Assembly (NCBI GenBank): GCA_028713655.1
Contig: JAQTNW010000002.1
Coordinates: 76,627 to 140,626, forward strand
Direction of reading: 5' to 3'
DNA: 64,000 bases
Source of the DNA: Candidatus Methylacidiphilales bacterium
Lineage (GTDB): Bacteria > Verrucomicrobiota > Verrucomicrobiia > Methylacidiphilales > JAAUTS01
Notes under the pieces: model-generated
The model's input: only the letters and a program-made list of their open reading frames with translations
Told to the model about the DNA's origin: nothing
The model's database searches: none
Shown here: one piece after another, positions 1 to 64,000 of the stretch
How positions within the stretch are numbered: the stretch's first letter is position 1
Layout: every line of letters begins with the position of its first letter
Position numbers and translations under genes: made by a program

Positions 1-896
1 TCATAGCTCTCAGTTGGAGCTATTTCAAGGGGCTCGCTGCTCTTGGGTTTGGCTTGCGGGTGCGGCGGCGCGGGCTTCTTTTCCGGCGCGGCCGCGGGCT
101 CATGCTCCTCCACGGCGGGCTTGACTGTGGCATCAAAGATCTTGGGCGCAGGCCTCGACGCCGGGCCGGCTTCCCTCATGGATTTGGGCTCCTTTTCCAC
201 CATTCCCTTTTTCGCGAGTTCCTTTTCCAGTTGCCGGGCCGCGCGCTGGATTTTCTTTTGCTCGATCTCAAGCCGCTCGATCGGGTCGGCCGCTTCGAGT
301 TTGGCCTGTTGCCGCGCTTCCCACCAAACCCGGACCCATCCGGCCAGCCGCTGGGCTATCTCGACGGGACGCACTTCAAACAGCAGGATAAAGCTCACGA
401 GATAGGTGATGCCCATGGCAATCCCCGATCCGACCGGCCCCATCGCGGCGGCAAAAACGAGGTCGTTGAAAAAATGCCCCATGTAGCCGCCCGCATAGGC
501 CATGCGCCCGAAGTCGGCCAGCGGTCCGAGCAGGGGTTGCCCCAATTGCAGAAGGGCGCAGCCGCTGAGCAGCAACAGCAAAAACCACAGGGCTTTCCAG
601 GGATAATCCACCCGCGCGCTGAACAGCATGCCGATTCCCCCCAGCACCATGACCAGCGGGATGAGGAAGGAGCCCAGTCCGAAGGCCCACGCCAAAGTCC
701 CGGCCACATAAGCCCCCGCCACACCGATGAAATTCACAGGCGGATCGTTGGGCGGCTTGCAAAAAAGCTCCAGGTCGTTCTTGTCGAACGAAATCAGGGC
801 CAGAAGAATCAACAAGCCCAGTCCGATGAGGACGATGGCGATGATCTCCTGGAGCAGCTTTGCTTCCTTGTTATTTTCCTGTTTGGAGGGCGGCAT
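1..896 (-). CDS. ftsK: DNA translocase FtsK, N-terminal part (runs off window)
   Basis: The reverse strand is open from the ATG at 894-896 to the window edge, giving 298 residues with no stop. After a short charged N-terminus there are several hydrophobic segments. The first begins QEIIAIVLIGLGLLILLALI and is followed by SFDKND and a glycine-rich loop (FIGVAGAYVAG), the usual layout of the FtsK/SpoIIIE four-helix membrane domain (about residues 14-185). A charged, Pro/Ala/Lys-rich linker follows, as in FtsK between the membrane anchor and the motor. The motor lies outside the window. FtsK pumps DNA at the division septum to resolve chromosome dimers. No strong ribosome site precedes the start. 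The identification is from membrane topology and linker only, since the ATPase is not visible. Confidence 0.8.
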   Translation of the reverse strand, partial: MPPSKQENNKEAKLLQEIIAIVLIGLGLLILLALISFDKNDLELFCKPPNDPPVNFIGVAGAYVAGTLAWAFGLGSFLIPLVMVLGGIGMLFSARVDYPWKALWFLLLLLSGCALLQLGQPLLGPLADFGRMAYAGGYMGHFFNDLVFAAAMGPVGSGIAMGITYLVSFILLFEVRPVEIAQRLAGWVRVWWEARQQAKLEAADPIERLEIEQKKIQRAARQLEKELAKKGMVEKEPKSMREAGPASRPAPKIFDATVKPAVEEHEPAAAPEKKPAPPHPQAKPKSSEPLEIAPTESY

Positions 897-997
897 GGAT
901 AAGGAAACCATACTGGCAGATTCCGCATGGAACCCGCAACAAAATCTACGGGCGGAAATTTCATGGGCATCCGCCGTTTTCCGGCTAAAGGGTTGGG

Positions 998-2191
998 ATG
1001 GCGCACTCGAAGATTTTATCCCAAAATTTTTACGGGCAACTGCCTTTCCTGCCGGATTTCAACGCCGTGGCTGATGAGGCCAATTTTCATTCCTTGCCGG
1101 ACGACTGGGTTTTGCTGGCCACGGATATCATGGATTCGACGGGGCACATCGCGGCCGGTGAATACAAAAACATCAATCTGATCGGGACCTCCTGCATTAC
1201 CGCGGTCCTGAATGCGTTGGGCCGCGCGGATGTGCCCTTTTTCTTCGGCGGAGACGGCGCGCAAATCGCCTGCCCGGCGGCGGAGTCGGAGCGGTGCCTT
1301 CAAGTTTTACGTGGTGTGGCCCGGCGGGCGGGCGAAGCCTTTAATTTCCGGCTGCGGGTGGCCGGGTTTTCCGCGGGGTCCCTGAGGGCGGAGGGTTATG
1401 ATTTGAAGGTGGCGCGGCTCAGATTAGCTCCTGAACTAAGTCAGGCCCTGTTTTCCGGGAACGGTTTGCCGGAAGTGGACCGCCGGCTGAAACAGCAGGA
1501 TGCGGCAGGCGCAAAGGATGAGCCGGTTGCCGAACCCGACCTGGCCGGCCTGGAATGCCGCTGGAAACAAATCCCGAGCACGAAGGGGGAAATCATCAGT
1601 TTGCTCGTGCAGGTTTTGCCCGGGGCTTCCGACCCGGGAATTGTTTATCGCAGTGTGCTGGACCGGATTGCCGAAATCCTGGGCCGCAAGGAGGAACGGC
1701 ACCCTCTGCGCCAGGAAGTGATGGAATTGGATTGCAGCGCGGAGGGGCAGCGGGCGGAACGCGCCCTTACGGGTTCTGGACAACCGGCTTTAATACGAGC
1801 CTCACTTAAAATTTTGAGCCGGCTTGCGATGCGGATGGGCAATTGGGTCCTGCACCATCGCGTACGGATGCCGGGTGTGGACTGGGGCGGGTATTTTGAC
1901 GAGGTTGTACAATTCAGCGATTCCGAAAAATTCAACGGCATGCTTTCGATGGTGGCCGCCTGTTCCAGGCCGAACCGGGAAATTCTGGAAAATTACCTGG
2001 AGGAAAAATGCCTGGCCGGGGAACTGGTTTATGGACTGCACGTTTCACAAGCCGCGCTGCTTACCTGCATGGTTTTTGACCGCAAACAACGCCATGTGCA
2101 TTTTGTGGACGGCGCGGATGGCGGCTATGCGATGGCCGCGAAGCAGCTCAAGGGCAAACTTGAAATCCTTGCGCAAGCACGGAACCGATGA
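998..2191 (+). CDS. DUF3095 family protein
   Basis: A 397-residue protein whose N-terminus (FYGQLPFLPDF, then LPDDWVLLATDIMDST, YKNINLIG and PFFFGGDGA) is the characteristic start of DUF3095 proteins. These are described as distant relatives of class III nucleotide cyclases. ATDIMDSTGH resembles the metal-binding segment of a cyclase and FFFGGDGA its second acidic motif. Activity has not been established for the family, so I do not call it a cyclase. No signal peptide or membrane segment is seen, so it is probably cytoplasmic. It diverges from ftsK across 101 bp and is followed after 109 bp by a PAS-SpoIIE phosphatase on the same strand, which suggests a signalling context. Confidence 0.75.
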   Translation: MAHSKILSQNFYGQLPFLPDFNAVADEANFHSLPDDWVLLATDIMDSTGHIAAGEYKNINLIGTSCITAVLNALGRADVPFFFGGDGAQIACPAAESERCLQVLRGVARRAGEAFNFRLRVAGFSAGSLRAEGYDLKVARLRLAPELSQALFSGNGLPEVDRRLKQQDAAGAKDEPVAEPDLAGLECRWKQIPSTKGEIISLLVQVLPGASDPGIVYRSVLDRIAEILGRKEERHPLRQEVMELDCSAEGQRAERALTGSGQPALIRASLKILSRLAMRMGNWVLHHRVRMPGVDWGGYFDEVVQFSDSEKFNGMLSMVAACSRPNREILENYLEEKCLAGELVYGLHVSQAALLTCMVFDRKQRHVHFVDGADGGYAMAAKQLKGKLEILAQARNR

Positions 2192-2300
2192 CTAGGATAA
2201 GGCGAAAGACGACTTGAGCACAGAAGCATGAGAAACATCTGAAAGAGCCCCAGCAGGCTTCAATGCGCCCTGCCGGACTCCTGATCCAATCCAAACCGAT

Positions 2301-3524
2301 ATGCCCGCAATCGATCAACACCTTTTGGCAGCCTTGATGGACAACATCCCGGATATGATTTATTTCAAGGACACGAAAGGGCATTTTATTTCCGTCAGCC
2401 GCGCCATGATGCAATATTTTGGGGTTGCAAGCCAGGAAGAGATCATGGGAAAGACGGACTTCGATTTTTTTCTGCATGAGCACGCCCAACAGGCTTACGA
2501 CGACGAGCAAAAAGTCATCAGCACTGGCCAGGCGATGGTGGCAAAAATCGAGTTTGAACTTTTGCCGGACGGACGGAAACGCTGGGTCTCCACCACAAAA
2601 ATTCCCCTGCGCGACGAAATGGGAAACATCACCGGGACCTGCGGGATTTCACGCGATGTCACCGAACAGTACGACCAGGCCGAAAAATTGCGCGAATATG
2701 CCCAAGCCCTTGCAGACAAACAAAACCAGATGGAGGAGGAACTCGCCTTTGCCCGTGAAATCCAAATGGCATTGCTGCCCCAGGAATACCCGGTTTTCCC
2801 CAAAGGCGTTTCCGCCCAGGAAAGCGCGCTGGCGTTTTCACATCGCTACCTGCCGACCACGCAGGTGGGGGGTGATTTTTTTACGATCCTTCCCATCTCA
2901 GACACCCAGGCGGGGGTACTCATTTGCGATGTGATGGGACATGGCGTCCACGCCGCCCTCGTCACCGTCATGCAGCGGATTTTTGTCGAGGAACTTCAAC
3001 CGTGGTCCAGCAACCCCGGCGTTTTTCTGGGGCAATTGAACCGCCGCCTGCGCGCCATATTCCAGCGGGTGGAAACTCCGCTTTTTGTCACCGCCTTTTA
3101 TGCCGTGATCGACTCGGCGAACGGCGCGCTGCGATTCGCCAATGCCGGACATCCGCTGCCCTTGCGCATCAACCGGCTAAAAGGCGAAGTCAAACGGCTC
3201 GGCGCAGCTCAGAAGGAAACCACCTTCCCACTTGCGATGATGGAGGATGCGGTTTACATGACCCAGCGCGAAACATTCAGCGTCGGCGATTTGCTGTTCC
3301 TGTTCACGGACGGCTTGTGTGATATCGAGGACAAAAACGGGGAGCGTTTTGAAGATAAGGCCTTTGTTTCCATCGTAAGGAATTGCGCTCAACTGCGGGG
3401 AGAGGCTTTTTTGGACGCCGTGGCGGCGGAGGTCAAGGCAGCCTCCGGACCGGAAGGCTTTGAAGATGATGTCTGCATGCTCGGGATCGAATACCAGTAT
3501 CAGACCCATCATGCGCTGGAATAA
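2301..3524 (+). CDS. PAS domain / SpoIIE-type serine phosphatase
   Basis: A 407-residue soluble signalling protein. Residues about 10-125 form a PAS domain (DNIPDMIYFKDTKGHFISVS, ending in the PAC-like GTCGISRDVTEQY). A helical linker with LAFAREIQMALLP (about 148-160) follows, typical of RsbU-like phosphatases. Residues about 185-400 are a PP2C/SpoIIE domain with metal-binding aspartates in GGDFF (D192) and ICDVMGHG (D210), then LFTDGLCD and FEDDVCML near the C-terminus. Such proteins dephosphorylate anti-sigma-factor antagonists in partner-switching control of sigma factors. No anti-sigma kinase or STAS partner lies nearby. The input sensed by the PAS domain is unknown. Confidence 0.9.
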   Translation: MPAIDQHLLAALMDNIPDMIYFKDTKGHFISVSRAMMQYFGVASQEEIMGKTDFDFFLHEHAQQAYDDEQKVISTGQAMVAKIEFELLPDGRKRWVSTTKIPLRDEMGNITGTCGISRDVTEQYDQAEKLREYAQALADKQNQMEEELAFAREIQMALLPQEYPVFPKGVSAQESALAFSHRYLPTTQVGGDFFTILPISDTQAGVLICDVMGHGVHAALVTVMQRIFVEELQPWSSNPGVFLGQLNRRLRAIFQRVETPLFVTAFYAVIDSANGALRFANAGHPLPLRINRLKGEVKRLGAAQKETTFPLAMMEDAVYMTQRETFSVGDLLFLFTDGLCDIEDKNGERFEDKAFVSIVRNCAQLRGEAFLDAVAAEVKAASGPEGFEDDVCMLGIEYQYQTHHALE

Positions 3525-3570
3525 ATGAAAGGCATTTTTTTACAAAGAGATCGCGGAGAGCATAAAGAGT

Positions 3571-3660
3571 TGGATCGCCACAGCCCTCATGAGGGCTGAA
3601 AGCCCGTTTTATATCAGCCCAGGCTGGTATGGCTCGCACCTTCGGCGCTTTTTTTGCTCA
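3571..3660. repeat. Dispersed hairpin-rich repeat copy (family of 60120-60330)
   Basis: The stretch gcccaggctggtatggctcg followed by caccttcggcgct closely matches the sequence at 60284-60320, where gccccaggctggtatgggcc is followed by gcacctttggtgct. Both copies also lie near a gatcgccac block. It fills the gap between the PAS-SpoIIE gene and manA and has no coding potential that I trust. It looks like a member of a noncoding repeat family scattered between genes. Confidence 0.6.
3636..3655 (+). terminator. Possible rho-independent terminator
   Basis: The sequence gcacc-ttc-ggcgc forms a short stem with one mismatch and is followed by seven T residues. It lies about 110 bp downstream of the PAS-SpoIIE stop codon, on the same strand, inside a dispersed repeat copy. 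The stem is only five pairs long, so it is a candidate only. Confidence 0.4.
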
Positions 3661-3694
3661 ACCCCAGATTGGCTGCGAGGCAGGAGCAATTTCC

Positions 3695-4639
3695 TCACTC
3701 CGGCCAGGTGACGGAGATCATCTCGCCAAAATCCTCCAACGATTCCATTTCCAGTGAACCAGGCTCGGCAGTTACGAGCAAGCTGCAGCCTCTTCCATAT
3801 TCCTTGCCAGCAATCCGGAATTTCCCGGCGGAAATGAACAGATAATAAAAACTCGAGCCGTCCGTTGCCAAATCCTCCGTCTGGCCCTTTTGGTCGTAAA
3901 AATTCCGAAATACCGAAAAATAGGGGCAGGTGACAATGCGGTTGCCGTGGGGCTGCGCGAACTGTGGTTCAAAGTCGTGGAAGTCGATGCATTCCAACGA
4001 TTCCCTGACATGCAACTCGCGCGCCTGTCCCGTCTTGGCATCGACCCGGTCCCAGTCATAAACGCGGAAGGTGGTGTCGGAATTCTGCTGGATTTCGAGA
4101 ATGACGTTTCCGGCGCCGATGGCATGCACGCGGCCGGACGGCAGGAACATGGTCTCGCCGGGGGATGTTTTCAGACGGTGGAAACAATCGGCCACGCTTT
4201 TATCCGCCAAGGCGCGCTCAAAGGCGGCACGGTCGATGCCTTTTTTGAGTCCAACGTAGATCTCGGCAGAAGGCGCGGTTTCAAGAAAATACCACATTTC
4301 GGTCTTGGGTTCGCCCTTGAATTTCGGAGCCAGGGCGGCCGGGGGATGGACTTGAAGCGAGAGCTTGTCCTGGGCATCCAACAGCTTGATGAGGATGGGG
4401 AAATGCTCCTGGTCGGGACTTTGGGTCCCAAACACGGTTTTGCGTTGCGGGCTGCTCCATAGATCGTGAAGCGTCTGGCCGGATTCGGCCATGCGGCATT
4501 GGGCTTCCGGCCGGTCGCAAAGCTCCCAGGCTTCGCCGATGGGTTTGCCCGTAGGCAGTTCTCGGCCGAAAAGTTCCTTCAGGTTGGAGCCGCCCCAAAT
4601 GCGCTCCTGATACACGGGCTGCAATGAAAAAACAGACAT
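3695..4639 (-). CDS. manA: Mannose-6-phosphate isomerase, type I
   Basis: A 314-residue phosphomannose isomerase interconverting fructose-6-phosphate and mannose-6-phosphate, the entry to GDP-mannose and mannose-containing glycans. The N-terminal VYQERIWGG is typical of the shorter Firmicutes-type enzymes. The zinc ligands are visible: Q96 and H98 in LQVHPP, E114 in KTEMWYF, and H172 in SGRVHAIGAG. R192 in TTFRVYDWDR fits the substrate-binding arginine region. The length matches short-form ManA. It could supply the polysaccharide locus further along the window, but it is 22 kb away and that link is inference. It lies 45 bp from the FHA gene on the same strand and may be cotranscribed with it. 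Confidence 0.92.
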   Translation of the reverse strand: MSVFSLQPVYQERIWGGSNLKELFGRELPTGKPIGEAWELCDRPEAQCRMAESGQTLHDLWSSPQRKTVFGTQSPDQEHFPILIKLLDAQDKLSLQVHPPAALAPKFKGEPKTEMWYFLETAPSAEIYVGLKKGIDRAAFERALADKSVADCFHRLKTSPGETMFLPSGRVHAIGAGNVILEIQQNSDTTFRVYDWDRVDAKTGQARELHVRESLECIDFHDFEPQFAQPHGNRIVTCPYFSVFRNFYDQKGQTEDLATDGSSFYYLFISAGKFRIAGKEYGRGCSLLVTAEPGSLEMESLEDFGEMISVTWPE

Positions 4640-4684
4640 GTGGAAATGATTAGCAGCGGGCCTGTCCGAAAACCAATCCTCTTT

Positions 4685-5668
4685 TTATTTGCCGTCGCCT
4701 TCAATCACTTTGGGCATCGCCGATGTCATGTCCAATGACGCTCCCGATTTTCCAAACAATTTCCCGGCGGGAAGCCTCTGGGCGGTGCGGTTCAGGCGGT
4801 TCATGTGTTCCTCGGCTATCAACTTGTAAGCAGCCACGGTCATGTTTGCCGCATGGCGCACTTCCAGCCGCACATCCGCAAGCATCAGCTTGTCATGCAT
4901 GGAAAATGGAACATTCGCATACGGAGTCAGACGTGTTCCGTTGAGAAAGGTCCCGTTGCGGGACCCCGTGTCCCAAAGAAACAAACCCTGTTTCCCGCAG
5001 CAAATGTGCGCATGGTAACGGCTGAGTGACTGGCTCTCCACCATGATGTCAGCATCCGGTGCGCGGCCCACCACCACTTCGTTCGCTTCCATGCGATTGT
5101 GCGCCGTTTTCCCGTCCGGCGTGATAAGAAGAAGGTCCAACGGCAGAATCGGTACCAACTTTTTTTTGTAAAGCTGGCACGTAATCCGGCTCCAACGCGC
5201 CGCACGGCGTTGGAGCGACTTGTCTTCCGTCAGGCTCAGGATCTCCCCTGCCTCGATCCTCAATACCGGATCTTCGCACTCTTCATTGTCATACCACTGA
5301 AGTTCGGGCTTCACCCAGCGCAGCACATTGAGCAATGTTTCTTCAATCGGTTCAGGCTCCGGGGAGGCGGACTCGTATTGGATGTCCAACCGGCAAAGCG
5401 TGCCTTCCATAAAATACAAATTTGCCCTGGCTTTGGCGCTCTTGTTTTCCACTTCCAGCCGCCCGGTCTTGCCATAGGTCCAGGACATGCGGAGATAATT
5501 GATCAAGGCCACATCAAAACCCTGGATTCGCGTCGGACGCGAGGGCTTGACCATAATTAGTGATGGAACTTCGGCGGCTACCCTCGCCGGTTCCGGTGTT
5601 AAACCCCCCGAGCTCATGTCTTTGCCATCAGGCATATAACCGACCTGACTTTCAGACACCCTATCCAA
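4685..5668 (-). CDS. DUF4388 and FHA domain protein
   Basis: A 327-residue cytoplasmic protein. Residues about 48-145 resemble DUF4388 (IQGFDVALINYLRMSWTYGK, GRLEVEN, LYFMEGTLCRLD), a domain common in signalling proteins of myxobacteria and planctomycetes. Residues about 196-270 are a forkhead-associated domain with all its core motifs: GR at 201-202, the S-x-x-H of SLSRYHAH (S216, H219) and SRNGTFLNG (N238). FHA domains bind phosphothreonine peptides, so this is probably an adaptor for a Ser/Thr kinase pathway. No kinase lies nearby. The start is uncertain; in-frame ATGs at residues 12, 18 and 39 would all keep both domains. Confidence 0.85.
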   Translation of the reverse strand: MDRVSESQVGYMPDGKDMSSGGLTPEPARVAAEVPSLIMVKPSRPTRIQGFDVALINYLRMSWTYGKTGRLEVENKSAKARANLYFMEGTLCRLDIQYESASPEPEPIEETLLNVLRWVKPELQWYDNEECEDPVLRIEAGEILSLTEDKSLQRRAARWSRITCQLYKKKLVPILPLDLLLITPDGKTAHNRMEANEVVVGRAPDADIMVESQSLSRYHAHICCGKQGLFLWDTGSRNGTFLNGTRLTPYANVPFSMHDKLMLADVRLEVRHAANMTVAAYKLIAEEHMNRLNRTAQRLPAGKLFGKSGASLDMTSAMPKVIEGDGK

Positions 5669-5848
5669 ATCCGGGGTGCTTGCACAATAATAAAAGCAAG
5701 AAACACAACTCCTGAATATTAGAGGCCGTAATTTATGCGTCCCGGGCTGGCGCGAAAATGTGCTCAGTCATTTGGCATATGCATGTTTAAGCATGCCGGA
5801 TTTTAAAATTGCTTGAAACTTTCCCTTATGAACTATGTTTAATAACTT

Positions 5849-7438
5849 ATGCTCACGCCCCTGCCGGATTCCCAATGGAACCGCGACACCGCGGCGCATC
5901 TCCTTAGACGGGCAGGATTCGGCTCCAATCCCGAGCAGTTGGATTCCTGGTCCAAACTCAAACTTGGAGATGCGGTAGATCGCCTGGTGGACTGGCAGCA
6001 AGTCCCCGATCCAACCCCGAACCCGGATTGGGCCAAGCCGGACCCAACCCTTGAATCAAAACGCGAAGAATTGCGGATGATGAGCGAGGAGGACCGGAAA
6101 AAAGCCGTTCAAATGATCGGTCGCTCCCAGCGCGAACATGTTGAGAAATTGCGGCTCTGGTGGCTGACCCGCATGTTCGAAACCACGCGCCCGCTTCAGG
6201 AAAAGATGACGCTTTTCTGGCATGGCCATTTCGCGACCAGCGTGGAAAAGGTCAAGGACGCCTATTTCATGTGGAAACAGAACGATCTTTTCCGGCAACT
6301 CGGCAACGGCAATTTTGAGGAATTGCTCGTGGAAGGCGGCCGCGAACCCGCGATGTTGATCTGGCTTGACGGTGGAAGCAGCAACCTCCGGGCACCCAAT
6401 GAAAACTATGCCCGTGAAGTCATGGAACTTTTCACGCTGGGCGAGGGCCATTACACGGAGGATGACATCAAGAACGCGGCCAAAGCGTTTACGGGGTGGG
6501 TCGTTGAACGCGAGAAACAAGCAAGCGAGTTCCGCCCCCAGCGATTCAGCAATGAACCCAAAACCTTCAAAGGACAAACCGGGGATTTCAACGACAAGGA
6601 CATTGTTCACTTGATTCTCCAGGACCCGAATTGCGCGCCTTACCTTGCGAAAAAGCTCTGGACTTTTTTCGCTTATGAAAATCCCGAACCGGAGCTGGTG
6701 GGCGCCCTGGCCGGGCGGTTCCGCGACGCCAAATACGAAATCAAGCCCCTGCTGCGTACGCTGTTTCTTTCAGAGGAATTTTATTCGCAGAAATCGATTC
6801 GCAACCAGATCAAGAGCCCGGTGCAGTGGCTTGTCGGCTGCTGCAAGAGCCTGAATTTAGACCGTATTCCATGGCTTGCGCCCAATGCCATACGCTTGTT
6901 AGGCCAGGACCTTTTCGCCCCGCCCAGCGTGAAAGGCTGGGATGGCGGGCGCAATTGGATCAGCACGGCCACGCTCCTGCAGCGCTGCAACATCGCGCGT
7001 TTCATGATCTATGGCGGCAATCCGGCCAGCATGGGAATCCTGCCTCCCAATCTCGCCAAGGCCGAGGAAAAGGGCAAAATCGAAATCCCGCCCGGCCAGC
7101 AACCCGCGCAACCGGGGCAACCTGCGCAGCCCGGACAAAATCAACCCCCGCCCATGGACGAAAAAATGGAGCGTAAACAGGAAATTCTTCAGCGCCTTGC
7201 AAGAGTCAACATTCCGCCCATGGTGCAGGTTCAAAGCCTGGTTCCGCCGGACGCCTTGTCCGACAACAAAAAGCTCATTGCCGCCCTTTCCCAACGCCTG
7301 TACCAAAGCCCGCTTAATCCCCAACTGGAAAAAGCATGCGAGGACTATCTCGGGGGCGATGCAAAACCGGTTTCCAACGAAAAAATACAGGGCCTGCTCT
7401 ATCTGATGATGACCCGGCCCGAATTCCAACTGGGCTAA
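5849..7438 (+). CDS. DUF1800 family protein
   Basis: A 529-residue member of the DUF1800 family, recognised by HLLRRAGFG near the N-terminus, MTLFWHGHFATS, NENYAREVMELFTLGEGHY with DDIKNAAKAFTGW, and SPVQWLVG. A Pro/Gln-rich low-complexity insert (about residues 413-435) breaks the C-terminal half. The biochemical role of the family is unknown. It is almost always encoded next to a DUF1501 protein, and here only 19 bp separate the two. The pair is widespread in Planctomycetes and Verrucomicrobia and is presumed to work in or across the envelope. I see no convincing signal peptide. Confidence 0.9.
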   Translation: MLTPLPDSQWNRDTAAHLLRRAGFGSNPEQLDSWSKLKLGDAVDRLVDWQQVPDPTPNPDWAKPDPTLESKREELRMMSEEDRKKAVQMIGRSQREHVEKLRLWWLTRMFETTRPLQEKMTLFWHGHFATSVEKVKDAYFMWKQNDLFRQLGNGNFEELLVEGGREPAMLIWLDGGSSNLRAPNENYAREVMELFTLGEGHYTEDDIKNAAKAFTGWVVEREKQASEFRPQRFSNEPKTFKGQTGDFNDKDIVHLILQDPNCAPYLAKKLWTFFAYENPEPELVGALAGRFRDAKYEIKPLLRTLFLSEEFYSQKSIRNQIKSPVQWLVGCCKSLNLDRIPWLAPNAIRLLGQDLFAPPSVKGWDGGRNWISTATLLQRCNIARFMIYGGNPASMGILPPNLAKAEEKGKIEIPPGQQPAQPGQPAQPGQNQPPPMDEKMERKQEILQRLARVNIPPMVQVQSLVPPDALSDNKKLIAALSQRLYQSPLNPQLEKACEDYLGGDAKPVSNEKIQGLLYLMMTRPEFQLG

Positions 7439-7457
7439 CCCAGAGGCCTCACCCCCT

Positions 7458-8774
7458 ATGAAAACACGCCGTGAATTTCTAAAATCTGGTTGCATCGGAC
7501 TGGCGGCCACCTGGACCCTGCCCGCCTTCCTCAGCAAAACCATTTTCACCCTTGATTTGCAGGCGGCTGACGCGCTCACGCAAAGTCTTTCGGGCGCGGA
7601 TGGTCCCATTCTTGTCGTGCTCCAAATGGGCGGCGGGAATGACGGGTTGAGTACGGTGGTTCCATTTGCTCAGGATGCCTATTATAAAAGCCGCGCCAAA
7701 CTGGGCATACCCGCGGACAAAATCCTCAAGTTGACCGCAGCCGCAGAGTTCGGCCTGAACCCCAATCTCACCGGGCTAAAAGAGCTGTACGACTCCGGCA
7801 GCCTGGCATTGCTCAATGGCGTGGGTTATCCCAATCCCAACCGCTCGCATTTCCGTTCGATGGAAATCTGGCAAACCGCTTCCGATTCCGACAAAAGCGA
7901 GTCCTACGGCTGGCTGGGCCGTTACTTCGACAATGCCTGTTCCGGCGCCGATCCCACTGTAGGCATCAATCTGGGCTCCATGCCACCCCAGGCCTTTCTT
8001 GGCCCCAAACCACTGGGCATCGCCATGGCCAGTCCCGACCGTTACCGTTTGATGGAATCGGGCGGCAGTGACAAACAGGTCGTCCAGGAATTTTATGAAG
8101 CCTTGAACAAGCCCCAGACCGGCGACTTCGACAGCAACGTCAGCGGAGGCTCGGTGCAGAATGTCGGCATGACCGCCAATCACGACACCGCCATCAGCAA
8201 CCTCGATTATCTCCAAAGAACTGCTATGGATGCCGAGTTCAGCTCCCGCGAAATCCAGACGATTGCGAAAAAAACGTATTCCGGTGTAACCTATCCCCCC
8301 GGACAGTTGTCGAATGATTTGAGGCTCGTGGCTCGTCTCATTGGCGGCGGCTTAAAAACCCGCATTTATTACGTCAACCAGGGAGGCTACGACACCCATG
8401 CCAACCAGCAGGCAACGCACAGCCGCCTCATGACCGACCTTTCCGGAGCCCTGTCGGCCTTTGCTTCCGATCTCAAGGCTCAGGGCAATTTCGACCGTGT
8501 TCTGCTCATGACCTTCAGCGAGTTTGGACGCCGCGTGCAGGAAAACGCCTCAGGCGGCACCGACCACGGCGTGGCTGGCCCCATGTTTGTCCTGGGCGGA
8601 AAAGTCAAGGCCGGCGCCTACGGCCAATACCCGAGCCTTACGGACCTCGACCATGGCGACATCCGGCACAACCTGGATTTCCGTTCCGTCTATGCCACGG
8701 TATTGGACCGCTGGCTGAAAGCGGATTCCGCGGCGATCCTCAAACGCAAGTTTGACAGCCTGGATTTTGTTTAA
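7458..8774 (+). CDS. DUF1501 family protein with Tat signal
   Basis: A 438-residue secreted protein. It begins MKTRREFLKSG, a twin-arginine export motif (S/T-R-R-x-F-L-K), followed by a hydrophobic stretch, so it should be exported folded. The body matches DUF1501: VVLQMGGGNDGLSTVVPF, NPNRSHFRSMEIWQTA, GGYDTHANQ, LMTFSEFGRRVQEN and GTDHGVAGPMFVLGG. The family belongs to the alkaline-phosphatase/sulfatase-like superfamily by fold annotation, but its substrate is unknown. It forms a two-gene operon with the DUF1800 gene upstream. The gap after it is filled with repeats. Confidence 0.92.
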   Translation: MKTRREFLKSGCIGLAATWTLPAFLSKTIFTLDLQAADALTQSLSGADGPILVVLQMGGGNDGLSTVVPFAQDAYYKSRAKLGIPADKILKLTAAAEFGLNPNLTGLKELYDSGSLALLNGVGYPNPNRSHFRSMEIWQTASDSDKSESYGWLGRYFDNACSGADPTVGINLGSMPPQAFLGPKPLGIAMASPDRYRLMESGGSDKQVVQEFYEALNKPQTGDFDSNVSGGSVQNVGMTANHDTAISNLDYLQRTAMDAEFSSREIQTIAKKTYSGVTYPPGQLSNDLRLVARLIGGGLKTRIYYVNQGGYDTHANQQATHSRLMTDLSGALSAFASDLKAQGNFDRVLLMTFSEFGRRVQENASGGTDHGVAGPMFVLGGKVKAGAYGQYPSLTDLDHGDIRHNLDFRSVYATVLDRWLKADSAAILKRKFDSLDFV

Positions 8775-8784
8775 AGGGGGAAAT

Positions 8785-8886
8785 TAACCACGAAGACACC
8801 AAGCCACGAAGGAAGACAAAAACCATTTTAAACCGGTTAAAAACAAATAGATAATCTGCATCCAATCCCCTCTATCAAGAGGGGCA
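8785..8886. repeat. Dispersed intergenic repeat mosaic
   Basis: This gap piece holds aaccacgaagacaccaagcc, a copy of a repeat also seen at 62223-62250 and, in the acgcaaagacgcc variant, at 13894, 21755 and 24079. A second piece, tcccctctatcaagaggggc (about 8867-8886), matches the block at 13964 and 21870. No gene is apparent here. Confidence 0.6.
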
Positions 8887-8905
8887 GAAAGCGGAGCGCT
8901 TCAAT

Positions 8906-9046
8906 ATGAAACCCTACCTGTTGCTCGGCATGTTCTTGGCCGTCACGGTTCATGCGTCAGATTTGGCGCCCGGCGCACCCGATCTTTATTATCGGGATCG
9001 GGCCAATGTATTCCCAAGGGCGGAAAGTCAGCCACAACCTCGTTGA
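8906..9046 (+). pseudogene. Short signal-peptide-like reading frame, probable gene remnant
   Basis: A 46-codon frame starts MKPYLLLGMFLAVTVHASDL, which looks like a real secretion signal with a cleavage site after HAS. It stops within the following hairpin repeat (first arm at 9034). It is too short for a normal secreted protein. The simplest reading is the 5' end of a gene cut off by insertion of the repeat. A small expressed peptide is possible. It could also be chance. Confidence 0.3.
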
Positions 9047-9134
9047 GGTTGTATTCATTTCCGAACGGCATACCCAAGGTAGCCCGGCTGCGCGGGACAA
9101 CCTTGCGCTGGAGGCCGCAATCCCGTTGGGATTG
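9034..9134. repeat. Three-hairpin noncoding repeat element
   Basis: Three stem-loops sit in tandem. The first is ACAACCTC-GTT-GAGGTTGT (9034-9052). The second has interrupted arms CAAGGT/ACCTTG and CCCG/CGGG (9075-9105). The third is CAATCCC-GTT-GGGATTG (9118-9134). The first and third are perfect with the same GTT loop. From memory, similar composites (a caaggtagcccg core between two small perfect hairpins) are scattered in planctomycete and verrucomicrobial genomes. Function is unknown. It occupies most of the gap before the greA gene. Confidence 0.6.
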
Positions 9135-9253
9135 TTCACGCCATGTTTTTCGAACAAGTTCCCCCTTAATCCCTTCGGCCCTCAAGGTAATTACATAAGA
9201 TTTTGATAATTCCCGTTGCATTCTTGATCCGTCTGCCCTAATCCATAAAATCG

Positions 9254-11080
9254 ATGGATAGCGACCTGCAACAGATGGTGGACTCCGAGCAACTCCCGGC
9301 TGACTTGGTTCCTAAACTCGAAAAACTCACTCCGGGCACCTGTTGCCAGCACCGAAGTTGGGGCACCGGTAAAATCCGCGAATGGGACAAGGTACTCAAC
9401 CGGATCGTCATTGATTTTCAGACCAAGGCCGGCCATCAGATGGAATTTAAATACGCCGCAGATTCCCTCATCCCCTTGCCGGACGACCATATTGAAGCCG
9501 TCAAATTGAATGATCCCGCAGGCGCACGCGAACTGGCGGCAAAAGATCCCCTGGCTCTCATGAAAATCGTGGTGCGCAGCCTGCAGAATTTTGCGACAGC
9601 GCCCCGGATCGAAGAAACCCTCTGCCCCTCCGTCATCCCCGTGGCCGATTGGAAAAAATGGTGGGAAGGCGCCAAGCGCGTGATGAAAAAAAATCCGCAC
9701 TTCAGCGTCCCGGGCAAACGTTCCGAGCCCATCCTGCTGCATGATGCGCCGCCGGATCACAAACAGGACGCCCTGGCCAGCATTGCCCAGGCCATAGGAC
9801 CCAAAGCCAAATTGTTAGCCTTGGAGGAATTGCTCAAACACTCGCGGGATCTGGATGCGCCCACCGTGGAACAAATCGTGGCCGACATCGATGCGACGAT
9901 TGCCAAGACTCCCTCCTCCCAGCAGGTGGCCGCCGTCGAACTGGCCCTGGCCCGCGACGAACTCATCGAGGAAACCACCCTGAAAGGAAAGTTTGACGCC
10001 GCTTCCGTCAGCAAATTCATCCCCCGCGACCCCCGCCCGTTTGTCAATCTTGCGGAATCCCTCAGCGCCTCGAAACAATCCCGCTATGTGCTCCGCGTCT
10101 CGGTCATTTTGGGCGAACGCTGGCACAAATTTGCGACCGACATCCTTCCCTATGCCAACGGACGCATCGCGGAAGTCGTCATTGAATCCTACAAGAAAAA
10201 CGGGCGCCTGGAGGAGGTGCTCGGCGCGGTCGAACGCCTCGTGCGCGAACGCAAACTGCATTACGACTTCCTGATCTGGATTTGCAAAAACCGCCGGAAA
10301 GAATTCCAACCGCTCATCAACGTCCAGTTGTTTTACGCGATTCTTTCCGTTCTTGAACTTGACACGCTTGAGGGCAGCCGGAAGTCCGGACGTCTCCAGG
10401 ACCTCTTGATCAGCAACAAGGATTTGATCCGCGACCTGCTCGAAGGCGCGCGCGAAGACGAGGTGCGGGATGTGACTCGCGCCATCATGCTCAGCCCGAT
10501 TTTTGACGAGCTCGACAAGCGCTCCGTCCTGGCCACGCTCGTCAAACTGTACCCGTTCATCCAGGTCATGATCATCGGCGGGGAAAACAAGTCCGAAAAC
10601 ATTTCGTTTGTTGTTTCCTGGGACAGCCTCGCCAAACGCAAAACCGAGCTCGAGGAAATCATCACGAAAAAAATCCCGGAAAACAGCCGGGACATCGCGG
10701 TCGCCCGCTCCTACGGCGATTTGCGGGAGAACAGCGAATTCAAGGCGGCCAAGGAAATGCAAAGCGTGCTCATGCGCAGGCGGGCCGAGTTGGAATCCAT
10801 GCTGCTGCGCGCCCAGGGCACCGACTTCAAAGGCGCGGACACCTCCGCCGTCAACATCGGCACCATCGTGGATCTGGTGGACCTGAATGCCGGCGAAAAA
10901 CTTTGCTACACCATTCTCGGCGCCTGGGACAGCGAACCTGAAAAGGGGATCATTTCCTATCTGACGCCTGTCGCGCAGGGGCTCCATAAAAAAGCCGTCG
11001 GTGATACGGCCGACGTGACGTTCGACAATGGAGAGACCCGCAAGGTGCGCATTGAAGCGATCCGCGCCTATAATCCCTGA
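9254..11080 (+). CDS. greA: GreA-family transcription elongation factor, long form
   Basis: A 608-residue protein. Only the last ~150 residues are GreA-like: a coiled coil (from about SLAKRKTELEEII) with the catalytic tip YGDLRENSEFKAAKE, where D489 and E492 match the acidic pair that Gre factors insert into the RNA polymerase channel to stimulate cleavage of backtracked RNA. A C-terminal FKBP-like domain (about 535-605, VGDTADVTFDNGETRKVRIEAI) follows. Residues 1-450 form a mostly helical extension that begins with a short beta-rich segment (SWGTGKIREWDKVLNRIVID). Usual GreA is about 158 residues; chlamydial GreA also has a long extension, which supports a PVC origin. What the extension does is unknown. 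Confidence 0.85.
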   Translation: MDSDLQQMVDSEQLPADLVPKLEKLTPGTCCQHRSWGTGKIREWDKVLNRIVIDFQTKAGHQMEFKYAADSLIPLPDDHIEAVKLNDPAGARELAAKDPLALMKIVVRSLQNFATAPRIEETLCPSVIPVADWKKWWEGAKRVMKKNPHFSVPGKRSEPILLHDAPPDHKQDALASIAQAIGPKAKLLALEELLKHSRDLDAPTVEQIVADIDATIAKTPSSQQVAAVELALARDELIEETTLKGKFDAASVSKFIPRDPRPFVNLAESLSASKQSRYVLRVSVILGERWHKFATDILPYANGRIAEVVIESYKKNGRLEEVLGAVERLVRERKLHYDFLIWICKNRRKEFQPLINVQLFYAILSVLELDTLEGSRKSGRLQDLLISNKDLIRDLLEGAREDEVRDVTRAIMLSPIFDELDKRSVLATLVKLYPFIQVMIIGGENKSENISFVVSWDSLAKRKTELEEIITKKIPENSRDIAVARSYGDLRENSEFKAAKEMQSVLMRRRAELESMLLRAQGTDFKGADTSAVNIGTIVDLVDLNAGEKLCYTILGAWDSEPEKGIISYLTPVAQGLHKKAVGDTADVTFDNGETRKVRIEAIRAYNP

Positions 11081-11126
11081 GTATTACCTTAACCCCAACA
11101 CCAACCCACTAACATAGATTAATTAA

Positions 11127-12792
<1,666 letters not shown>

Positions 12793-12884
12793 ATGTCCCG
12801 CTTTTGATTCAGGCCTGCTTATGACGCAAGAAATTTTTCACTTCGTGTTGTCATGAACAAAACTAATCCCTAAATTGCATCATT

Positions 12885-13874
12885 ATGAAAAAGCCCATTC
12901 GTGTTGCTGTTACCGGCGCTGCCGGACAGATCGGTTACTCCCTCCTCTTCCGCATTGCCTCAGGCGCCATGTTCGGCCCCGAGCAACCGCTCATCCTCCA
13001 ATTGATTGAAGCCCCAATTGAAAAGGCCCTCAAGGCCCTCGAAGGCGTCGCCATGGAACTCGAAGATTGCGCGTTCCCGCTGCTCAAAGGCATTGTGCAA
13101 ACCGGTGATGCGCGCGTTGGCTTCAAGGACGCCAATTGGTGCCTGCTCATCGGTGCCAAACCCCGCGGGCCCGGCATGGAACGCGCCGACCTGCTCAAGG
13201 ACAACGGAAAAATTTTCATCGAACAAGGAAAAATCATCGACGAAGTCGCGGCTGACGACGCCCGCGTTGCCGTGGTCGGAAACCCTGCCAACACCAACTG
13301 CATGATCGCCGCCAGCCAGGCCAAACGCCTGCCTGCCGAACGTTTCACCGCGATGGTTCGCCTCGACCAAAACCGCGCACAGACCCAGCTCGCCAAAAAA
13401 GCCGGCGTGGATCTGACCGCCGTGAAAGACATCTTTATCTACGGCAACCACAGTCCGACCATGTTCCCCGCCTTCAACCACGCCACCATCAACGGCAAAC
13501 CTGTTGTTGAAGTCATCGAAGACAAGGAATGGCTCAAAGGAGCGTTTTGCGAAACCGTCGGCAAGCGCGGCGCGGCGATCATTGCCGCCCGAGGCGCATC
13601 TTCGGCCGCATCGGCCGCCAATGCTCTCGTGGACCATGTGCATGATCTCGTCACGCCTGGCGCAATCCATTCTGTGGCTGTCAAATCAAACGGCGCCTAT
13701 GGATTCGATCCCAATGTCTGGGCCGGCATGCCCGTCCGCACGACAACCCCCGGCAGTTATGAGGCCATCATCAACTACGAATTCTGCTGTGATTTCCCCA
13801 AGGGCAAGCTGGCGGCAACCAACAAGGAACTTGTTGAAGAACGTTCCTTTGTCGCCTCCATGATCGGCGCCTGA
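12885..13874 (+). CDS. mdh: Malate dehydrogenase
   Basis: A 329-residue NAD-dependent malate dehydrogenase of the cytosolic-like (SF1) group, oxidising malate to oxaloacetate in the TCA cycle. It has the nucleotide-binding [15 protein letters not shown], the substrate arginines in [42 protein letters not shown], and the catalytic-histidine loop [10 protein letters not shown]. Length is as expected. It stands alone after the divIC-like gene; the downstream gap carries repeats. Confidence 0.96.
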
Positions 13875-13893
13875 AAAAGAAAAAGCTCGGAAT

Positions 13894-13990
13894 TTAACGC
13901 AAAGACGCCAAGGCGCAAAGGAAAGCCGAATGACCGGGTGGGTATGGAACAATCTGCTCCCATTCCCCTGACAAGGGGGAAGAGAAGGGG
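13894..13990. repeat. Dispersed intergenic repeat mosaic downstream of mdh
   Basis: The gap contains acgcaaagacgccaaggcgc (13897-13916) and then tcccctgacaagggggaaga (about 13964-13983). Both blocks reappear in the same order at 21755-21893, downstream of the SurA-like gene, and in variant form at 8785-8886. Shared order suggests they move or are copied as a unit. No gene seen. Confidence 0.6.
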
Positions 13991-14065
13991 GTTTTGTTTG
14001 CCGCAAAAAAACGTCCGACAGAGGACCGGATTCGTCCGGTGCGCGAACATTTTTTGCCACAGTAT

Positions 14066-14102
14066 GTGAAGATACTCCAACCGTAAGGTTGGGGAGCTTC
14101 AC
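14066..14102 (-). terminator. Long hairpin at the end of infA
   Basis: Nested arms GTGAAG/CTTCAC (14066-14071 with 14097-14102) and CCAACC/GGTTGG with a four-base loop form an extended imperfect stem-loop that spans the infA stop codon. There is no T-run on either side, so this is not a textbook intrinsic terminator. It may end or stabilise the infA transcript. Confidence 0.35.
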
Positions 14103-14374
14103 CTGCGGCGCTGGTGGGGAAGTGCGACGGAGAGAGCGGGATTATTGGGGTCCTGGCCTTCCCGGCAACGATAGGTAATGCGGCCTTTGGAAAGGTCGTA
14201 CGGGCTCATTTCCATCTTCACTTTGTCGCCGATATTGAGGCGGATGAAGTTTTTCCGCATTTTGCCGGAGATATGGGCCAGTACTTCATGGCCATTAACG
14301 AGCTCGACACGAAAGGTGGTGCCTTTCATGACTGCTTTGATTTTTCCTTCAACTTCGATGGTTTCGCCTGCCAC
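14099..14374 (-). CDS. infA: Translation initiation factor IF-1
   Basis: A 91-residue protein with the S1-like OB fold of IF-1: [39 protein letters not shown], and [24 protein letters not shown]-1 binds the 30S A-site and helps start translation. It carries about 18 extra C-terminal residues (from [10 protein letters not shown]) compared with the 72-residue E. coli protein. It is encoded alone, facing mdh. The 270-bp region upstream (14375-14645) holds the promoters of this gene and of the lipoprotein gene; nothing else is recognisable there. Confidence 0.95.
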
Positions 14375-14660
14375 AATAATTCCGTATTTTTAGTTAGCCT
14401 AGCCCTTCATCATAACGAAAGGTGAAGAGTTGGCCAATGAAAAATTTAAGGAGTTGGAAATGCCTAAGCATCCGGCCTTTGTGATTTTTGAGTGCGAGGG
14501 CAGGCGGCCAAGGGAATCTTGCTCCTTGACGGGCTGAATCAAGGTCACTAATCCTGCCATTAGCAAAGGGACTGAGTACGGGCAAGGCTGGGCAGTTGCT
14601 GGTATTTTATAGGGGGCGAGAAGCGTTGATATCTTACAAAAGGTAATGCGGAGCTGTGTT

Positions 14661-15452
14661 ATGAAAGGGTACATGAATCACAGAGTGGCCGTCGGAGCGG
14701 CTTTCGGAGCAATCGTTTTGACGATTGCCGCTGTGGTTTCGTGTCGTAATGACTCCAAGGCAGGCGCAGGGGTGGCTGCATCGCCCGCGCCAGGTTCGGT
14801 TTCGTCACAGCCTGCGCCTTTTATGCCGGAGAAAAGTGACACGAATACGCACACTTCCAGCACGGCCCAGGGTACTGTAAATCCCAGCCCTTGTAAAAAT
14901 ACCCCCGGTACTCCGGATCTTAAAACAGCGGGAAAGCAGCAAGTCCCGGCCGTGAGAACCACGGGGAAAAAACAGAGCGATAGGCCGGGCGCATACGTTC
15001 AGGACAAGGTTTTGCATAAACAACACGACGGAGTTTCCAACAGCGGGCTGGTGTTGGCAGCGGCCGGACCCGATGATGCCCTGCGGATCGCGAAAGATTG
15101 GAACATTCCCGGCAAGAACTATCCGGAGCAATGCCAGCCGTTTGCAGACGAGCTTTTTCGCCGCATGGATGCGGCCGGCGTTGAGGCGTACAAAGTGAAA
15201 TTCAGTTGGGAGAGTTATAATTTTACCGCACGCACCCGGAACGGAGCCCATGTGATGGTCGTGTTCAAGGATGCCCGGGGGCGGTATTACGGCATGGACA
15301 ACATGGCCTTGCAGCCAGTGTGGCTCCGCGGCGATTCTGCGGAAGCATGGACGGAATTTTTTGCTGGAATGGATCTGGGGGTCCGGGTTTTGGATTGTGT
15401 GGCCAGCCGTGCGGCGCGGAATCATGCAAGGGCTGTTGTGGCTGTTCGGTAA
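14661..15452 (+). CDS. Putative lipoprotein with a Cys-His-Asp arrangement
   Basis: A 263-residue protein I do not recognise by name. A hydrophobic signal ends in the lipobox-like AAVVSC (C28), so it is probably a lipoprotein. Residues about 30-110 are Ser/Pro/Thr/Lys-rich and low in complexity, as in a surface linker. The C-terminal ~120 residues look folded: PEQCQPFADELFRRM, then GVEAYKVKFSW, GAHVMVVFKDARGRYYGMDN. The order Cys ... His ... Asp with these spacings resembles transglutaminase-like cysteine peptidases. The ATG at 14661 is chosen for a GGAG 8 bases upstream; an earlier in-frame ATG lies at 14646. Confidence 0.6.
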   Translation: MKGYMNHRVAVGAAFGAIVLTIAAVVSCRNDSKAGAGVAASPAPGSVSSQPAPFMPEKSDTNTHTSSTAQGTVNPSPCKNTPGTPDLKTAGKQQVPAVRTTGKKQSDRPGAYVQDKVLHKQHDGVSNSGLVLAAAGPDDALRIAKDWNIPGKNYPEQCQPFADELFRRMDAAGVEAYKVKFSWESYNFTARTRNGAHVMVVFKDARGRYYGMDNMALQPVWLRGDSAEAWTEFFAGMDLGVRVLDCVASRAARNHARAVVAVR

Positions 15453-15708
15453 AGTGGGCGAGATGCGGATGGTTTTTTCTTCACATTCTTCGGCGCAGCT
15501 TGACTTGTGCTAATAGGCGGATTAAACTGACTACTGCAAGGCAAGCTCGTTTCTGCGGGGGATTCATTCAGGAGTGCTCTTTTATCTTTCCCGGCCCCAT
15601 TCTCGACAGAATCCGCCGTGTGAATTCCATGTCCCTGAGTTTGTGTGACGAACCGCCCTGCCGGTGGCAAGATTTCATTCAGGAAACAACATTGTGGCAA
15701 CTTCAGCT

Positions 15709-17268
15709 ATGAAAACGCAAATCAAGATTTTGCATTTGGAAGACAGCCTCATGGATGCGGAATTGATCACCGCAAAACTGCGGGCGGGAGGCCTGAAATT
15801 TGAATCCATACGGGTCGAGAACCGTGACAACTTCCTGGCTGCCCTGAAGAAAGGCGGATTCGATTTGATTTTGGCGGATCGTACCACGCCGACATTCGAC
15901 GGTATTTCCGCCCTTCAAGCGGCCCGGACGTACACGCCCGATGTGCCGTTTATTTTTGTTTCGGGCACCCTCGAAGAAGAAGTGGCGATTGAGTCGTTGA
16001 AAAATGGGGCGACAGATTATGTTCTCAAGCACCGGTTGTCCCGCCTCGTGCCGGCCATCAGCCGTGCATTGGACGAAGTCATCATCAGGAAAAAGCAAAA
16101 GCAACTCGAACAGCAGTTGATCCAGGCGCAGAAAATGGAGGGATTGGGCACCCTGGCCGGTGGAATCGCGCACGATTTCAACAATATCCTGACCGTCATC
16201 CAGTTTCACGCGACACTGTTGGCCCAGAAAGGCCACAGCGAGGCGGAGCTTGCTGAGGTGTCGGCCATTATCAAGACCGCAACCGAGCGCGGCGCCAGCC
16301 TTGTCAAACAATTGATGGCTTTTGCAAGAAAATCCGAGGCCGTTCAATCGCAAGTCGATGTGAACACGTTTGTGGAGGACCTGCTCAAAATGCTGCGCCG
16401 GACCTTTCCCCGAAACATTGCCTTTGAAAAAAAACTGGCGCACGGCCTTCCCTCGCTTGTGTCAGACCAGGGCCAATTGCATCAGGCGTTGCTGAACCTC
16501 TGCGTGAATGCGCGGGACGCCATGCCGAACGGAGGAAAGCTGTCGATCACAACGGGAAAAATTTCAGGAAAGTCGCTTGCGGCTCGTTATCCTCAGGCCA
16601 AGCGTGAGGAATATATCTTCATTGAAGTCGAGGACAATGGAAGCGGCATGGATAAGGACACGCAAAAGCGTATTTTCGACCCCTTTTTTACAACCAAGGG
16701 AATCGACAAGGGAACGGGCCTTGGCCTGGCGGTTGTGTATGGCATTGTTCAAAGCCATAACGGGTTCATTGAGGTGGACAGCCAGCCCGGCCGCGGCACG
16801 CGGTTTGAACTTTATTTTCCATGGGCGGCGAAAACAGCGCAGGTGGCCGATGACACTGAAGCTGGGAAGCCGCCAATGCCCGGTGGCAACGAGACAATCC
16901 TGTTGGTTGAGGATGAGCCCTTGCTGCTGGATTTGGTAAAACAATTGCTCCAGGCACGGGGATACAAAGTGATTTCGGCACAGGATGGTGTGGAAGCCGT
17001 TGAAACTTTTTCCCGGCACAGTCAGGAAATCGACATGGTCCTGTCCGATATGGGTTTGCCCAGGCAGGACGGCTTGCGGGCGTTTCTCGACATAAAGAAA
17101 ATAAAACCGGATGTGAAGGCGGCGCTATGCAGCGGATCTTTGGAGCCCCGCATCAAGTCCCAGATGCTGATGGCCGGGGTGAAGGATTTTATTTTAAAAC
17201 CGTTTGAACCGCACCAGATCCTGAAAAAAGTCCGGGATATTTTGGATGCGGATAAAACCGGAGCTTAA
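15709..17268 (+). CDS. Hybrid sensor histidine kinase (REC-HisKA-HATPase-REC)
   Basis: A 519-residue soluble hybrid kinase. Residues about 6-125 are a receiver domain with D57 in [10 protein letters not shown] helix leads to the phosphoacceptor H155 in [11 protein letters not shown]. The ATPase domain (about 245-370) shows [29 protein letters not shown] and [15 protein letters not shown]-terminal receiver (about 395-510) carries D447 in MVLSDMGLP. There is no sensor or membrane segment, so the N-terminal receiver probably takes the input from another kinase. The ATG at 15709 is preferred over an upstream GTG at 15664 because the receiver fold begins there. No cognate regulator is adjacent. 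Confidence 0.92.
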
Positions 17269-17290
17269 AACAGGAATTCGATTGGCCGCG

Positions 17291-17425
17291 AACTCCGACA
17301 TCCGTCGCGAGCGGGAATGCGCAAAAGACGCAAAATTTGAAACGGAATGCTTGAAACCTTTGAGTTCTTTTGCGTTTCTCGCGCCAAAAATCCGCGTTTA
17401 TCCGTGTGCATCCGTGGTTCTACGC
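17291..17425. repeat. Dispersed intergenic repeats upstream of mfd
   Basis: This stretch carries aactccgacatccgtcgcga (17291-17310), which recurs with one change at 21690 and 50911, then a gcaaaagacgcaaaa piece, and tttatccgtgtgcatccgtg (about 17397-17416), which recurs at 62300. It is part of the 275-bp gap between the hybrid kinase and mfd. No gene seen. Confidence 0.55.
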
Positions 17426-17543
17426 AAGTTTAAAGCTTCCTTTATCTTTGCGTCCTTTCTGTAAAAAATGTGTTTCCCGTCGTGTGAAAAATCTTTTCAT
17501 ATTCCGGATGGCAGAGCTCCGGATCTTTCCCTAATCTCAATTT

Positions 17544-20500
17544 ATGCCCGAACCCGGATTGGCTCAATTGCTGCATCATCCGGCTTTGGCCCGATTTTTC
17601 CACGCCTGGGACGCCAAGAAGGAAATTTGCCTGCATTCCCTGCCGGCAAGCGCCCAGGCCTATTTGCTGGCGGCATGGCGGCTTCAACATCCGGAACTCG
17701 CCATGGCGGTATTGGCGCCGTCCGTGCGGTTGCAGGAGGAAATTTCAAACGACCTGGAAGCATGGAAATGCGAGGCCCTGGTTTTTCCCGAAACCGGGGG
17801 CCTTGGACCCGGTGCCGCGCAAGATCCGGACTTGCAGGCTGAAACCCAGGACGCGTTGCATGCCTTGCTGGACAATTCCAACCGGCTGCTGATCGCCACG
17901 GAAAGCGCCTGGGAAAGAAAGCTTCCGCCACCCGGCTTGTTCAAAAAAAGCCTGCTTGCAATCCGGCGGGGCATTGCCTTGCCAATGGAAAATTTCCTCC
18001 AGGATTTGATCCGGGCCGGATACCAGCAGGAAGGCATGGCCGGCCAGCGGGGCCAGTTTTCGCGGCGCGGCGGAATCATGGATGTTTTTTCCTGGAACGG
18101 ACAAATGCCGCTGCGCATTGAATGGTTCGGGGATGAAATCGAATCCATCCGGGAATTCGATCCCGCAGACCAGCAATCCATCCGGCAACTAACATCCGCC
18201 TCGGTTTCGCTTGCGGTGCTGGAACAGGACCCGGAAAGTTCGGTTTCTCTTGCCTCTTATTTTCAGCCCGTCCTGATTTATCTGGGCGCCCGCGAGGCGT
18301 CCTCGGTGGAAGCGCTGGATTTTATCGAGCATGGCTTTTTGCACGAAAATTCCCAGGACCCGGTCTTGCAGGAAAACCGGCGCAGGCTTTTGTCGAGGCA
18401 GTTGGGTGACTGGCTGGATGAGGATTGGGAGGTTTGGATCAGCAGCAACAACGAGGGCGAGGAGCAGCGTTTGCGCGAATGGCTGCGCGAACAAAACCTG
18501 CCCGGTTTGGAGGAGGGGAAGGCCCGCTTCCACTTTTGCCAAAGCCCGCTGTTGAGGGGCTTTGCATGGCCTTCAGAACGGCTGGCCTTGCTGACCGATG
18601 CCGAGATTTTCGGGCGCTACCAGACCTTGCGTTCCCTGCGGCGGACCGCGCGGGCGCAGGCTGTGCGGTCGCGGCTGGCGGCGGTCGATTTTTCGGATCT
18701 GCAGGATGGCGACAACGTGGTGCATGTTGAGCATGGCATTGCGCTGTATGGCGGGATGCAGGAATTGCCTTCGGCGCAGGGCGACGCCATGCAGCAGGTG
18801 CTGGTTTTGCAGTTTGCCGAAGGCGCCAAGTTGTACGTGCCGCTCGAGCAAGCCTATCTGGTCTCGAAATATGTCGGTGTCGGGAAAAGGAATCCTGCGC
18901 TGGACACCCTGGGAGGCAGCCGCTGGGAGCGGGCGAAACGGCAGGCGGAGCGGGCGGTGTATGACTATGCGGCCGAGCTGTTGAAAATCCAGGCCGAGCG
19001 GGAAACACTGGTTGGCACGGCCTTCCCAGCGGACACGCCGTGGCAGAATGAATTTGAAGCGGCCTTTCTTTACGAGGAAACGCCGGACCAGATCCGGTCG
19101 ATTGCGGAGGTGAAACAGGACATGGAAAGTCGGCGTCCGATGGACCGCTTGATTTGCGGGGATGTGGGTTTTGGCAAAACGGAAGTCGCCATCCGGGCCG
19201 CATTCAAGGCGGCGACGGCGGGCAGGCAGGTGGCTTTTCTGGTTCCTACCACAGTGCTGGCGCAGCAACATTACGAAACCCTGGGGGAGCGCCTGGCGGA
19301 TTACCCGGTGAACATCGGACTCCTGAGCCGCTTCCAATCCCCCGCACAGCAGCGCCGGGTGGTGGAACAACTGGCTTCGGGCGGGGTGGATATTGTGGTG
19401 GGGACCCACCGGTTGATTTCGCGCGATGTGAAATTCAAAAACCTCGGGCTTGTCATCATCGATGAAGAACAGCGGTTCGGTGTCAGGCAAAAGGAGCAGT
19501 TTAAGCGGAATTTTCGCCTGGTGGATGTGCTGACCCTGTCGGCTACGCCGATTCCACGCACGTTGTATCTTTCTCTCATGGGGGCCCGGGACATGAGCAC
19601 CATTGAAACGGCGCCCCGAAACCGCCTTCCGGTGGAGACAACGATCTGCGCTTATGATGAGCGGATGATCCGCGCGGCCATAGAACGGGAAGTCCGGCGC
19701 GGCGGGCAGGTTTATTATCTGCACAACCGTGTGCAGACGATCGATGTGGTGGCCCGGCGGCTGGCTTTTTTGGTGCCGGATGCGCGGATTGACATCGGGC
19801 ACGGACAGATGGCGGAGGATGAGCTGGAGGACGTGATGCACCGCTTTGTCAATGCGAAGACGGACGTCCTGGTTTCCACAACGATCATCGAAAGCGGCAT
19901 TGATATTCCGAATGCCAACACGATCATTATCGACCGGGCGGACCGCTTCGGCCTTGCGGACTTGTACCAATTGCGCGGGAGGGTCGGGCGCGGCCAGAAC
20001 CGGGCACATGCCATTTTGCTCCTGCCGCGGGACCTGCAGGGAGGCGACGCGGGCAAGCGGGTGGAGGCGATCCGGCAGTATTCACAACTGGGGGCGGGGT
20101 TCAAGATAGCGATGCGCGACCTGGAGATCCGGGGCGCCGGAAATTTGTTAGGAACCGCCCAAAGCGGGCATATTGTGGCGGTCGGCTTTGAACTGTACTG
20201 CCGGCTTTTGAAAAAGGCGGTGGCTTCGTTGAAGGGCAAGGCCCCGGAATCCCTGCCCGAAACGCGCCTGCATCTGGACTTTCTAAGGGTGGGTGGGAGC
20301 GAGGAAACCGCAGACGCCTTTATTCCGCACTCCTACATGCCTGAAGTGCGCTGGCGGATCGCCGCCTACCGGGAACTTTCGGAATTGCAGAGACTGGAAG
20401 AATGGGAGAGTCTAAGGGTGCGGTGGAAGGACCGCTTTGGCCGCTGGCCTGAATCCGTGGAGTTGCTCTTGTTTTACAATCGTGCTAGGATTCAGGCTGC

Positions 20501-20663
20501 ACTTGCAAAGATCGCCAGTGTTGAAACAAAGGAAGACAAACTGATGATTTTTCGGAACGGGGACTATGTGATGGTCGGCGGGAAATTTCCAAGATTGTCT
20601 AAAACAGAGATCAAGGCGAGATTGCAGGAAATCGAAAAATGGATTTTATCGTTAAAAAACTGA
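17544..20663 (+). CDS. mfd: Transcription-repair coupling factor Mfd
   Basis: A 1039-residue ATP-driven translocase that removes RNA polymerase stalled at DNA damage and recruits UvrA. In order: a UvrB-like N-terminal module (GQFSRRGGIMDVFSWNG, LRIEWFGDEIESIREFD, about 150-210), a CarD-like RNA-polymerase-interaction domain (NVVHVEHGIALYGGM, from about 390), a superfamily 2 helicase motor with Walker A GDVGFGKTE (K545) and the Walker B box DEEQ (640-643), motif VI region QLRGRVGRG, and the C-terminal TRCF domain. It is about 100 residues shorter than E. coli Mfd, mainly at the N-terminus. Its last 25 bases overlap the SurA-like gene. Confidence 0.96.
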   Translation: MPEPGLAQLLHHPALARFFHAWDAKKEICLHSLPASAQAYLLAAWRLQHPELAMAVLAPSVRLQEEISNDLEAWKCEALVFPETGGLGPGAAQDPDLQAETQDALHALLDNSNRLLIATESAWERKLPPPGLFKKSLLAIRRGIALPMENFLQDLIRAGYQQEGMAGQRGQFSRRGGIMDVFSWNGQMPLRIEWFGDEIESIREFDPADQQSIRQLTSASVSLAVLEQDPESSVSLASYFQPVLIYLGAREASSVEALDFIEHGFLHENSQDPVLQENRRRLLSRQLGDWLDEDWEVWISSNNEGEEQRLREWLREQNLPGLEEGKARFHFCQSPLLRGFAWPSERLALLTDAEIFGRYQTLRSLRRTARAQAVRSRLAAVDFSDLQDGDNVVHVEHGIALYGGMQELPSAQGDAMQQVLVLQFAEGAKLYVPLEQAYLVSKYVGVGKRNPALDTLGGSRWERAKRQAERAVYDYAAELLKIQAERETLVGTAFPADTPWQNEFEAAFLYEETPDQIRSIAEVKQDMESRRPMDRLICGDVGFGKTEVAIRAAFKAATAGRQVAFLVPTTVLAQQHYETLGERLADYPVNIGLLSRFQSPAQQRRVVEQLASGGVDIVVGTHRLISRDVKFKNLGLVIIDEEQRFGVRQKEQFKRNFRLVDVLTLSATPIPRTLYLSLMGARDMSTIETAPRNRLPVETTICAYDERMIRAAIEREVRRGGQVYYLHNRVQTIDVVARRLAFLVPDARIDIGHGQMAEDELEDVMHRFVNAKTDVLVSTTIIESGIDIPNANTIIIDRADRFGLADLYQLRGRVGRGQNRAHAILLLPRDLQGGDAGKRVEAIRQYSQLGAGFKIAMRDLEIRGAGNLLGTAQSGHIVAVGFELYCRLLKKAVASLKGKAPESLPETRLHLDFLRVGGSEETADAFIPHSYMPEVRWRIAAYRELSELQRLEEWESLRVRWKDRFGRWPESVELLLFYNRARIQAALAKIASVETKEDKLMIFRNGDYVMVGGKFPRLSKTEIKARLQEIEKWILSLKN

Positions 20664-21649
20664 TTGGGCTGGCTGCCATCGCAGCTGTCCTGGCGGCCCT
20701 TGCCTGCGGGAGCCTTCAGGCCCAGGTGGTGGACGGCGTGGCCGCGGTGGTGAACGACAAAGTCATCACCTTCTCCCAGGTCCGCAAGGAAGTGGATCCG
20801 ACCGAGGCGCAGTACCGCCAGTTGTACAGCGGCATGGAACTGGTTGAAAAGGTCAAGGAAGCCCGCCTGAGCGCGCTCAAGGCGCTGATTGAGCGAGAAT
20901 TAATCATCCAGGAATTCACCACGGGCGGTTATTTCATCCCGGACAATGTGATTGAAGATCGGATGAAAAAAATCGTGGAAGACCAGTTTGGGGGCGACCG
21001 CGCCACGTTGATCCGTACCCTGCAGGCCCAGGGCGTTTCGATTGCCAACTTCAAGGAGAATCTCCGCAACCAAACCATCGTTCGAGGCATGCAGCAGCGC
21101 AATATTGCATCCGCCGTGATCGTTTCGCCTTATCAAATCGAACAATACTATCAGGACAACGCGCGCCTGTTTGTCCGCCCCGACGAAATCAAGCTCCGGG
21201 ACATCTTCCTGAAAAAGGGCCTGTTCAAGGACAAGAGGATTGACAAAAGTGGCCAGGAAATCGAGGTGGATCCGCAACGGATGATTATTGATGAAATTCT
21301 CGGCAAAATCAGGACCGGTTCCGATTTCGCCAGCCTCGCCCGCGGATATTCCGAAGGCGGCCAGAAAAACGAAGGGGGCGATTTGGGCTGGGTTTCCGAA
21401 TCCAGCCTCCGGTCAGAGCTGGTCAAGGTGGCGTTCAAACTTCATCCGGGCCAGAACAGTGGCGTGATCGAGACGGATGACGGCTACCACATTTTGCTGG
21501 TGGAAGAGGTGAAGAAGGCAACGGTCATGCCGATGTCCGAGGTGCGGGACCGCATTGAAAGCACGCTGCTGCAGCAGGAACGCGAGCGTCTCCAGCAGGA
21601 ATGGCTCGACAGCCTGCGCTCCAAGGCCTTTATCAAAATGTTTTTCTAG
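20639..21649 (+). CDS. SurA/PpiC-like peptidyl-prolyl isomerase, periplasmic
   Basis: A 336-residue exported chaperone-isomerase. The N-terminus MDFIVKKLIGLAAIAAVLAA with a cleavage site near SLQAQ is a signal peptide. A SurA-N-like helical domain follows (VVDGVAAVVNDKVITFSQV), then one parvulin rotamase domain (about 180-300: IKLRDIFLKKG, FASLARGYSEGG, GGDLGWV, GYHILLVEEV). SurA assists outer-membrane protein folding; E. coli SurA has two rotamase domains and this has one. The start overlaps the end of mfd by 25 bases, so translation is probably coupled, although the functions are unrelated. Confidence 0.88.
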   Translation: MDFIVKKLIGLAAIAAVLAALACGSLQAQVVDGVAAVVNDKVITFSQVRKEVDPTEAQYRQLYSGMELVEKVKEARLSALKALIERELIIQEFTTGGYFIPDNVIEDRMKKIVEDQFGGDRATLIRTLQAQGVSIANFKENLRNQTIVRGMQQRNIASAVIVSPYQIEQYYQDNARLFVRPDEIKLRDIFLKKGLFKDKRIDKSGQEIEVDPQRMIIDEILGKIRTGSDFASLARGYSEGGQKNEGGDLGWVSESSLRSELVKVAFKLHPGQNSGVIETDDGYHILLVEEVKKATVMPMSEVRDRIESTLLQQERERLQQEWLDSLRSKAFIKMFF

Positions 21650-21689
21650 GAAAAAGAAGAATGCAGAACTCGCAAGGCCGGAACCGCGG

Positions 21690-21893
21690 ACTCCGACATT
21701 CGTCGCGAGCAGGTGGACACGGATAAATGCGGATGAAAACCAGCACAGGTTCTCGCGCAGGGACGCAAAGGCGCAGAGGAAAGCCGGAAGTTAAAACATA
21801 CAAATCCGCCAAAGGTCGGATTCGCCGGGCGCGAACTTAAGACTTTAAACTGGCACAAGCAGCCTCCATCCCCCTGATAAGGGGGAAGACAAA
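21690..21893. repeat. Dispersed intergenic repeat mosaic upstream of pdxA
   Basis: The 271-bp gap before pdxA is almost entirely repeats: ctccgacattcgtcgcgagc (21691-21710), a degenerate cggataaatgcggatg piece, gacgcaaaggcgcagaggaa (about 21762-21781), a gattcgccgggcgcgaac piece similar to 14029-14047, and atccccctgataagggggaa (21869-21888). The block order resembles the gap after mdh. Confidence 0.6.
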
Positions 21894-21920
21894 GGGGTTT
21901 GTGTTGCCTGCAAAAACCTG

Positions 21921-22817
21921 ATGAAACAAAACCAGAAAACCCCGGTCATCGGCATCACCCTGGGAGACCCGGGCGGGGTGGGGCCGGAAGTTGTGGCTGC
22001 CGCCTTGCGCCGGTTTCCCGCGTCAAAATCAGGCGTCCAACTGCGGGTGCTGGGCTCGAAAGCGGGCGTTGCTCCCGGTAAGCTGACAAAACGCTCCGCT
22101 CAATACGCCATCGACGCGTTGTTGGAGTCGGTGGATTTGTTGAGACGTGGAGAAATCCAGGCGGTGGTGAACGCTCCGGTCAGCAAGGAAAACCTTTCTC
22201 GCGTGGGGTTCCGCCATCCGGGGCAGACCGAATTTTACGCGGAGGCCTTCGGACTCGGACCTGAAGAGGTCACGATGTCCATGCAATCGGACAAACTCCG
22301 TGTTTTTCTGGTTTCCACACACTGCTCCCTGAAGGAGGCCATCCGCCGACTGGATGCGGACGGGATTTGCCTCCACGCGGGCCATGCGCTGGATGTTTTG
22401 AAAAAAATGGGAATCCGCCGCCCGAGAATTGCGGTTTGTGGGCTGAATCCGCATGCGGGCGAGCACGGGCTCTTCGGCGATGAAGAAGAACGGTTCATCG
22501 AGCCGGCGGTGTTGCGGTTGCGGAAAAAATTCGGGCCGCTGTTTCACGGCCCGTTTTCGCCCGACACAGTCTTCGGCCATGCCCTTTCTGGAAAATATGA
22601 CGGGGTGCTCTGCCATTATCACGACCAGGGACTGATCCCGTTCAAGCTGGTCGCCTTCGAAGACGGGGTGAATCTGACGCTCGGCCTGCCGTTCTGGCGC
22701 TCCTCCCCGGATCACGGGACGGCGCTGGATATTGCCGGAAAGGGACTGGCATCCTGCAAGAGCTTTTTGGCGGCGTTGCGTCTCACAGCCGCTCTGGCGC
22801 GGAAGCCGGCCATATGA
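21921..22817 (+). CDS. pdxA: 4-hydroxythreonine-4-phosphate dehydrogenase
   Basis: A 298-residue enzyme of the DXP-dependent pyridoxal-phosphate pathway, oxidising 4-phosphohydroxythreonine. Family motifs are plain: IGITLGDPGGVGPEV at the N-terminus, VNAPVSKENL, GQTEFYAE, CGLNPHAGEHGLFGDEE, DTVFGHALSGKYDGVLCHYHDQGLIPFK, and the terminal HGTALDIAGKG. Metal-binding histidines lie in HPGQTEF and CHYHDQG. It is slightly short for PdxA (about 330). The stop overlaps the next gene's ATG by four bases. Confidence 0.94.
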   Translation: MKQNQKTPVIGITLGDPGGVGPEVVAAALRRFPASKSGVQLRVLGSKAGVAPGKLTKRSAQYAIDALLESVDLLRRGEIQAVVNAPVSKENLSRVGFRHPGQTEFYAEAFGLGPEEVTMSMQSDKLRVFLVSTHCSLKEAIRRLDADGICLHAGHALDVLKKMGIRRPRIAVCGLNPHAGEHGLFGDEEERFIEPAVLRLRKKFGPLFHGPFSPDTVFGHALSGKYDGVLCHYHDQGLIPFKLVAFEDGVNLTLGLPFWRSSPDHGTALDIAGKGLASCKSFLAALRLTAALARKPAI

Positions 22818-24082
22818 GCACGCCTGTTGAAACAGCCATCGGACGAATTCGCGAACAAATGCCCGCCAACGGGTTCTTCAAGGACAAAACGTGGAGAATC
22901 TCGCCGGAAGCCTTTTCGTTTGACGGGAAGACCGTTGAGACTTTGGAAAAGTTGGGGCCGCGCCTGCTTGCGTTTTTAAAGGCCGCGAACCTGTTGTATC
23001 GAAAAAGTGTGCAAGGGAAGGCGCCCGAATGGATCGCCCGCTGGCTGGACCAGGGAAAGCCGGAAGACTTGATTCAAATTTCACGTTCCGATGCGTTGCG
23101 GGATAAATTGCCCGGCATCATCAGGCCCGACTTGATTTTGACGGAGCACGGCTTTGCGCTTTCCGAAGTGGATTCGGTCCCCGGCGGGGTGGGGCTCACC
23201 GCATGGTTGAACGAAGTGTATGCCGGGCTCGGTGAAGCTGTCATCGGCGGCGCGAACAGGATGAAGGAAGCCGCAACGCGCCATTTTCCCACAGGCAGTG
23301 TGGTGATTTCCGAGGAAGCGCTCGACTACCGTCCCGAGTTCGAGTGGTTGTATGGCGCGGACCGGGTGAAGGCGGCGGAATCCTATCAATTCAATGGCGA
23401 GCCGGTTTACCGTTTTTTTGAATGTTTCGACTGGCCGAATCTGGGGGCCTTGCGGGGCAGTTGGAATGAGGGCTGCCGCTTGGACCCGCCCCTCAAACCC
23501 TTCCTCGAGGAAAAGTTGTGGCTGGCCCTTTTTTGGCTGAAGCCGCTGCAGGAATACTGGAGGCAGCAGTTGGGCGAACGTTATTACCTGGACCTGCGCG
23601 CGTTGATCCCGCAGGGCTGGGTCGTCGAGCCGGGGGTGCTTCCGCCGACGGCGGTGCTGCCGGGGCTGGAGGCGCAAAGCTGGCAGGAAGTGGCCGACTT
23701 TTCGCAGAAGGAGCGCGAGCTTATATTGAAGATCTCCGGGTTTTCGCCGCTGGCTTGGGGTTCCCGCGGGGTCACCCTGGGCTCCGATGTCAGCGGGCCC
23801 GAATGGCGGGAGGCGGTGGAGGAAGCGTTGCAGGTGTTTGCGAGATCGCCCTATATCATGCAGCGTTTTGCGAAGGGCAGGATGGTGGAGCATCCCTACT
23901 GGGACGAGCAGGCCGGGGTTTTGAAAAAGATGCAGGGCCGTGTCAGGGTTTGCCCGTATTATTTTGTGGAAGAGGAACACGCCGAATTGAAGGGGGTGCT
24001 GGTTACCCTGTGTCCCTCGGACAAGAAACTGATTCACGGGATGCAGGACGCGGTGATCGTGCCCGGCAAAAGCCAGAATTAA
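22814..24082 (+). CDS. Uncharacterised protein, possibly ATP-grasp-like
   Basis: A 422-residue soluble protein I cannot assign to a named family. Segments that look conserved are LSEVDSVPGGVGLTAWLNEV, RFFECFDWPN, LILKISGFSPLAWGSRGVTL and YIMQRFAKGRMVEHPYW. A lysine just before a glycine-rich loop (LILKISGF...WGSRGVTLG), followed later by a YIMQRF strand, resembles the ATP-binding half of ATP-grasp ligases, including circularly permuted ones such as glutathionylspermidine synthase. That is inference. It is translationally coupled to pdxA (ATGA overlap), hinting at a shared pathway or just an operon. No signal peptide. Confidence 0.6.
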   Translation: MSTPVETAIGRIREQMPANGFFKDKTWRISPEAFSFDGKTVETLEKLGPRLLAFLKAANLLYRKSVQGKAPEWIARWLDQGKPEDLIQISRSDALRDKLPGIIRPDLILTEHGFALSEVDSVPGGVGLTAWLNEVYAGLGEAVIGGANRMKEAATRHFPTGSVVISEEALDYRPEFEWLYGADRVKAAESYQFNGEPVYRFFECFDWPNLGALRGSWNEGCRLDPPLKPFLEEKLWLALFWLKPLQEYWRQQLGERYYLDLRALIPQGWVVEPGVLPPTAVLPGLEAQSWQEVADFSQKERELILKISGFSPLAWGSRGVTLGSDVSGPEWREAVEEALQVFARSPYIMQRFAKGRMVEHPYWDEQAGVLKKMQGRVRVCPYYFVEEEHAELKGVLVTLCPSDKKLIHGMQDAVIVPGKSQN

Positions 24083-24139
24083 CGCAAAGAGCATAAGACG
24101 CAAAGGCGCGGATCGTGCTCCGGAATTTAGCGGGAGCGC

Positions 24140-24234
24140 GGGCATCCTGCCCGCACCGCTGCGCATCCTGCCCGCACCGCTGCGCATCCTGCCCGCACCG
24201 CTGCGCATCCTGCCCGCACCGCTGCGCATCCTGC
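24140..24234. repeat. 21-bp tandem repeat (minisatellite)
   Basis: The unit gcgcatcctgcccgcaccgct occurs in four full copies (24140-24160, 24161-24181, 24182-24202, 24203-24223; the first begins ggg instead of gcgc-type) plus a partial fifth. At the first copy gcgggc-atcct-gcccgc forms a perfect six-pair hairpin. The unit length is a multiple of three and the array is open in several frames, but no gene spans it convincingly. The rest of the 24083-24392 gap shows a gcaaagagcataagacgcaa repeat piece and nothing else. Confidence 0.9.
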
Positions 24235-24392
24235 ACAGCGGATGCTTTTATCGCTCGTTTCGGTGTGTGTCCCCCCCCAATTTCGGCTTGTATTGATGAT
24301 GCGGGCGGACAAACTGCCTGGATGCAGCGCCAACGGCAGGTTGTTCACAATCGGGTTGCATTTGTAGGTAAAATGCCGCATGCGGCTGAACA

Positions 24393-24896
24393 ATGCTGTT
24401 TGATCATAACAAAATTATGTTTTTAGCCGATGTAATATTTCCAGCCTTTTCGGCACCATATTTTGCAGACTTCTTTTTCCCTATGGCCGCAGGGTTGGCT
24501 ATCGCCTCAGAAATATTGGTATTCAAATTCAGGTATAAATCATTACTTTCCTGGTTTCGCGCTTGCTGGTTCGCCATCCTCGCCAATATTGTTTCATGGA
24601 TTTTTGGGCTTATTCTTAGTCTTATTTTGCCAAGCGGGCTAGTTCCCAAAGTTGAGCGGGCAGGCGATCATCCGATTAGCATTATTACCCAAGGACCCAA
24701 TTTCACTATTTTGATGATATGCGGATTTATCCTGGCTTATTTATTGTCCATTTGCATTGAGTATGCCGTATGGCGACGTCTTCTTAAATCTTCCCCCTTA
24801 CCATCTCTTTTTACTACCTGCATTATCGCCAACACGGTGAGCTATTGCCTTCTCGTTAGTATTGCCTATGCTTATATTCACTTTAACTGGTGGTAA
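24393..24896 (+). CDS. Small multi-pass membrane protein, cassette-like unit 1
   Basis: A 167-residue protein of unknown function with about four transmembrane segments (FPMAAGLAIASEILVF, SWFRACWFAILANIVSWIFG, FTILMICGFILAYLLSICIE and CIIANTVSYCLLVSIAYAYI). The coding sequence is A/T-richer than its neighbours upstream, a sign of foreign origin. The start may instead be the ATG at 24417; neither has a clear ribosome site. The stop is followed within 10 bases by a ~105-bp attC-like element, as expected of an integron cassette. Confidence 0.6.
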   Translation: MLFDHNKIMFLADVIFPAFSAPYFADFFFPMAAGLAIASEILVFKFRYKSLLSWFRACWFAILANIVSWIFGLILSLILPSGLVPKVERAGDHPISIITQGPNFTILMICGFILAYLLSICIEYAVWRRLLKSSPLPSLFTTCIIANTVSYCLLVSIAYAYIHFNWW

Positions 24897-24905
24897 ATAG
24901 GAAAG

Positions 24906-25009
24906 GCCGAACAGGGTGACGGACCGCAACTGACCTAATCGCTGCGCGATTCCTTCTGCCATGCGCCGTGCGCAGCACGTCGCCCGCTGCAAGCAAGGGG
25001 CAGTTGGTC
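24906..25009 (+). repeat. attC-like element A
   Basis: A ~104-bp element begins GCCGAAC and ends near GTTGGTC. It has an internal AATCG-CTGCG-CGATT hairpin and outer segments gaccgcaactgacc and ggcagttggtc that pair imperfectly. A second element at 25430-25536 is clearly homologous (shared ctaatcg-tgcgcgattccttctg and gccgtgc blocks). Size, position just after a stop codon and imperfect dyad symmetry fit an integron attC recombination site, although the R' end departs from the consensus GTTRRRY. Confidence 0.5.
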
Positions 25010-25058
25010 ATCACGAACGGTCATTGAAATTATCCCGTGACCAGGCTAAGTTCGTGAT

Positions 25059-25250
25059 ATGAAGACCACGGGCTACACTTTCTGGCAGGACGGGGCACAC
25101 TGGCTTGGCTACCTCGACGAATATCCCGATTACTGGACGCAGGGCGAATCAGAAAAGGAATTAAGAGATAATTTAATTGATCTGTTCCAGGATCTTTCCA
25201 GTGGAGCGATACCAGCCGCCAGGCGACACGCCGAGTTGGAGGTTGCGTGA
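25059..25250 (+). CDS. hicB: HicB-family antitoxin
   Basis: A 63-residue protein with the short partial-RNase-H-like HicB fold: FWQDGAHWLGYLDEYPDYWT, QGESEKELRDNLIDLFQDL. It would neutralise the HicA toxin encoded immediately downstream with a four-base GTGA overlap. The antitoxin-first order is less usual than hicA-hicB but is known. It lacks a C-terminal DNA-binding domain, so autoregulation would need another protein or the complex. The pair lies between the two attC-like elements. Confidence 0.85.
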   Translation: MKTTGYTFWQDGAHWLGYLDEYPDYWTQGESEKELRDNLIDLFQDLSSGAIPAARRHAELEVA

Positions 25251-25426
25251 AGCAACGCGACCTGCTTAGGAAAATCGAAGATTTAGGCGCAGTATTAATC
25301 AGGCATGGAGGAAACCATGACTGGTATCAGCACCCGGAAACAAAAATTTGTCAACCGGTACCGCGCCATCGCGAGATCAATGAAAATCTTGCCCGCCACA
25401 TCATCAAAAAATTCACAAAGAAATAA
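25247..25426 (+). CDS. hicA: HicA-family mRNA interferase toxin
   Basis: A 59-residue protein starting with GTG that overlaps hicB by four bases. The sequence runs KQRDLLRKIEDLGAVLIRHG, then GNHDWYQHPET, then PVPRHREINENLARHIIKKF. That is the full HicA double-stranded-RNA-binding-like fold, with the catalytic histidine in GGNHDWY and the typical PVPRHREI segment. HicA cleaves mRNA when freed from HicB. It is short enough to escape a 60-residue length cut-off. Its stop is three bases before the second attC-like element. Confidence 0.88.
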   Translation: MKQRDLLRKIEDLGAVLIRHGGNHDWYQHPETKICQPVPRHREINENLARHIIKKFTKK

Positions 25427-25429
25427 AAG

Positions 25430-25536
25430 GCCGAACAAGGCAATGGATCGCGACTGCCCTAATCGTTGCGCGATTCCTTCTGTCATCCGCCGTGCAGGCA
25501 ACTTCGCGCGTCAGAAGCGAGGGGCGGCTGTTCAAC
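25430..25536 (+). repeat. attC-like element B
   Basis: A ~107-bp element starting GCCGAAC and ending GTTCAAC. CGAACA and TGTTC at the two ends are complementary, CTTCTG and CAGAAG pair inside, and AATCG-TTGCG-CGATT forms a small hairpin, so the whole can fold as one interrupted stem. It is roughly three-quarters identical by eye to element A. Together with A it delimits a ~525-bp unit containing only hicBA. Confidence 0.5.
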
Positions 25537-25549
25537 GTACGGGCGCAAT

Positions 25550-25903
25550 ATGAACAAGACCATCGATATCATATTTTATATGCTTCAGTTTGGGACGTTT
25601 GTCGCCGCACTCGGAGTTTCACTGTGGATATATTTCAGAACAAAATCGTACGTGCGCCTCATCCTAACTGCTTGGGGAGCAATGTTTATCTGGTCGCTTT
25701 TAAACTGCGTTTTCTTTCCACTCATTTTTCATTTAGCTGGCGTTAAAAAAGTCTTCAACTACGCACCGGAGATGACTGGAGTTGCGGCTTGTGGATTGGC
25801 GGGGTGGCTTTTTGGCATCGAACTCGCCATCATCATTTTTATCTGCCGCCTCTTATACGCAGGATTTAACCGGCTTTTCCGAAAGGCCAGACCGAAAGCC
25901 TAA
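25550..25903 (+). CDS. Small membrane protein, cassette-like unit 3
   Basis: A 117-residue protein of unknown function with three to four hydrophobic segments (IIFYMLQFGTFVAALGVSLW, LILTAWGAMFIWSLLNCVFF, ACGLAGWLFGIELAIIIFIC) and a basic tail. It starts 14 bases after attC-like element B. The stop codon lies within GCCTAAC, which matches the RYYYAAC end box of an attC site, but I cannot find a matching partner downstream. The gap to the GH16 gene (25904-26096) shows only short inverted repeats. Confidence 0.6.
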   Translation: MNKTIDIIFYMLQFGTFVAALGVSLWIYFRTKSYVRLILTAWGAMFIWSLLNCVFFPLIFHLAGVKKVFNYAPEMTGVAACGLAGWLFGIELAIIIFICRLLYAGFNRLFRKARPKA

Positions 25904-26096
25904 CTGTTTTGAAGCGTTGATCCCAAGCCTCCCTCCAAAGCGGTGTCGTCTCCATCGGGAGATCTTGACCTCCATAGTTTGAACGAAGGAGGTTGTCACC
26001 GCGCTCCATACAACTTCATTCAGGGCATTGGTGTGTCTGCAGAGTCCGACTGTGGCGGACGGCCACGGCGCTTTTTATCTGTGTTTTTCCGCAGCC

Positions 26097-27329
26097 TTAC
26101 AACCCCTGATAGACCCGGACGTAATCGATGTACATGTCGGCCAGGCCGTTGTAGCGCGACAGGTTCACGGGCCAGCCGCCGCCGGTGGCCAGGTTGATCA
26201 TGAAAAATAACGGGTACTTCCTGGAAACAGCGAACGTTTTGTGGCGGCCCACTTCAATGTTGTCGCAATAATACACCGTGTCCGACTCCGTGACCAGGCA
26301 GCCGTAGATATGGAATGTCTCATACCATGTGGAGGGGATGCCGAACTTGTTCATCCGGATCGGATTCTTAAGCGCTTTGAAGGCGGCGTCTGCAGTGGCC
26401 ACGGCAGCCTTGCTTTGACCCCATGCGTGCGGGGTGACCATATAGCCGTCGCCGGCATTTGGTTCATGCGGCCCTTCTCCGCCATAGCCTTCAATAATGT
26501 CCAACTCATCGCAAGGGACGTCGTGGCCTTGGACATGGTCGGTCATGTAATCGGTCATCAGCCAGAAGGCCGGCCAGGTGCCGATGGCGTTCGGGCCGAT
26601 CAAGCGGCATTCAAAATAGCAGGGGATCTTGGCCGTGAATCCGCTGGCGTCGTTTTTCATCGAGGAAATCAGGCCTGCGCTATGGGCCGATTCACTGGCA
26701 CGGATGCGGAGATAACTGTCCACTTGAGTGAAGGGATTGTTGGGCTTCTCAAAACTTGTGAACGGCAGCGTACTGAAATCGGTGCTGCCATTCGGCGGTT
26801 TGTGGTCGTAGTAGGTAGCCTTGGGATCGGTGCCGGAGATGGAGAGCGGCTTGTCGAAGTCGTCTGAAAAGGCCAGCATCATGCCTTGGGCCGCGGGGGG
26901 CGGGTCCTTCGGGATTCCTTCATTCCAGGATACCCCGCCCTGGTTGTAGAGTTGGAGATAACAATTGTCCTTCAAGGTTCCGTTGTTGCCCTGGATGCGC
27001 ACGTTGATAGGCCCGTGCGGATATTTGTCGGCCGGGAAAATGATCGAGCCGTTGCCTTGATCGTCCAAGGTGACTTCGCCCACGGTTGAATCGGATCCAA
27101 AAGCAGGCCCTTGCTGCCAGCACTTCACGGTGACTGTCTTGAAGCCCGGCGCGGCAATGGAGATCGGGGTGTCGCCCTTGATATCGGAGCAATAAGACGG
27201 GGAACTGACACGGATTTTGCCTGCGGCGTGAGTGGTTGTGGGAAGGGCGCAGGCGAGCAATAAGGCCGCGAGAGAGGCAGTGAAAGAGGCGTAGAGATCG
27301 GGTTTTTTTCGGATGGTTTGCATATTCAT
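26097..27329 (-). CDS. Secreted glycoside hydrolase family 16 protein
   Basis: A 410-residue exported beta-glycanase. A signal peptide ends near TTTHAAG (about residue 36). Residues about 38-130 look like a beta-sandwich accessory domain. The GH16 jelly-roll fold (about 150-408) carries the active-site motif DELDIIE with E275 as nucleophile, D277 and E280 as acid/base. IGTWPAFWLM and FFMINLATGGGWP are also typical. GH16 enzymes cut beta-1,3/1,4-glucans or galactans. It diverges from the polysaccharide assembly operon across 235 bp, so it may trim or release the cell's own polymer. Foraging is an alternative. Confidence 0.9.
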   Translation of the reverse strand: MNMQTIRKKPDLYASFTASLAALLLACALPTTTHAAGKIRVSSPSYCSDIKGDTPISIAAPGFKTVTVKCWQQGPAFGSDSTVGEVTLDDQGNGSIIFPADKYPHGPINVRIQGNNGTLKDNCYLQLYNQGGVSWNEGIPKDPPPAAQGMMLAFSDDFDKPLSISGTDPKATYYDHKPPNGSTDFSTLPFTSFEKPNNPFTQVDSYLRIRASESAHSAGLISSMKNDASGFTAKIPCYFECRLIGPNAIGTWPAFWLMTDYMTDHVQGHDVPCDELDIIEGYGGEGPHEPNAGDGYMVTPHAWGQSKAAVATADAAFKALKNPIRMNKFGIPSTWYETFHIYGCLVTESDTVYYCDNIEVGRHKTFAVSRKYPLFFMINLATGGGWPVNLSRYNGLADMYIDYVRVYQGL

Positions 27330-27439
27330 GGTTGGATGGGAGGGGTTGAGGGGTGTGGCTTGGAATCAGATTAGGGTGTTTGAAACGAACAGGTCAACAG
27401 TTTAGCCCGGAGTTTCACCCCATTCTTAAAACACCTGCA

Positions 27440-27564
27440 AAGCTTGGGAATCTAATTATTTAAATAGGTAACTCATTTAACTGAATAAGGGAAATTAAAC
27501 ATTTAAATTTGGAGGCTTTCCTACTTGCAAGTTGGCAAGCTGCTTGCTTACGTACAGCCATTCT
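27440..27564 (+). promoter_or_regulatory. Candidate control region of the polysaccharide assembly operon
   Basis: An A/T-rich stretch contains the perfect inverted repeat TTAAAT-N9-ATTTAA (27460-27480) and a second atttaaat palindrome. About 45 bp further, four CTTGC/GCAAG half-sites are packed into 27524-27547 (CTTGC, GCAAG, GCAAG, CTTGC). This is just upstream of the ATG at 27565 and would suit binding of a dimeric regulator. No regulator gene is adjacent, and no confident -35/-10 pair is called. Confidence 0.4.
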
Positions 27565-28767
27565 ATGAAGCAGACGGGTTTCATTATTAGTTTGGCTATG
27601 TTGGCGCTTAGGGTGGCTACTTTTCCGCTTTTGGCGGAAGAGGTTAAGGCCGCCGCACCTGATCCCGTTGTCGTGGAGGTGGATAATGTACCGGACAGCA
27701 AGAAGCTTCCCCTCCATGCCTGGCTCGATATCGACGGCAAATTTGACGACAATATTTTTATTTCGCACACGAATAAAAAATCCGACTTTATCTGGTCGCT
27801 GAGTCCCGGAGTTTCCTATGAGTCATCCGAACCCGACCTGAACAAGCGGAATTATGTGCTGCTGAGCTACAGCCCGACTTTCCAGCTTTTTACAGACCAC
27901 ACAACCGAGGACGCCATTGATCAGGACGCATTGCTGCGTTATCGCTACATGGATGACAAGGTTACCTTTACGCTCAGCCAGACGTACAAGCAGTTAACCG
28001 ACAGCCTGATCGAGACCGGGGGACGGGTGCGTTGGGACGATTATGGAACTGATGTGGTGTTGAGCTATCTGCTGATGGAAAAAAACCATCTGGAACTGGA
28101 TCTGAACCAGAAAGTCGTTGATTACCACACCCCGGGATACCTGGATTATAACCAATGGCAGGCAGGGCTTTTCTGGCTGTATGATCTTTCCCCGGTATTG
28201 ACCCTGGGTTTTGGCCCGAATTTTGGGTGGGTGGATGTGGACCAGGCACCCAACCATAATTTTGAGCAAATTCTGGCGCGCCTGAATTATCAGCCTACGG
28301 AAAAGATATCCATTGCCCTCAGGGGCGGCGTTGAATTCCGCCAATATGAAGGCCCGAACGCCAACGAACTGGTATTGCCGGTTGCCAGCATGGACGCGTC
28401 GTACCAGCCGTTTGACGGCACAAAGCTGACCCTGGGCGTGTACCGGGAAGTCCATCCTTCCTCGCTTATTGGCAACGAGGTTTATGTGGACACAGGTGTG
28501 CGGGCCGCGATCCACCAGCGCTTCTGCCAGAGCCTGGATCTGGGGTTGACCGGCGGCTATGACAATTCGGATTACAGCAGCACGCAGTCCACGGCGTCCG
28601 CCAACCGCGCTGACGACTATTATTTTATCCGCCCATCGCTTGATGTTCTGGTGGCGAAATGGTGGAAGATCGGGTGCTATTACGAGTACCGGACAAATGA
28701 CTCGAATATACCGGCATTCAGTTTTGACAACAATCAGGCCGGCATCCAGACCTCCTTTAACTACTAG
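27565..28767 (+). CDS. Outer-membrane beta-barrel protein of the polysaccharide operon
   Basis: A 400-residue exported protein. MKQTGFIISLAMLALRVATF with a site near LLAEE is a signal peptide. The body has alternating aromatic/polar beta strands (YVLLSYSPTFQLFTDHT, FTLSQTYKQL, WQAGLFWLYDLS, IALRGGVEFRQYEG, WKIGCYYEYRTND) and ends in the barrel-type FNY. This is like BBP2/EpsL-type barrels placed first in exopolysaccharide operons, which may form or support the export channel. I use the ATG at 27565 instead of an upstream TTG at 27532. The next gene follows after 25 bp. Confidence 0.75.
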   Translation: MKQTGFIISLAMLALRVATFPLLAEEVKAAAPDPVVVEVDNVPDSKKLPLHAWLDIDGKFDDNIFISHTNKKSDFIWSLSPGVSYESSEPDLNKRNYVLLSYSPTFQLFTDHTTEDAIDQDALLRYRYMDDKVTFTLSQTYKQLTDSLIETGGRVRWDDYGTDVVLSYLLMEKNHLELDLNQKVVDYHTPGYLDYNQWQAGLFWLYDLSPVLTLGFGPNFGWVDVDQAPNHNFEQILARLNYQPTEKISIALRGGVEFRQYEGPNANELVLPVASMDASYQPFDGTKLTLGVYREVHPSSLIGNEVYVDTGVRAAIHQRFCQSLDLGLTGGYDNSDYSSTQSTASANRADDYYFIRPSLDVLVAKWWKIGCYYEYRTNDSNIPAFSFDNNQAGIQTSFNY

Positions 28768-28792
28768 AACAGACAAACTCCGGAGAGAATTT

Positions 28793-29557
28793 ATGGTTAT
28801 GAATTTCAAATCGGCAATTTGCTGTGTTCTGTGTCTGATTTTTACCATGGTTTCCGCACAGGCCGTGACGGTGGATGCGACGGTCATGAAAGTCATCGGC
28901 AATGCCTACGCCGTTTTGCCGGGCACCCAGGATAAGGTGCCGCTCAAGGAAGGAATGAAACTGCCTCCGGGCACTGTGGTGACAACGGAAGCGGGGGCTC
29001 TGGTAAGCCTGAACCTGCTGCCGGGGGCGGCTTCTGTGATTACCGGCAATTCCGAGATGAAAATCGGGGAGTTGTCTTATGGAAAAACGGAGGCCGACAA
29101 CCGTGAAATCAAGCTGAACCTGAAAAAGGGCGGGATTTTTTCAAGCCTGAAATCGTCCGGCACCCACACGGATTTCCGTGTCGAGACACCTTTTGGCGTT
29201 GCTGCCGCCCGCGGAACCTCATGGGAAGTACTGGTGGATGGGGCCGGTGGATCGGTGCGCACCTACAATCACACGGTGATTTTGACGCTGAGTGACGGCA
29301 CCACTTTCGAGATCACGAGCGGTCATTTTATCGAAATCAAGGACGGGCACGCAGTGGGTGATCCCAAGCCGCTGACGCAGGAGCAAATCGATGCCATCAA
29401 AAAACTTTTGGCTGATGCCGGCTTTACTGTGACGACCACCAACACCGGCACCGGCGGTTTGGGGGGCAACAATAATGTTAACTTTAATCCTGCGAATTTG
29501 GACGGCCAGGTACAATCGCCCGAAACCGGCGGGGATCTCAAGCCGTTGATTCGTTGA
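28793..29557 (+). CDS. Secreted FecR-domain protein
   Basis: A 254-residue protein with a signal peptide (MVMNFKSAICCVLCLIFTMV, cleavage near SAQA). A FecR-like domain follows: VPLKEGMKLPPGTVVTTEAG, ALVSLNLLPGA, KLNLKKGGIFSSL, THTDFRVETPFGVAAARGTS. FecR domains are best known from anti-sigma regulators but also occur in secreted proteins of polysaccharide loci. This one has no transmembrane anti-sigma module, so a structural or ligand-binding periplasmic role is more likely. The tail is Gly/Asn/Thr-rich. A GGAGAG ribosome site lies 7 bases before the ATG at 28793. Confidence 0.85.
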   Translation: MVMNFKSAICCVLCLIFTMVSAQAVTVDATVMKVIGNAYAVLPGTQDKVPLKEGMKLPPGTVVTTEAGALVSLNLLPGAASVITGNSEMKIGELSYGKTEADNREIKLNLKKGGIFSSLKSSGTHTDFRVETPFGVAAARGTSWEVLVDGAGGSVRTYNHTVILTLSDGTTFEITSGHFIEIKDGHAVGDPKPLTQEQIDAIKKLLADAGFTVTTTNTGTGGLGGNNNVNFNPANLDGQVQSPETGGDLKPLIR

Positions 29558-29629
29558 GCGGAAAAATTCAATTGCCTGGCAGCGGCAGATCGGGCAATTT
29601 CAAGCCGCATCAACCTGGGGTGCGATGCC

Positions 29630-30262
29630 ATGTTGATCGTTTTTAAATCCAAACACAGCCTGCTGGCGTGCGCCGTCCTGCTTTTCGGGGGATGGATTTC
29701 CGCGGCCACCGCCCAAACCGCGCCTCCGCCCCTCGCCAAGCCAGCCGCCGCGAGTTTGCCGGAAAATTACACCCTGCAAAAAAATGATCTGATCCGGATC
29801 ACAGTCTATCAGGAGGATGATATGATGACCGAAACCCGGATTTCAAAGTCCGGCTCCATTACCTTCCCCCTTCTTGGCTCCGTGGTGCTGGAAAATCTAA
29901 CCATTCCCCAGGCGGTGGAAAAAATCCGCGCGGCCCTGGACAAGGATTACATCATAGACCCAAAGGTGACCCTGACAGTCTTGGAATATGCCAAGCGCCG
30001 TGTTACGGTATTGGGCGAAGTGAACCATCCCGGAACTTATGAAATGCCCGATGAAGGGGAGCTGGATTTGCTGGGTGCGATAGCAATGGCCGGAGGCTAC
30101 ACAAAAATTGCCAACCCCGGCGTGGTGACGTTGCGCCGGGTCGTTGACGGCAAAGACACGATCCTGAAGATCAACGCCAAACGATTGGCCTCCGACAAGG
30201 AAACCAAGCCGTTCTTTGTCCAACCCAACGACACCATCACGGTTGCAGAAAGCCTGTTTTAA
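29630..30262 (+). CDS. Polysaccharide export protein (Wza-type)
   Basis: A 210-residue exported protein with a signal peptide ending near ATAQTA. The Poly_export domain begins YTLQKNDLIRITVYQEDDM and continues through ISKSGSITFPLLGSVVLENL. It is followed by an SLBB domain (RRVTVLGEVNHPGTYEMP, LLGAIAMAGGYTKIANPG). Wza-like proteins form the outer-membrane gate for exopolysaccharide. No lipobox cysteine is visible and the protein is shorter than E. coli Wza (about 380), lacking the C-terminal membrane helix, so the beta-barrel gene upstream may provide the pore. The kinase gene follows after four bases. Confidence 0.9.
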   Translation: MLIVFKSKHSLLACAVLLFGGWISAATAQTAPPPLAKPAAASLPENYTLQKNDLIRITVYQEDDMMTETRISKSGSITFPLLGSVVLENLTIPQAVEKIRAALDKDYIIDPKVTLTVLEYAKRRVTVLGEVNHPGTYEMPDEGELDLLGAIAMAGGYTKIANPGVVTLRRVVDGKDTILKINAKRLASDKETKPFFVQPNDTITVAESLF

Positions 30263-30266
30263 TCCC

Positions 30267-32216
30267 ATGAGTCCCGAACATTCTCATTTCGGTCATGATT
30301 CGGACACGGATTTTCTCAGCATGCAGGCCCTTTCCGGGCATTTGATGCGGGTGGTACTCGAACGGTTTTGGGCGATCATTTTGATCCTCGTTCTGGTGGT
30401 TGCCGGAACCTTTGCCTACCTGCATTATGCCAAGCGGCTTTACCGCGCCACCGCTGTCATCGAAGTCGAACAAAAAGAGGAGCAAATTGTCGAAGTTGAT
30501 GCGCAAAAAGCGCAGGACTTAAGCCACCCGGAAATCATCAAAACCATCGAACAAAATCTTTCGAGTACGGCCTTTTTGAAGCGCGTCCTGGGCCGTGATG
30601 AAATTAAAAACGATCCGCAGCTTTTCTCGGGTTGGGACCTGAAGGACCCGAATATGGAGCCGCTTTTACTGGCCCAGGTTCTGTACAAAAATTCAAACAT
30701 TGAAGTGACCCGCGGTACGCGCCTGATTGAAATTTCCGTCTATCACGGCTCTCCTGAAACGGCCAAAAAAATCGCAAACGGCATTGCAAATCAATATCTG
30801 GAGGAACGAAGCCGCAGCAAAACGGGCACATCCACTTCCGCCTTTGAGTTTTTGATTGCCAAAACAGACGAATTAAAACGCAAGCTCCAGTCCGGACAGG
30901 ATTCTTTGCAGGTCTATACGGACGCGGTGAAATACAAGGAAACGATTCTTGCGGAACGGAGCAATTACAAGACACTCAGCCAGCGCTATCGCAGCAAGCA
31001 TCCTAAGATGCTCCAATCCCAAAGCCTGCTGGCGCAGATGGCGCGGGACTTTGATGCTGAAATCTCCAAAATCAAACAGGCAGCGCCCCCGGAAGCTGCA
31101 TTCTGGCAGGAGCAGGAGGACAAATGGGCCGCCTCCGGAAGCGAGGACAAGCTGGGCTTCCAGCTCAAGGCCGTGGAAGCGCGTTATAATTTTTTAAGCA
31201 CCGAATTACAAACGGACAAGGACATGCTGGATTCCCTTCTCAAACAAATGAAGGAATCCGATTTGTCCAAGCAACTGAACCCCATTGAGGTCAAATTGGA
31301 GGAACCGGCCCTTTTGCCGCTTTATCCCGCCATTCCCAATCTGCTGCTTGTCTGGGCGATTGCGGCGGCAGGCGGCCTGATGCTGTCCCTGGGTCTGGCT
31401 TTTGCGCTGGACGGCATTGATAACACGTTGAAAACCGTGGATGAAGCGGAGCGGTGCACCGGATGCCCGATTTTGGGGGCGATCCCGCGTTCCAAGCAGA
31501 GCCTTCTCAAGGGCGAGGTCATGCTGGAAAAATACCCCGGCAGCAATGTCTCGGAAGCTGTCCGCTCGCTGAGGGTCTCGCTGGGTTTATTGGGGCATCA
31601 GGACGATCGAAAGATCATTTTGTTTACCAGCGCAGTGCCGCAGGAGGGGAAGAGCTTCAGTTCCGCCAATGTATCGGTTTCATTTGCGCAACAAGGGCTG
31701 AAAACCCTGTTGATTGACGTGGATCTGAGGAGGCCGATGCTTCATCAAATCCTGGCGATTCCGACTGAACAGCCGGGCGTGGTGAATTATCTTACCGGGC
31801 AAAACACTCTGGATGGGGTCATCTGGCATTCTCCGACCGCGAACCTGGATGTCATTTGGGCGGGCGGCCGCGCGCCGAACCCGGCGGAATTGCTGGCTTC
31901 CGGGGCCATCGGCAACCTGATCCGCGAGGCCGCGGAGCGCTACGACAGGATTATTCTTGATTCGGCACCTGTCAATTCGGTAAGTGATACTCTGTCGCTG
32001 GTCAAATATGTGCAGACACTTTGCGTCGTGATCCGCGCGGGGCGGACTCCAAGGCGGGCGGTATTGCGGGCATTGCGCGTATTAAAACAGGCGGAAGCTC
32101 CCATTACCGGGATCATATTGAATTATCTGCCGCAACGGGGCCGCATGGGAATGGATCCGTATCATTATTATTATTCAAGCGAGGACAGCTACGGAAAGGT
32201 GTACGGCAGCCATTAG
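30267..32216 (+). CDS. Chain-length determinant / tyrosine autokinase (Wzc-type)
   Basis: A 649-residue inner-membrane co-polymerase. A Wzz-like domain lies between two transmembrane helices (FWAIILILVLVVAGTFAYLH and LLLVWAIAAAGGLMLSLGLA) with a coiled-coil periplasmic region. The C-terminal BY-kinase has Walker A SAVPQEGKS (K462), Walker A' LLIDVDLRRP (D484, D486) and ILDSAPVNSVSD. It ends in a tyrosine cluster (Y632, Y634-Y636, Y642, Y646), the usual autophosphorylation tail. It controls polymer length and couples synthesis to export through the Wza-like protein. The last 104 bases overlap the 3' end of the opposing polymerase gene. Confidence 0.94.
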   Translation: MSPEHSHFGHDSDTDFLSMQALSGHLMRVVLERFWAIILILVLVVAGTFAYLHYAKRLYRATAVIEVEQKEEQIVEVDAQKAQDLSHPEIIKTIEQNLSSTAFLKRVLGRDEIKNDPQLFSGWDLKDPNMEPLLLAQVLYKNSNIEVTRGTRLIEISVYHGSPETAKKIANGIANQYLEERSRSKTGTSTSAFEFLIAKTDELKRKLQSGQDSLQVYTDAVKYKETILAERSNYKTLSQRYRSKHPKMLQSQSLLAQMARDFDAEISKIKQAAPPEAAFWQEQEDKWAASGSEDKLGFQLKAVEARYNFLSTELQTDKDMLDSLLKQMKESDLSKQLNPIEVKLEEPALLPLYPAIPNLLLVWAIAAAGGLMLSLGLAFALDGIDNTLKTVDEAERCTGCPILGAIPRSKQSLLKGEVMLEKYPGSNVSEAVRSLRVSLGLLGHQDDRKIILFTSAVPQEGKSFSSANVSVSFAQQGLKTLLIDVDLRRPMLHQILAIPTEQPGVVNYLTGQNTLDGVIWHSPTANLDVIWAGGRAPNPAELLASGAIGNLIREAAERYDRIILDSAPVNSVSDTLSLVKYVQTLCVVIRAGRTPRRAVLRALRVLKQAEAPITGIILNYLPQRGRMGMDPYHYYYSSEDSYGKVYGSH

Positions 32217-33546
32217 CCCAGAGGATTCCCAAAAAAACAACGGCATAAACCTGCAAAGACACGATTTGCAACGGAAAATCCACGGTTGCATGCAATAGAA
32301 TTCCGGCCAGGGAAAACAGGCAGCCTTGAATCATCTGGCGTTGTTTAAAATCCACAGCGGCATTTTTCAGTTGGCGGAATCCGCGGGACAGCGCTCCGGC
32401 AAATAGTCCCAGCCACAAAAGACCCGCGGGCAATCCCCATTCCACCAATGTCTGCAAATAGTCCTGATGGGCGTGACGCCAGACCCCGGCGGTCAAAGCG
32501 CCTGAGTCCCAGGTGAAAGCTGGAAAGGCGGTTTGAAAGCACCCGGGTCCAAAACCGGTCCAGGGATGTTCAAGAAACATCGTCCAGCAAACTTTGTAAA
32601 CTGCGATGCGTTTGGGATCGATTAGGAAGGGACTCCCCGGCCCGCCAATCCAGTGTTGGAACAGCAGTCCGGAATTTGGCGGCAAGAGGGCAATAAAAAG
32701 AAGCGCAAAGACCAATGCCCCGGCAAGCAGTCCCGCCCATGCGCGCGGAAAGCATTTTCCGCATGCCGGAAGCAGGGTTTTACTCTGCACAAGAATCCAG
32801 ACGGCAAACAAGAAAAGGCCGATTCCGGCCGCGGCGCGGGAGAAGTTGACGCATAGGCCCAGAAGGCATGCCAGCATTCCAAAGGCGGAAAGCAGCGGGA
32901 TTATTCGCAGGCGGGCGTTTTCATGCAATCCAAGAATGAAAAAATAGCCCAATACGGGCCATGCCAGGTTTAAAAAGGCCCCCGCATTTCCATGGTAACG
33001 ATAGGTTGCAAAGAAGTTGTAGGACATGTCCTCGTGAATCCAGAAAATGGAAGGCGCATGCAGGGCCCGTTGCAGCAGTCCAAAAACCGCCACACTTCCG
33101 CCTGCCAGGGCGCATGACGCAAAGAAGCGCGTTCTCCATATGTCATGCCTGAAGGCATCGGCCAGCATGAGTAAAATCAGAAACAGAGCGGTGCAGCGTT
33201 CCATCCACGCCACCGAACGAAAGTAGTCCCACGCACCGGGCAGCCACGGGATGGTGTGGCTCAACGGAACCAGTACGGCATGGGAACGATCAAAGACATA
33301 CGGGGCATTCAGCGCCGACAGCCAGCCGTAGGCCAATAATGGAACACAAAGCAGCCATAACCCGCATGGAATTTCTGGGAAGCGGCGTTTGAACACATGG
33401 GAAAAAATCCACAACAGGGTGGCAACATAGCTCCAATAGATATATATTTGGATTTCCATGGGGCCCGTTGTTCCAAGGGCCCATGGCAAAAGAAGCGGAA
33501 GAGGCAGCAGCAGCCAATAGGGCAGGCTATCAAGAACCTTATGCAT
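32113..33546 (-). CDS. O-antigen ligase/polymerase family membrane protein (1)
   Basis: A protein of about 477 residues with ten or more hydrophobic helices and the large periplasmic loop of the Wzy/WaaL family, including MFLEHPWTGFGPGCFQTAFP and WRHAHQDYLQTLVEWGLPAG, the family's most conserved stretch. It would polymerise or ligate repeat units. The ATG at 33546 is chosen because an upstream ATG (33651) would run into the divergent glycosyltransferase gene. The last ~34 codons are antisense to the tyrosine tail of the Wzc-like gene, so the C-terminal segment is probably poorly constrained. Confidence 0.85.
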   Translation of the reverse strand: MHKVLDSLPYWLLLPLPLLLPWALGTTGPMEIQIYIYWSYVATLLWIFSHVFKRRFPEIPCGLWLLCVPLLAYGWLSALNAPYVFDRSHAVLVPLSHTIPWLPGAWDYFRSVAWMERCTALFLILLMLADAFRHDIWRTRFFASCALAGGSVAVFGLLQRALHAPSIFWIHEDMSYNFFATYRYHGNAGAFLNLAWPVLGYFFILGLHENARLRIIPLLSAFGMLACLLGLCVNFSRAAAGIGLFLFAVWILVQSKTLLPACGKCFPRAWAGLLAGALVFALLFIALLPPNSGLLFQHWIGGPGSPFLIDPKRIAVYKVCWTMFLEHPWTGFGPGCFQTAFPAFTWDSGALTAGVWRHAHQDYLQTLVEWGLPAGLLWLGLFAGALSRGFRQLKNAAVDFKQRQMIQGCLFSLAGILLHATVDFPLQIVSLQVYAVVFLGILWANGCRTPFRSCPRLNNNNDTDPFPCGPVAADNSI

Positions 33547-33625
33547 ACTTTGTTGTAGGATGGCGGTTTGAGGATATTGTGAAAATACTTTCTGCCGCAT
33601 GCGCGCTTGAGCAGATGGAAATAGG

Positions 33626-35050
33626 ATGGGAATGAACAGGACAAATCGCAATGAATTTGCGCGGGACGCCTACCTCGGCATTGTTGTGCTGGCGGACGCC
33701 CTGGTGTTTTTTGTTTCCCTGATGGCCGCATTTTGGTGCCGCTTCAGGCTGCCACTGGATACGGTCCTTTATACAGCCCCGTTGACCCTTGGAGAATTTT
33801 CGGGCCACTTTATCCTCGGCACCGTGGTGTTTCATGGAATCGCCGTCTGGCTCGGGATTTATAAAAAACCCAACTTGCTCAGATTTCAGCGTCCGTTTTT
33901 GCATTACCTGCAGATTTGCGCGCTTTGGGCCGGACTGTACCTGTTGTTGACCTTGCTGATCCGCTTTGAACCGGAGGTTTCCCGTCTCTATGTAATTTTC
34001 GCATTTCTTATTTCCTTTCCCGCACTTTGCGTGGAAAGGCGCCTGCTGGAGGTGTTGTTCGGGCGCGAATTTATCGCCCGCAAACTGCGCCAGAGAATTA
34101 TTATTGTCGGTTGGACGGATGAAAGCGGAAAGCTGGCGGAATCCATTTCCGGAAGCGCGAATCATCCCTATGAAATCATGGGTTGTGTACCGCTGCCAAA
34201 GATTGGATTGAGGCAGAAACCTCCGTCCGGGATTCAAGTCCTGGGGACTTACGAATCGATCCCCGATATCCTGAAAGCCACGGCCCCGGATATTGTTGTA
34301 TTGGCGGATGTTGACCTGGCGACGGCGGATGTGGCTGCCCTGGCCGAAAATTGTTACAGGGAACTTGTCCAGTTCAAGGTGGTGCCTTCATTTTTTCAGA
34401 TTTTGATTTCAAATCTGAAACTGGAAACCATCGGAGCCATGCCGGTTCTCGGGGTGGAGGATCCGCCAATACTTTATTTGCATAACCGGGTGATGAAGCG
34501 GGCGGTTGATATTGTCGGCGCCATTGCCGGACTGTTGATCGGGCTTCCAGTCGTGGCGGCTTTTGCCCTGCTGATCCAATTGGAATCGCCGGGGCCTGTC
34601 TTTTATGGGCAGAAGCGCATCGGGCGCATGGGCCGGATTTTCCAGATCTGGAAATTGCGCAGCATGCGGCCGGATGCGGAGAAAGCCGGTGCAGGTTGGA
34701 CCGTGAAACAGGATCCTCGTGTTTTAAAAATCGGGATGTTCATGCGGCGTTGGAATATTGATGAAATTCCGCAATTCTGGAATGTGTTGATGGGGCAGAT
34801 GAGCCTGGTGGGGCCCCGGCCCGAACGGCCGGAATTCATTGAAAAATTCAAGGAGGAAATCCGCTACTACAACCTGCGGCACGGCATCATGCCGGGCATG
34901 ACCGGCTGGGCCCAGATTCATGGCTGGCGCGGTGACACGGACATCGATCAGCGCATTCGTTTCGATCTTCACTACGCGGAAAATTGGTCGCCGTGGCTGG
35001 ATTTTTACATCATATTTTTTACACTTTTCAGTTATCGTAATGCGCATTGA
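33626..35050 (+). CDS. Undecaprenyl-phosphate glycosyl-1-phosphate transferase
   Basis: A 474-residue polyisoprenyl-phosphate hexose-1-phosphate transferase of the WbaP/WcaJ type, which starts repeat-unit synthesis on the lipid carrier. The N-terminal half has four membrane helices and a CoA-binding-like domain (IIIVGWTDESGKLAESI). The C-terminal catalytic domain shows KRAVDIVGAIAGLLIGLP, FYGQKRIGRMGRIFQIWKLR, SMRPDAE, WNVLMGQMSLVGPRPERPEF and PGMTGWAQIHGWRGDTD. An ATG at 33632 has an equally good ribosome site. Its 3' end overlaps the next, convergent gene by 19 bases. Confidence 0.93.
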   Translation: MGMNRTNRNEFARDAYLGIVVLADALVFFVSLMAAFWCRFRLPLDTVLYTAPLTLGEFSGHFILGTVVFHGIAVWLGIYKKPNLLRFQRPFLHYLQICALWAGLYLLLTLLIRFEPEVSRLYVIFAFLISFPALCVERRLLEVLFGREFIARKLRQRIIIVGWTDESGKLAESISGSANHPYEIMGCVPLPKIGLRQKPPSGIQVLGTYESIPDILKATAPDIVVLADVDLATADVAALAENCYRELVQFKVVPSFFQILISNLKLETIGAMPVLGVEDPPILYLHNRVMKRAVDIVGAIAGLLIGLPVVAAFALLIQLESPGPVFYGQKRIGRMGRIFQIWKLRSMRPDAEKAGAGWTVKQDPRVLKIGMFMRRWNIDEIPQFWNVLMGQMSLVGPRPERPEFIEKFKEEIRYYNLRHGIMPGMTGWAQIHGWRGDTDIDQRIRFDLHYAENWSPWLDFYIIFFTLFSYRNAH

Positions 35051-36192
35051 TAGGCATTCACCAGCCTTTGAAATGCTGTTTCAAAGCCGAACTGTGCGAG
35101 GACGTGTTCCCTGTGGCTGCAGGGGCGCAGGCGAGCCCTGTCTTCAAACCACGCTTCAATGGCCCCCGAAAATGCAGGGTCGTCTCCCGGGCGTGCTGTC
35201 CAAAGATGGCTGAGCGGCAATGCGAGAATGTCGCCGGTCCCGCTTGTCTGGCTCAGGATCAAGGGGAGGTTGCAGGACAGGGCTTCTAGGACGGTACAGG
35301 GAAGCCCCTCATAGCGGGATGTCAGTATAAATGCGTCCAAAGCGTGGTAAAAGACGCGCGGATCGGCCAGGTAAGCGGTGCGGCGGATCCGTTCGGAGAT
35401 GCCCAGCCGCTGCGCCAGTTGATCAAGGCGCTTTTCCAATCCGCCCTGCCCCAAATGCAGCAGCATCAATTTGGGGTTTGAGCCTGAAACCCGGGCAAAC
35501 GCCCGGTAGAGGGTTTCAGGGTCTTTTTGCGGAACCAGCCGCCCTATCGTTCCCAAAATCACGTCGTCCGTACGAAATCCGCATTGGCGCCTTGCTTCCT
35601 CTTTTTCCAACGGTGTAGGCGTACAAAAGTGATGGGAATCAACGCCCAGGGAAATGACTTGTTGGCCGCGGGCGTCCAGGCCGAGGGTTTCCCGGGCAAA
35701 ACGGGCTTCGTCTTCGGAGACATTCAGGGTTGTGCCGATGTTTCCTAAAAAGCGCTCCAGGGTATTTGCAATCAGGTTGGAAATTCCAGCCTCTGTGCGC
35801 ATGCCGTAATACGCATGAGGGGTGTAGAGAATGGGGATTTCGCGCTGGAATTTTCCATAGGCTCGGACCAGAAAACCGGCTTTGAAACTGTGAGCGTGAA
35901 TAAGATCGGGGTGGCATCGGCAGACGGCCTCATGAAGGCGATATAGGGCCCGTAGATCGCCGGATTCCGGATTGTTGGCAACGGCCAGGTTGACAACATA
36001 TCCGCCCGCGGTTCGGATTGTATTGAGGAGGGGTTCAAGCAGGCTGCAACTGCGGCGGTTGGAATAAGCCAGATCGACCCTGTGGCCTGATTGCAGTAGA
36101 TGATGGCAGAGATCCTTCACATGGCGGAACACACCATCTTGCGCCGGTTCGGCAACCTGCAAAATCCTCAATGGGGTGGAAGAAGGAGTCAT
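35032..36192 (-). CDS. Glycosyltransferase, GT4-type (1)
   Basis: A 386-residue GT-B glycosyltransferase. The N-terminal domain has LRILQVAEPAQDGVFRHVKD and DLIHAHSFKAGFLVRAYGKF. The C-terminal nucleotide-sugar domain has VILGTIGRLVPQKDPETLYR, LLHLGQGGLEKRLDQLAQRL and FILTSRYEGLPCTVLEALSC, where ExxxxxxLE is the retaining GT4 signature. Donor and acceptor cannot be told from sequence. It is the last gene of the minus-strand run, and its start overlaps the preceding gene's stop by four bases. Confidence 0.9.
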   Translation of the reverse strand: MTPSSTPLRILQVAEPAQDGVFRHVKDLCHHLLQSGHRVDLAYSNRRSCSLLEPLLNTIRTAGGYVVNLAVANNPESGDLRALYRLHEAVCRCHPDLIHAHSFKAGFLVRAYGKFQREIPILYTPHAYYGMRTEAGISNLIANTLERFLGNIGTTLNVSEDEARFARETLGLDARGQQVISLGVDSHHFCTPTPLEKEEARRQCGFRTDDVILGTIGRLVPQKDPETLYRAFARVSGSNPKLMLLHLGQGGLEKRLDQLAQRLGISERIRRTAYLADPRVFYHALDAFILTSRYEGLPCTVLEALSCNLPLILSQTSGTGDILALPLSHLWTARPGDDPAFSGAIEAWFEDRARLRPCSHREHVLAQFGFETAFQRLVNAYQCALR

Positions 36193-37421
36193 GGCGATAC
36201 ATCCAGAGCGGCGCGGTAAACATCCAAAAGCCGATCCAGATGCTGGTCAGGGCCAAAGGGCTGCTTCCAAAACCAGTCGTAAGCCTGCCTGCCAAGACTG
36301 TCCACCCGTTCATCCGATTCCAATTTTTCCAGCTGCGTCTGCAGGCTGGGAATGCTGCTTGTTTCAAAATGAAGGGCCTGGATGCCATCGTGCAACAAAT
36401 CCGCCGGCGCAGTGTGCCGCGAGACCACCACCGGGACTCCGTGGGCAGCGGCTTCGAAAACTGTAATGCCAAACGGCTCGGGCCATTGTGAGGGAAACAC
36501 CAGGGCGCGGGCCTGGCGCAATTCCAAATCCATTTGTTCGGCATTGAGCCATCCGGTAATGCGGATGTTTCGCCCGTATTGCTCAAGGCGGGGGCGCATT
36601 TCCCCGTCGCCGATGTAAACAACAGGCCAGTTTTTCCCGCTTGCGGCTTCGGCCAGCAGGTGGGGCCCCTTTTCCGGAACCAGCCGCCCGCAAAATACCA
36701 GGTTTTTGTTTTTCGACACTTCCACCCGCGGGCGTTGCGGGACCTGGATCGGGGCCTCTATAATTGTTTGCGGTATGTGCGGGGGCAGGCGGCTTTGCAG
36801 GCGCTCCTTCATGAATGCGGATACAAAAATAAAATGATCCGCGTGTTGGGGGCATTGCCAGATTTTATTTTGAAAGACGGTTCTCAGTACCCGCCATTGC
36901 TTGTGAAGAATATTGCGCCGGTCACAGTTGCATGCCAGGCAGGAAGGTGAGAGGGGATCGAGGTGGCAGGCTTTTTCCCGCGGATAAATAAAAAATCCGC
37001 CGTTGGGGCAGCTGATAAAGTAGTCGTGCAGGGTAACGACCATGGGATGGGATGAGCGGCCTGCCAGTCCAAGCACGGCGGGCGAGAGGGCCTTGGTCCA
37101 TGAGTGGACGTGTATGACGCTTTCTTGTGGGGTGAGTTGTTGCAGCAAAGCATCCAGTTGCTTGAGCGCCTGGCGATTGTAGATGCCGCGAAACATGGCC
37201 CGGAACCGGTTGGGTTCGTGTAAAATATCGCATTGGTTCAGGCAATGCACCTCGATATTGGGTTCGGAAGACAGGATGTCGCTGACGGGTCCGGCGGCGG
37301 CAAAAAACACCACGTGAATTCCGCGCCGGGCCAGCGCCACCGCACTGTGAAGTGCGACAGCGGATGCCCCGCCATTGATGTGCGCATAGTCGTTTAGGAT
37401 CAGTACTTGGGCGGGTTTCAT
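36189..37421 (-). CDS. Glycosyltransferase, GT4-type (2)
   Basis: A 410-residue GT-B enzyme. It starts KPAQVLILNDYAHINGGASA, the usual glycine-containing first loop. VVTLHDYFISCPNG precedes a Cys-rich insert (CHLDPLSPSCLACNC) common in this group. The donor domain has LVFCGRLVPEKGPHLLAEAA and ALVFPSQWPEPFGITVFEAA. The ATG at 37421 overlaps the upstream stop by four bases (ATGA); a longer in-frame start at 37583 would run deep into the upstream gene and is rejected. The Cys cluster may bind metal. Confidence 0.9.
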   Translation of the reverse strand: MKPAQVLILNDYAHINGGASAVALHSAVALARRGIHVVFFAAAGPVSDILSSEPNIEVHCLNQCDILHEPNRFRAMFRGIYNRQALKQLDALLQQLTPQESVIHVHSWTKALSPAVLGLAGRSSHPMVVTLHDYFISCPNGGFFIYPREKACHLDPLSPSCLACNCDRRNILHKQWRVLRTVFQNKIWQCPQHADHFIFVSAFMKERLQSRLPPHIPQTIIEAPIQVPQRPRVEVSKNKNLVFCGRLVPEKGPHLLAEAASGKNWPVVYIGDGEMRPRLEQYGRNIRITGWLNAEQMDLELRQARALVFPSQWPEPFGITVFEAAAHGVPVVVSRHTAPADLLHDGIQALHFETSSIPSLQTQLEKLESDERVDSLGRQAYDWFWKQPFGPDQHLDRLLDVYRAALDVSP

Positions 37422-38290
37422 GGGATCTTGTTGCGGGCGCCCGCCCATTGCATCAGGGAATAGCTTCGGAGTTTCCGGGTGCTGAGGATGCGTTGCAGAT
37501 AAACCGAAAAATTCAGCGCGTAGTATGCCAGCCGGGCCGCGGTTTGAAGAAAAGGCCCGGGTCGCTGCGGGAGGTGGCGGCATACCACTGTGCGGAACTC
37601 GGTTTCAAGGCGGTTTGTATCGCCCGAAATTTGTCCCGGATGCAGCCTGAACCGGGCAATTTCATTGGGATAAAACGCAAACCGGAATCCCTGACAATAA
37701 GCACGAAGCCAAAAATCCAGATCAGCGCAGACGGCCAGGCTTGTGTCAAATTGACCGAGCTTGCGAAGCACCTCGACGCCGAAGACGGTTCCCTGCTGCC
37801 CCATGGGTGAGATGCCGGAAGCCAGCAGATGGGCGAAGAGCCGGGGCCAGGGACAGACGCTCATAAATCCCAGCGAGCGGTTGTTTTCATCGATCAAGCG
37901 TATCCTGCCATAAAGAACGCTGTGGCGCAGTTGGTCTGCGGGAATACGCAGCAGCGCGCTCTCAAAATCAGGGGCCAAAACATCGTCGTCATTGAGGCAG
38001 GTAAAGCAGTCCCAGCCGTCTGCGCAGGCTTCCAATCCGGTGTTCAAGGCCGGATACAAGCCTGCTGGCGCGGATTCGTGCACAATCCTGCTTTGGGGAA
38101 AGCGATTGGCGAGGCCCTTTGCCGCAGCGGGCGGGCAAATGATGAGATGATGAATGGGGATGCGCAGGCGGTAAATCGAATCCACACAAGCGCCCAAATG
38201 GGCTGAAGTTCCCTGAGTGGCTGTGAGAATGAGAAGCCGGGGAACTGCAGCAGGGGCGGAATTCAGGGATGGGTTTGAATCAGTTGGCAC
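37418..38290 (-). CDS. Glycosyltransferase, GT2-like
   Basis: A GT-A-type transferase of about 290 residues. After VPRLLILTATQGTSAHLGAC come YPALNTGLEACADGWDCFTC with LNDDDVLAPD, which supplies the DxD-type metal site. GISPMGQQGTVFGVEVLRKL, DTSLAVCADLDFWLRAYCQG and ARFRLHPGQIS complete the family pattern. The start is uncertain. I favour the GTG at 38290, which overlaps the upstream stop by 11 bases, over an ATG at 38359, which overlaps by 80. It fits the strongly overlapping style of this operon. Confidence 0.85.
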   Translation of the reverse strand: MPTDSNPSLNSAPAAVPRLLILTATQGTSAHLGACVDSIYRLRIPIHHLIICPPAAAKGLANRFPQSRIVHESAPAGLYPALNTGLEACADGWDCFTCLNDDDVLAPDFESALLRIPADQLRHSVLYGRIRLIDENNRSLGFMSVCPWPRLFAHLLASGISPMGQQGTVFGVEVLRKLGQFDTSLAVCADLDFWLRAYCQGFRFAFYPNEIARFRLHPGQISGDTNRLETEFRTVVCRHLPQRPGPFLQTAARLAYYALNFSVYLQRILSTRKLRSYSLMQWAGARNKIP

Positions 38291-39353
38291 TTGGTTTTGT
38301 TGCAGCCTTGATGATGTCAAAAGCCGGCTTTTTTCTGTCCAGTACCCATTTGCCATCATCGCTTTTTCTGACTTTTACCAGGCCGTAATTACCGTAGGGG
38401 GTGGTTGCCCCAAAATAAGGTTCGTCCAATAGCTCATAAACACAATAAACCCGGACCTTTGGAAATAATTTTTTCATCCGTTCCACCGTGTTGGCAAAAT
38501 ATTCCGCCTGGCGGACTTCCTGCTCTGGAGCCCCGCCTGGCCGGTAATTATTCTCCGTGATCCACAAAGGTTTCCCGTAACTCAGCAGCCTGTCCATCAC
38601 CACAAGGTTTTTACGATACTTGGCCTCGTCGAGGTTTCCCATTTCCGAATACCAATGCCAGCCCAGTATGTCGAATGCCACGCCGTCTTGCACAAGACGG
38701 TCGATGAAGCCGAAATGGTGCCAGCCCGCGCTGTTGACCATGACTTTGGCGTTGGGATCCGCTGCCCGGACGCCTGCGATCAAGCCCTTGATCCGGTGCA
38801 TGGCAAACTGATATCGCGCATCCTCGTAATTGTCTTTTTGGTCGCCGGCAGGCGGGTTGAAATTGTAAATATTGCCGTCCGCCATCATATCGCCTTTGTG
38901 CAGAATGGCCCAGCCGTCCAGTTCGTTGTCGATATCCCAATACTGGACGCAATCCTTCATTTTGCGCGCGACATTGAATGCATATTCGCGGGCGGAGGAT
39001 TCAACTTCGTTCAAATCGGCTTTCGGATTTCTCTTTCCGGGTGGGACAAGAAGCGCCAGGGGCTCGATGTTATTTTTTTTGAGCTCGTGCGCAAAATCAA
39101 TCCATTTCCCAAGAAAAAGCGTATTGCTGCCAATGTCGAACCGGTAAACCCGGACATTGAGTTCCTTAAGCAGCTCAAGCTGATTGTCAGCAGGAATATC
39201 ATTGTAGGCGGCCTGGGTGAACGTATGGCCTCCGATGCCGATCTGCAGCGAGCCCGTTGGGGCGGGTGAAGGGTCTGTTTCGGCGCGCAAGCAAACAGCA
39301 GGCGCGAGGGCCATGCCCAGCAAAAGAAATATCCGGTTCATATAATGGTTCAT
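38280..39353 (-). CDS. Secreted glycoside hydrolase-like protein (clan GH-A type)
   Basis: A 357-residue exported protein. The ATG at 39353 overlaps the upstream stop by four bases and gives a signal peptide (RIFLLLGMALAPAVCLRAE). The body looks like a (beta/alpha)8 barrel: VRVYRFDIG, YWDIDNELDGW with candidate acid/base E144 after Asn, FDILGWHWYSEMGN, and LWITENNYRPGG with candidate nucleophile E267. That is the clan GH-A arrangement, closest in feel to GH39-like proteins. Its place within a glycosyltransferase operon suggests it edits or releases the nascent polysaccharide in the periplasm. Exact family and substrate are not known. Confidence 0.75.
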   Translation of the reverse strand: MNHYMNRIFLLLGMALAPAVCLRAETDPSPAPTGSLQIGIGGHTFTQAAYNDIPADNQLELLKELNVRVYRFDIGSNTLFLGKWIDFAHELKKNNIEPLALLVPPGKRNPKADLNEVESSAREYAFNVARKMKDCVQYWDIDNELDGWAILHKGDMMADGNIYNFNPPAGDQKDNYEDARYQFAMHRIKGLIAGVRAADPNAKVMVNSAGWHHFGFIDRLVQDGVAFDILGWHWYSEMGNLDEAKYRKNLVVMDRLLSYGKPLWITENNYRPGGAPEQEVRQAEYFANTVERMKKLFPKVRVYCVYELLDEPYFGATTPYGNYGLVKVRKSDDGKWVLDRKKPAFDIIKAATKPSAN

Positions 39354-40723
39354 CCTGATTTTTGGGATGGACTGGAATCTGCCGCAATCCGCAAGGCCAG
39401 CGCCATAAACACCCATTCGTACAGCATAGTATAAGTTGGATATGCCAGCCAGGCAAAATAGACCGAAAGCAGGCCTGAAAAAGCCAGTCTCGCCGCCGCA
39501 GTCCGGGCTTGTGTCATGACGCGGCAGGTCAGTCCCAAAATAAAACATCCAAATATCAATATGCCAAGCAGTCCCGTTTCGGACAACAGCTCCACATAGA
39601 CGCAGTTGGCGATGTTCTTTTTTTCCGCGGGGTCAAAGCCGATTTCCTCCGGCGCATAATGCGTATAGTAAGGATACAAATAGCCGAAATTGGAAAGGCC
39701 AACCCCCAGAACCGGCGACGAGCGGAACATTTTCCAGCCCGCATCGATCAGGTCCCGGCGTTGGGACAGCGAACCGGAAAAGTCGTAGGCATTTTCCTGT
39801 TCCAACTTGTCCACAATCACTTTTTGAAAGATGTCCGTTCGGGTAAACCCCCAGGCGCCGCCCGCCCAAAACAATCCCAGTGGAATAATGAGCAGCCAGT
39901 TCCGGGACCTGGCCAGATTGAAGACGACAAATGTTCCGACGCAAACCCCGGCGGCGAGCAGGCCGATGGTGCTTTGCGTGGGAACAAGGCTGGCAATGAA
40001 AAACAGAACCAGCAGCGCGGGAATCAGGCGTGGTTTGACGGAGAATTGCATGGCGGCGATACAAGCCGAAAGGAGATAAAAAAGGCTGGCGTGGTTGCCT
40101 TCGCGAAAACTGCCGCCGCGGATGGCCCCGGGAAATAAAAAACCGGTGGTTTGAACTTCCTCATTTCCGGGCAGGCGCGGCGGATCCATGCCTCGCCAAC
40201 TGGCGAGGAACAGGTACCAGCCGTACAAGGCCGACAAAAAAGCGCCGGCCAGCCAGAGATTGCAGATAAATCCCGCACGGATCTTTTTGTACCCCAGCAG
40301 GTAGGCGAAGAAAAAAATATCGAGGGCGACATAGCCGCACTTCAACACCGAAGCCAGTCCCGGATTGTCGCGCCAGGACATGAGATGAACGCTGTTGTGG
40401 GTGTTCACCAGTGTGATGCAGCCGATGAGGGATGACACGCAGCAGGCCACAAAGAATAAGCCTGCAACCACCAGGAGGCTCCTTTCCGGCGGAGCATAGG
40501 CAAGAGGGATGCGTTTGACGGCGACCAATTGCACTACGATGAGAAAAATAAGGAGCGCTGCGGCGGGTTCGCAAACTTTCAGCGGAAAACCAATGGGTAC
40601 GGTGCCTGCATAGACAAACGGCAGGTCCATGAGTATGACGCATGTCAGCAATAGATGAATGATAGGCATGCGTGGAAACATTCCATCCCCGCCTGCATTT
40701 TCGGTTGGAATCGGCGAGGTCAT
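39350..40723 (-). CDS. O-antigen ligase/polymerase family membrane protein (2)
   Basis: A 457-residue polytopic protein with ten or more hydrophobic helices and a large extracytoplasmic loop (RRDLIDAGWKMFRSSPVLGV, GLSNFGYLYPYYTHYAPEE) followed by NCVYVELLSETGLLGILIFG, the conserved Wzy/WaaL/ExoQ signature. It would polymerise or ligate glycan units. It is the second such protein in the locus. Both of its ends overlap neighbours by four bases, so it belongs to a tightly coupled operon. Confidence 0.85.
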   Translation of the reverse strand: MTSPIPTENAGGDGMFPRMPIIHLLLTCVILMDLPFVYAGTVPIGFPLKVCEPAAALLIFLIVVQLVAVKRIPLAYAPPERSLLVVAGLFFVACCVSSLIGCITLVNTHNSVHLMSWRDNPGLASVLKCGYVALDIFFFAYLLGYKKIRAGFICNLWLAGAFLSALYGWYLFLASWRGMDPPRLPGNEEVQTTGFLFPGAIRGGSFREGNHASLFYLLSACIAAMQFSVKPRLIPALLVLFFIASLVPTQSTIGLLAAGVCVGTFVVFNLARSRNWLLIIPLGLFWAGGAWGFTRTDIFQKVIVDKLEQENAYDFSGSLSQRRDLIDAGWKMFRSSPVLGVGLSNFGYLYPYYTHYAPEEIGFDPAEKKNIANCVYVELLSETGLLGILIFGCFILGLTCRVMTQARTAAARLAFSGLLSVYFAWLAYPTYTMLYEWVFMALALRIAADSSPSQKSG

Positions 40724-41817
40724 GTAGCTTCCGGCGCGTTTCTCAGCAGGAAATGAAGCGCCTCGAGAACGGCGCTTGTATCAGGCGCTACAGGAGGCGG
40801 GGGCAGGAGCGCGGGTTGCCGCATCAGATCATCCAGGGCTTTCGGAAGCCCGTTCAAGTCTTCAAATTGGTGCAGGCCGGAAACGCAGTGGTAGGAGCGC
40901 GCGGCATGGCGGTTTGCCACAACCGGCACCCCTGCAACCAAAAAATCCATGATGCGCGTCAATTGGCCGGCGCCCTGCTCTTGAAAACAAAGGGCGGCCC
41001 GAATTCGCAGCAGGCACCGTTCCAGCTCTTCATCGGACAGGCGCCCCAAAATTTCGACGCCCTCGCCGTGCGGAAAATGTTCCGTGTCCTGTCCCGCGAC
41101 CTGCAGCACACCAAATTTCTTGTATAAGCCGCGGCTTTCCCATTCCGCAATCACGCGGCGCATGCCCTCGCGCGTCGGCGGATTTTGCGCGGAGCCCAGC
41201 ATCAAAAACCCTTCCGGCTTTGTGGTTTTTCTCCGGGCCCGGATGCGCAGCAGGCCGGCGAATTTTTCCGAAGCAGGATAATAGGGAAGCACCCGTGTTT
41301 TGATTCCAAGATTTGACAGGAGAAACGCCTCTTCGTCGCCCAGGCACAGGCTGAAGCCGGAACCTCGCAACGCGTCGGTTTCCCTTGCCAGCAATTTCCA
41401 CAACTTTCCCCGCGCCGCACGGGCTGGCGCCAGCGATTCGATATTGTGTACTATGGAGACCCAGGGGATGCGATGTTTTTGCAGATAGGACGGCAGGGAG
41501 GGAAAGTAAGCGGGATCTTCCAGCAACACAAGCCCGGCTTCCCGCAAGTCCGGATTTTGCTTCAACGCAAGGCGGGCTCCGCAACGGAGTTGGAAAACGT
41601 GGCGTCTGTATCCTCGTGCCCAGAGAAAAAGCTCCGGTGAACACAATGGGGGGAGAAGCAGGTTTTTCAGCAAGTTCGGTATCGCTTGAATTGTGCCGTC
41701 AATGCGGATGACTTTCGTTTCGTGACCGGCCAGTAGCTCCAATACCTGGCGGGTCCGGGAGGCCCCTCCTTCCCTGCCGTCCAACGCAAAGCGCGTGATG
41801 TAAAATATTTTACCCAT
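40720..41817 (-). CDS. Glycosyltransferase, GT4/GT1-like (3)
   Basis: A 365-residue GT-B enzyme. The N-terminal domain is MGKIFYITRFALDGREGGAS, with VSIVHNIESL for the acceptor side. The donor domain has FLMLGSAQNPPTREGMRRVI, VEILGRLSDEELERCLLRIR and IMDFLVAGVPVVANRHAARS. The terminal ExxxxxxE signature is weaker than in the other two GT4 proteins. It is the first of six genes joined by 4- to 19-base overlaps, and a 60-bp gap separates it from the sulfotransferase upstream. Confidence 0.82.
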   Translation of the reverse strand: MGKIFYITRFALDGREGGASRTRQVLELLAGHETKVIRIDGTIQAIPNLLKNLLLPPLCSPELFLWARGYRRHVFQLRCGARLALKQNPDLREAGLVLLEDPAYFPSLPSYLQKHRIPWVSIVHNIESLAPARAARGKLWKLLARETDALRGSGFSLCLGDEEAFLLSNLGIKTRVLPYYPASEKFAGLLRIRARRKTTKPEGFLMLGSAQNPPTREGMRRVIAEWESRGLYKKFGVLQVAGQDTEHFPHGEGVEILGRLSDEELERCLLRIRAALCFQEQGAGQLTRIMDFLVAGVPVVANRHAARSYHCVSGLHQFEDLNGLPKALDDLMRQPALLPPPPVAPDTSAVLEALHFLLRNAPEAT

Positions 41818-41877
41818 ATAAGATGGCCCGCCTGATGGACCCGAGAATTCGGTAAACCTAGAGCCAGTGCAAGCCGA

Positions 41878-42831
41878 TTATCGTCCCGCTTTCGGGAAAA
41901 GGGACCGGAGACGTTTAAGGGGGGGTAGAAGAATATTGACGGCCTTTGAAACCGGCGAGCCGAGGGGATGTTCCCAATTGTATCCGTATTCGCGAAGCAG
42001 ACTTCCCGCAACCGCAAATACGGTTATTTTGTCAAGGAGATGCAGGTCCTTTTTCCAGCCGCCCGCAGCGGCTCTGCGGATGAACCCCCTGGGATTTCCG
42101 GAAAATGCCCCGAAGTCCTTCCGGGCCTGACCTTTCAATGGAATAAGAGTTCCGCCTCCTGCCCGAAGCTCATCCGGGCTATTTCTGTTAACTGTTTTCA
42201 AGATGTCTTTTTCATTCCAGCGCAGCCCGATAAAATCCACAATTTTGCGCAGCTCGGATGGAGTGTCCGCCAGCAGGTCTTCATAACGCAGTTCGTAAAA
42301 CAGGGGGTCCCGGAATTTTCTTTTGTACTCACGTGCGGCGCCTGCGCAGAGCACCCACAAACTGGCGGCACGGAACGAGTTGCGGGGCGCCCAGAATTTG
42401 CCCCAACCCCGGCTTGCGGCCAGGAAGGAGGCAACCACATCACGCGGATCGCGGACCAGGTGGATGATTTTGGCTTTTGGAAGGAATCGGCGGATTTCCT
42501 CAAGGCAAAGCACGTGCAACGGGGTTTTTTCAATAAAATATTCGCCCGGACGGACCTCCTTGCCGATGACAGCCAACAGGGAATGAATCTGCGCTTTAAG
42601 AAATTCCCGAAATTCGGATTCCCGCATGTAGGTATAAAGTCCCACGGGCTTCTGGTCGTTTCCTCCCTTCCAGAACGCCTTCAATTGCGGAACAATGTGA
42701 AAATAAAAAAGGTGGCTTTCCTCTCCGGTATGGCAACCCGGGTGGCTGCTGACGAGCCGTTGCAACCATGTGGTGCCACTGCGGGCGGTGCCGACAATAA
42801 AAACAAGATTGCTGCCGTCCTTTTTAATCAT
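41878..42831 (-). CDS. Sulfotransferase family protein
   Basis: A 317-residue cytoplasmic PAPS-dependent sulfotransferase. The 5'-phosphosulfate-binding loop is VFIVGTARSGTTWLQRLVSS (about residues 10-29) and the 3'-phosphate site is IIHLVRDPRDVVASFLAA (about 130-147). LRYEDLLADTPSELRKIVDF is also characteristic. It lies in the glycosyltransferase run, so the likely acceptor is the polysaccharide or its lipid-linked precursor. Sulfated polymers are rather rare in non-marine bacteria. Confidence 0.9.
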   Translation of the reverse strand: MIKKDGSNLVFIVGTARSGTTWLQRLVSSHPGCHTGEESHLFYFHIVPQLKAFWKGGNDQKPVGLYTYMRESEFREFLKAQIHSLLAVIGKEVRPGEYFIEKTPLHVLCLEEIRRFLPKAKIIHLVRDPRDVVASFLAASRGWGKFWAPRNSFRAASLWVLCAGAAREYKRKFRDPLFYELRYEDLLADTPSELRKIVDFIGLRWNEKDILKTVNRNSPDELRAGGGTLIPLKGQARKDFGAFSGNPRGFIRRAAAGGWKKDLHLLDKITVFAVAGSLLREYGYNWEHPLGSPVSKAVNILLPPLKRLRSLFPKAGR

Positions 42832-42868
42832 GGGAATGCCCGTTAAATTTTCAAGTTGGTGGAGATCC

Positions 42869-44107
42869 TCAGCCGCGCCTCCAATAATGCGGCAGGGTAA
42901 AGCGCCCGTAGGAATCCTGGTTCAGCGGCCGGTTTTGAAGATGGCCGGGATGCACATCAAAGATACAGGCGCCCTCGACCTGGTCCTGGGTGGTGGATTT
43001 GCGCAACAGATGGGTATTAATGCGGTAGCGGCCCGGAAGCAGGAGAAATGCCGGACAGTCCCAGACAAGGACGCGCGTTGATTCGAGGTCCGGGTCATCC
43101 TCAGGGCTGCGCCCAAAGCTGTTGAAATGGCAAAGGGGCAGCCCGTGCATGTCGTAAATAATGAACGCGAAACGGTCGGTCCCGACAGGTTTGGAAAAAT
43201 GGAAATGGAGGCGGGCGGTGGCTCCGCTGATCAGGGCTTCAGGCTCGATTTTAATGGCTTCCAAACGGTTTTCCCCCAGGCCCAGCCTGTCGCTTCTCTC
43301 CCGCAAACTCAGCGATGCGGATTTTTCAATGGTGCGCAAATATTCGGGCACGACGGAGCCGATGGGGCCGTCGGCCTGGAGCCTTCCCTGCTGGAGATAG
43401 ATGCCGCGTTCGCAGAAGGCCTGTACAACGGCCATGTTATGGCTGACAAATACAATCGTCCTGCCGCTCCCGCGGGCCACGTCCTGCATTTTATCAATGC
43501 ACTTTTTTTGGAACCGGGCGTCACCCACAGCCAGCACTTCATCGACGATGAGCACATCCGGGTCCAGGTGCGCGGCGACTGAAAAGGCGAGCCGCACATA
43601 CATTCCGCTGGAGTAATGTTTGACCGGAGTGTCCAAAAATTTCTCCACGCCGGCAAATTCCACAATGGCGTCGAATTTTCTCCGGATTTCCTGCCGGCTC
43701 ATGCCGAGGATGGCGCCATTCAGAAAGACGTTTTCCCGTCCGGTCAGTTCAGGGTGGAATCCCGTCCCCACTTCCAGCAGGCTGGCCACCCGCCCGTAGA
43801 TGTCTGCGCGGCCCGCAGTGGGCTCCACAATGCGGGAAAGGATTTTTAAAAAAGTGGATTTTCCGGCGCCATTCGGCCCGATAATGCCCACGATCTCGCC
43901 GGGCTCGATCCGCAGGTCCAGGTCCTGCAGCGCCCAGAATGTTTCCATCGACGACGCTTTCCCCTGGCCGGGCCGGAAGACCGAGCGAAACGCCCCGAGG
44001 GCAAAATCGGCAATTTCCTCTCGCAGCGTTTTGTAATTCGCCTGCCGATGGTGGCGGAGGCTGTACTTTTTGCCCAGTTTCCGGGCGAGTATGGCAGGTT
44101 GGCTCAT
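42869..44107 (-). CDS. Polysaccharide ABC transporter ATP-binding protein (Wzt-like)
   Basis: A 412-residue protein. The ATPase half has Walker A GPNGAGKST (77-85), the signature YSSGM (165-169) and Walker B VLIVDE (185-190). Wzt-type features around the motor are GRVASLLEVGTGFHPELTGR and VKHYSSGMYVRLAFSVAAHL. Residues about 270-400 form an added beta-sandwich domain (ATARLHFHFSKPVGTDRFAF, FLLLPGRYRINTHL), matching the Wzt C-terminal domain that recognises the finished, end-modified glycan. It pairs with the permease gene eight bases away. Confidence 0.93.
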   Translation of the reverse strand: MSQPAILARKLGKKYSLRHHRQANYKTLREEIADFALGAFRSVFRPGQGKASSMETFWALQDLDLRIEPGEIVGIIGPNGAGKSTFLKILSRIVEPTAGRADIYGRVASLLEVGTGFHPELTGRENVFLNGAILGMSRQEIRRKFDAIVEFAGVEKFLDTPVKHYSSGMYVRLAFSVAAHLDPDVLIVDEVLAVGDARFQKKCIDKMQDVARGSGRTIVFVSHNMAVVQAFCERGIYLQQGRLQADGPIGSVVPEYLRTIEKSASLSLRERSDRLGLGENRLEAIKIEPEALISGATARLHFHFSKPVGTDRFAFIIYDMHGLPLCHFNSFGRSPEDDPDLESTRVLVWDCPAFLLLPGRYRINTHLLRKSTTQDQVEGACIFDVHPGHLQNRPLNQDSYGRFTLPHYWRRG

Positions 44108-44115
44108 TGGATATG

Positions 44116-44934
44116 TTAAATTATGTCCGCCAGATTTTTTTCAAAATGCCGGAAAAACCACAGGCCACCGAGCAGGATGGCCAGCATCAGCACGGAGGAA
44201 AGCAGCAGCCCCGGCAGATACACTTCAGTCCTGCCCTGCAGGATCGACCATCGAAATCCGTCGATCACCTGAACCAGGGGATTCAGCGAATAAACCAGGC
44301 GCCACTTGTCCGGTATCACGTCACTGCAATAGCCGATGGGGGAGGCAAACATGGCCAGACGAAGGACAAAAGGCACGACGTAGCGGAAGTCCCGGTATTT
44401 GACCGTGAGGGCGGAGAGCCATACGCCAAACCCCGCTGAGGAAACCAGCGCCAGTCCGAAGAAAAAGGGTAGCGCCAGCAGGCGCCAGGTCGGGGCAATG
44501 CCGTACCACGCCATCAGGACGACAAATAAAACGGCCCCGATGCAGAATTCCACCAGCGAAGTGATCAGGCAGCTCAATGGTATGATCAGCCTTGGAAAAT
44601 AAATTTTTGAAATCAAGTTTGCGCTCGCCAGCATGCTGCCGCTGGAGTTTTCAAGGGCGTTGGAAAAAAATTGCCAGGGAAGCAGGCCTGCCAGGACGAG
44701 CATGGGATAAGGCACGCCATAGGAGGGAAATTTCCCGACCTTGTGAAAAACAAATGTGAAGATCAATGTGCTGAGGATGGGAGTCAGCAGAGCCCAGGTA
44801 ATTCCAAGCAGCGCATGGCGGTAACGCACCAGGAGGTCGCGCCAGGAAAAGAAATAAAACAGCTCCCGGTACTGCCAGAGGTCCTGCCAATACTGGCTGT
44901 TGGATTCATCGGCATGGATTGCTGTATGTTTCAT
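44116..44934 (-). CDS. Polysaccharide ABC transporter permease (Wzm-like)
   Basis: A 272-residue inner-membrane protein with six hydrophobic segments. It begins with the amphipathic YRELFYFFSWRDLLVRYRHA, followed by LLGITWALLTPILSTLIFTF, GLLPWQFFSNALENSSGSML and NLISKIYFPRLIIPLSCLIT, which are the standard ABC-2/Wzm motifs. RDFRYVVPFVLRLAMFASPIGY is also conserved. With the Wzt-like ATPase it would flip a lipid-linked glycan across the inner membrane. Confidence 0.94.
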   Translation of the reverse strand: MKHTAIHADESNSQYWQDLWQYRELFYFFSWRDLLVRYRHALLGITWALLTPILSTLIFTFVFHKVGKFPSYGVPYPMLVLAGLLPWQFFSNALENSSGSMLASANLISKIYFPRLIIPLSCLITSLVEFCIGAVLFVVLMAWYGIAPTWRLLALPFFFGLALVSSAGFGVWLSALTVKYRDFRYVVPFVLRLAMFASPIGYCSDVIPDKWRLVYSLNPLVQVIDGFRWSILQGRTEVYLPGLLLSSVLMLAILLGGLWFFRHFEKNLADII

Positions 44935-44961
44935 TGTACTGCGGTTCAGAGTGGCATGCCG

Positions 44962-45975
44962 TCAGACTTTGTAAACCAAAGGAAACCGGGCATATAGAGC
45001 CCGCAAAATCCAGCCCGGAGTGGCATAAACCAGCAGAACGGTTGCCGCCCGTCTGAGCCGCGCGCGCGGACGCAGGCGGTAGTCTTCAAAAATCCCGATC
45101 AGGCATTGCACAAGCGGGAAATCCCCGGCCGCTTCGCGGGGATAGAACTTCGGCCAAAGCTTCAAACATGCCAGGCCGCAAAACAGAAAAAACGAACTGC
45201 GCCGCCACATGTTCGGATTTACGGCAAAACCCCGTTCCGCGCAGGCCTTGAGAAAGAAGCGAATCGAAACGGCATGTTTTGAAACCCGGTAGGGCAGGAT
45301 TTTTTTGGAAAACGATTCCTCGAACCCGTGGTAGTCGGGACTGAAGTTGGCGTCATGTGTGGTTTTGCAAGCCAGGACCTTCGGCAAAAGAGTCCTCTCG
45401 CCGAAGAACGGGCAAAGCCGTGAAAGATGCGCGTCTGCAGACAGCCAATGGTCCACCGGAAGAGGAAACAGTTTTTTCAAAATCTTCGCATCGAATACGC
45501 AGCCGCTTTGGGGCGACCATGTGTAATAGCCGTAGTCATGAAGCGCTTCCATGACGCTTTCTCCGGAAAGACAGCGTGGAACGATGGGATGCTGCGGGAT
45601 CACCTCCCCCGCAGGGTTTACATTCATGAGATAATAATGCAACACGCTGGTATCCGGGCGCCATGCCTTTGTGAATTCCTCCACGGCATGCGGCAGAAGA
45701 TAATCGTCCGCATCCAAAAACAGGACGAGACTGCCGTGGCAGTGCTCAAAGCTGAGATTGAGGGCCCCCGTCTGGCCGCAACGCTTGGTGTGAAAAACCG
45801 GAATACGGCTTTCGTAGCTTTTCAATATTTCCAGGCTGTCGTCGCTTGAGCCGTCATCCACGGCGATCACTTCCAGGTTGGGATAGTCTTGGTTCAAGCA
45901 GCTATCCAGACTGCGCTTCAGAAAGCGGCCGTAGTTGTAATTATCTACTATCAGGGAAACCAGGGGCGGGTTCAT
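44962..45975 (-). CDS. Glycosyltransferase, GT2
   Basis: A 337-residue GT-A enzyme. It has VSLIVDNYNYGRFLKRSLDS, VIAVDDGSSDDS (nucleotide-binding aspartates) and SLVLFLDADDYLLPHA (the DxD metal site). WSPQSGCVFDAKILKKLFPL and the following acceptor region are as in family 2 transferases. The C-terminal ~80 residues include a hydrophobic stretch (FFLFCGLACLKLW) that may contact the membrane. It lies 27 bases upstream of the Wzm-like gene on the same strand. Confidence 0.9.
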   Translation of the reverse strand: MNPPLVSLIVDNYNYGRFLKRSLDSCLNQDYPNLEVIAVDDGSSDDSLEILKSYESRIPVFHTKRCGQTGALNLSFEHCHGSLVLFLDADDYLLPHAVEEFTKAWRPDTSVLHYYLMNVNPAGEVIPQHPIVPRCLSGESVMEALHDYGYYTWSPQSGCVFDAKILKKLFPLPVDHWLSADAHLSRLCPFFGERTLLPKVLACKTTHDANFSPDYHGFEESFSKKILPYRVSKHAVSIRFFLKACAERGFAVNPNMWRRSSFFLFCGLACLKLWPKFYPREAAGDFPLVQCLIGIFEDYRLRPRARLRRAATVLLVYATPGWILRALYARFPLVYKV

Positions 45976-46002
45976 GTGTGGCGTGCCAGAGGGATGAAGG
46001 CG

Positions 46003-46947
46003 TCAAAAGTTCCCGGGTGAATTTTGAGAATAAATCCGGCCGACGATCTGCGCGGCTATCAGGTCCAGCCTTTTTAATGCCCACAGCCATCCCGGGAAAA
46101 GACGGATGGGAGCCGTCACATAATTCCAATACTGCCGTTCGGCGCGCGTGGGTGTCAGACGCGAAAACAAGGCGCGGAAGAAGGAGAACATGCGCCACGG
46201 CTTGGGTTCGTTGATGGCATGCGACATGATGTAACCCCGGATTTCAAAATCCATGGCGTCCCGGCCCGCCCAGCTCAAGGACAGCTTGGTCGCCATGCAG
46301 GCCATGTTCATGGCATCCTGATACGGATGCTGGAAAGGATTGTCCCGGTCGCCGAAGCACATGGTGTGGTGGTTGCTTAAGCCGGTTTTCAGTTTGCTGA
46401 CAATGGATTCCCACGTGTCCAGGATTTCCATGCAATCGCGGCGGATGCCAATGAAGCCGGCGTTAAAATGGGCCCTCAGACGTTGTTGCGGAGTGTAACC
46501 CCAGTCGGTCAGGACCTGTTCCCATCCCAAACGTATCGGATGGGTTTCCGGCATGCAGGTAACGTCCTCGCAAAGGGCGATTCCATGGGCGGCCCACTCC
46601 TCGAAAAAACTCCAGCGGCATTTGACCACAATATCCGGGTCGAAATAAAAGGCCGCTTCGGCGCCGGGTTCCAATTCGAGCAGGACTTTGCGCAACCAGG
46701 CGGGCTTTTGCGCCGAATAATGATGGGGTGGATTTTCCTCAAAAAAGCAGACTGTTAGTCCCTCGGCCGGCGAATAGTCCCAACCGTGCGCACCGCGCTT
46801 TGCGTTGCGCGCCCAAAAAGGCAGTTCCCCACCGCGGTAACCCGCCCAAATCGTTCCGCGATAGCCGTGGAGATACAGCGAGTTCACCAGGGCGCCGACC
46901 CCATAATGGTGGTGGCCTTCGAACAGGGTGCAAATGGTTCCGCGCAT
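46003..46947 (-). CDS. Putative glycosyltransferase (paralogue of the gene at 51005)
   Basis: A 314-residue soluble protein, about half identical by eye to the protein at 51005-51946. Shared blocks are CTLFEG-HYGVGAL-NSLYLHGYRG, GELPFWAR, YFDPDIV (a DxD-like motif), LCED, FNAGFIGI and the C-terminal PKPW...P-R-YW-V-P-RLFP. The layout of an N-terminal Rossmann half plus DxD resembles GT-A retaining transferases such as GT8, but I do not recognise a named family. The start is set at 46947 by comparison with the paralogue; a longer frame begins at 46974. It heads the polysaccharide run. Confidence 0.7.
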   Translation of the reverse strand: MRGTICTLFEGHHHYGVGALVNSLYLHGYRGTIWAGYRGGELPFWARNAKRGAHGWDYSPAEGLTVCFFEENPPHHYSAQKPAWLRKVLLELEPGAEAAFYFDPDIVVKCRWSFFEEWAAHGIALCEDVTCMPETHPIRLGWEQVLTDWGYTPQQRLRAHFNAGFIGIRRDCMEILDTWESIVSKLKTGLSNHHTMCFGDRDNPFQHPYQDAMNMACMATKLSLSWAGRDAMDFEIRGYIMSHAINEPKPWRMFSFFRALFSRLTPTRAERQYWNYVTAPIRLFPGWLWALKRLDLIAAQIVGRIYSQNSPGNF

Positions 46948-47009
46948 GGCATGGCAATTTATGCCAGCATCCATGCCAGGTCAAATTCATGTTGTGGGGA
47001 AGGGGTGAG

Positions 47010-47138
47010 GATGTGAACGTTTGCGGCAATGATTTCCGCCTCATTATGGCCATCCATTATAACCGGGGTATTATTTATAAGCTGCAATTTCTGACGCATG
47101 TCGAATGCGGCAAAGACAAATGGAAAAAGGAATTATGA
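47010..47138 (+). pseudogene. higB: Truncated HigB-type toxin remnant
   Basis: The reading frame ending at 47138 carries DVNVCGNDFRLIMAIHYNRG and then IIYKLQFLTHVECGKD. That is the C-terminal half of the HigB family (typical form FNVGGN-RLV-I-Y---YI-FV-THAEYD). The frame continues upstream, but nothing there resembles the HigB N-terminus, about 55 residues are missing, and the sequence runs into the promoter side of the glycosyltransferase gene. Its stop overlaps the higA ATG by four bases, the normal higBA arrangement. It is therefore a decapitated toxin gene. Confidence 0.7.
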
Positions 47139-47551
47139 AGACCAAATTTATTTTTAAAGACTTACCCGGGGATTACCGGGGATTGCTTGCCCTCTACATG
47201 CTTCGCCCGATCCATGACAAGGTGGATTACTCCAACGCACTGGAAATTCTCGATGCGATGGCCGGCCAGGCATTGAGCCCGGACCAAGACGACTACTTTG
47301 AGGCGCTTGCCTTGCTGGTGGAGGCTTACGAATCCTCGCATCTTCCAAGGCTGCCTTGCAAAAGGGGCTTGCCTCTTCTCAAACATCTCATTGAAGAAAA
47401 CAAAATGACGGCCGCAGACTTGCCCCGTCTTTTGGGCGCCGACCGCAGCCTCGGCGTCAGAATCCTGAATAAAGAAAGGAATCTGACCATCGAGCACATT
47501 AAAAAGCTGGCGGCCCGGTTTCAAGTGCCGATGGGATTATTTCTTGCGTGA
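47135..47551 (+). CDS. higA: HigA-type antitoxin (XRE-family HTH)
   Basis: A 138-residue antitoxin of the COG5499 group. The N-terminal half has the family pattern (YMLRPIHDKVDYSNALEILD, DDYFEALALLVEAYESSH). The C-terminal helix-turn-helix runs KHLIEENKMTAADLPRLLGA and LGVRILNKERNLTIEHIKKL. HigA binds its toxin and represses its own operon. The ATG at 47135 overlaps the stop of the higB remnant and has an AAGGAA ribosome site. With no intact toxin beside it, it is an orphan that could still act as a repressor or protect against related toxins. Confidence 0.88.
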   Translation: MKTKFIFKDLPGDYRGLLALYMLRPIHDKVDYSNALEILDAMAGQALSPDQDDYFEALALLVEAYESSHLPRLPCKRGLPLLKHLIEENKMTAADLPRLLGADRSLGVRILNKERNLTIEHIKKLAARFQVPMGLFLA

Positions 47552-47656
47552 AATAGCCCCCGAAAACCCAATCCTGACCTGTCGCGCCACATTCCCTGTC
47601 TGCATGCCTATTTGAATGGGGTGAATGGGTCAACTCTCAACGCTTTGCACTGATAA

Positions 47657-47782
47657 ACAACCGAAGCCCCCGCCTCGGATTATGAAGTCACCTATGCGTA
47701 CGATAACGCCGGGCGCCTGGGTACCGTATTTCTTGCCCAGAATTTCCCCATGAACCCAAGCTCGGCCCTAGCATATGGGTAG
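47657..47782 (+). pseudogene. RHS/YD-repeat gene fragment
   Basis: A short open stretch reads SDYEVTYAYDNAGRLGTVF before a stop at 47780-47782. YEVTYAYDNAGRL is the YD-repeat signature of RHS proteins. It has no start and is bounded upstream by an in-frame stop at 47654, so only about 40 codons survive. It shows that an RHS-type gene, often a polymorphic toxin, once lay here. The surrounding 276-bp gap also holds a gaatggggtgaatgggtcaa piece related to 50877. Confidence 0.6.
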
Positions 47783-47827
47783 AAGACCCCATAGTTCCAA
47801 TTTATTTCATGGTTTACAAATCACACA

Positions 47828-50800
47828 ATGAAAACGAATTCCGTAGCGCTGTACCCGCTGGCATTAATCATTTCCGTGTTGCTTGCCACCTCCCCTCCGG
47901 CAGTCGCCCAAACCGTTGCAGATTTGGGTGAGGGACAGAATTTTACAATTTTGGGTGGATCAGCAGTCACAAATACCGGAATCACAGTCGTAAATGGCAA
48001 TTTAGGGGTGAGTCCTGGCAGTTCCATTTCCGGATTTCCGCCAGGCACGGTGATCAACGGGGCTATTTATAATAATGTCGCACCGGCCACCACGGCTCAT
48101 GCCGATACGATTACGGCTTACAATTTACTGGCTGGCGTGGCAATGACAGCAAACCTGACCACGCTGGATCTGGGTGGTATGACGCTCGCCCCCGGAGTTT
48201 ACAAATTCAACAGCACAGCCGGGCTGACGGGGACGCTCACGCTTAATAATGTTGGAAATCAAAATGGTACGTACGTTTTTCAGGTTGGCTCCGGTCTGAC
48301 AACGGCTCCCAGTTCGGCAGTGGTATTGCTTGGCGGTTCGGACCCCAACATATTCTGGCAGATCGGCAGTTCAGCCACCCTGGGTACCGCGACCGTATTT
48401 GAAGGAAATATTGTAGCCAACACAAGCATTACCCTGGACCCCGGGGCCAGCATCGCAGTTGGAAGGGCCCTGGCGATCAATGGAGCTGTCACGATGGCTG
48501 GCGGTAATTCAGCCAACCTTAATGCATTGGCGCTTCCCCTGGTTTCAGTCGGCGCTTATTGGAATGGCACCACAAGCGCCAATTGGTCGGAGGCGAACTG
48601 GTCGCCCACCGTCATCGGTGGAGCCTCCACGACACTCACTCCCCTGGCGGATGTTGTTTTTTCAGTAAACGCCATACCTGCCGTCCAACCGTTGAATGAA
48701 AATACCATCCTCGATTACAATGCCAATATTTCAAGTCTTACGGTCAATGACCCAGTGCCGGTGACAATTAGCAGTCCAATACTTGGTCCCTTATCCACCC
48801 TCACGATCACCGGTGCAGCCGGTGCGGGCAGTACTGTTACGATTAGCAATGGAGCCGGCCTGACGACAATCAACAGCGATCTTGTTCTCGGCGGTTTGTC
48901 TCAGGGAATTAATGTCAGCAACTCGGCCGGTTTGGTGATTAATGGCGCAGTCAATGGGGCGATGGGACTGACAAAAGCGGGAAGCGGTGTGCTGACCCTG
49001 AATGGAGCCAACACTTATACTGGCGGCACAAATATCAACGCGGGATCGCTCGCCGTGGGCAGCGCCGGCGCACTTGGTGCGGGCAGTGTCACAAATTCAG
49101 CCACACTGGAAACAACGGCGGCATTGAGCGCGGTCGCGCCGCGTGCGATTCATGTAAATGGCTCGTTTGTCCAGAATGGAACCGGCACCCTGCTGCTGCA
49201 AGTGGCCAATTCACCGTTGCCAACGCCGTCGATGAACACCGGTATTGCGGGGACTGACTATGATACCCTCGTGGTGACCGGCACGGCATTGCCGGGAGGT
49301 GCACTGGATCTGAACTTTAAAGCCGGCACTGTTCCCAGCCAGGGACAACGGTATGTTGCAGTTACCGCCGGAGCCCCGGTGATGTCGCAGTTTATCTCAC
49401 CAACCACAACCAATCTTCCGGCGTCGTTTTACACAGTTACAACATATAATGACACGTTTGGAGGATCGCAGCCGATTGATAGTGTGATTGTCACCCTGCT
49501 CAAGCCCTTTGCTTTGTCTCCCGGATTGACGCCGAATCAAACCAGCGTGGGTAATAATATTGACAACAATCTTGCACTTCTCGGCAACGGCGGCTCGATG
49601 GGAACGCCAACGGGTGCCGCAGCAGACTTTTTCAACAACATCGTTACGGGGTTGAATATCTCGTCCAACGCGAATGGCTCACTTGGGCCGGCATTGAATG
49701 AACTCTCACCGCAGCGCTTTCAAATCCTGCGCAATATCGCTTTCGACAACTATGCGTTTGAGGTCCAAAGCTTGGATAACGAATTGGCCCGCGAGCGGAA
49801 TGGCCAGGGCGGGTTTGACATGTCCGGCTTTGTGTTTAATGACAGGACACTTGGAGCGCAGCTGTCATCCATCAAGAGCCGTCTGTACGCATGGAATCCC
49901 CCCCCTTCCGCCCCCGGCTTGTTGAGCGATTCCAACCAGACCATGCTGGCCGGCGCGACGATATCTGAAGACAAGGACCTCAATGCGATCGGATATCACG
50001 CACAAGCACCCATTCGTGAGCCCTTGAACAAATGGAACGGATTCATTGATGGCGGCGCCGAGCTGGGCGATCTCGATCATAATGTTGACGTTAGCCACTC
50101 TTCCTACACCACGGGCCGTGCCCGTATTGGAGTAGATTATCGCGTCGCAACAAATCTTCGAGTGGGCGCACTCTTCGGATTCAGCCATACGGACGCAGAC
50201 CTGGATTACGAAGGCAGCAAAGCAAAGGTCGATAGCTATACGCCGGGTCTCTATCTGGCCTATGCGGACAAACAAGGGTTCTATGCAAACGGCTTGTTCA
50301 CCTACACGCGCAATGAATACAGCACGGATCGCAGGATTGTCATCCCCGGCGTCGATCGTACCGCGAACGGCTCAACGGGCGGCGACCAATTCGGAGCCAA
50401 TCTATCCGGCGGCTATGAATTTCACAGGAACAACTGGACATTCGGACCCGCCGTCGGCTTGACCTATGTAAATCTCGGGATCAACAGTTTTAATGAAACT
50501 GGCGCCGGCGCGGCGAACTTGAGTGTTAACAACCAGTCGGACGATTCACTCCGCAGCCGCCTGGGCGGAACCGTGCGCTATCAGGACAAGATCGGTTCGG
50601 TTGTTATAGTCCCACACCTGAGCGCCTTCTGGCAGCATGAGTTTCTTGACGAGTCCAAACTTATCACCAGTCAATTTGAAGGATTACCGGCTGGCACGTT
50701 CTCCGTTCAGACCGTCAAAGGTGATAGTGATAACGCTTTACTGGGGGCTGGAATCGATGTTGAAGTGACAGATAGGGTCACATTGTTTATCGATTATCAA

Positions 50801-50866
50801 GCAGAAGCAGGCGGTTCCACTTTCCTTGGGCAATCAGCCACCGGTGGCGTAAAGGTCAGTTTCTAA
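47828..50866 (+). CDS. Autotransporter with an ice-binding (DUF3494) passenger domain
   Basis: A 1012-residue exported adhesin-like protein. Residues 1-27 are a signal peptide ending AVAQ. Residues about 30-235 match the ice-binding DUF3494 beta-solenoid along its length: NFTILGGSAVTNTG, GNLGVSPGSSISGFPPGTV, DLGGMTLAPGVYKFNSTAGL, NGTYVFQVGSGLTTA, NIFWQIGSSATLGTATVFEG, and AINGAVTMAGGNSA. An autotransporter-associated repeat follows (GLTKAGSGVLTLNGANTYTG, about 379-410). After a long beta-rich linker, a C-terminal 12-strand-type barrel (about 733-1012) ends in VSF. The passenger should therefore be displayed on the cell surface. Ice-binding proteins prevent recrystallisation or anchor cells to ice; some DUF3494 domains may bind other ligands. 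Confidence 0.88.
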   Translation: MKTNSVALYPLALIISVLLATSPPAVAQTVADLGEGQNFTILGGSAVTNTGITVVNGNLGVSPGSSISGFPPGTVINGAIYNNVAPATTAHADTITAYNLLAGVAMTANLTTLDLGGMTLAPGVYKFNSTAGLTGTLTLNNVGNQNGTYVFQVGSGLTTAPSSAVVLLGGSDPNIFWQIGSSATLGTATVFEGNIVANTSITLDPGASIAVGRALAINGAVTMAGGNSANLNALALPLVSVGAYWNGTTSANWSEANWSPTVIGGASTTLTPLADVVFSVNAIPAVQPLNENTILDYNANISSLTVNDPVPVTISSPILGPLSTLTITGAAGAGSTVTISNGAGLTTINSDLVLGGLSQGINVSNSAGLVINGAVNGAMGLTKAGSGVLTLNGANTYTGGTNINAGSLAVGSAGALGAGSVTNSATLETTAALSAVAPRAIHVNGSFVQNGTGTLLLQVANSPLPTPSMNTGIAGTDYDTLVVTGTALPGGALDLNFKAGTVPSQGQRYVAVTAGAPVMSQFISPTTTNLPASFYTVTTYNDTFGGSQPIDSVIVTLLKPFALSPGLTPNQTSVGNNIDNNLALLGNGGSMGTPTGAAADFFNNIVTGLNISSNANGSLGPALNELSPQRFQILRNIAFDNYAFEVQSLDNELARERNGQGGFDMSGFVFNDRTLGAQLSSIKSRLYAWNPPPSAPGLLSDSNQTMLAGATISEDKDLNAIGYHAQAPIREPLNKWNGFIDGGAELGDLDHNVDVSHSSYTTGRARIGVDYRVATNLRVGALFGFSHTDADLDYEGSKAKVDSYTPGLYLAYADKQGFYANGLFTYTRNEYSTDRRIVIPGVDRTANGSTGGDQFGANLSGGYEFHRNNWTFGPAVGLTYVNLGINSFNETGAGAANLSVNNQSDDSLRSRLGGTVRYQDKIGSVVIVPHLSAFWQHEFLDESKLITSQFEGLPAGTFSVQTVKGDSDNALLGAGIDVEVTDRVTLFIDYQAEAGGSTFLGQSATGGVKVSF

Positions 50867-50876
50867 CTCCGCAATG

Positions 50877-50938
50877 TGAATGGGGTCAACTCCGATAGTC
50901 ATCGCGAGTGAACTCCGACATTCGTCGCGAGCGGGTTT
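50877..50938. repeat. Dispersed repeats downstream of the autotransporter
   Basis: tgaatggggtcaactcc (50877-50893) echoes gaatggggtgaatgggtcaa at about 47613, on the other side of the autotransporter gene. aactccgacattcgtcgcga (50911-50930) is a third copy of the block at 17291 and 21690. The 138-bp gap holds no gene. Confidence 0.5.
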
Positions 50939-51004
50939 CCTGACATTGACATATCTTTGACGAATTTTGCCTTTCGCTTTCTACACGCTTTTCGGAAAAA
51001 AAGT

Positions 51005-51946
51005 TCAAAGATTATTGGGGGGCCGATGGCGGAAAATCCTGGCAATCAAACGGGCCAGAAAGAGGTCCGCCTTCTTTAAAAGCATTTTCCAACGGGGATA
51101 AAGCCTTACAGGGGTACAAACATGCTGCCAGTAACTCCCTTGGGCCCGGGTCGGGGCCTTTCCTTGCAGGCAATACAGAGCGTAACGGATCTCCCAGGGC
51201 TTTGGCATGCCGATTGCGTGAAACATCATGGGTTTGCCGGTTTTAAAACTCATCCCGTCCGGACCAGCCGCGGAAAGGGCACAGTCTGAAATCATAAGGG
51301 CCACGTTGAGCGCATCCTGATCCGCCATCTGGAATGGATTGGTTCTGTCGCCATAGCTCAGGTGCTCGCGGTCCGGGTGCTGTTCCTGAATCAAAAAAAT
51401 GAGCTTTTCCCAAAGCGATAAAAATCCGGCGTCCTCGCGTTTGATGCCGATGAATCCCGAGTTGAGATAAAAATCAAGATCGCGGAAGGAGGTATAACCC
51501 CGGGAACGAGCGTGGGATTTCCATTGGAGCCGCAACGGATGGGAAGCGCCGATGTTTGTCAGGTCCTCGCAAAGCGGAATCCCGAAGCGGATCCAATTTT
51601 CAAAAAAATCCCAGGAGCGGTGGATAACGATGTCCGGATCAAAATAATAAACCGCCGCGGCTTCAGTGTCGTATTCCTGCAATACGCGCAGCATCAGTTC
51701 CGGTTTATGGTGGGAAAGATGGCAGCCGGGGTTTTCCCGGCAAAAACAGAGCGTCAGGCCGGCTGCGGGCGAAAACTCCAGTCCATGAACGCCGGGGCTT
51801 GCGGCGCGCGCCCAAAACGGCAGATCGCCGCCGCGCCAGCCGATCCAAAACGTTCCCCGGTACCCATGAAGATAAAGGGAATTGAGCAGCGCGCCGACGC
51901 CATAATGGTAATCGCCCTCGAACAGGGTGCAGGCTGTTGCGCGCAT
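51005..51946 (-). CDS. Putative glycosyltransferase (paralogue of the gene at 46003)
   Basis: A 313-residue protein matching the 46003 product from end to end: MRATACTLFEGDYHYGVGAL, LYLHGYRGTFWIGWRGGDLP, YYFDPDIVIHRSWDFFENWI, IPLCEDLTNIG and LNSGFIGIKRED. Like its paralogue it has the DxD-type YFDPDI and no membrane segment. The two lie on the same strand, separated by the higA/RHS/autotransporter block, and so look like a tandem duplication later split by insertions. It may act on the polysaccharide or possibly on the adjacent autotransporter; neither is shown. Confidence 0.7.
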   Translation of the reverse strand: MRATACTLFEGDYHYGVGALLNSLYLHGYRGTFWIGWRGGDLPFWARAASPGVHGLEFSPAAGLTLCFCRENPGCHLSHHKPELMLRVLQEYDTEAAAVYYFDPDIVIHRSWDFFENWIRFGIPLCEDLTNIGASHPLRLQWKSHARSRGYTSFRDLDFYLNSGFIGIKREDAGFLSLWEKLIFLIQEQHPDREHLSYGDRTNPFQMADQDALNVALMISDCALSAAGPDGMSFKTGKPMMFHAIGMPKPWEIRYALYCLQGKAPTRAQGSYWQHVCTPVRLYPRWKMLLKKADLFLARLIARIFRHRPPNNL

Positions 51947-52123
51947 ACGGGACTAAACTTAGACAACAGTTGTGACCTGTCATGCTCTTTTGGGACAGGG
52001 ACGGATGCTGCCAGGAATGCAAAAATCGCCTGCCAACCCCGCCTGTGGGCGCGCGCCGACAGGGGAAACCTCTCCCACCAGACATGTGATTTTGCACCGC
52101 AGGGTTCCGGCCTTTCTCAACCC

Positions 52124-52182
52124 ATTTGTAACACCAACTTGATATGTCCGAAACATGGGCTTGATAGAAATGGTTCGTGACT
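52124..52182. repeat. 59-bp direct repeat, copy 1
   Basis: The block atttgtaacaccaacttgat ... cgtgact matches 53556-53614 at 56 of 59 positions. Inside it ATGT-N5-ACAT can form a small hairpin flanked by two cttgata motifs. It lies 78 bp before ssb. The rest of the 314-bp gap upstream (51947-52123) shows nothing recognisable apart from an unremarkable palindromic ctgccaggaatgca area. Confidence 0.9.
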
Positions 52183-52260
52183 TGCTCCAAAAGATGCTCG
52201 AACAGGAACCGCAAGGGCCGGGCAAGGGCCGTTGCCTAACCAACCTTAAACTTTATTATT

Positions 52261-52740
52261 ATGAACTCTCTGAACAAAGTATTTTTAATCGGAAACCTGA
52301 CGCGCGACCCGGAAATACGCCACACGCCCAAAGGGATCGCCGTGGGTGATTTGGGGATGGCAATCAACATGCTGTCCCGCGGGCCGGACGGGGCTGAAAA
52401 GGAAGAGGTTTGTTATGTGGATGTGGTGCTCTGGGGGCGCCAGGCGGAAGCCTGCAAGGAGTACCTGGGCAAGGGGGCTCCGGTTTTTGTGGAAGGCCGC
52501 CTGCAGTTCGACCAATGGGAAAGCCAGCAGGGCGAAAAGCGCAGCCGTCTGCGCGTGCGCGCCGAGCGGGTGCATTTTTTGGGCCGTGGTGGTGGAAACT
52601 CAGGCGGGAATTCCCGGGACGATGCTGCGGAACGCGGCTCCAGCGGCCGCAAAGCCGAGAGCAAGACGGGCGAGTCCCGGGTCCGGGAATCGCATGTCAG
52701 CCCGCTTTCCAACGCCACCGATGACGAGATGCCGTTGTAG
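52261..52740 (+). CDS. ssb: Single-stranded DNA-binding protein
   Basis: A 159-residue SSB. The OB fold occupies residues 1-108: MNSLNKVFLIGNLTRDPEIR, VCYVDVVLWGRQAEACKEYL, GKGAPVFVEGRLQFDQWES and LRVRAERVHFLG. A Gly/Ser-rich linker follows, ending in the acidic tip DDEMPL, which recruits repair and replication partners. It protects ssDNA during replication and recombination. It is unusual in not being beside rpsF/rpsR and in sharing a repeat-bracketed module with a toxin-antitoxin pair. It may be a second SSB of the genome. Confidence 0.95.
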   Translation: MNSLNKVFLIGNLTRDPEIRHTPKGIAVGDLGMAINMLSRGPDGAEKEEVCYVDVVLWGRQAEACKEYLGKGAPVFVEGRLQFDQWESQQGEKRSRLRVRAERVHFLGRGGGNSGGNSRDDAAERGSSGRKAESKTGESRVRESHVSPLSNATDDEMPL

Positions 52741-52852
52741 ATATTCATTCCACAAAAGCGCCGGATTTTTGATTTTGAAAACCATAGGCACAACCTTTCC
52801 GCCAGCCGCCGGCCATCTTGACAAGCGACACTCCGAGTGTCATTTTCAAATT

Positions 52853-53116
52853 ATGAAGCTGAAGACGGTTTCCATGCTGGAATTGCGTTCCCGGGGGCGG
52901 GACGTGGTCAGGCGCCTCGAACGGGGGGAGAAACTGGCGCTGACCTACAGGGGGAAACGGGTGGCGACCCTGGTGCCCGAATGTTCCGGAAAGAACCGCC
53001 CGATTCCCGCTGACGATCCGATCTATCGTTTTGTGGAAAGCGCGGAACCGATGGGCTCCATGACCAACGAACAAATCGATCAGCTCCTCTATGGAAAGCC
53101 GTCGGATCTTCGTTGA
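52853..53116 (+). CDS. Phd/YefM-type antitoxin
   Basis: An 87-residue protein. KLKTVSMLELRSRGRDVVRR and LERGEKLALTYRGKRVATLV form the Phd/YefM N-terminal DNA-binding fold. The C-terminal half (DPIYRFVESAEPMGSMTNEQ) is the flexible toxin-wrapping part. It overlaps the PIN-domain toxin gene by 26 bases, the normal order for this kind of module, and probably represses the pair. The ATG at 52853 begins the fold; longer upstream frames overlap ssb and are rejected. Confidence 0.88.
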   Translation: MKLKTVSMLELRSRGRDVVRRLERGEKLALTYRGKRVATLVPECSGKNRPIPADDPIYRFVESAEPMGSMTNEQIDQLLYGKPSDLR

Positions 53117-53501
53117 TACCCACGGATTTTACGTCTGGGCCGATACGGCGGACCCAATGCATGAGCGGGCGGCCTCCCTGCTTCGCCCGATTCAACGGAG
53201 GTTTATTACAACCGAATGGATTCTTATTGAAACGGTGAACCTTTTTGTTGCCAGGCGCAAGGCGCATTGGGCTGCGGAATTGCTCGATTTTGTCGCCCAC
53301 ACCTCAGCCCTTCAAATCGTTCCTGCGGCATCCGAGCAGTTTCAATCCGCCTGCCGTCTTTGGGAGGCATATCGCGATCATGCATTCCCCTTGACCGACT
53401 GCACGTCGTTCGTGGTGATGCGCGAGTTCCGGCTCAAGGATGCCCTGACGGCGGACGGGCATTTTCGCGTGATGGGTTTCAACCCGATGCTTGCCGATTA
53501 G
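53091..53501 (+). CDS. PIN-domain ribonuclease toxin (VapC-like)
   Basis: A 136-residue PIN-domain RNase. The acidic active-site residues are in order: RIFVDTHGFYVWAD (D9), ITTEWILIETVNL (the conserved Glu), FPLTDCTSFVVM and the late Asp of TADGHF. VapC toxins cleave tRNA or rRNA when released from the antitoxin. It is translationally coupled to the Phd-type gene. The module ends 55 bp before the second 59-bp repeat. Confidence 0.92.
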   Translation: MESRRIFVDTHGFYVWADTADPMHERAASLLRPIQRRFITTEWILIETVNLFVARRKAHWAAELLDFVAHTSALQIVPAASEQFQSACRLWEAYRDHAFPLTDCTSFVVMREFRLKDALTADGHFRVMGFNPMLAD

Positions 53502-53555
53502 GCGGGGCCGGACACAGCCAAGCGGGAGCCTCCATGAAAAAGAGGGTCTCAATCT

Positions 53556-53614
53556 ATTTGTAACACCAACTTGATATGTACGAAACATGGGCTTGATAGA
53601 AATGGCCCGTGACT
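53556..53614. repeat. 59-bp direct repeat, copy 2
   Basis: Second copy of the block at 52124-52182, in the same orientation and 1432 bp away. The only differences are three substitutions (c to a in the hairpin loop, tt to cc near the end). It contains the GTG used as the start of the first Verru_Chthon cassette gene. The two copies enclose ssb, the antitoxin and the toxin. Confidence 0.9.
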
Positions 53615-54286
53615 CGATTTAAGAGCTGCGGCAATAAACGGCTAAGGGGTGGGTTTTCGCTTTTGGAAACGATGGGGGTTCTGACGGGCGTTCTCATGCT
53701 TGCTTCGGTCTCACTGCCGGCTGTGAACAGCCTGGCCAATCAGACTGCCCGCGTGGGAGCGGCCAATCTCTTGCTGGAAGCCTTCGAGCAGGCGCGGGTG
53801 TCTGCGCTGAGCAATGGAACGAACGCCTACATCGGGTTCGCGAATGAAAACCTTTTTCCCGAGCGCGATTCAGAATACCCGTATCGCGCGTTCGTTATTT
53901 TTCGCGATAGAAAGGACAGCGACCCTGGCAGTGGGCAGTTTGTTCCTCTCAGCCGCTGGCAATTTTTGCCAAAGAACATTTCATTCAAGCGCGAGCGCTT
54001 TTCAATTGTTGGCGCTCCGCCTGCGGGCGTCCCGTATGCCTTGGCGCTCAGCGACATGTCGATTCCCAGACTAAAAACCGGAGACCGGGTGCCGGTTGTG
54101 GTCTTTGGCCCAAATGGAAGCATTCAAAATCCGAGCCAGCCCAACGAATTGCGCCTGTTTCTGTATCAAGGCTTCTTTTCAAATGGGCGGGACAATCTTG
54201 CATCGCGAAGTACCGGATGGTTTGAACGCGTCACCCTTCAGCGCAGTACCGGGCGGGCGCAACTGGATGTGACAACCACCGAGTAA
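53609..54286 (+). CDS. Verru_Chthon cassette protein D (prepilin-like)
   Basis: A 225-residue pseudopilin-like protein. The N-terminus RLRGGFSLLETMGVLTGVLM is a class III prepilin signal with cleavage after G15, F16 at +1 and E20 at +5, followed by a hydrophobic helix. The rest is beta-rich (AYIGFANENLF, YRAFVIFRDRKD, SRWQFLPKNISF). Length, order and neighbours fit protein D of the four-gene cassette first described in Chthoniobacter and Verrucomicrobium. Function is unknown, presumably assembly of a pseudopilus. The GTG start lies within the 59-bp repeat and lacks a ribosome site, so the true start is uncertain. Confidence 0.8.
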   Translation: MTRFKSCGNKRLRGGFSLLETMGVLTGVLMLASVSLPAVNSLANQTARVGAANLLLEAFEQARVSALSNGTNAYIGFANENLFPERDSEYPYRAFVIFRDRKDSDPGSGQFVPLSRWQFLPKNISFKRERFSIVGAPPAGVPYALALSDMSIPRLKTGDRVPVVVFGPNGSIQNPSQPNELRLFLYQGFFSNGRDNLASRSTGWFERVTLQRSTGRAQLDVTTTE

Positions 54287-54287
54287 C

Positions 54288-54839
54288 ATGACTCATTCAA
54301 CCTTGCTTTCTGTAGTGCGACTCCGAAAGGGATTCTGCCTGGTTGAAATTGTCCTGGCACTCGCGGTTCTCGCCTTGGCTCTCACGGGCATTCTGGCTCT
54401 TTTCCCGGTGGCGCTCGGCGCCGCGGCAGACAGTGGGAGTGAAACTCATGCCGCCTTGATTGCACAGTCGCTCGTCTCGGAAATCAGGGCCGGGAGAGGG
54501 AGTCGGCGCGTTATTTATTCGAACATTCAGACAAGCCCGCGGGAGCCGCTGGGTTCCGGAAAAAATTCAACCATAATGCTGGACTTAAAAAAGTCGGGCG
54601 ATTGCGACAGGCATTGCCTGGTATTTGACGGCGATGGAGGCCCTGCGGGTGAAATCGGCCCGGAAGCTTATAACAAAGGCGATTCGACCGGTTCATATAT
54701 TGTGGTGGTTAAGGCTGCCTACAAGCCGCCACCGCAGAACATCACACAGCTTGGTATAAACATCGAATGGCCCGCAGGCGCCAGGGCCAGCTGCCGCAAG
54801 AGGCAGGCTTTCGTTACATGGATTGCTCCGGATGTATGA
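54288..54839 (+). CDS. Verru_Chthon cassette protein B (prepilin-like)
   Basis: A 183-residue protein with the prepilin signal RKGFCLVEIVLALAVLALAL (cleavage after G15, E20 at +5) and the following LFPVALGAAADSGSETHAAL segment typical of protein B. It starts two bases after the D gene. Its stop overlaps the C gene ATG by four bases, so D, B and C are surely one operon. The C-terminal half has no recognisable motif. It probably goes to the same pseudopilus-like structure. Confidence 0.82.
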   Translation: MTHSTLLSVVRLRKGFCLVEIVLALAVLALALTGILALFPVALGAAADSGSETHAALIAQSLVSEIRAGRGSRRVIYSNIQTSPREPLGSGKNSTIMLDLKKSGDCDRHCLVFDGDGGPAGEIGPEAYNKGDSTGSYIVVVKAAYKPPPQNITQLGINIEWPAGARASCRKRQAFVTWIAPDV

Positions 54840-55669
54840 ATATGCGACTCCAAGAGGGTGGCGCGGTGATTTATGCACAGATAGGGATGGGCGGGTTGAA
54901 TCGGAATGAGGGCTTCACACTTGTCGAGTTTCTTGTTTCGACCGCGGCCTTTTGCATCCTAATGCTGCTTTTGCTTTCATTTTTTAACCAGGCGACGTCC
55001 GCATGGCAGAACTCGGAGAAAAAAACAGATGCGTTTCGCGAAGCAAGGGCCGCATTCCATTATATCCGGAGCGACCTGCAGAACATTACTGTCACGGAGC
55101 AAATACCGCTTTATACCGGATCTCAGGCTGAACTTGTTGCAGTTGGTGGAAATTATGCGGCGCAAAGCAATTCCGACAAAATCTTTTTTCTTTGCAAAGC
55201 GCCCCGCGCCGGACAGGTCGTCGGCGGGAACAAAAGCGATCTGTGCGCCACGGGCTATTACGTTGCTTATACACGCTGCGGAATCAGCGGAGGCGCGTAC
55301 AACCTGCACCGCTATTTCAAAAGCAGTGATGAAACCTGGGGTGCAAATTCGCCTGCGCCGGGAGCCGGCCTGCAACCCTACCTGACAAACCGGTCCAATC
55401 CGCTATTCATGCCCGCTGCAGCCACCCGGGATGGGGATGAGATACTTGCGCGCAATGTGACGGATTTTATCATTCGCCCCTGCCGCAGCGATTTCAGTTC
55501 CCCTTCAATTTGGCCTGCTTTTGAAAGGCCCGCCTTCTTTGATGTCAGCCTTCGGGCCTTCAATTACAGCACCGCAAAGAAATTTCAAGGCTCCGAGGAT
55601 TGGACGCGCAACACAATGCTCAGAATGCAAAATTCAAGGTTGTTCCGGATGCGGGTGAGCACGAACTAA
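54836..55669 (+). CDS. Verru_Chthon cassette protein C (prepilin-like)
   Basis: A 277-residue protein with the prepilin signal NRNEGFTLVEFLVSTAAFCI (cleavage after G26, E31 at +5 from the start used here). The mature part has WQNSEKKTDAFREARAAFHY and IRSDLQNITV, features of protein C and of GspJ-like minor pseudopilins. I place the start at the ATGA overlap with the B gene (54836). A later ATG at 54887 would give a more usual nine-residue leader. It is 32 bp from the A gene. Confidence 0.82.
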   Translation: MNMRLQEGGAVIYAQIGMGGLNRNEGFTLVEFLVSTAAFCILMLLLLSFFNQATSAWQNSEKKTDAFREARAAFHYIRSDLQNITVTEQIPLYTGSQAELVAVGGNYAAQSNSDKIFFLCKAPRAGQVVGGNKSDLCATGYYVAYTRCGISGGAYNLHRYFKSSDETWGANSPAPGAGLQPYLTNRSNPLFMPAAATRDGDEILARNVTDFIIRPCRSDFSSPSIWPAFERPAFFDVSLRAFNYSTAKKFQGSEDWTRNTMLRMQNSRLFRMRVSTN

Positions 55670-55701
55670 ACCGGAATATTTTGACCACAAAGAACATAGA
55701 T

Positions 55702-58398
55702 ATGAAGAAAAGCTTTGCGCTCATCAGCACATTGTTGCTGCTTGCCATACTTACGATCATGGCACTGGCCTTTATGCAGTCGATGCGCCTCAATCACCTG
55801 ACAGCACGGGCTTATCTTTATAAGGCCAGGGCCGATCTGGCGGCGCAGGGCGCCTTGGATGAAGCCAGGGAAAGGATCGTGCGCGCCGCAAGTGATCCGA
55901 TTTCAAGCCATGTGGACCGCACATTTACAACGGAACTGGAACCCGCCCCGGACGGATTCCAGGGCCTGTCGCCCTTGGTTACAATCTGCCGTTATTCAAA
56001 AACCTCCGGGAGCGAAGAACTTCATCGCGCATGCCTGCCCCTTGTTTCCACTTCAGTTGCCGACGCGTCATTTAAGGACAATTTTGCCAACGCTTGGGCC
56101 GGTCTGTATCAGGCGCGGGAAGACACCGCAACATCGGACGATTTGAATAAATCGGGAATGATCCAGTGTCCCGATCCGGTAACTGGAGCGCCAAAGCCGG
56201 GGTATTTCCGCGTTGAATTGTTGGATTTAAAGGACGGGACCGGCAAGGCCTTGGCCCGCTATGGATATCAAGTCTTTGATGAACAGGCCCGCCTTAATCC
56301 CGTTTTTCATCATTCCAAGGCGCGTAAGTCCACTGGAGGTGCGGCGGAGGAAATTGCCCTGTCGCTGGGCAATTCCGTTTTACTGGCCCCTTCGGAATTG
56401 AGCCGTTACAAGGCCGCGCCCGCGCTTCCCGCGAGTCCCTATGCCATTGGGCAGTTTCTGGACAGCACTGAGCGGGTGGATGTAATCCGGCATCTGTTTG
56501 GTTATTATACGACTCCAGATGAAGATGTGATTCCTGCGGGATTGCCGGACGCTGGAAAACCCAAATATAACATCAATGAGCTTGCCACCAATCCGGTGTA
56601 TGGTTCAACCGCAACGGAACGGGCGGAACATATCGCGGCAATCATCGATCGGAATCTTCCTTATTTCAAATGCCGGGACCCCAGCTTGGCAGGCGAAACA
56701 GACGCGCTCAAAAGGCGATATCTCAACCGCCTCGCGGCAGGCATCGTGGATTATATCGATGCCGATACGGACATTACCACGGTCAACGGCGGAGAGCCGG
56801 CGGGACGTGATTTATTTCCTCTAGTTACCTGTGTGGCGGAACAATTTTACTGCGGGCCGGAAACCGATGCGGATGGATTCTATCATGCCGTCATCCAATC
56901 CCGCTTTTTTGCCCAAATTTGGAACCCTTACACCGCTGCAGCCACTGGTTCAGCCCGGCTGGTTGCGCGCAATCGCATGCGCATCCATTACGGAACCGCC
57001 ATTGTAACACCGTTGGAGGACTACGAGCCGGCGGTTCAGACTAACATTATCGTCCGTCCCAATGAGTTTGTTGTGGTGGCCTTCCCCTGGGTAAGCCAGA
57101 CATTCAGCAGCCCCACCGGTCCCAACATTTCGACTGCCAGCCGCCCGCACTGGGACTATTCGCCCGCCGATACCGCCGACCAAACCACGCATTTGCCATT
57201 CGAGTTTGAATGGAACGGGCAAAGGGTGGATATGAACCGGCGCCTGCCAGTTTCACCCGGCCTGGCCAATGCGGGAATGGATCGCAACAGCAAAACGTTG
57301 AGCTATGGCGTCACTCACTATCAGGTGTGCGGTATTCCAACGCCGTCAGCTCCCGTCGGCTCGGATTACAGGGCGGTTGGAGATCCGCGTTTCACGTATC
57401 TTAGTAATTATGATTGGAGCTCGCTCAGCGCATCTGACACGTACGCAAATGAGACGCGCTGGAAGGGCCGGAACCGGGATTTACCCCCTTTTACGCAGAA
57501 TTTTGCCAGTACCTGGCAGCAGCGGGATTATGTGCGGGCCAATCCTGCGGAGGGAAACGCCCCAGGCAGCATCAATATGGCGCCTGACTGTGTCCCGTCT
57601 GCTTATTCGGAAGCCACGGATGCCGCGAACGCGCCATTCTACATCCGGAACGGCAATATGCAGTCGCCCGGTGAACTGGGAAATATATTCGATCCGGCAC
57701 AGGCAGACAGCACGGGCGCAGCCCCATCGGGAGGCAAGCCTCCCGGCATTTTTGTCGCCGGTGGCGGAAGAACGCTTCGGATCGGGCAGCCTGAGTTTTC
57801 ATACTGGGATTCACCGGGACGGCGGGCCATGGAACTGCTGGACCTCTTTACTGCAAACCCCATCAACACGGGAACAGGTTACAGTGAAATGTCAGGTAGA
57901 ATCAACATCAATACCGCGCCACGGGAAGCGTTGGAAGCGCTTTTCTGCGGCTTGCGCATCGAATCGGATGGGGGCCTGCATGGGAATGTGGAATCCAAAA
58001 TAAGCAAGATCACCGCGGACGGGGCGTTAACCCTCTCCAGTGCCATTATTGCAGAAAGGGGAAAGAACGGGGCATTTCGAAAACTTTCGGATTTGTACCG
58101 GATTTTGCCGGTACTGAACCGGGCCGACAGCTATGATCCCCCGCTGGGGAACGGGCCGGGAAAGCAAGCCCCACTGGCAATGGACCGCGCCAGGGAGGAG
58201 TGCTTTGGAAAAATATGCAACCTAGTGGCGACACAATCGCGCAGTTACCGGATTGTGGCAACAGGCCAGGCTTTGGATCCGGCGGGGAGAACATGCGCCC
58301 AGACTTTTATCGAAGCGATAGTGAGCCTGCGGCTTGCCAGCGATTCTAGTGGAGGCATCAATTGCAAACCTGAAATAATCTATGAGCGGAGCTACTGA
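55702..58398 (+). CDS. Verru_Chthon cassette protein A
   Basis: An 898-residue protein, the large member of the cassette. The N-terminus MKKSFALISTLLLLAILTIM is PilX-like and hydrophobic, followed by RAYLYKARADLAAQGALDEA, a pattern shared with PilX/GspK proteins whose N-terminal helix packs in a pilus tip. Long beta-rich regions follow. A conserved-looking late section has MELLDLFTANP, GRININTAPREALEALFCGL and RGKNGAFRKLSDLYRILPVL; the NINTAPREAL part resembles the GspK helix-hairpin-helix segment. The ATG at 55702 is used. It would cap or organise a pseudopilus made of D, B and C. Confidence 0.82.
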   Translation: MKKSFALISTLLLLAILTIMALAFMQSMRLNHLTARAYLYKARADLAAQGALDEARERIVRAASDPISSHVDRTFTTELEPAPDGFQGLSPLVTICRYSKTSGSEELHRACLPLVSTSVADASFKDNFANAWAGLYQAREDTATSDDLNKSGMIQCPDPVTGAPKPGYFRVELLDLKDGTGKALARYGYQVFDEQARLNPVFHHSKARKSTGGAAEEIALSLGNSVLLAPSELSRYKAAPALPASPYAIGQFLDSTERVDVIRHLFGYYTTPDEDVIPAGLPDAGKPKYNINELATNPVYGSTATERAEHIAAIIDRNLPYFKCRDPSLAGETDALKRRYLNRLAAGIVDYIDADTDITTVNGGEPAGRDLFPLVTCVAEQFYCGPETDADGFYHAVIQSRFFAQIWNPYTAAATGSARLVARNRMRIHYGTAIVTPLEDYEPAVQTNIIVRPNEFVVVAFPWVSQTFSSPTGPNISTASRPHWDYSPADTADQTTHLPFEFEWNGQRVDMNRRLPVSPGLANAGMDRNSKTLSYGVTHYQVCGIPTPSAPVGSDYRAVGDPRFTYLSNYDWSSLSASDTYANETRWKGRNRDLPPFTQNFASTWQQRDYVRANPAEGNAPGSINMAPDCVPSAYSEATDAANAPFYIRNGNMQSPGELGNIFDPAQADSTGAAPSGGKPPGIFVAGGGRTLRIGQPEFSYWDSPGRRAMELLDLFTANPINTGTGYSEMSGRININTAPREALEALFCGLRIESDGGLHGNVESKISKITADGALTLSSAIIAERGKNGAFRKLSDLYRILPVLNRADSYDPPLGNGPGKQAPLAMDRAREECFGKICNLVATQSRSYRIVATGQALDPAGRTCAQTFIEAIVSLRLASDSSGGINCKPEIIYERSY

Positions 58399-59188
58399 CT
58401 TTTTTGCGGCGTTTGTCCTTTTGATTCTGGGTACTCCAATCCAGGGGTCATTGTTTGGGGAAGAGCAGGTGAGCGCGGGGGGCAAGACTTCCGAACAGAA
58501 AACGGAGATGAGTGTCCAGATTGTGAATGCGACCTGTGTTCCGGAAATTGCGGTGTGGATCAACAATCAACCGGCTTATCCCCGGTTTCCGAGAGGGCTT
58601 TGCACGTCTGACGCCCCGGTTCCCTATCTGAAGGCTGAATATAAAATCCGGGATTTAAAATCAGGACGGGAAGCCGTGCAGACCCTGGAATTGGAAAACG
58701 GCAGCAGCCAAACCCTGCTCCTGCTGGGTGATTTTAAGGTGCCGCGGCGCAACGGAGATTATTTGGAATCGCTTGAAGAGGCAAAAATGGAGAACGGGAA
58801 AAAGCGGCCGAATGTGGCATTTATGGTCTTGCCTCATGCATTGAAGAAAGGGGAGAAATTGTTGCGCTATCGTGTCGTGAATGGAATGCCTGGGCAAACG
58901 CTGGAACTGTTGCTGGACAAGGGCGCGCAACACATCCCTGTGGCGCCCGGCGGCCTTTACACTCTGGAGCGCCAGCCCCCTGTGGCGACGCTAGACATTG
59001 AAGTCGGAGGCAGTCCGCTCCCAGTCCTGATTAATCAGGAGCGCCATTTTCGGAACTGCACGATTGTATTTTATAAGACGGAGCAAGGTCCCTCCTTTGT
59101 GCGGGTATTTGAAAACACCGGGAAAAGCCACAGGAACCAGGAAAGCGGGGACGAAACAGCCTTGCTGCCTTTATCCAACATTCCTTAA
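58382..59188 (+). CDS. Secreted protein of unknown function, fifth gene of the cassette operon
   Basis: A 268-residue protein overlapping the A gene by 17 bases. The N-terminus (ATDFFAAFVLLILGTPIQGS) can serve as a signal peptide. The body is predicted mainly beta (LLLLGDFKVPRRNGDY, KRPNVAFMVLPHALKKGEKL, GGLYTLERQPPVATLDIEVG, FRNCTIVFYKTEQ). I do not recognise a family. Similar uncharacterised genes of this size often follow cassette protein A in Verrucomicrobia, as I recall, so it may be a periplasmic partner. Confidence 0.65.
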   Translation: MSGATDFFAAFVLLILGTPIQGSLFGEEQVSAGGKTSEQKTEMSVQIVNATCVPEIAVWINNQPAYPRFPRGLCTSDAPVPYLKAEYKIRDLKSGREAVQTLELENGSSQTLLLLGDFKVPRRNGDYLESLEEAKMENGKKRPNVAFMVLPHALKKGEKLLRYRVVNGMPGQTLELLLDKGAQHIPVAPGGLYTLERQPPVATLDIEVGGSPLPVLINQERHFRNCTIVFYKTEQGPSFVRVFENTGKSHRNQESGDETALLPLSNIP

Positions 59189-59288
59189 CGAACATGTTAC
59201 ATGGTCGAGCTAATTTCGTAACAAGCGCCGAATACATTTCCATTCAACAGTTGCCAGGAATCAGCCCGGCAATAAAAAAGGATTGTTT

Positions 59289-59951
59289 ATGAGAAAGATG
59301 TGGATATTGAGTGTCTTGACAGGCTTGATCTGCGCCGCGCAATTGAACGGGCAGATTATATTCAGCGAAAATATGGGGACGCCAACCGGAACGACCTCCA
59401 TTTCCGCCAACGTATTTCAAAATTCGTCGTTCGGATTCTCCGGAACGGGGGATGTGAGAAGCACAACCACCTCGGGCGGTTACATTGGAGCCTCGGGAAA
59501 TGGCAACATCTTCCTGACTGCAGGCAGTAATGCGAATTTTGTGATATCAGGGATCGACACCCTTGGTTATGCAAGCGGTTCTCTGGATCTTTCCTTTGGC
59601 GCCTACAAGTCGGCCATTGCATCGAGCATGTCGGAACTGGTTCTGGAGTACAGCAACAACGGCGGGAGCTATGTTTCCCTGGCCTTGCCCGCGCAGGCGA
59701 CCGGTGCGGGAACCGCCAATTGGCGTTTGATTGACCTGATCGATACGGCTCTCCCCGTTACATCCAATCTCTCATTGCGCTGGACCAATACCGCGGCATT
59801 GGGCGGTGTGCAATTCCGCCTGGACGATGTCATGCTTTCCGGGACCAGCGCGGTGCCGGAACCTTCCAGTTTTGCCCTTTTATTTTTGGGCCTCGGCGGA
59901 CTGTGTTTTTTGCGAGGACGCGTCTTAAAATGCTATCAAGTTAAAATTTGA
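59289..59951 (+). CDS. PEP-CTERM sorting-domain protein
   Basis: A 220-residue secreted protein. A signal peptide (MRKMWILSVLTGLICAAQLN) is followed by a beta-rich Ser/Gly/Asn-rich domain with lectin-like strands (FSFGAYKS-type, LVLEYSNNGGSYVSLAL, WRLIDLIDTALP, NLSLRWTN, FRLDDVMLSG). The C-terminus has the PEP-CTERM tripartite tail: VPEPSSFALLFLGLGGLCFL and a basic end. Exosortase should recognise VPEP and process it at the cell surface, often with exopolysaccharide. No exosortase gene lies in the window. An AAGGAT ribosome site precedes the ATG at 59289. Confidence 0.9.
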   Translation: MRKMWILSVLTGLICAAQLNGQIIFSENMGTPTGTTSISANVFQNSSFGFSGTGDVRSTTTSGGYIGASGNGNIFLTAGSNANFVISGIDTLGYASGSLDLSFGAYKSAIASSMSELVLEYSNNGGSYVSLALPAQATGAGTANWRLIDLIDTALPVTSNLSLRWTNTAALGGVQFRLDDVMLSGTSAVPEPSSFALLFLGLGGLCFLRGRVLKCYQVKI

Positions 59952-61053
59952 GATGAGGTCTGCTTTATCGAGTGATCGTGCAAAGCGCGCCAACGTCATT
60001 GCGAGGAGGGACGACGCTGCAATCCAGCAAAGCACATGGATCGCCACGGCCCAAGACGGCCTCCTAATGAACAGATGTGACAAGATGTTGAAAGATGGAA
60101 TGTTGGAGGTTTCGTAGCTTTTCATAAGGGCCAAAGGTCCGCCCTTTACCAGCCTGGGGCGAAGCCCCAGGTGTGGACGTATAAAAATGTATCGAGCTCT
60201 GAAGGAGCGATCCAGAGCTCGACATACGTTAGAGCGCACCTTCAGTGCTTGAGATTTTATACTATTCGTATTCCTGGGGCGTTGCCCCAGGCTGGTATGG
60301 GCCGCACCTTTGGTGCTTCTCTCACGAACCCACGTTCATTCCCGCTCAAAACACCTGTTTGAAAGGTTTGGATTCTCGCGATGACGAGACGGCTGGGGAG
60401 GCCTGGTTTCGTTAGCACAGATCCAAACGCAACCGCGTCACTGCGAGGAGGGCTGTTTTCCGCGCAACCCTTCGGGCCGCTGTTCTTTGCACCGCTGGCG
60501 GTGTTGCTCGCTTGCCCGTATCGTCCAGATAGGGGTCTGCGTTCGCGCCTTGCCAGCGGCGCAGATCCCAAGCGGCCAACCCGTCATTTCACAAAGATCA
60601 GACCGCTAGCCCGGATGTTTCACACGCTTCTGAAAACCTCAGCAAAGTGTCCTGCTCCAAAGTCTGGCAGGAACTGGGGTGCAGGAACATCCGGGTTACA
60701 AGCAAAACCGCCTGAATGGGTATTTTGTTTTGATTTTTGAATTGGAACTGCCTTATTTGGAGGCGGTTTTGCAATAGCCTGCATATGCCCAGTACGTATC
60801 TTTCCGCTGTTACGTCCCGGCGTTAACAGGTTGACCATTGAAATGAGTATGAAATATGCAGGCTAGCACCCTGAAAAATTCCCATTAGTGGCGAAAAGTG
60901 CAAACGCTGATCCTTGATTGAATGGGTTGTTCCGCTCCCATAATTTCCCTGAAAAAGGATTGAGTAACCCCGGGGATTGGTTCAAAGTCTGCCGATCAGA
61001 GCCCCTGATGGCTCTGAATTATTTAGTCTCTCAAACCAAACAAGGAGTCCCCC
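59952..61053. repeat. Repeat-filled intergenic region
   Basis: About 1.1 kb with no gene I trust. It contains a cgtcattgcgaggagggacg piece (59992-60011) echoed at 60438. Two perfect hairpins, CCTGGGGC-GAA-GCCCCAGG (60153-60171) and CCTGGGGC-GTT-GCCCCAGG (60273-60291), follow. The second leads into a gctggtatgggccgcacctt block shared with 3600-3650. Near 60740-60775 an AACTGCC/GGCGGTT hairpin followed by TT looks like a weak terminator. A 119-codon frame at 60381-60740 has no domain and is probably spurious. Confidence 0.7.
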
Positions 61054-61398
61054 ATGACAAGCAATCCTCAGGAAAAACAACTCGGTATGCTTTGCCACTT
61101 GCTGGCATTGGCAGGCTACATCATCCCGTTCGGCAATATCATCGGGCCATTAATCATCTGGCAGGTGAAAAAGGGCGAGTCATCCTTTGTGGATGATCAG
61201 GGTAAGGAATCCGTCAACTTTCAAATCACAGTCACGCTTGCGGCGATTGTCGCAGTGATCCTGTGCTTTTTGCTGATCGGGTTTGTCCTTTTACCAGTGA
61301 TCGGAATTGCCGACCTGATTTTCATCATCATCGCGGCATTGAAGGCAAACGAAGGCGTGGCCTATCGTTATCCTTACACACTGCGCTTGATCAAATAA
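61054..61398 (+). CDS. DUF4870 (Tic20-like) membrane protein
   Basis: A 114-residue protein with three hydrophobic segments (LCHLLALAGYIIPFGNIIGP, VTLAAIVAVILCFLLIGFVL and GIADLIFIIIAAL). The conserved DUF4870 signature WQVKKGESSFVDDQGKESVN FQ follows the first helix, and the protein ends AYRYPYTLRLIK. The family is widespread and distantly like Tic20; its function is not known. It is monocistronic, with an intrinsic terminator 12 bases past the stop. Confidence 0.9.
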   Translation: MTSNPQEKQLGMLCHLLALAGYIIPFGNIIGPLIIWQVKKGESSFVDDQGKESVNFQITVTLAAIVAVILCFLLIGFVLLPVIGIADLIFIIIAALKANEGVAYRYPYTLRLIK

Positions 61399-61409
61399 GC
61401 AGCCTGATC

Positions 61410-61435
61410 GGCCAGGGTCAGTCCGTGGCCTTTTT
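61410..61435 (+). terminator. Intrinsic terminator of the DUF4870 gene
   Basis: GGCCA (61410-61414) and TGGCC (61426-61430) pair perfectly across an 11-base loop and are followed by TTTTT. It sits just after the DUF4870 stop, on the same strand, and lies partly inside the last codons of the convergent mazG gene. Confidence 0.65.
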
Positions 61436-62173
61436 GGCCTGGTTCCACAACGCATCCAGCTCGCTCAGGGTAAGCCCCTTGAGCGGGCGCGATGTGTTTT
61501 TCTCCATCCACTCGAAGCGCCGCACAAACTTGCGGTTGGCCTGGCGGCAGCTTTCTTCCGCGTCCATTTTGCAATGGCGCGCAAAATTCACCACGCTGAA
61601 AAGCAGGTCGCCCACTTCTTCCCGCAATTTTTCCGGATTTTGAAAATCTTTTTCAATTTCCGCAATTTCCTCCTTCACCTTGGCAAGGACATCGCGCAGT
61701 TCCTGCCAGTCGAAGCCGACCTTGGCCGCCTTTTTTTGGATTTCCTGGGCCTGCATCAACGCGGGCAGATGCCGGGGAACCCCGTCGAGAGCGCCTTTTC
61801 TCTCAGGTTTTTCCTTCTTTTTGATTTCTTCCCAGCGATGAAGTACCTCGCCGGACGTGGAAAGTTTGTCCTCGCCAAAAACATGAGGATGACGGCGGAC
61901 CAGCTTTTCGCAAATTTCACGCACGACAGTTTCGAGAGTGAAAACGCCGCGCTCCTCCGCGAGCTGGGCATGGAACACAATATGGAGCAGGACATCCCCG
62001 AGTTCTTCCCGCAGCATGGAGTCGCTCTTTTCATCGATGGCCTCCAGCACTTCATAACATTCCTCGAGCAACTGGGGCTTGATGGATTCGTGGGTTTGCT
62101 CGCGGTCCCACGGGCAGCCGTCCGGCGCGCGCAGGCGGGCGATGATGTCTTTCAGTTGTTTGACCGATTCCAT
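61418..62173 (-). CDS. mazG: Nucleoside triphosphate pyrophosphohydrolase MazG
   Basis: A 251-residue house-cleaning NTP pyrophosphatase with two MazG domains. The first has LRAPDGCPWDREQTHESIKP, the metal-binding EECYEVLEAID, and MLREELGDVLLHIVFHA. The second has EEIAEIEKDFQNPEKLREEV and GDLLFSVVNFARH, the active half in E. coli MazG. RRHPHVFGE is also diagnostic. It hydrolyses NTPs, including oxidised ones, and lowers (p)ppGpp-related stress. Length is normal. It is encoded alone; the gap upstream to 62353 carries repeat pieces. Confidence 0.95.
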   Translation of the reverse strand: MESVKQLKDIIARLRAPDGCPWDREQTHESIKPQLLEECYEVLEAIDEKSDSMLREELGDVLLHIVFHAQLAEERGVFTLETVVREICEKLVRRHPHVFGEDKLSTSGEVLHRWEEIKKKEKPERKGALDGVPRHLPALMQAQEIQKKAAKVGFDWQELRDVLAKVKEEIAEIEKDFQNPEKLREEVGDLLFSVVNFARHCKMDAEESCRQANRKFVRRFEWMEKNTSRPLKGLTLSELDALWNQAKKATD

Positions 62174-62216
62174 TCGTATTGATTACGCGGCTGGGCCAGG
62201 AATGGCAAGCGATTGA

Positions 62217-62326
62217 ACCTTTGAACCACGAAGACACCAAGGCACGAAGAAAGAGAAAGTATATTTTAGGTTAAAGGAAGCCACTCCCAAGGGGTTGGCA
62301 TTTATCCGTGTTGTCCGTGGTAAAGC
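62217..62326. repeat. Dispersed intergenic repeats upstream of mazG
   Basis: gaaccacgaagacaccaagg (62223-62242) matches the block at 8785, and tttatccgtgttgtccgtgg (about 62301-62320) matches the tttatccgtgtgcatccgtg piece at 17397. No gene is seen in this gap. Confidence 0.55.
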
Positions 62327-62352
62327 AGTTTTCCTTCTGCTTGCACTGCGGA

Positions 62353-62853
62353 TTAATTCGTTGCGTTCATTGGGCTTTTCAAGGCGCTCAACAAGGGATC
62401 CGTTTTCACCGCGGGCTTGAGCAGGGGTTCCAGCTTTACAGCCTGCTGGGCATGGCGGCGGGCCGAACTGGCATTGCCAAGCCGGGCCTGGCAGCGGGCA
62501 AGGTTGTAATGGCAAAACCCGCTGCGTTTGATTGCATCCGGCGCCGACATCCAGATGTCGATGGCGCGCGCCGGCTCGCCGAGCTGCTCATAAGCAAGCG
62601 CCTGTTGAATATAAAAATCGGGCAGCTCCGGATAACGGTCATGGCCTGCTTGCGCCAGTTCGGCGGCTGATGACCACTCGGAGCGAAGGAGAAAGATCTG
62701 GCCTTTGAGGCTCATGACCTCGGGAAGGTTCTGGAAATCCTTTTTCAGATGGGTCAGCTCGTCCAAGGCCTCATCCGGCATGCCAAGGTTCAGGTAGCCT
62801 GAGGCAAACTGCAGGCCCCAGCGCAGTTTCGGATCCAGTTTCGTTTCCGGCAC
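62353..62853 (-). CDS. Tetratricopeptide-repeat protein
   Basis: A 166-residue soluble protein made almost wholly of TPR helices. Four repeats are visible: LQFASGYLNLGMPDEALDEL, GQIFLLRSEWSSAAELAQAG, IQQALAYEQLGEPARAIDIW and YNLARCQARLGNASSARRHA. TPRs mediate protein-protein contacts; the partner is unknown. No signal peptide is present. It stands alone between mazG and the peptidase gene, all three on the minus strand but separated by 95-180 bp. Confidence 0.85.
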   Translation of the reverse strand: MPETKLDPKLRWGLQFASGYLNLGMPDEALDELTHLKKDFQNLPEVMSLKGQIFLLRSEWSSAAELAQAGHDRYPELPDFYIQQALAYEQLGEPARAIDIWMSAPDAIKRSGFCHYNLARCQARLGNASSARRHAQQAVKLEPLLKPAVKTDPLLSALKSPMNATN

Positions 62854-62948
62854 AAATGCTCCTTTCGTGAATGACTGTCACCACAGTCAGACTTAATTAA
62901 GCTTAATCTGTGCCAAGCGCAAAGCGAGGAGCGCAAAAATGCAAAAAC

Positions 62949-63656
62949 TTAATCGTTCCGACGTCCGCCCATTAGAAGAGGCAGCAGATAGTAGAGCATA
63001 TAAAGCAGCGACGTGATAAAGGCCGCCACATAGGTCCAAGCCGCCGCATCGAGCACTTTTCGCATGCCGGTTTCGGCTTCTTCGGAAGACAGGAAATGCA
63101 TTTTGTTGAGAATGATTTTTGCGCGCCGCGAAGCGTCGAATTCGACCGGCAATGTAATCAGGTTGAAAAGCATGATGATTCCCCAGCCGAGCGACATGAC
63201 CAGCAGATAGGTGTGAAGGGAAATTCCAAACCCGCCATGATAACCGCCGGTGATCCAAAAGAGCAGGGGCAGCCAGGTAACCGCCTGGTTGGCATAAGTG
63301 GTGGCGCCAACCGAGGCCATGCGCCATTGGAGCGGCGCATAGGCCAGCTTGTGCTGGATCGCGTGGCCGCATTCGTGGGCGGAAACACCCAGCGCCGCGG
63401 CCGAGTCCCCGTGATAATTTTCAGTTGAAAGGACCAGCCGCTTGTTCATCGGATCATAGTGGTCGCCGAGCATCGAATCGGCCTCCACAATTTCAACATC
63501 ATGGATTCCCGCCGATTCCAGGATGCGTTCGGCGCAGCGCGCGCCCGTGTAGCCGGACCCGGCCGGCACCTTGCTCCACTTGGCGTAGGCGGCCTTCACC
63601 CGGCATACCGCAATGATGGAGATGGCGGCTGTTACGATAAAAATGAGCAGAAACAT
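62949..63656 (-). CDS. Neutral zinc metallopeptidase, YugP family
   Basis: A 235-residue membrane peptidase. The N-terminal helix (FLLIFIVTAAISIIAV) is followed by the conserved GYTGARCAERILESAGI, GDHYDPMNKRLVLSTENYHG and the zinc motif SAHECGHAIQH (HExxH). Two or three further hydrophobic stretches and LITLPVEFDASRRAKIIL follow, then a terminal helix hairpin. The physiological substrate of YugP proteins is not known. The ATG at 63656 is chosen for a strong GGAGG ribosome site 8 bases upstream; a longer frame starts at 63707. Confidence 0.92.
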   Translation of the reverse strand: MFLLIFIVTAAISIIAVCRVKAAYAKWSKVPAGSGYTGARCAERILESAGIHDVEIVEADSMLGDHYDPMNKRLVLSTENYHGDSAAALGVSAHECGHAIQHKLAYAPLQWRMASVGATTYANQAVTWLPLLFWITGGYHGGFGISLHTYLLVMSLGWGIIMLFNLITLPVEFDASRRAKIILNKMHFLSSEEAETGMRKVLDAAAWTYVAAFITSLLYMLYYLLPLLMGGRRND

Positions 63657-63898
63657 ATTGAGTCCTCCGTAGATGGAAAAATCTAGCCCTCCGTTGATCC
63701 GATGCAAGGCAATCCCATTGCAGTTTCAAGAATCAAGTTCGCCACGGCGAATCCGTCCGGCGGCGGATTTGCCAGTTTTAAGCCGGGGCAACTTGCAAGA
63801 TTTGGCTCCCGCCTTTCTGCTCTTCGCGTCCTTCCTGTAACATCCGCCTTCCAGTCCTCCGGCTTGTTATTTGCCGTACATCCCTTACAATCTGCGCC

Positions 63899-64000
63899 GT
63901 GCAACTGAACCGTTATGACAACAGCGCGTTTGACCGGGGCGCAGGACGCCTGAAAGAGGCGTTCTGGATTTTATGCAAATGCCTTTTTTTTCAAAACCCG
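63899..64000 (+). CDS. WcaF-like acyltransferase, N-terminal fragment (runs off window)
   Basis: From the GTG at 63899 the frame reads QLNRYDNSAFDRGAGRLKEA then FWILCKCLFFQNP and is open to the window edge (34 residues). The pattern YDNSxFDRGxxRLKExxW followed by a hydrophobic LFF stretch is the N-terminus of putative colanic-acid acetyltransferase WcaF-type hexapeptide proteins. It would acetylate a sugar of an exported polysaccharide. No clear ribosome site precedes the GTG. The catalytic left-handed helix is outside the window, so this rests on the N-terminal motif alone. Confidence 0.6.
   Translation, partial: MQLNRYDNSAFDRGAGRLKEAFWILCKCLFFQNP

Follow-up and report, generated by a model that had tools for sequence, protein, structure and literature searches.

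Two similar elements, W1 and W2, alternate with small genes in the window, by which we mean the whole 64-kb stretch of contig C2 that was analysed, and the question they raise is whether they are attC sites of an integron and, if so, whether they still function. We consider the locus to be very probably a small decayed CALIN (a cluster of attC sites lacking an integron integrase, a type of locus that is already known) with the order membrane gene, W1, hicBA, W2, membrane gene. The original prediction of an attC or CALIN arrangement was right in kind, as judged by attC sites in the same genome, an intact IntI gene elsewhere in it and the recovery of W1 and W2 by a model from which both had been excluded. 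The definition of a CALIN, at least two attC sites with no integron integrase nearby, fits the locus only when decayed attC sites are counted.

Both elements lie on the plus strand. W1 (24906–25025) comprises an R'' box GCCGAAC (24906–24912), an L'' arm (24916–24924) with an extrahelical G at 24922, an L' arm (25007–25014) and a degenerate R' box GGTCATT (25019–25025). W2 (25430–25543), an attC decayed more strongly than W1, has the R'' box GCCGAAC (25430–25436), a shortened L' arm and a degenerate R' box GTACGGG (25537–25543). That each element begins with GCCGAAC (at 24906 and 25430) and lies 3–10 bases past a stop codon had been anticipated, and both points hold, with stops ending at 24896 and 25426 and gaps of 9 and 3 nt. 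The homology of W1 and W2 far exceeds chance: identity is 77% over 109 ungapped nucleotides at a spacing of 524 nt (78% over ~117 nt in a second alignment), with a local alignment score of 125 against a maximum of 43 among 1,000 shuffles.

We built a covariance model (R1) from an alignment (A1) of 13 attC sites on contigs C30, C44 and C63 of the same genome, with W1 and W2 left out. The A1 structure has seven R''/R' pairs, eight L''/L' pairs and one extrahelical column. Because it was chosen from the same sequences its paired percentage is favoured, with 91.8% of 183 cells paired and 38 cells changed on both sides, values that none of 500 shuffles reached; slid versions of the structure were only 18–38% paired. 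Eight pairs showed a double change, no excess over the shuffles, of which 297 of 500 had at least as many. Applied to the 64-kb window at E ≤ 1, R1 found W1 (45.2 bits, E 1.2e-9), W2 (a modest 30.4 bits, E 8.6e-6) and nothing else, although neither had gone into the model. Rfam at gathering thresholds gave no matches in the whole window.

Of 859 first-look candidates in the own genome 150 were scored, and R1 gave at least 45 matches at E ≤ 0.1, of which 13 are the training sites. Across 40 genomes including this one, matches at E ≤ 0.001 numbered at least 38 in the own genome, at least 51 in G001 and at least 14 in G010, and the other 37 genomes gave none with up to 90 candidates scored in each. 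An IntI gene was found at E ≤ 1e-60 in two of the 40, the own genome and G001, in both cases above the curated cut-off, and this coincidence of attC sites and IntI in the same genomes (G010 excepted) provides an independent check on R1. A search of the own genome with W1 returned copies on C30 (86% over 119 nt) and on C63 and C44 (77–78%), along with six further matches at E 0.1–4.5 and partial copies on C41 and C21 (88% over 73 nt). The partial copies lie at the end of C41 (L005) and the start of C21 (L006) and have altered outer ends with the middle kept; the two contig ends have 243 nt in common at 99.6%, which suggests one place split by assembly.

The model also moved the boundaries of the locus. 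The elements had been placed at 24906–25009 and 25430–25536; their homology stands, but R1 sets their ends at 25025 and 25543, which gives a cassette-like unit of about 25020–25537 in place of the segment 25004–25530. Similarly, the GTT triplets at 25003–25005 and 25530–25532, previously taken for the G/TT point, correspond in the intact copies to positions within the inner L' arm or immediately inside it and not to R'.

The genes at the locus are, as described earlier, small, unrelated and all on the plus strand. The first (24393–24896) encodes a small predicted membrane protein of 167 aa with four hydrophobic 19-aa windows, presumed to be the cargo of a first former cassette; its GC content is 0.411 and its only Pfam match is a sub-threshold one to DUF4396. 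Picked by eye, GTTTGAT at 24398–24404, ahead of an alternative ATG at 24417, is a speculative left boundary for its cassette. Between W1 and W2 lie a gene for a HicB-like (UPF0150-like) protein of 63 aa, a putative antitoxin (25059–25250), and one for a HicA toxin of 59 aa (25247–25426). The putative assignment of this pair as hicBA has a score above the cut-off for the toxin (Pfam HicA_toxin, 43.5 bits; cut-off, 27) and a weak one for its partner (UPF0150, 15.8 bits; under the cut-off of 27.3). Hits to cassettes on C44 were 38% over 55 aa for HicA and 41% over 49 aa for the HicB-like protein, and the hicBA-type cassettes there, which sit between attC sites, encode HicA proteins scoring 34.3 and 76.2 bits, a HicB-like antitoxin scoring 42.5 bits and one HicB-like partner below the cut-off. 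The last gene (25550–25903) starts 7 nt past W2 and encodes a small predicted membrane protein of 117 aa with three hydrophobic windows and no Pfam match, the presumed cargo of a further former cassette. It ends in GCCTAAC, which resembles an R'' box; with filters off, no third attC was found after it, the other 14 of 16 matches scoring at most 6.8 bits.

The block from 24393 to 25903 has a GC content of 0.472 versus 0.549 for the window, and just 0.16% of 1,511-nt windows are lower. When the four small genes were compared with 20 integron-related stretches, including 16 loci of the own genome and arrays of relatives, only HicA had matches (three). A tandem repeat with a unit of ~21 nt (GCATCCTGCCCGCACCGCTGC) occupies 24147–24235, between the first membrane gene and a 422-aa gene upstream of the locus.

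Exact gain or loss of the segment was sought in relatives, among which those returned for comparison included no second genome of the same genus. The 422-aa gene is present in 39 of the 40 genomes, and the order surA–pdxA–422-aa gene was found in seven of eight relative stretches, the eighth (G012) matching the 422-aa gene only. The side downstream of this gene never resembled the window in any of the eight, and the four small genes had no match there. Since the GH16 gene and the cassette genes were unmatched in all eight (0 of 8), there is no flank pair from which an exact empty site could be defined.

The locus had been described as having no integrase, which is true locally and not for the genome: no integron-integrase (TIGR02249) match occurs on C2, but one on C30 scores 424 bits and the closest copy of W1 and W2 (82–86% identical; C30:338–456, 86% to W1) lies in an array beside it. 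Of the 11 TIGR02249 matches in the genome, it is the one above the curated cut-off of 265 (C30:3215–4156, 424.3 bits), and it falls in an uninterrupted ORF of 457 aa (C30:2786–4159). Residues 144–456 align with residues 5–318 (of 320) of IntI4 (entry 2a3v), including the region between conserved motifs. With a score above the TIGR02249 cut-off, the IntI-specific region and the conserved recombinase motifs, this ORF qualifies as a complete integron integrase. The adjoining attC array (C30:1–2700) is on the opposite strand and reads away from intI. Within it, a 234-nt stretch holding a gene end and an attC occurs twice at 99.6% identity (L026 897–1130 and 2095–2328), which may be a recent duplication or an assembly effect.

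Recombination at attC sites has a single-stranded, bottom-strand geometry. By analogy with known integrons, each attC in the window would once have folded as a bottom-strand hairpin and been cut by IntI at G^TT of R', so that the hicBA unit (~25020–25537) would formerly have been a mobile cassette. The array may be what is left of an integron platform after loss of intI and attI, or its cassettes may have been inserted at a place other than attI. Mutations in the two R' boxes and in the L' arm of W2 would since have frozen it, with the genes persisting, hicBA perhaps through toxin–antitoxin addiction.

It is possible, if on the doubtful side, that the genome's own IntI, acting in trans, put the cassettes at a secondary, non-attI (attG) site and that the locus never had an attI or intI. 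In E. coli, insertion at attG sites has been reported (Loot 2024, as cited in PMC12444791). An attI was sought in the window, which shows no trace of one or of intI although IntI is present in the genome: alignment of 24091–24470 to the C30 attI scored 33, within the range of shuffles (maximum, 38), and the best nhmmer --max match (E 0.86) was located elsewhere in the window. The last attC of an inserted array would take the outer part of its R' from the target, which fits W2 but leaves the mutated R' of the internal W1 unexplained, and the orphan attI loci are evidence that this genome also has platforms that lose intI. Insertion at attG overlaps with the explanation of the locus as a decayed CALIN, however, and is not opposed to it.

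How far the CALIN has decayed is best judged from its boxes. The R'' consensus of attC sites is RYYYAAC; the R'' boxes of W1 and W2 are of this type, and GCCGAAC is identical to the box of intact sites in the same genome. A GTTRRRY box and extrahelical bases are likewise given as attC features in PMC12901181. The GTT cleavage triplet of R', invariant in the 13 A1 sites, is absent at the aligned positions of W1 (GGTCATT) and W2 (GTACGGG), and we therefore class both as decayed rather than working attC sites. In the R1 alignment, L''/L' pairing and the extrahelical base are largely kept in W1 and largely lost in W2. A lineage-specific variant had been suggested for the deviating end boxes, an idea that the intact sites of this genome contradict, as they carry ordinary RYYNAAC/GTTNRRY-type boxes, paired L''/L' arms and an extrahelical base; on sequence grounds, the R' boxes of W1 and W2 are decayed and not a lineage consensus. 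Intact sister copies of the W1 family on C30, C44 and C63 score 80.7–87.2 bits with R1, scores that are inflated because these copies are training members.

Nor did the interrupted stem expected of both elements emerge, their bottom strands folding as DNA no better than shuffled sequence (z = −1.26 for W1 and +1.72 for W2) in comparison with −5.94 for the intact C30 copy and −7.63 for the C44 copy. The C63 copy, which has good boxes, was also unremarkable (z = 0.15), so poor folding alone is no proof of decay, for which we give the boxes more weight. It is accordingly improbable that the two elements still work as attC sites and that hicBA is a mobile cassette: both elements retain a good R'' box, most L''/L' pairs and the extrahelical base survive in W1, and the genome has an apparently intact IntI gene, but R' is without GTT in both, the L' arm of W2 is short and there is no folding signal. 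We attach next to no likelihood to the idea that W1 and W2 have nothing to do with integrons and belong to a dispersed REP- or MITE-like intergenic repeat. The best-kept part is indeed the middle, around CTAATCGCTGCGCGATTCCTTCTG, and the copies at the C41 end and C21 start keep that middle with altered ends; but the complete copies on C30, C44 and C63 are preceded by small genes and show pairing of R'' with R' and of L'' with L', the one on C30 is part of an array beside intI, and 37 of the 40 genomes gave no R1 match at E ≤ 0.001 at the limit of 90 scored candidates.

Beyond the decayed CALIN in the window, the genome contains several attI-like sites. By its position and G^TT junction, the C30 sequence between intI and the first cassette is a putative attI, and four further putative copies were found (three other search matches are an inverted repeat inside copies): C18:15247–15363 (L187; 91% identity to the C30 attI), C6:36142–36267 (L186; 87%), C63:11760–11878 (L027; 83%) and C23:45396–45532 (L188; 77%). 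The alignment of these four (~120 nt) starts ~20 nt before CAAATT/TAAATT and stops at the G^TT junction; each copy is on a contig without an integrase above the cut-off and is followed by a small ORF. A putative partial sixth copy (C6:100505–100557, L011 1097–1149; 31.5 bits) is directly followed by TTCGAT and a small ORF. Sites resembling attC come after the copies on C63 (80.7 bits) and C6 (33 and 26 bits); an R'' box is visible after those on C18 and C23, where R1 finds no site. Upstream of the four orphan copies, the search for intI remnants gave no trustworthy protein match. BLASTN aligned C18 with C30 at 82% over 178 nt, reaching 50 nt into the 5' end of intI; when C18 was tested against intI by local alignment, the outcome was unconvincing, with 6 of 300 shuffles scoring equally high. 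An attC array on C26 borders on ATP synthase genes, and near its end 75 nt (C26:1526–1600, L191) are 88% identical to the 3' end of the C30 intI; judged by this match, the segment is another intI remnant.

Two related genomes have intI stubs next to attI-like sites. G010, in which no IntI scored above the cut-off, has an attI-like site (C13:3577–3649; 78% over 73 nt to the G001 attI) that heads an array of nine attC sites and adjoins an N-terminal intI stub (L199 3591–3851) that matches the IntI region of G001, taken together with its upstream part, at 45.5% over 101 aa (E 1.9e-25). A second attI-like site in G001 (C111:7942–8011, L210; 73% over 70 nt) also adjoins an N-terminal intI stub, 51.7% identical over 60 aa to that of G010 (E 1.8e-14); a small ORF and an attC (36 bits) come after this site. 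Retention of attI with loss of intI thus appears in three genomes, in any of which a fragmented assembly could hide an intI. The pattern suggests either that the integrase was lost repeatedly while attI platforms were retained, or that several platforms are served by one integrase. A more far-reaching reading, which we think unlikely, is a distributed integron in which the C30 IntI would serve in trans at least five putative attI platforms, spread over different contigs and each with a short cassette string, and would drop cassettes at sites like that in the window, while attI, presumably with its promoter, would be kept under selection where intI was deleted. The two related genomes with an intI stub alongside attI suggest such selection; the promoter, within attI or close to it, is a guess.

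Sedentary chromosomal integrons, such as that of Vibrio cholerae with its VCR repeats, have genome-specific attC repeats, arrays read away from intI and toxin–antitoxin cassettes. The present genome is like the V. cholerae integron in its many similar attC sites, arrays directed away from intI and toxin–antitoxin cassettes, and unlike it in that its own array is broken over contigs, there are several attC families and the window copies are isolated. About half of Xanthomonas genomes carry dispersed CALINs, at partly conserved places, according to PMC12444791; like the window locus, these lie apart from the main platform or intI-bearing locus, but they belong to another lineage, and the present genome has several orphan attI copies. 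The system in PMC9024848 also has two attC-type sites with small genes between them and no integrase nearby, although the attC sites of the window lack a good R' box. In the truncated-attI cassettes of class 1 and 2 mobile integrons, attC gives way to a fragment of attI, mostly a short one (PMC12901181). The attI copies described here share with them the presence of attI sequence away from its usual place beside intI, but are ~120 nt long, lie upstream of cassettes and occupy separate chromosomal loci.

Outside class 1 integrons, attI is poorly described and undetected by standard software, according to PMC9024848, so that loci with attI and cassettes but no intI would either escape notice or pass for plain CALINs. 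A weak literature search, covering few subscription journals, found no named example of multiple attI copies without an integrase. The window locus itself is one more decayed cassette cluster, in a host outside the best-studied integron hosts, and the part worth following is the surrounding genome with its several integrase-less attI loci. Five attI copies in one genome, together with intI stubs beside attI in two relatives, form a natural series on integrase loss, and the same series bears on whether one integrase can serve several platforms.

Follow-up and report, generated by a model that had tools for sequence, protein, structure and literature searches.

An ice-binding domain, a predicted stalk and an autotransporter barrel are joined in a single protein of 1012 amino acids encoded in the window (the whole 64,000-nucleotide stretch of DNA analysed here), and the protein is probably a type Va (classical) autotransporter carrying a passenger that is predicted to be a surface-displayed ice-binding adhesin. 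The architecture is real, well supported and largely uncharacterised, and it already appears in a published table. What is new here is a set of at least 15 fusions of an ice-binding protein (IBP) domain to an autotransporter (AT), all found in Verrucomicrobiota; more interesting than the architecture itself is that anchors have been exchanged recurrently. The features of the gene are as follows.

47828..50866, plus strand: whole gene, 1012-amino-acid DUF3494-PATR-autotransporter protein (ATG start, Pfam, NCBIfam)
47828..47911, plus strand: signal-peptide-like N-terminus, residues 1-28 (MKTNSVALYPLALIISVLLATSPPAVAQ), recognised by eye from a basic N-region, a hydrophobic core and AVAQ
47915..48523, plus strand: DUF3494 head, residues 30-232, beta-solenoid with a long helix at 85-102 (PF11999, AF2, Foldseek)
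48212..48493, plus strand: predicted B-face ice-binding ladder, 15 positions (strand register read from the AF2 head model)
48530..49507, plus strand: stalk, residues 235-560, predicted beta-helix from about 300 (AF2 strand ladder, moderate confidence)
48968..49057, plus strand: PATR passenger-associated transport repeat, residues 381-410 (PF12951, TIGR02601)
49532..49801, plus strand: alpha-helical region ahead of the barrel, residues 569-658 (AF2, low to moderate confidence)
50033..50863, plus strand: autotransporter beta-barrel, residues 736-1012, about 12 strands, C-terminal Phe (PF03797, Foldseek)

Three domains in one reading frame

A Pfam scan of the protein returned exactly three domains, each above its cut-off: PF11999 (Ice_binding) at residues 41-224 (E 3.3e-50; 171 bits against a cut-off of 28.7), PF12951 (PATR) at residues 381-410 (E 4.3e-11) and PF03797 (Autotransporter) at residues 742-991 (E 2.6e-62). 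The NCBIfam matches, TIGR01414 and TIGR02601 (E 5.2e-11, in the PATR region), were concordant. An earlier note on this DNA had read a DUF3494 domain at the N-terminal end, a barrel at the C-terminus and an autotransporter-associated repeat between them; all three are borne out, the two terminal domains at scores far beyond chance. When the PDB was searched by sequence, the nearest solved structure to the head was the ice-binding protein 6EIO (E 1.3e-42), and the nearest to the barrel were EstA (3KVN) and AaaA (9OQA). RTX calcium-binding repeats, Ig-like extender repeats and the PEP-CTERM motif (PF07589) were all absent from the window protein in the Pfam scan. The source genome holds 11 PEP-CTERM matches and 5 exosortase matches, yet a barrel is used on this protein.

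Only one PF11999 gene, the window gene, was found in the source genome, a draft of 90 contigs that is 95% complete. Two further PF03797 genes lie above the cut-off there, a relative cut by a contig end (locus L191) and a 1094-amino-acid frame. The barrel of the former (G000:C11) is 48% identical to that of the window protein, and its head, which falls outside the contig, may be another ice-binding domain or some different passenger.

Fold of the head, stalk and barrel

Modelled alone with 60 homologues, the head reached a pLDDT of 96.0 and a pTM of 0.92 in AlphaFold2 (AF2). Foldseek superposed this model on 6EIO (TMq 0.93) and 7BWY (TMq 0.94) with an rmsd of 1.3-1.5 Å, and all of its matches to the head with E < 0.001 (31/31) were structures of ice-binding or antifreeze proteins. 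The solenoid plus alpha-helix architecture that the earlier note expected of the passenger head is therefore what the model has.

The full-length model rests on an alignment of 8 rows, and its overall confidence is modest (pLDDT 64.8). In it the helix-braced head is followed by the strand ladder of the stalk, a helical segment (569-658) and barrel strands (736-1011), and in Foldseek the model matched 7BWY among the ice-binding proteins (TMt 0.94) as well as NalP among the autotransporter barrels (TMt 0.74). Residues 9-19 at the N-terminus are predicted as a helix at low confidence, much of residues 232-298 is of low confidence, and the strand ladder at 300-560 is of moderate confidence. The helices ahead of the barrel span residues 569-586, 601-611 and 628-658, and the barrel itself matched those of NalP, EstA, EspP and BrkA. 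The host genome carries one BamA-type (Omp85) gene (E 3e-65, an 807-amino-acid frame).

The predicted ice-binding face

We mapped the B-face from the DSSP strings of the modelled strands, without coordinates, so that its register is inferred. In this register, column 1 reads S129/S155/S181/T199/G219, column 2 reads T130/G156/S182/S200/A220 and column 4 reads G132/T158/T184/T202/T222. Each of the 15 mapped positions holds T, S, A or G, and charged residues are absent from them; elsewhere in the domain T/S/A/G make up 44%. Positions of AnpIBP were placed with the structure pair 7BWX and 7BWY, which differ at S153; in the alignment, S181 and T184 of the window protein correspond to S153 and T156 of AnpIBP. 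The B-face substitutions S153Y and T156Y brought the thermal hysteresis of AnpIBP down to 17%, and a change on the A-face had no such effect (PMC7277481). Thus, as modelled, the window head keeps an intact, flat, uncharged Thr/Ser B-face. DUF3494 heads without a barrel fusion typically show this pattern too (88% on average), and because it is about equally common across DUF3494 heads, it indicates an intact face and is not proof of ice binding. One study (PMC12337378) linked an all-alanine column 2 to polar marine and glacier ice, and a column 2 of S/T/G/A to frozen sediment, rock and subsurface, possibly with weaker activity. Column 2 of the window head is not all-alanine and is closer to the second of these, the pattern of frozen sediment, rock and subsurface.

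The fusion recurs in Verrucomicrobiota

We built profiles for the head and the barrel and ran them over the fetched loci (numbers beginning with G and L denote genomes and loci), and in at least 15 distinct proteins both profiles fell within the same frame. The carriers are the window genome, G033, G048, G147, G321, G176, G121, G167, G186 (two proteins), G158 and G096, together with a Chthoniobacter (L048), a Prosthecobacter (L049), a member of Verrucomicrobiaceae (L051) and one of Chthoniobacterales (L073). The order of head, middle region and barrel is kept in at least 15 Verrucomicrobiota proteins, and PATR was also present in 5 of the 7 relatives scanned with Pfam. The closest homologues, of 1250 and 1259 amino acids in G033 and G048 (same order as the window genome), have the same three domains at 65-67% identity. 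All fusions found lie in Verrucomicrobiota, Pseudomonadota being outside the survey. In a phylum sample of 388 genomes, PF11999 exceeded its cut-off in 32, and of the 16 PF11999-matching members of the window's class 6 had the fusion; no barrel was found on the long DUF3494 frames retrieved from outside that class.

Two further loci deserve mention. An Akkermansiaceae DUF3494-PATR-barrel gene (L053:5785-9054) is split over three frames, reflecting either an assembly frameshift or decay. A 4724-amino-acid open frame in G045:C118 (L181) has a much longer passenger, and the barrel and stalk at its end are 50% identical to residues 335-1012 of the window protein.

Anchors have been exchanged repeatedly

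One relative carries a different C-terminus. The G334 protein (L040:5347-7140, minus strand) is an IBP-PATR protein 52% identical to the window protein over residues 9-450, and it ends without a barrel in a PEP-CTERM-like motif (20.3 bits, just below the cut-off of 20.7). As judged from sequence, PEP-CTERM-like tails in place of the barrel on related heads are another envelope-linked fate.

We counted state changes on a tree of 55 heads and on a tree of 42 barrels; in both, gains and losses are not separable, and in the head tree rows cut by contig ends were left uncounted. The AT-linked heads needed 9 state changes, at least 6 of them forced by starred branches, and a single clade of such heads was rejected (AU p 4.8e-6). 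The IBP-linked barrels needed 6 changes, at least 5 of them forced, and a single clade was again rejected (AU p 1e-88). The barrels of the window protein, G033 and G048 form a clade (98/86) whose sister (99/98) is G048:C3, an autotransporter without a DUF3494 head. The heads of G147 and G321 are the next closest to that of the window protein, yet their barrels fall in another clade.

Simple vertical descent from one fusion event was rejected, since one clade fails for heads and for barrels alike. Related heads with PEP-CTERM tails, and closest barrels with other heads, indicate that anchors have been exchanged repeatedly, and the split relationships of barrels and heads together with the tail swap in G334 indicate that heads, stalks and anchors have recombined. 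A tentative reading, which we regard as possible and somewhat short of an even chance, is that Verrucomicrobiota repeatedly swap the anchor of one ice-binding head between a barrel and a PEP-CTERM/exosortase tail, so that a lineage moves the same ice-binding surface between outer-membrane display and sorting to the matrix or envelope; on this reading the window protein would be a type of outer-membrane ice adhesin that has yet to be characterised.

Genomic neighbourhood

A polysaccharide export locus does lie on the minus strand near the gene, with genes for an ABC-2 transporter, a Wzt-like ATPase, a glycosyltransferase, a sulfotransferase and an O-antigen ligase. From this proximity the earlier note took an ice- or surface-attachment role to be plausible, but a functional link to the locus found no support: the ice-binding gene is on the opposite, plus strand, it is flanked by a pair of minus-strand paralogues without a Pfam family, one on each side (46003-46974 and 51005-51946), which share 48% identity over 314 amino acids, and the neighbourhood is not seen in the two closest relatives, G033 and G048, where the genes beside the homologue differ from those in the window. 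We see the ice-binding gene as a later insertion into the polysaccharide locus, with no shared operon. Its GC3 is 0.575 against about 0.59-0.73 in its neighbours; a strong recent transfer was not upheld, the lower GC3 being a weak hint only.

Several other elements were observed around the gene. Upstream on the plus strand, and still between the two paralogues, are a lone 148-amino-acid protein (47105-47551), whose C-terminus bears a weak HTH of the Cro/C1 or HigA type and beside which no toxin partner was seen, and, just before the gene, an intergenic RHS-repeat-like remnant (47666-47779; SDYEVTYAYDNAGRLG; Pfam RHS_repeat E 0.011, below the cut-off). Downstream, GAATGGGGTCAACTC at 50878-50892 occurs elsewhere as well, with 11 copies in the genome when one mismatch is allowed and 0 in a reversed control, and is a possible dispersed repeat. 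Further along the plus strand, a weak Phd/YefM-like antitoxin followed by a PIN-domain protein (about 52847-53501) is a probable toxin-antitoxin pair, and the stretch at 53609-59951 holds a run of pseudopilin-like genes (N_methyl motif, weak T2SSK) and, after them, a PEP-CTERM protein at 59283-59951.

Proposed mode of action and alternatives

The DUF3494 head, the PATR stalk and the autotransporter barrel in one chain make display on the cell, as the earlier note proposed, probable. Export of the protein, its retention on the cell, ice binding and a physiological role are what we infer for it. Sec would export the protein, and BAM would insert the C-terminal barrel into the outer membrane. The barrel would then serve as the channel through which the passenger is drawn, the PATR beta-helix aiding its folding on the outside, and the stalk would carry the DUF3494 head at its far end, the flat Thr/Ser B-face open to the surroundings. 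The passenger most likely stays attached, in which case the cell might cling to ice, or restrain the growth of ice beside its envelope. The setting would be a seasonally frozen habitat.

What the head binds is a separate matter. It is conceivable, though we consider it unlikely, that the displayed fold is a general adhesin for a non-ice ligand (a polysaccharide, a mineral surface or other cells) and that ice binding is weak or absent. DUF3494 is widespread in lineages not tied to ice, with Streptomyces, Chloroflexota and Acidobacteriota among the closest relatives, PMC12337378 terms the family both ice-binding and substrate-binding, and the polysaccharide export locus is near the gene. Among solved structures, however, the head's closest relatives are genuine ice-binding proteins, and the uncharged ladder is kept, including both residues important in AnpIBP, which argues for an ice-binding head. 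Whether such a head stays on the cell bears on another alternative, in which the autotransporter is a secretion route only and cleavage of the passenger sets free a soluble ice-binding protein. Many type Va autotransporters do release their passenger, and a helical segment stands ahead of the barrel; but head and stalk form one chain with a long predicted beta-helix stalk and the Pfam scan found no protease domain in the window protein, so that we think release improbable, slightly more so than a non-ice ligand. That two unrelated genes were joined by chance or by the assembly, a thought raised by the draft of 90 contigs, can be dismissed, because the frame is single and uninterrupted and homologues in other genomes keep the architecture, in G033 and G048 at the high identity given above and in a dozen others at lower identity.

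Relation to known systems

The combination of head and barrel is not unrecorded, for the fusion recurs across Verrucomicrobiota and a 2023 Arctic metagenome survey (PMC9957290) already has it in Table 1, in the row pfam11999_pfam03797 (Autotransporter beta-domain, secretion, 24.83 RPKM). Like the window protein, that entry has both domains in one protein, from Arctic Ocean metagenomes; unlike it, the entry is, in the available portions of the survey, a table row only, without sequence, host, stalk or structure. In those portions "autotransporter" appears only in that row and the Discussion is silent on the fusion. Ice-tethering was judged there by a signal peptide plus a transmembrane domain, and little evidence of membrane-anchored tethering was reported; with this criterion a C-terminal barrel would probably be missed. 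The accessible text of PMC8286594 lists PF11999 among the adhesive domains and PF03797 among the anchors of fibrillar adhesins and does not state that the two are joined.

EfcIBP (6EIO) and AnpIBP (7BWX/7BWY) share the fold of the window head, with about 46% and 40% identity over it and conserved B-face residues, but they are single-domain secreted proteins, whereas the window domain is the head of an autotransporter. EstA, NalP, BrkA and EspP, all type Va, share the barrel fold and its C-terminal position, but their passengers are not ice-binding domains. The G334 protein has the same head and stalk, with the PEP-CTERM-like motif replacing the barrel, and the recurring fusion offers a set of natural head-anchor swaps for probing the role of tethering. 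MpAFP of Marinomonas primoryensis likewise extends an ice-binding head from a Gram-negative cell; as described in the available parts of PMC5014055 and PMC4083281, this RTX-type adhesin has a mass of 1.5 MDa and about 120 Ig-like repeats, whereas the window protein has a type Va barrel and a short PATR stalk as its carrier. If display by the autotransporter is true, it would give a Gram-negative cell a compact ice-binding surface, far simpler than the Marinomonas adhesin.
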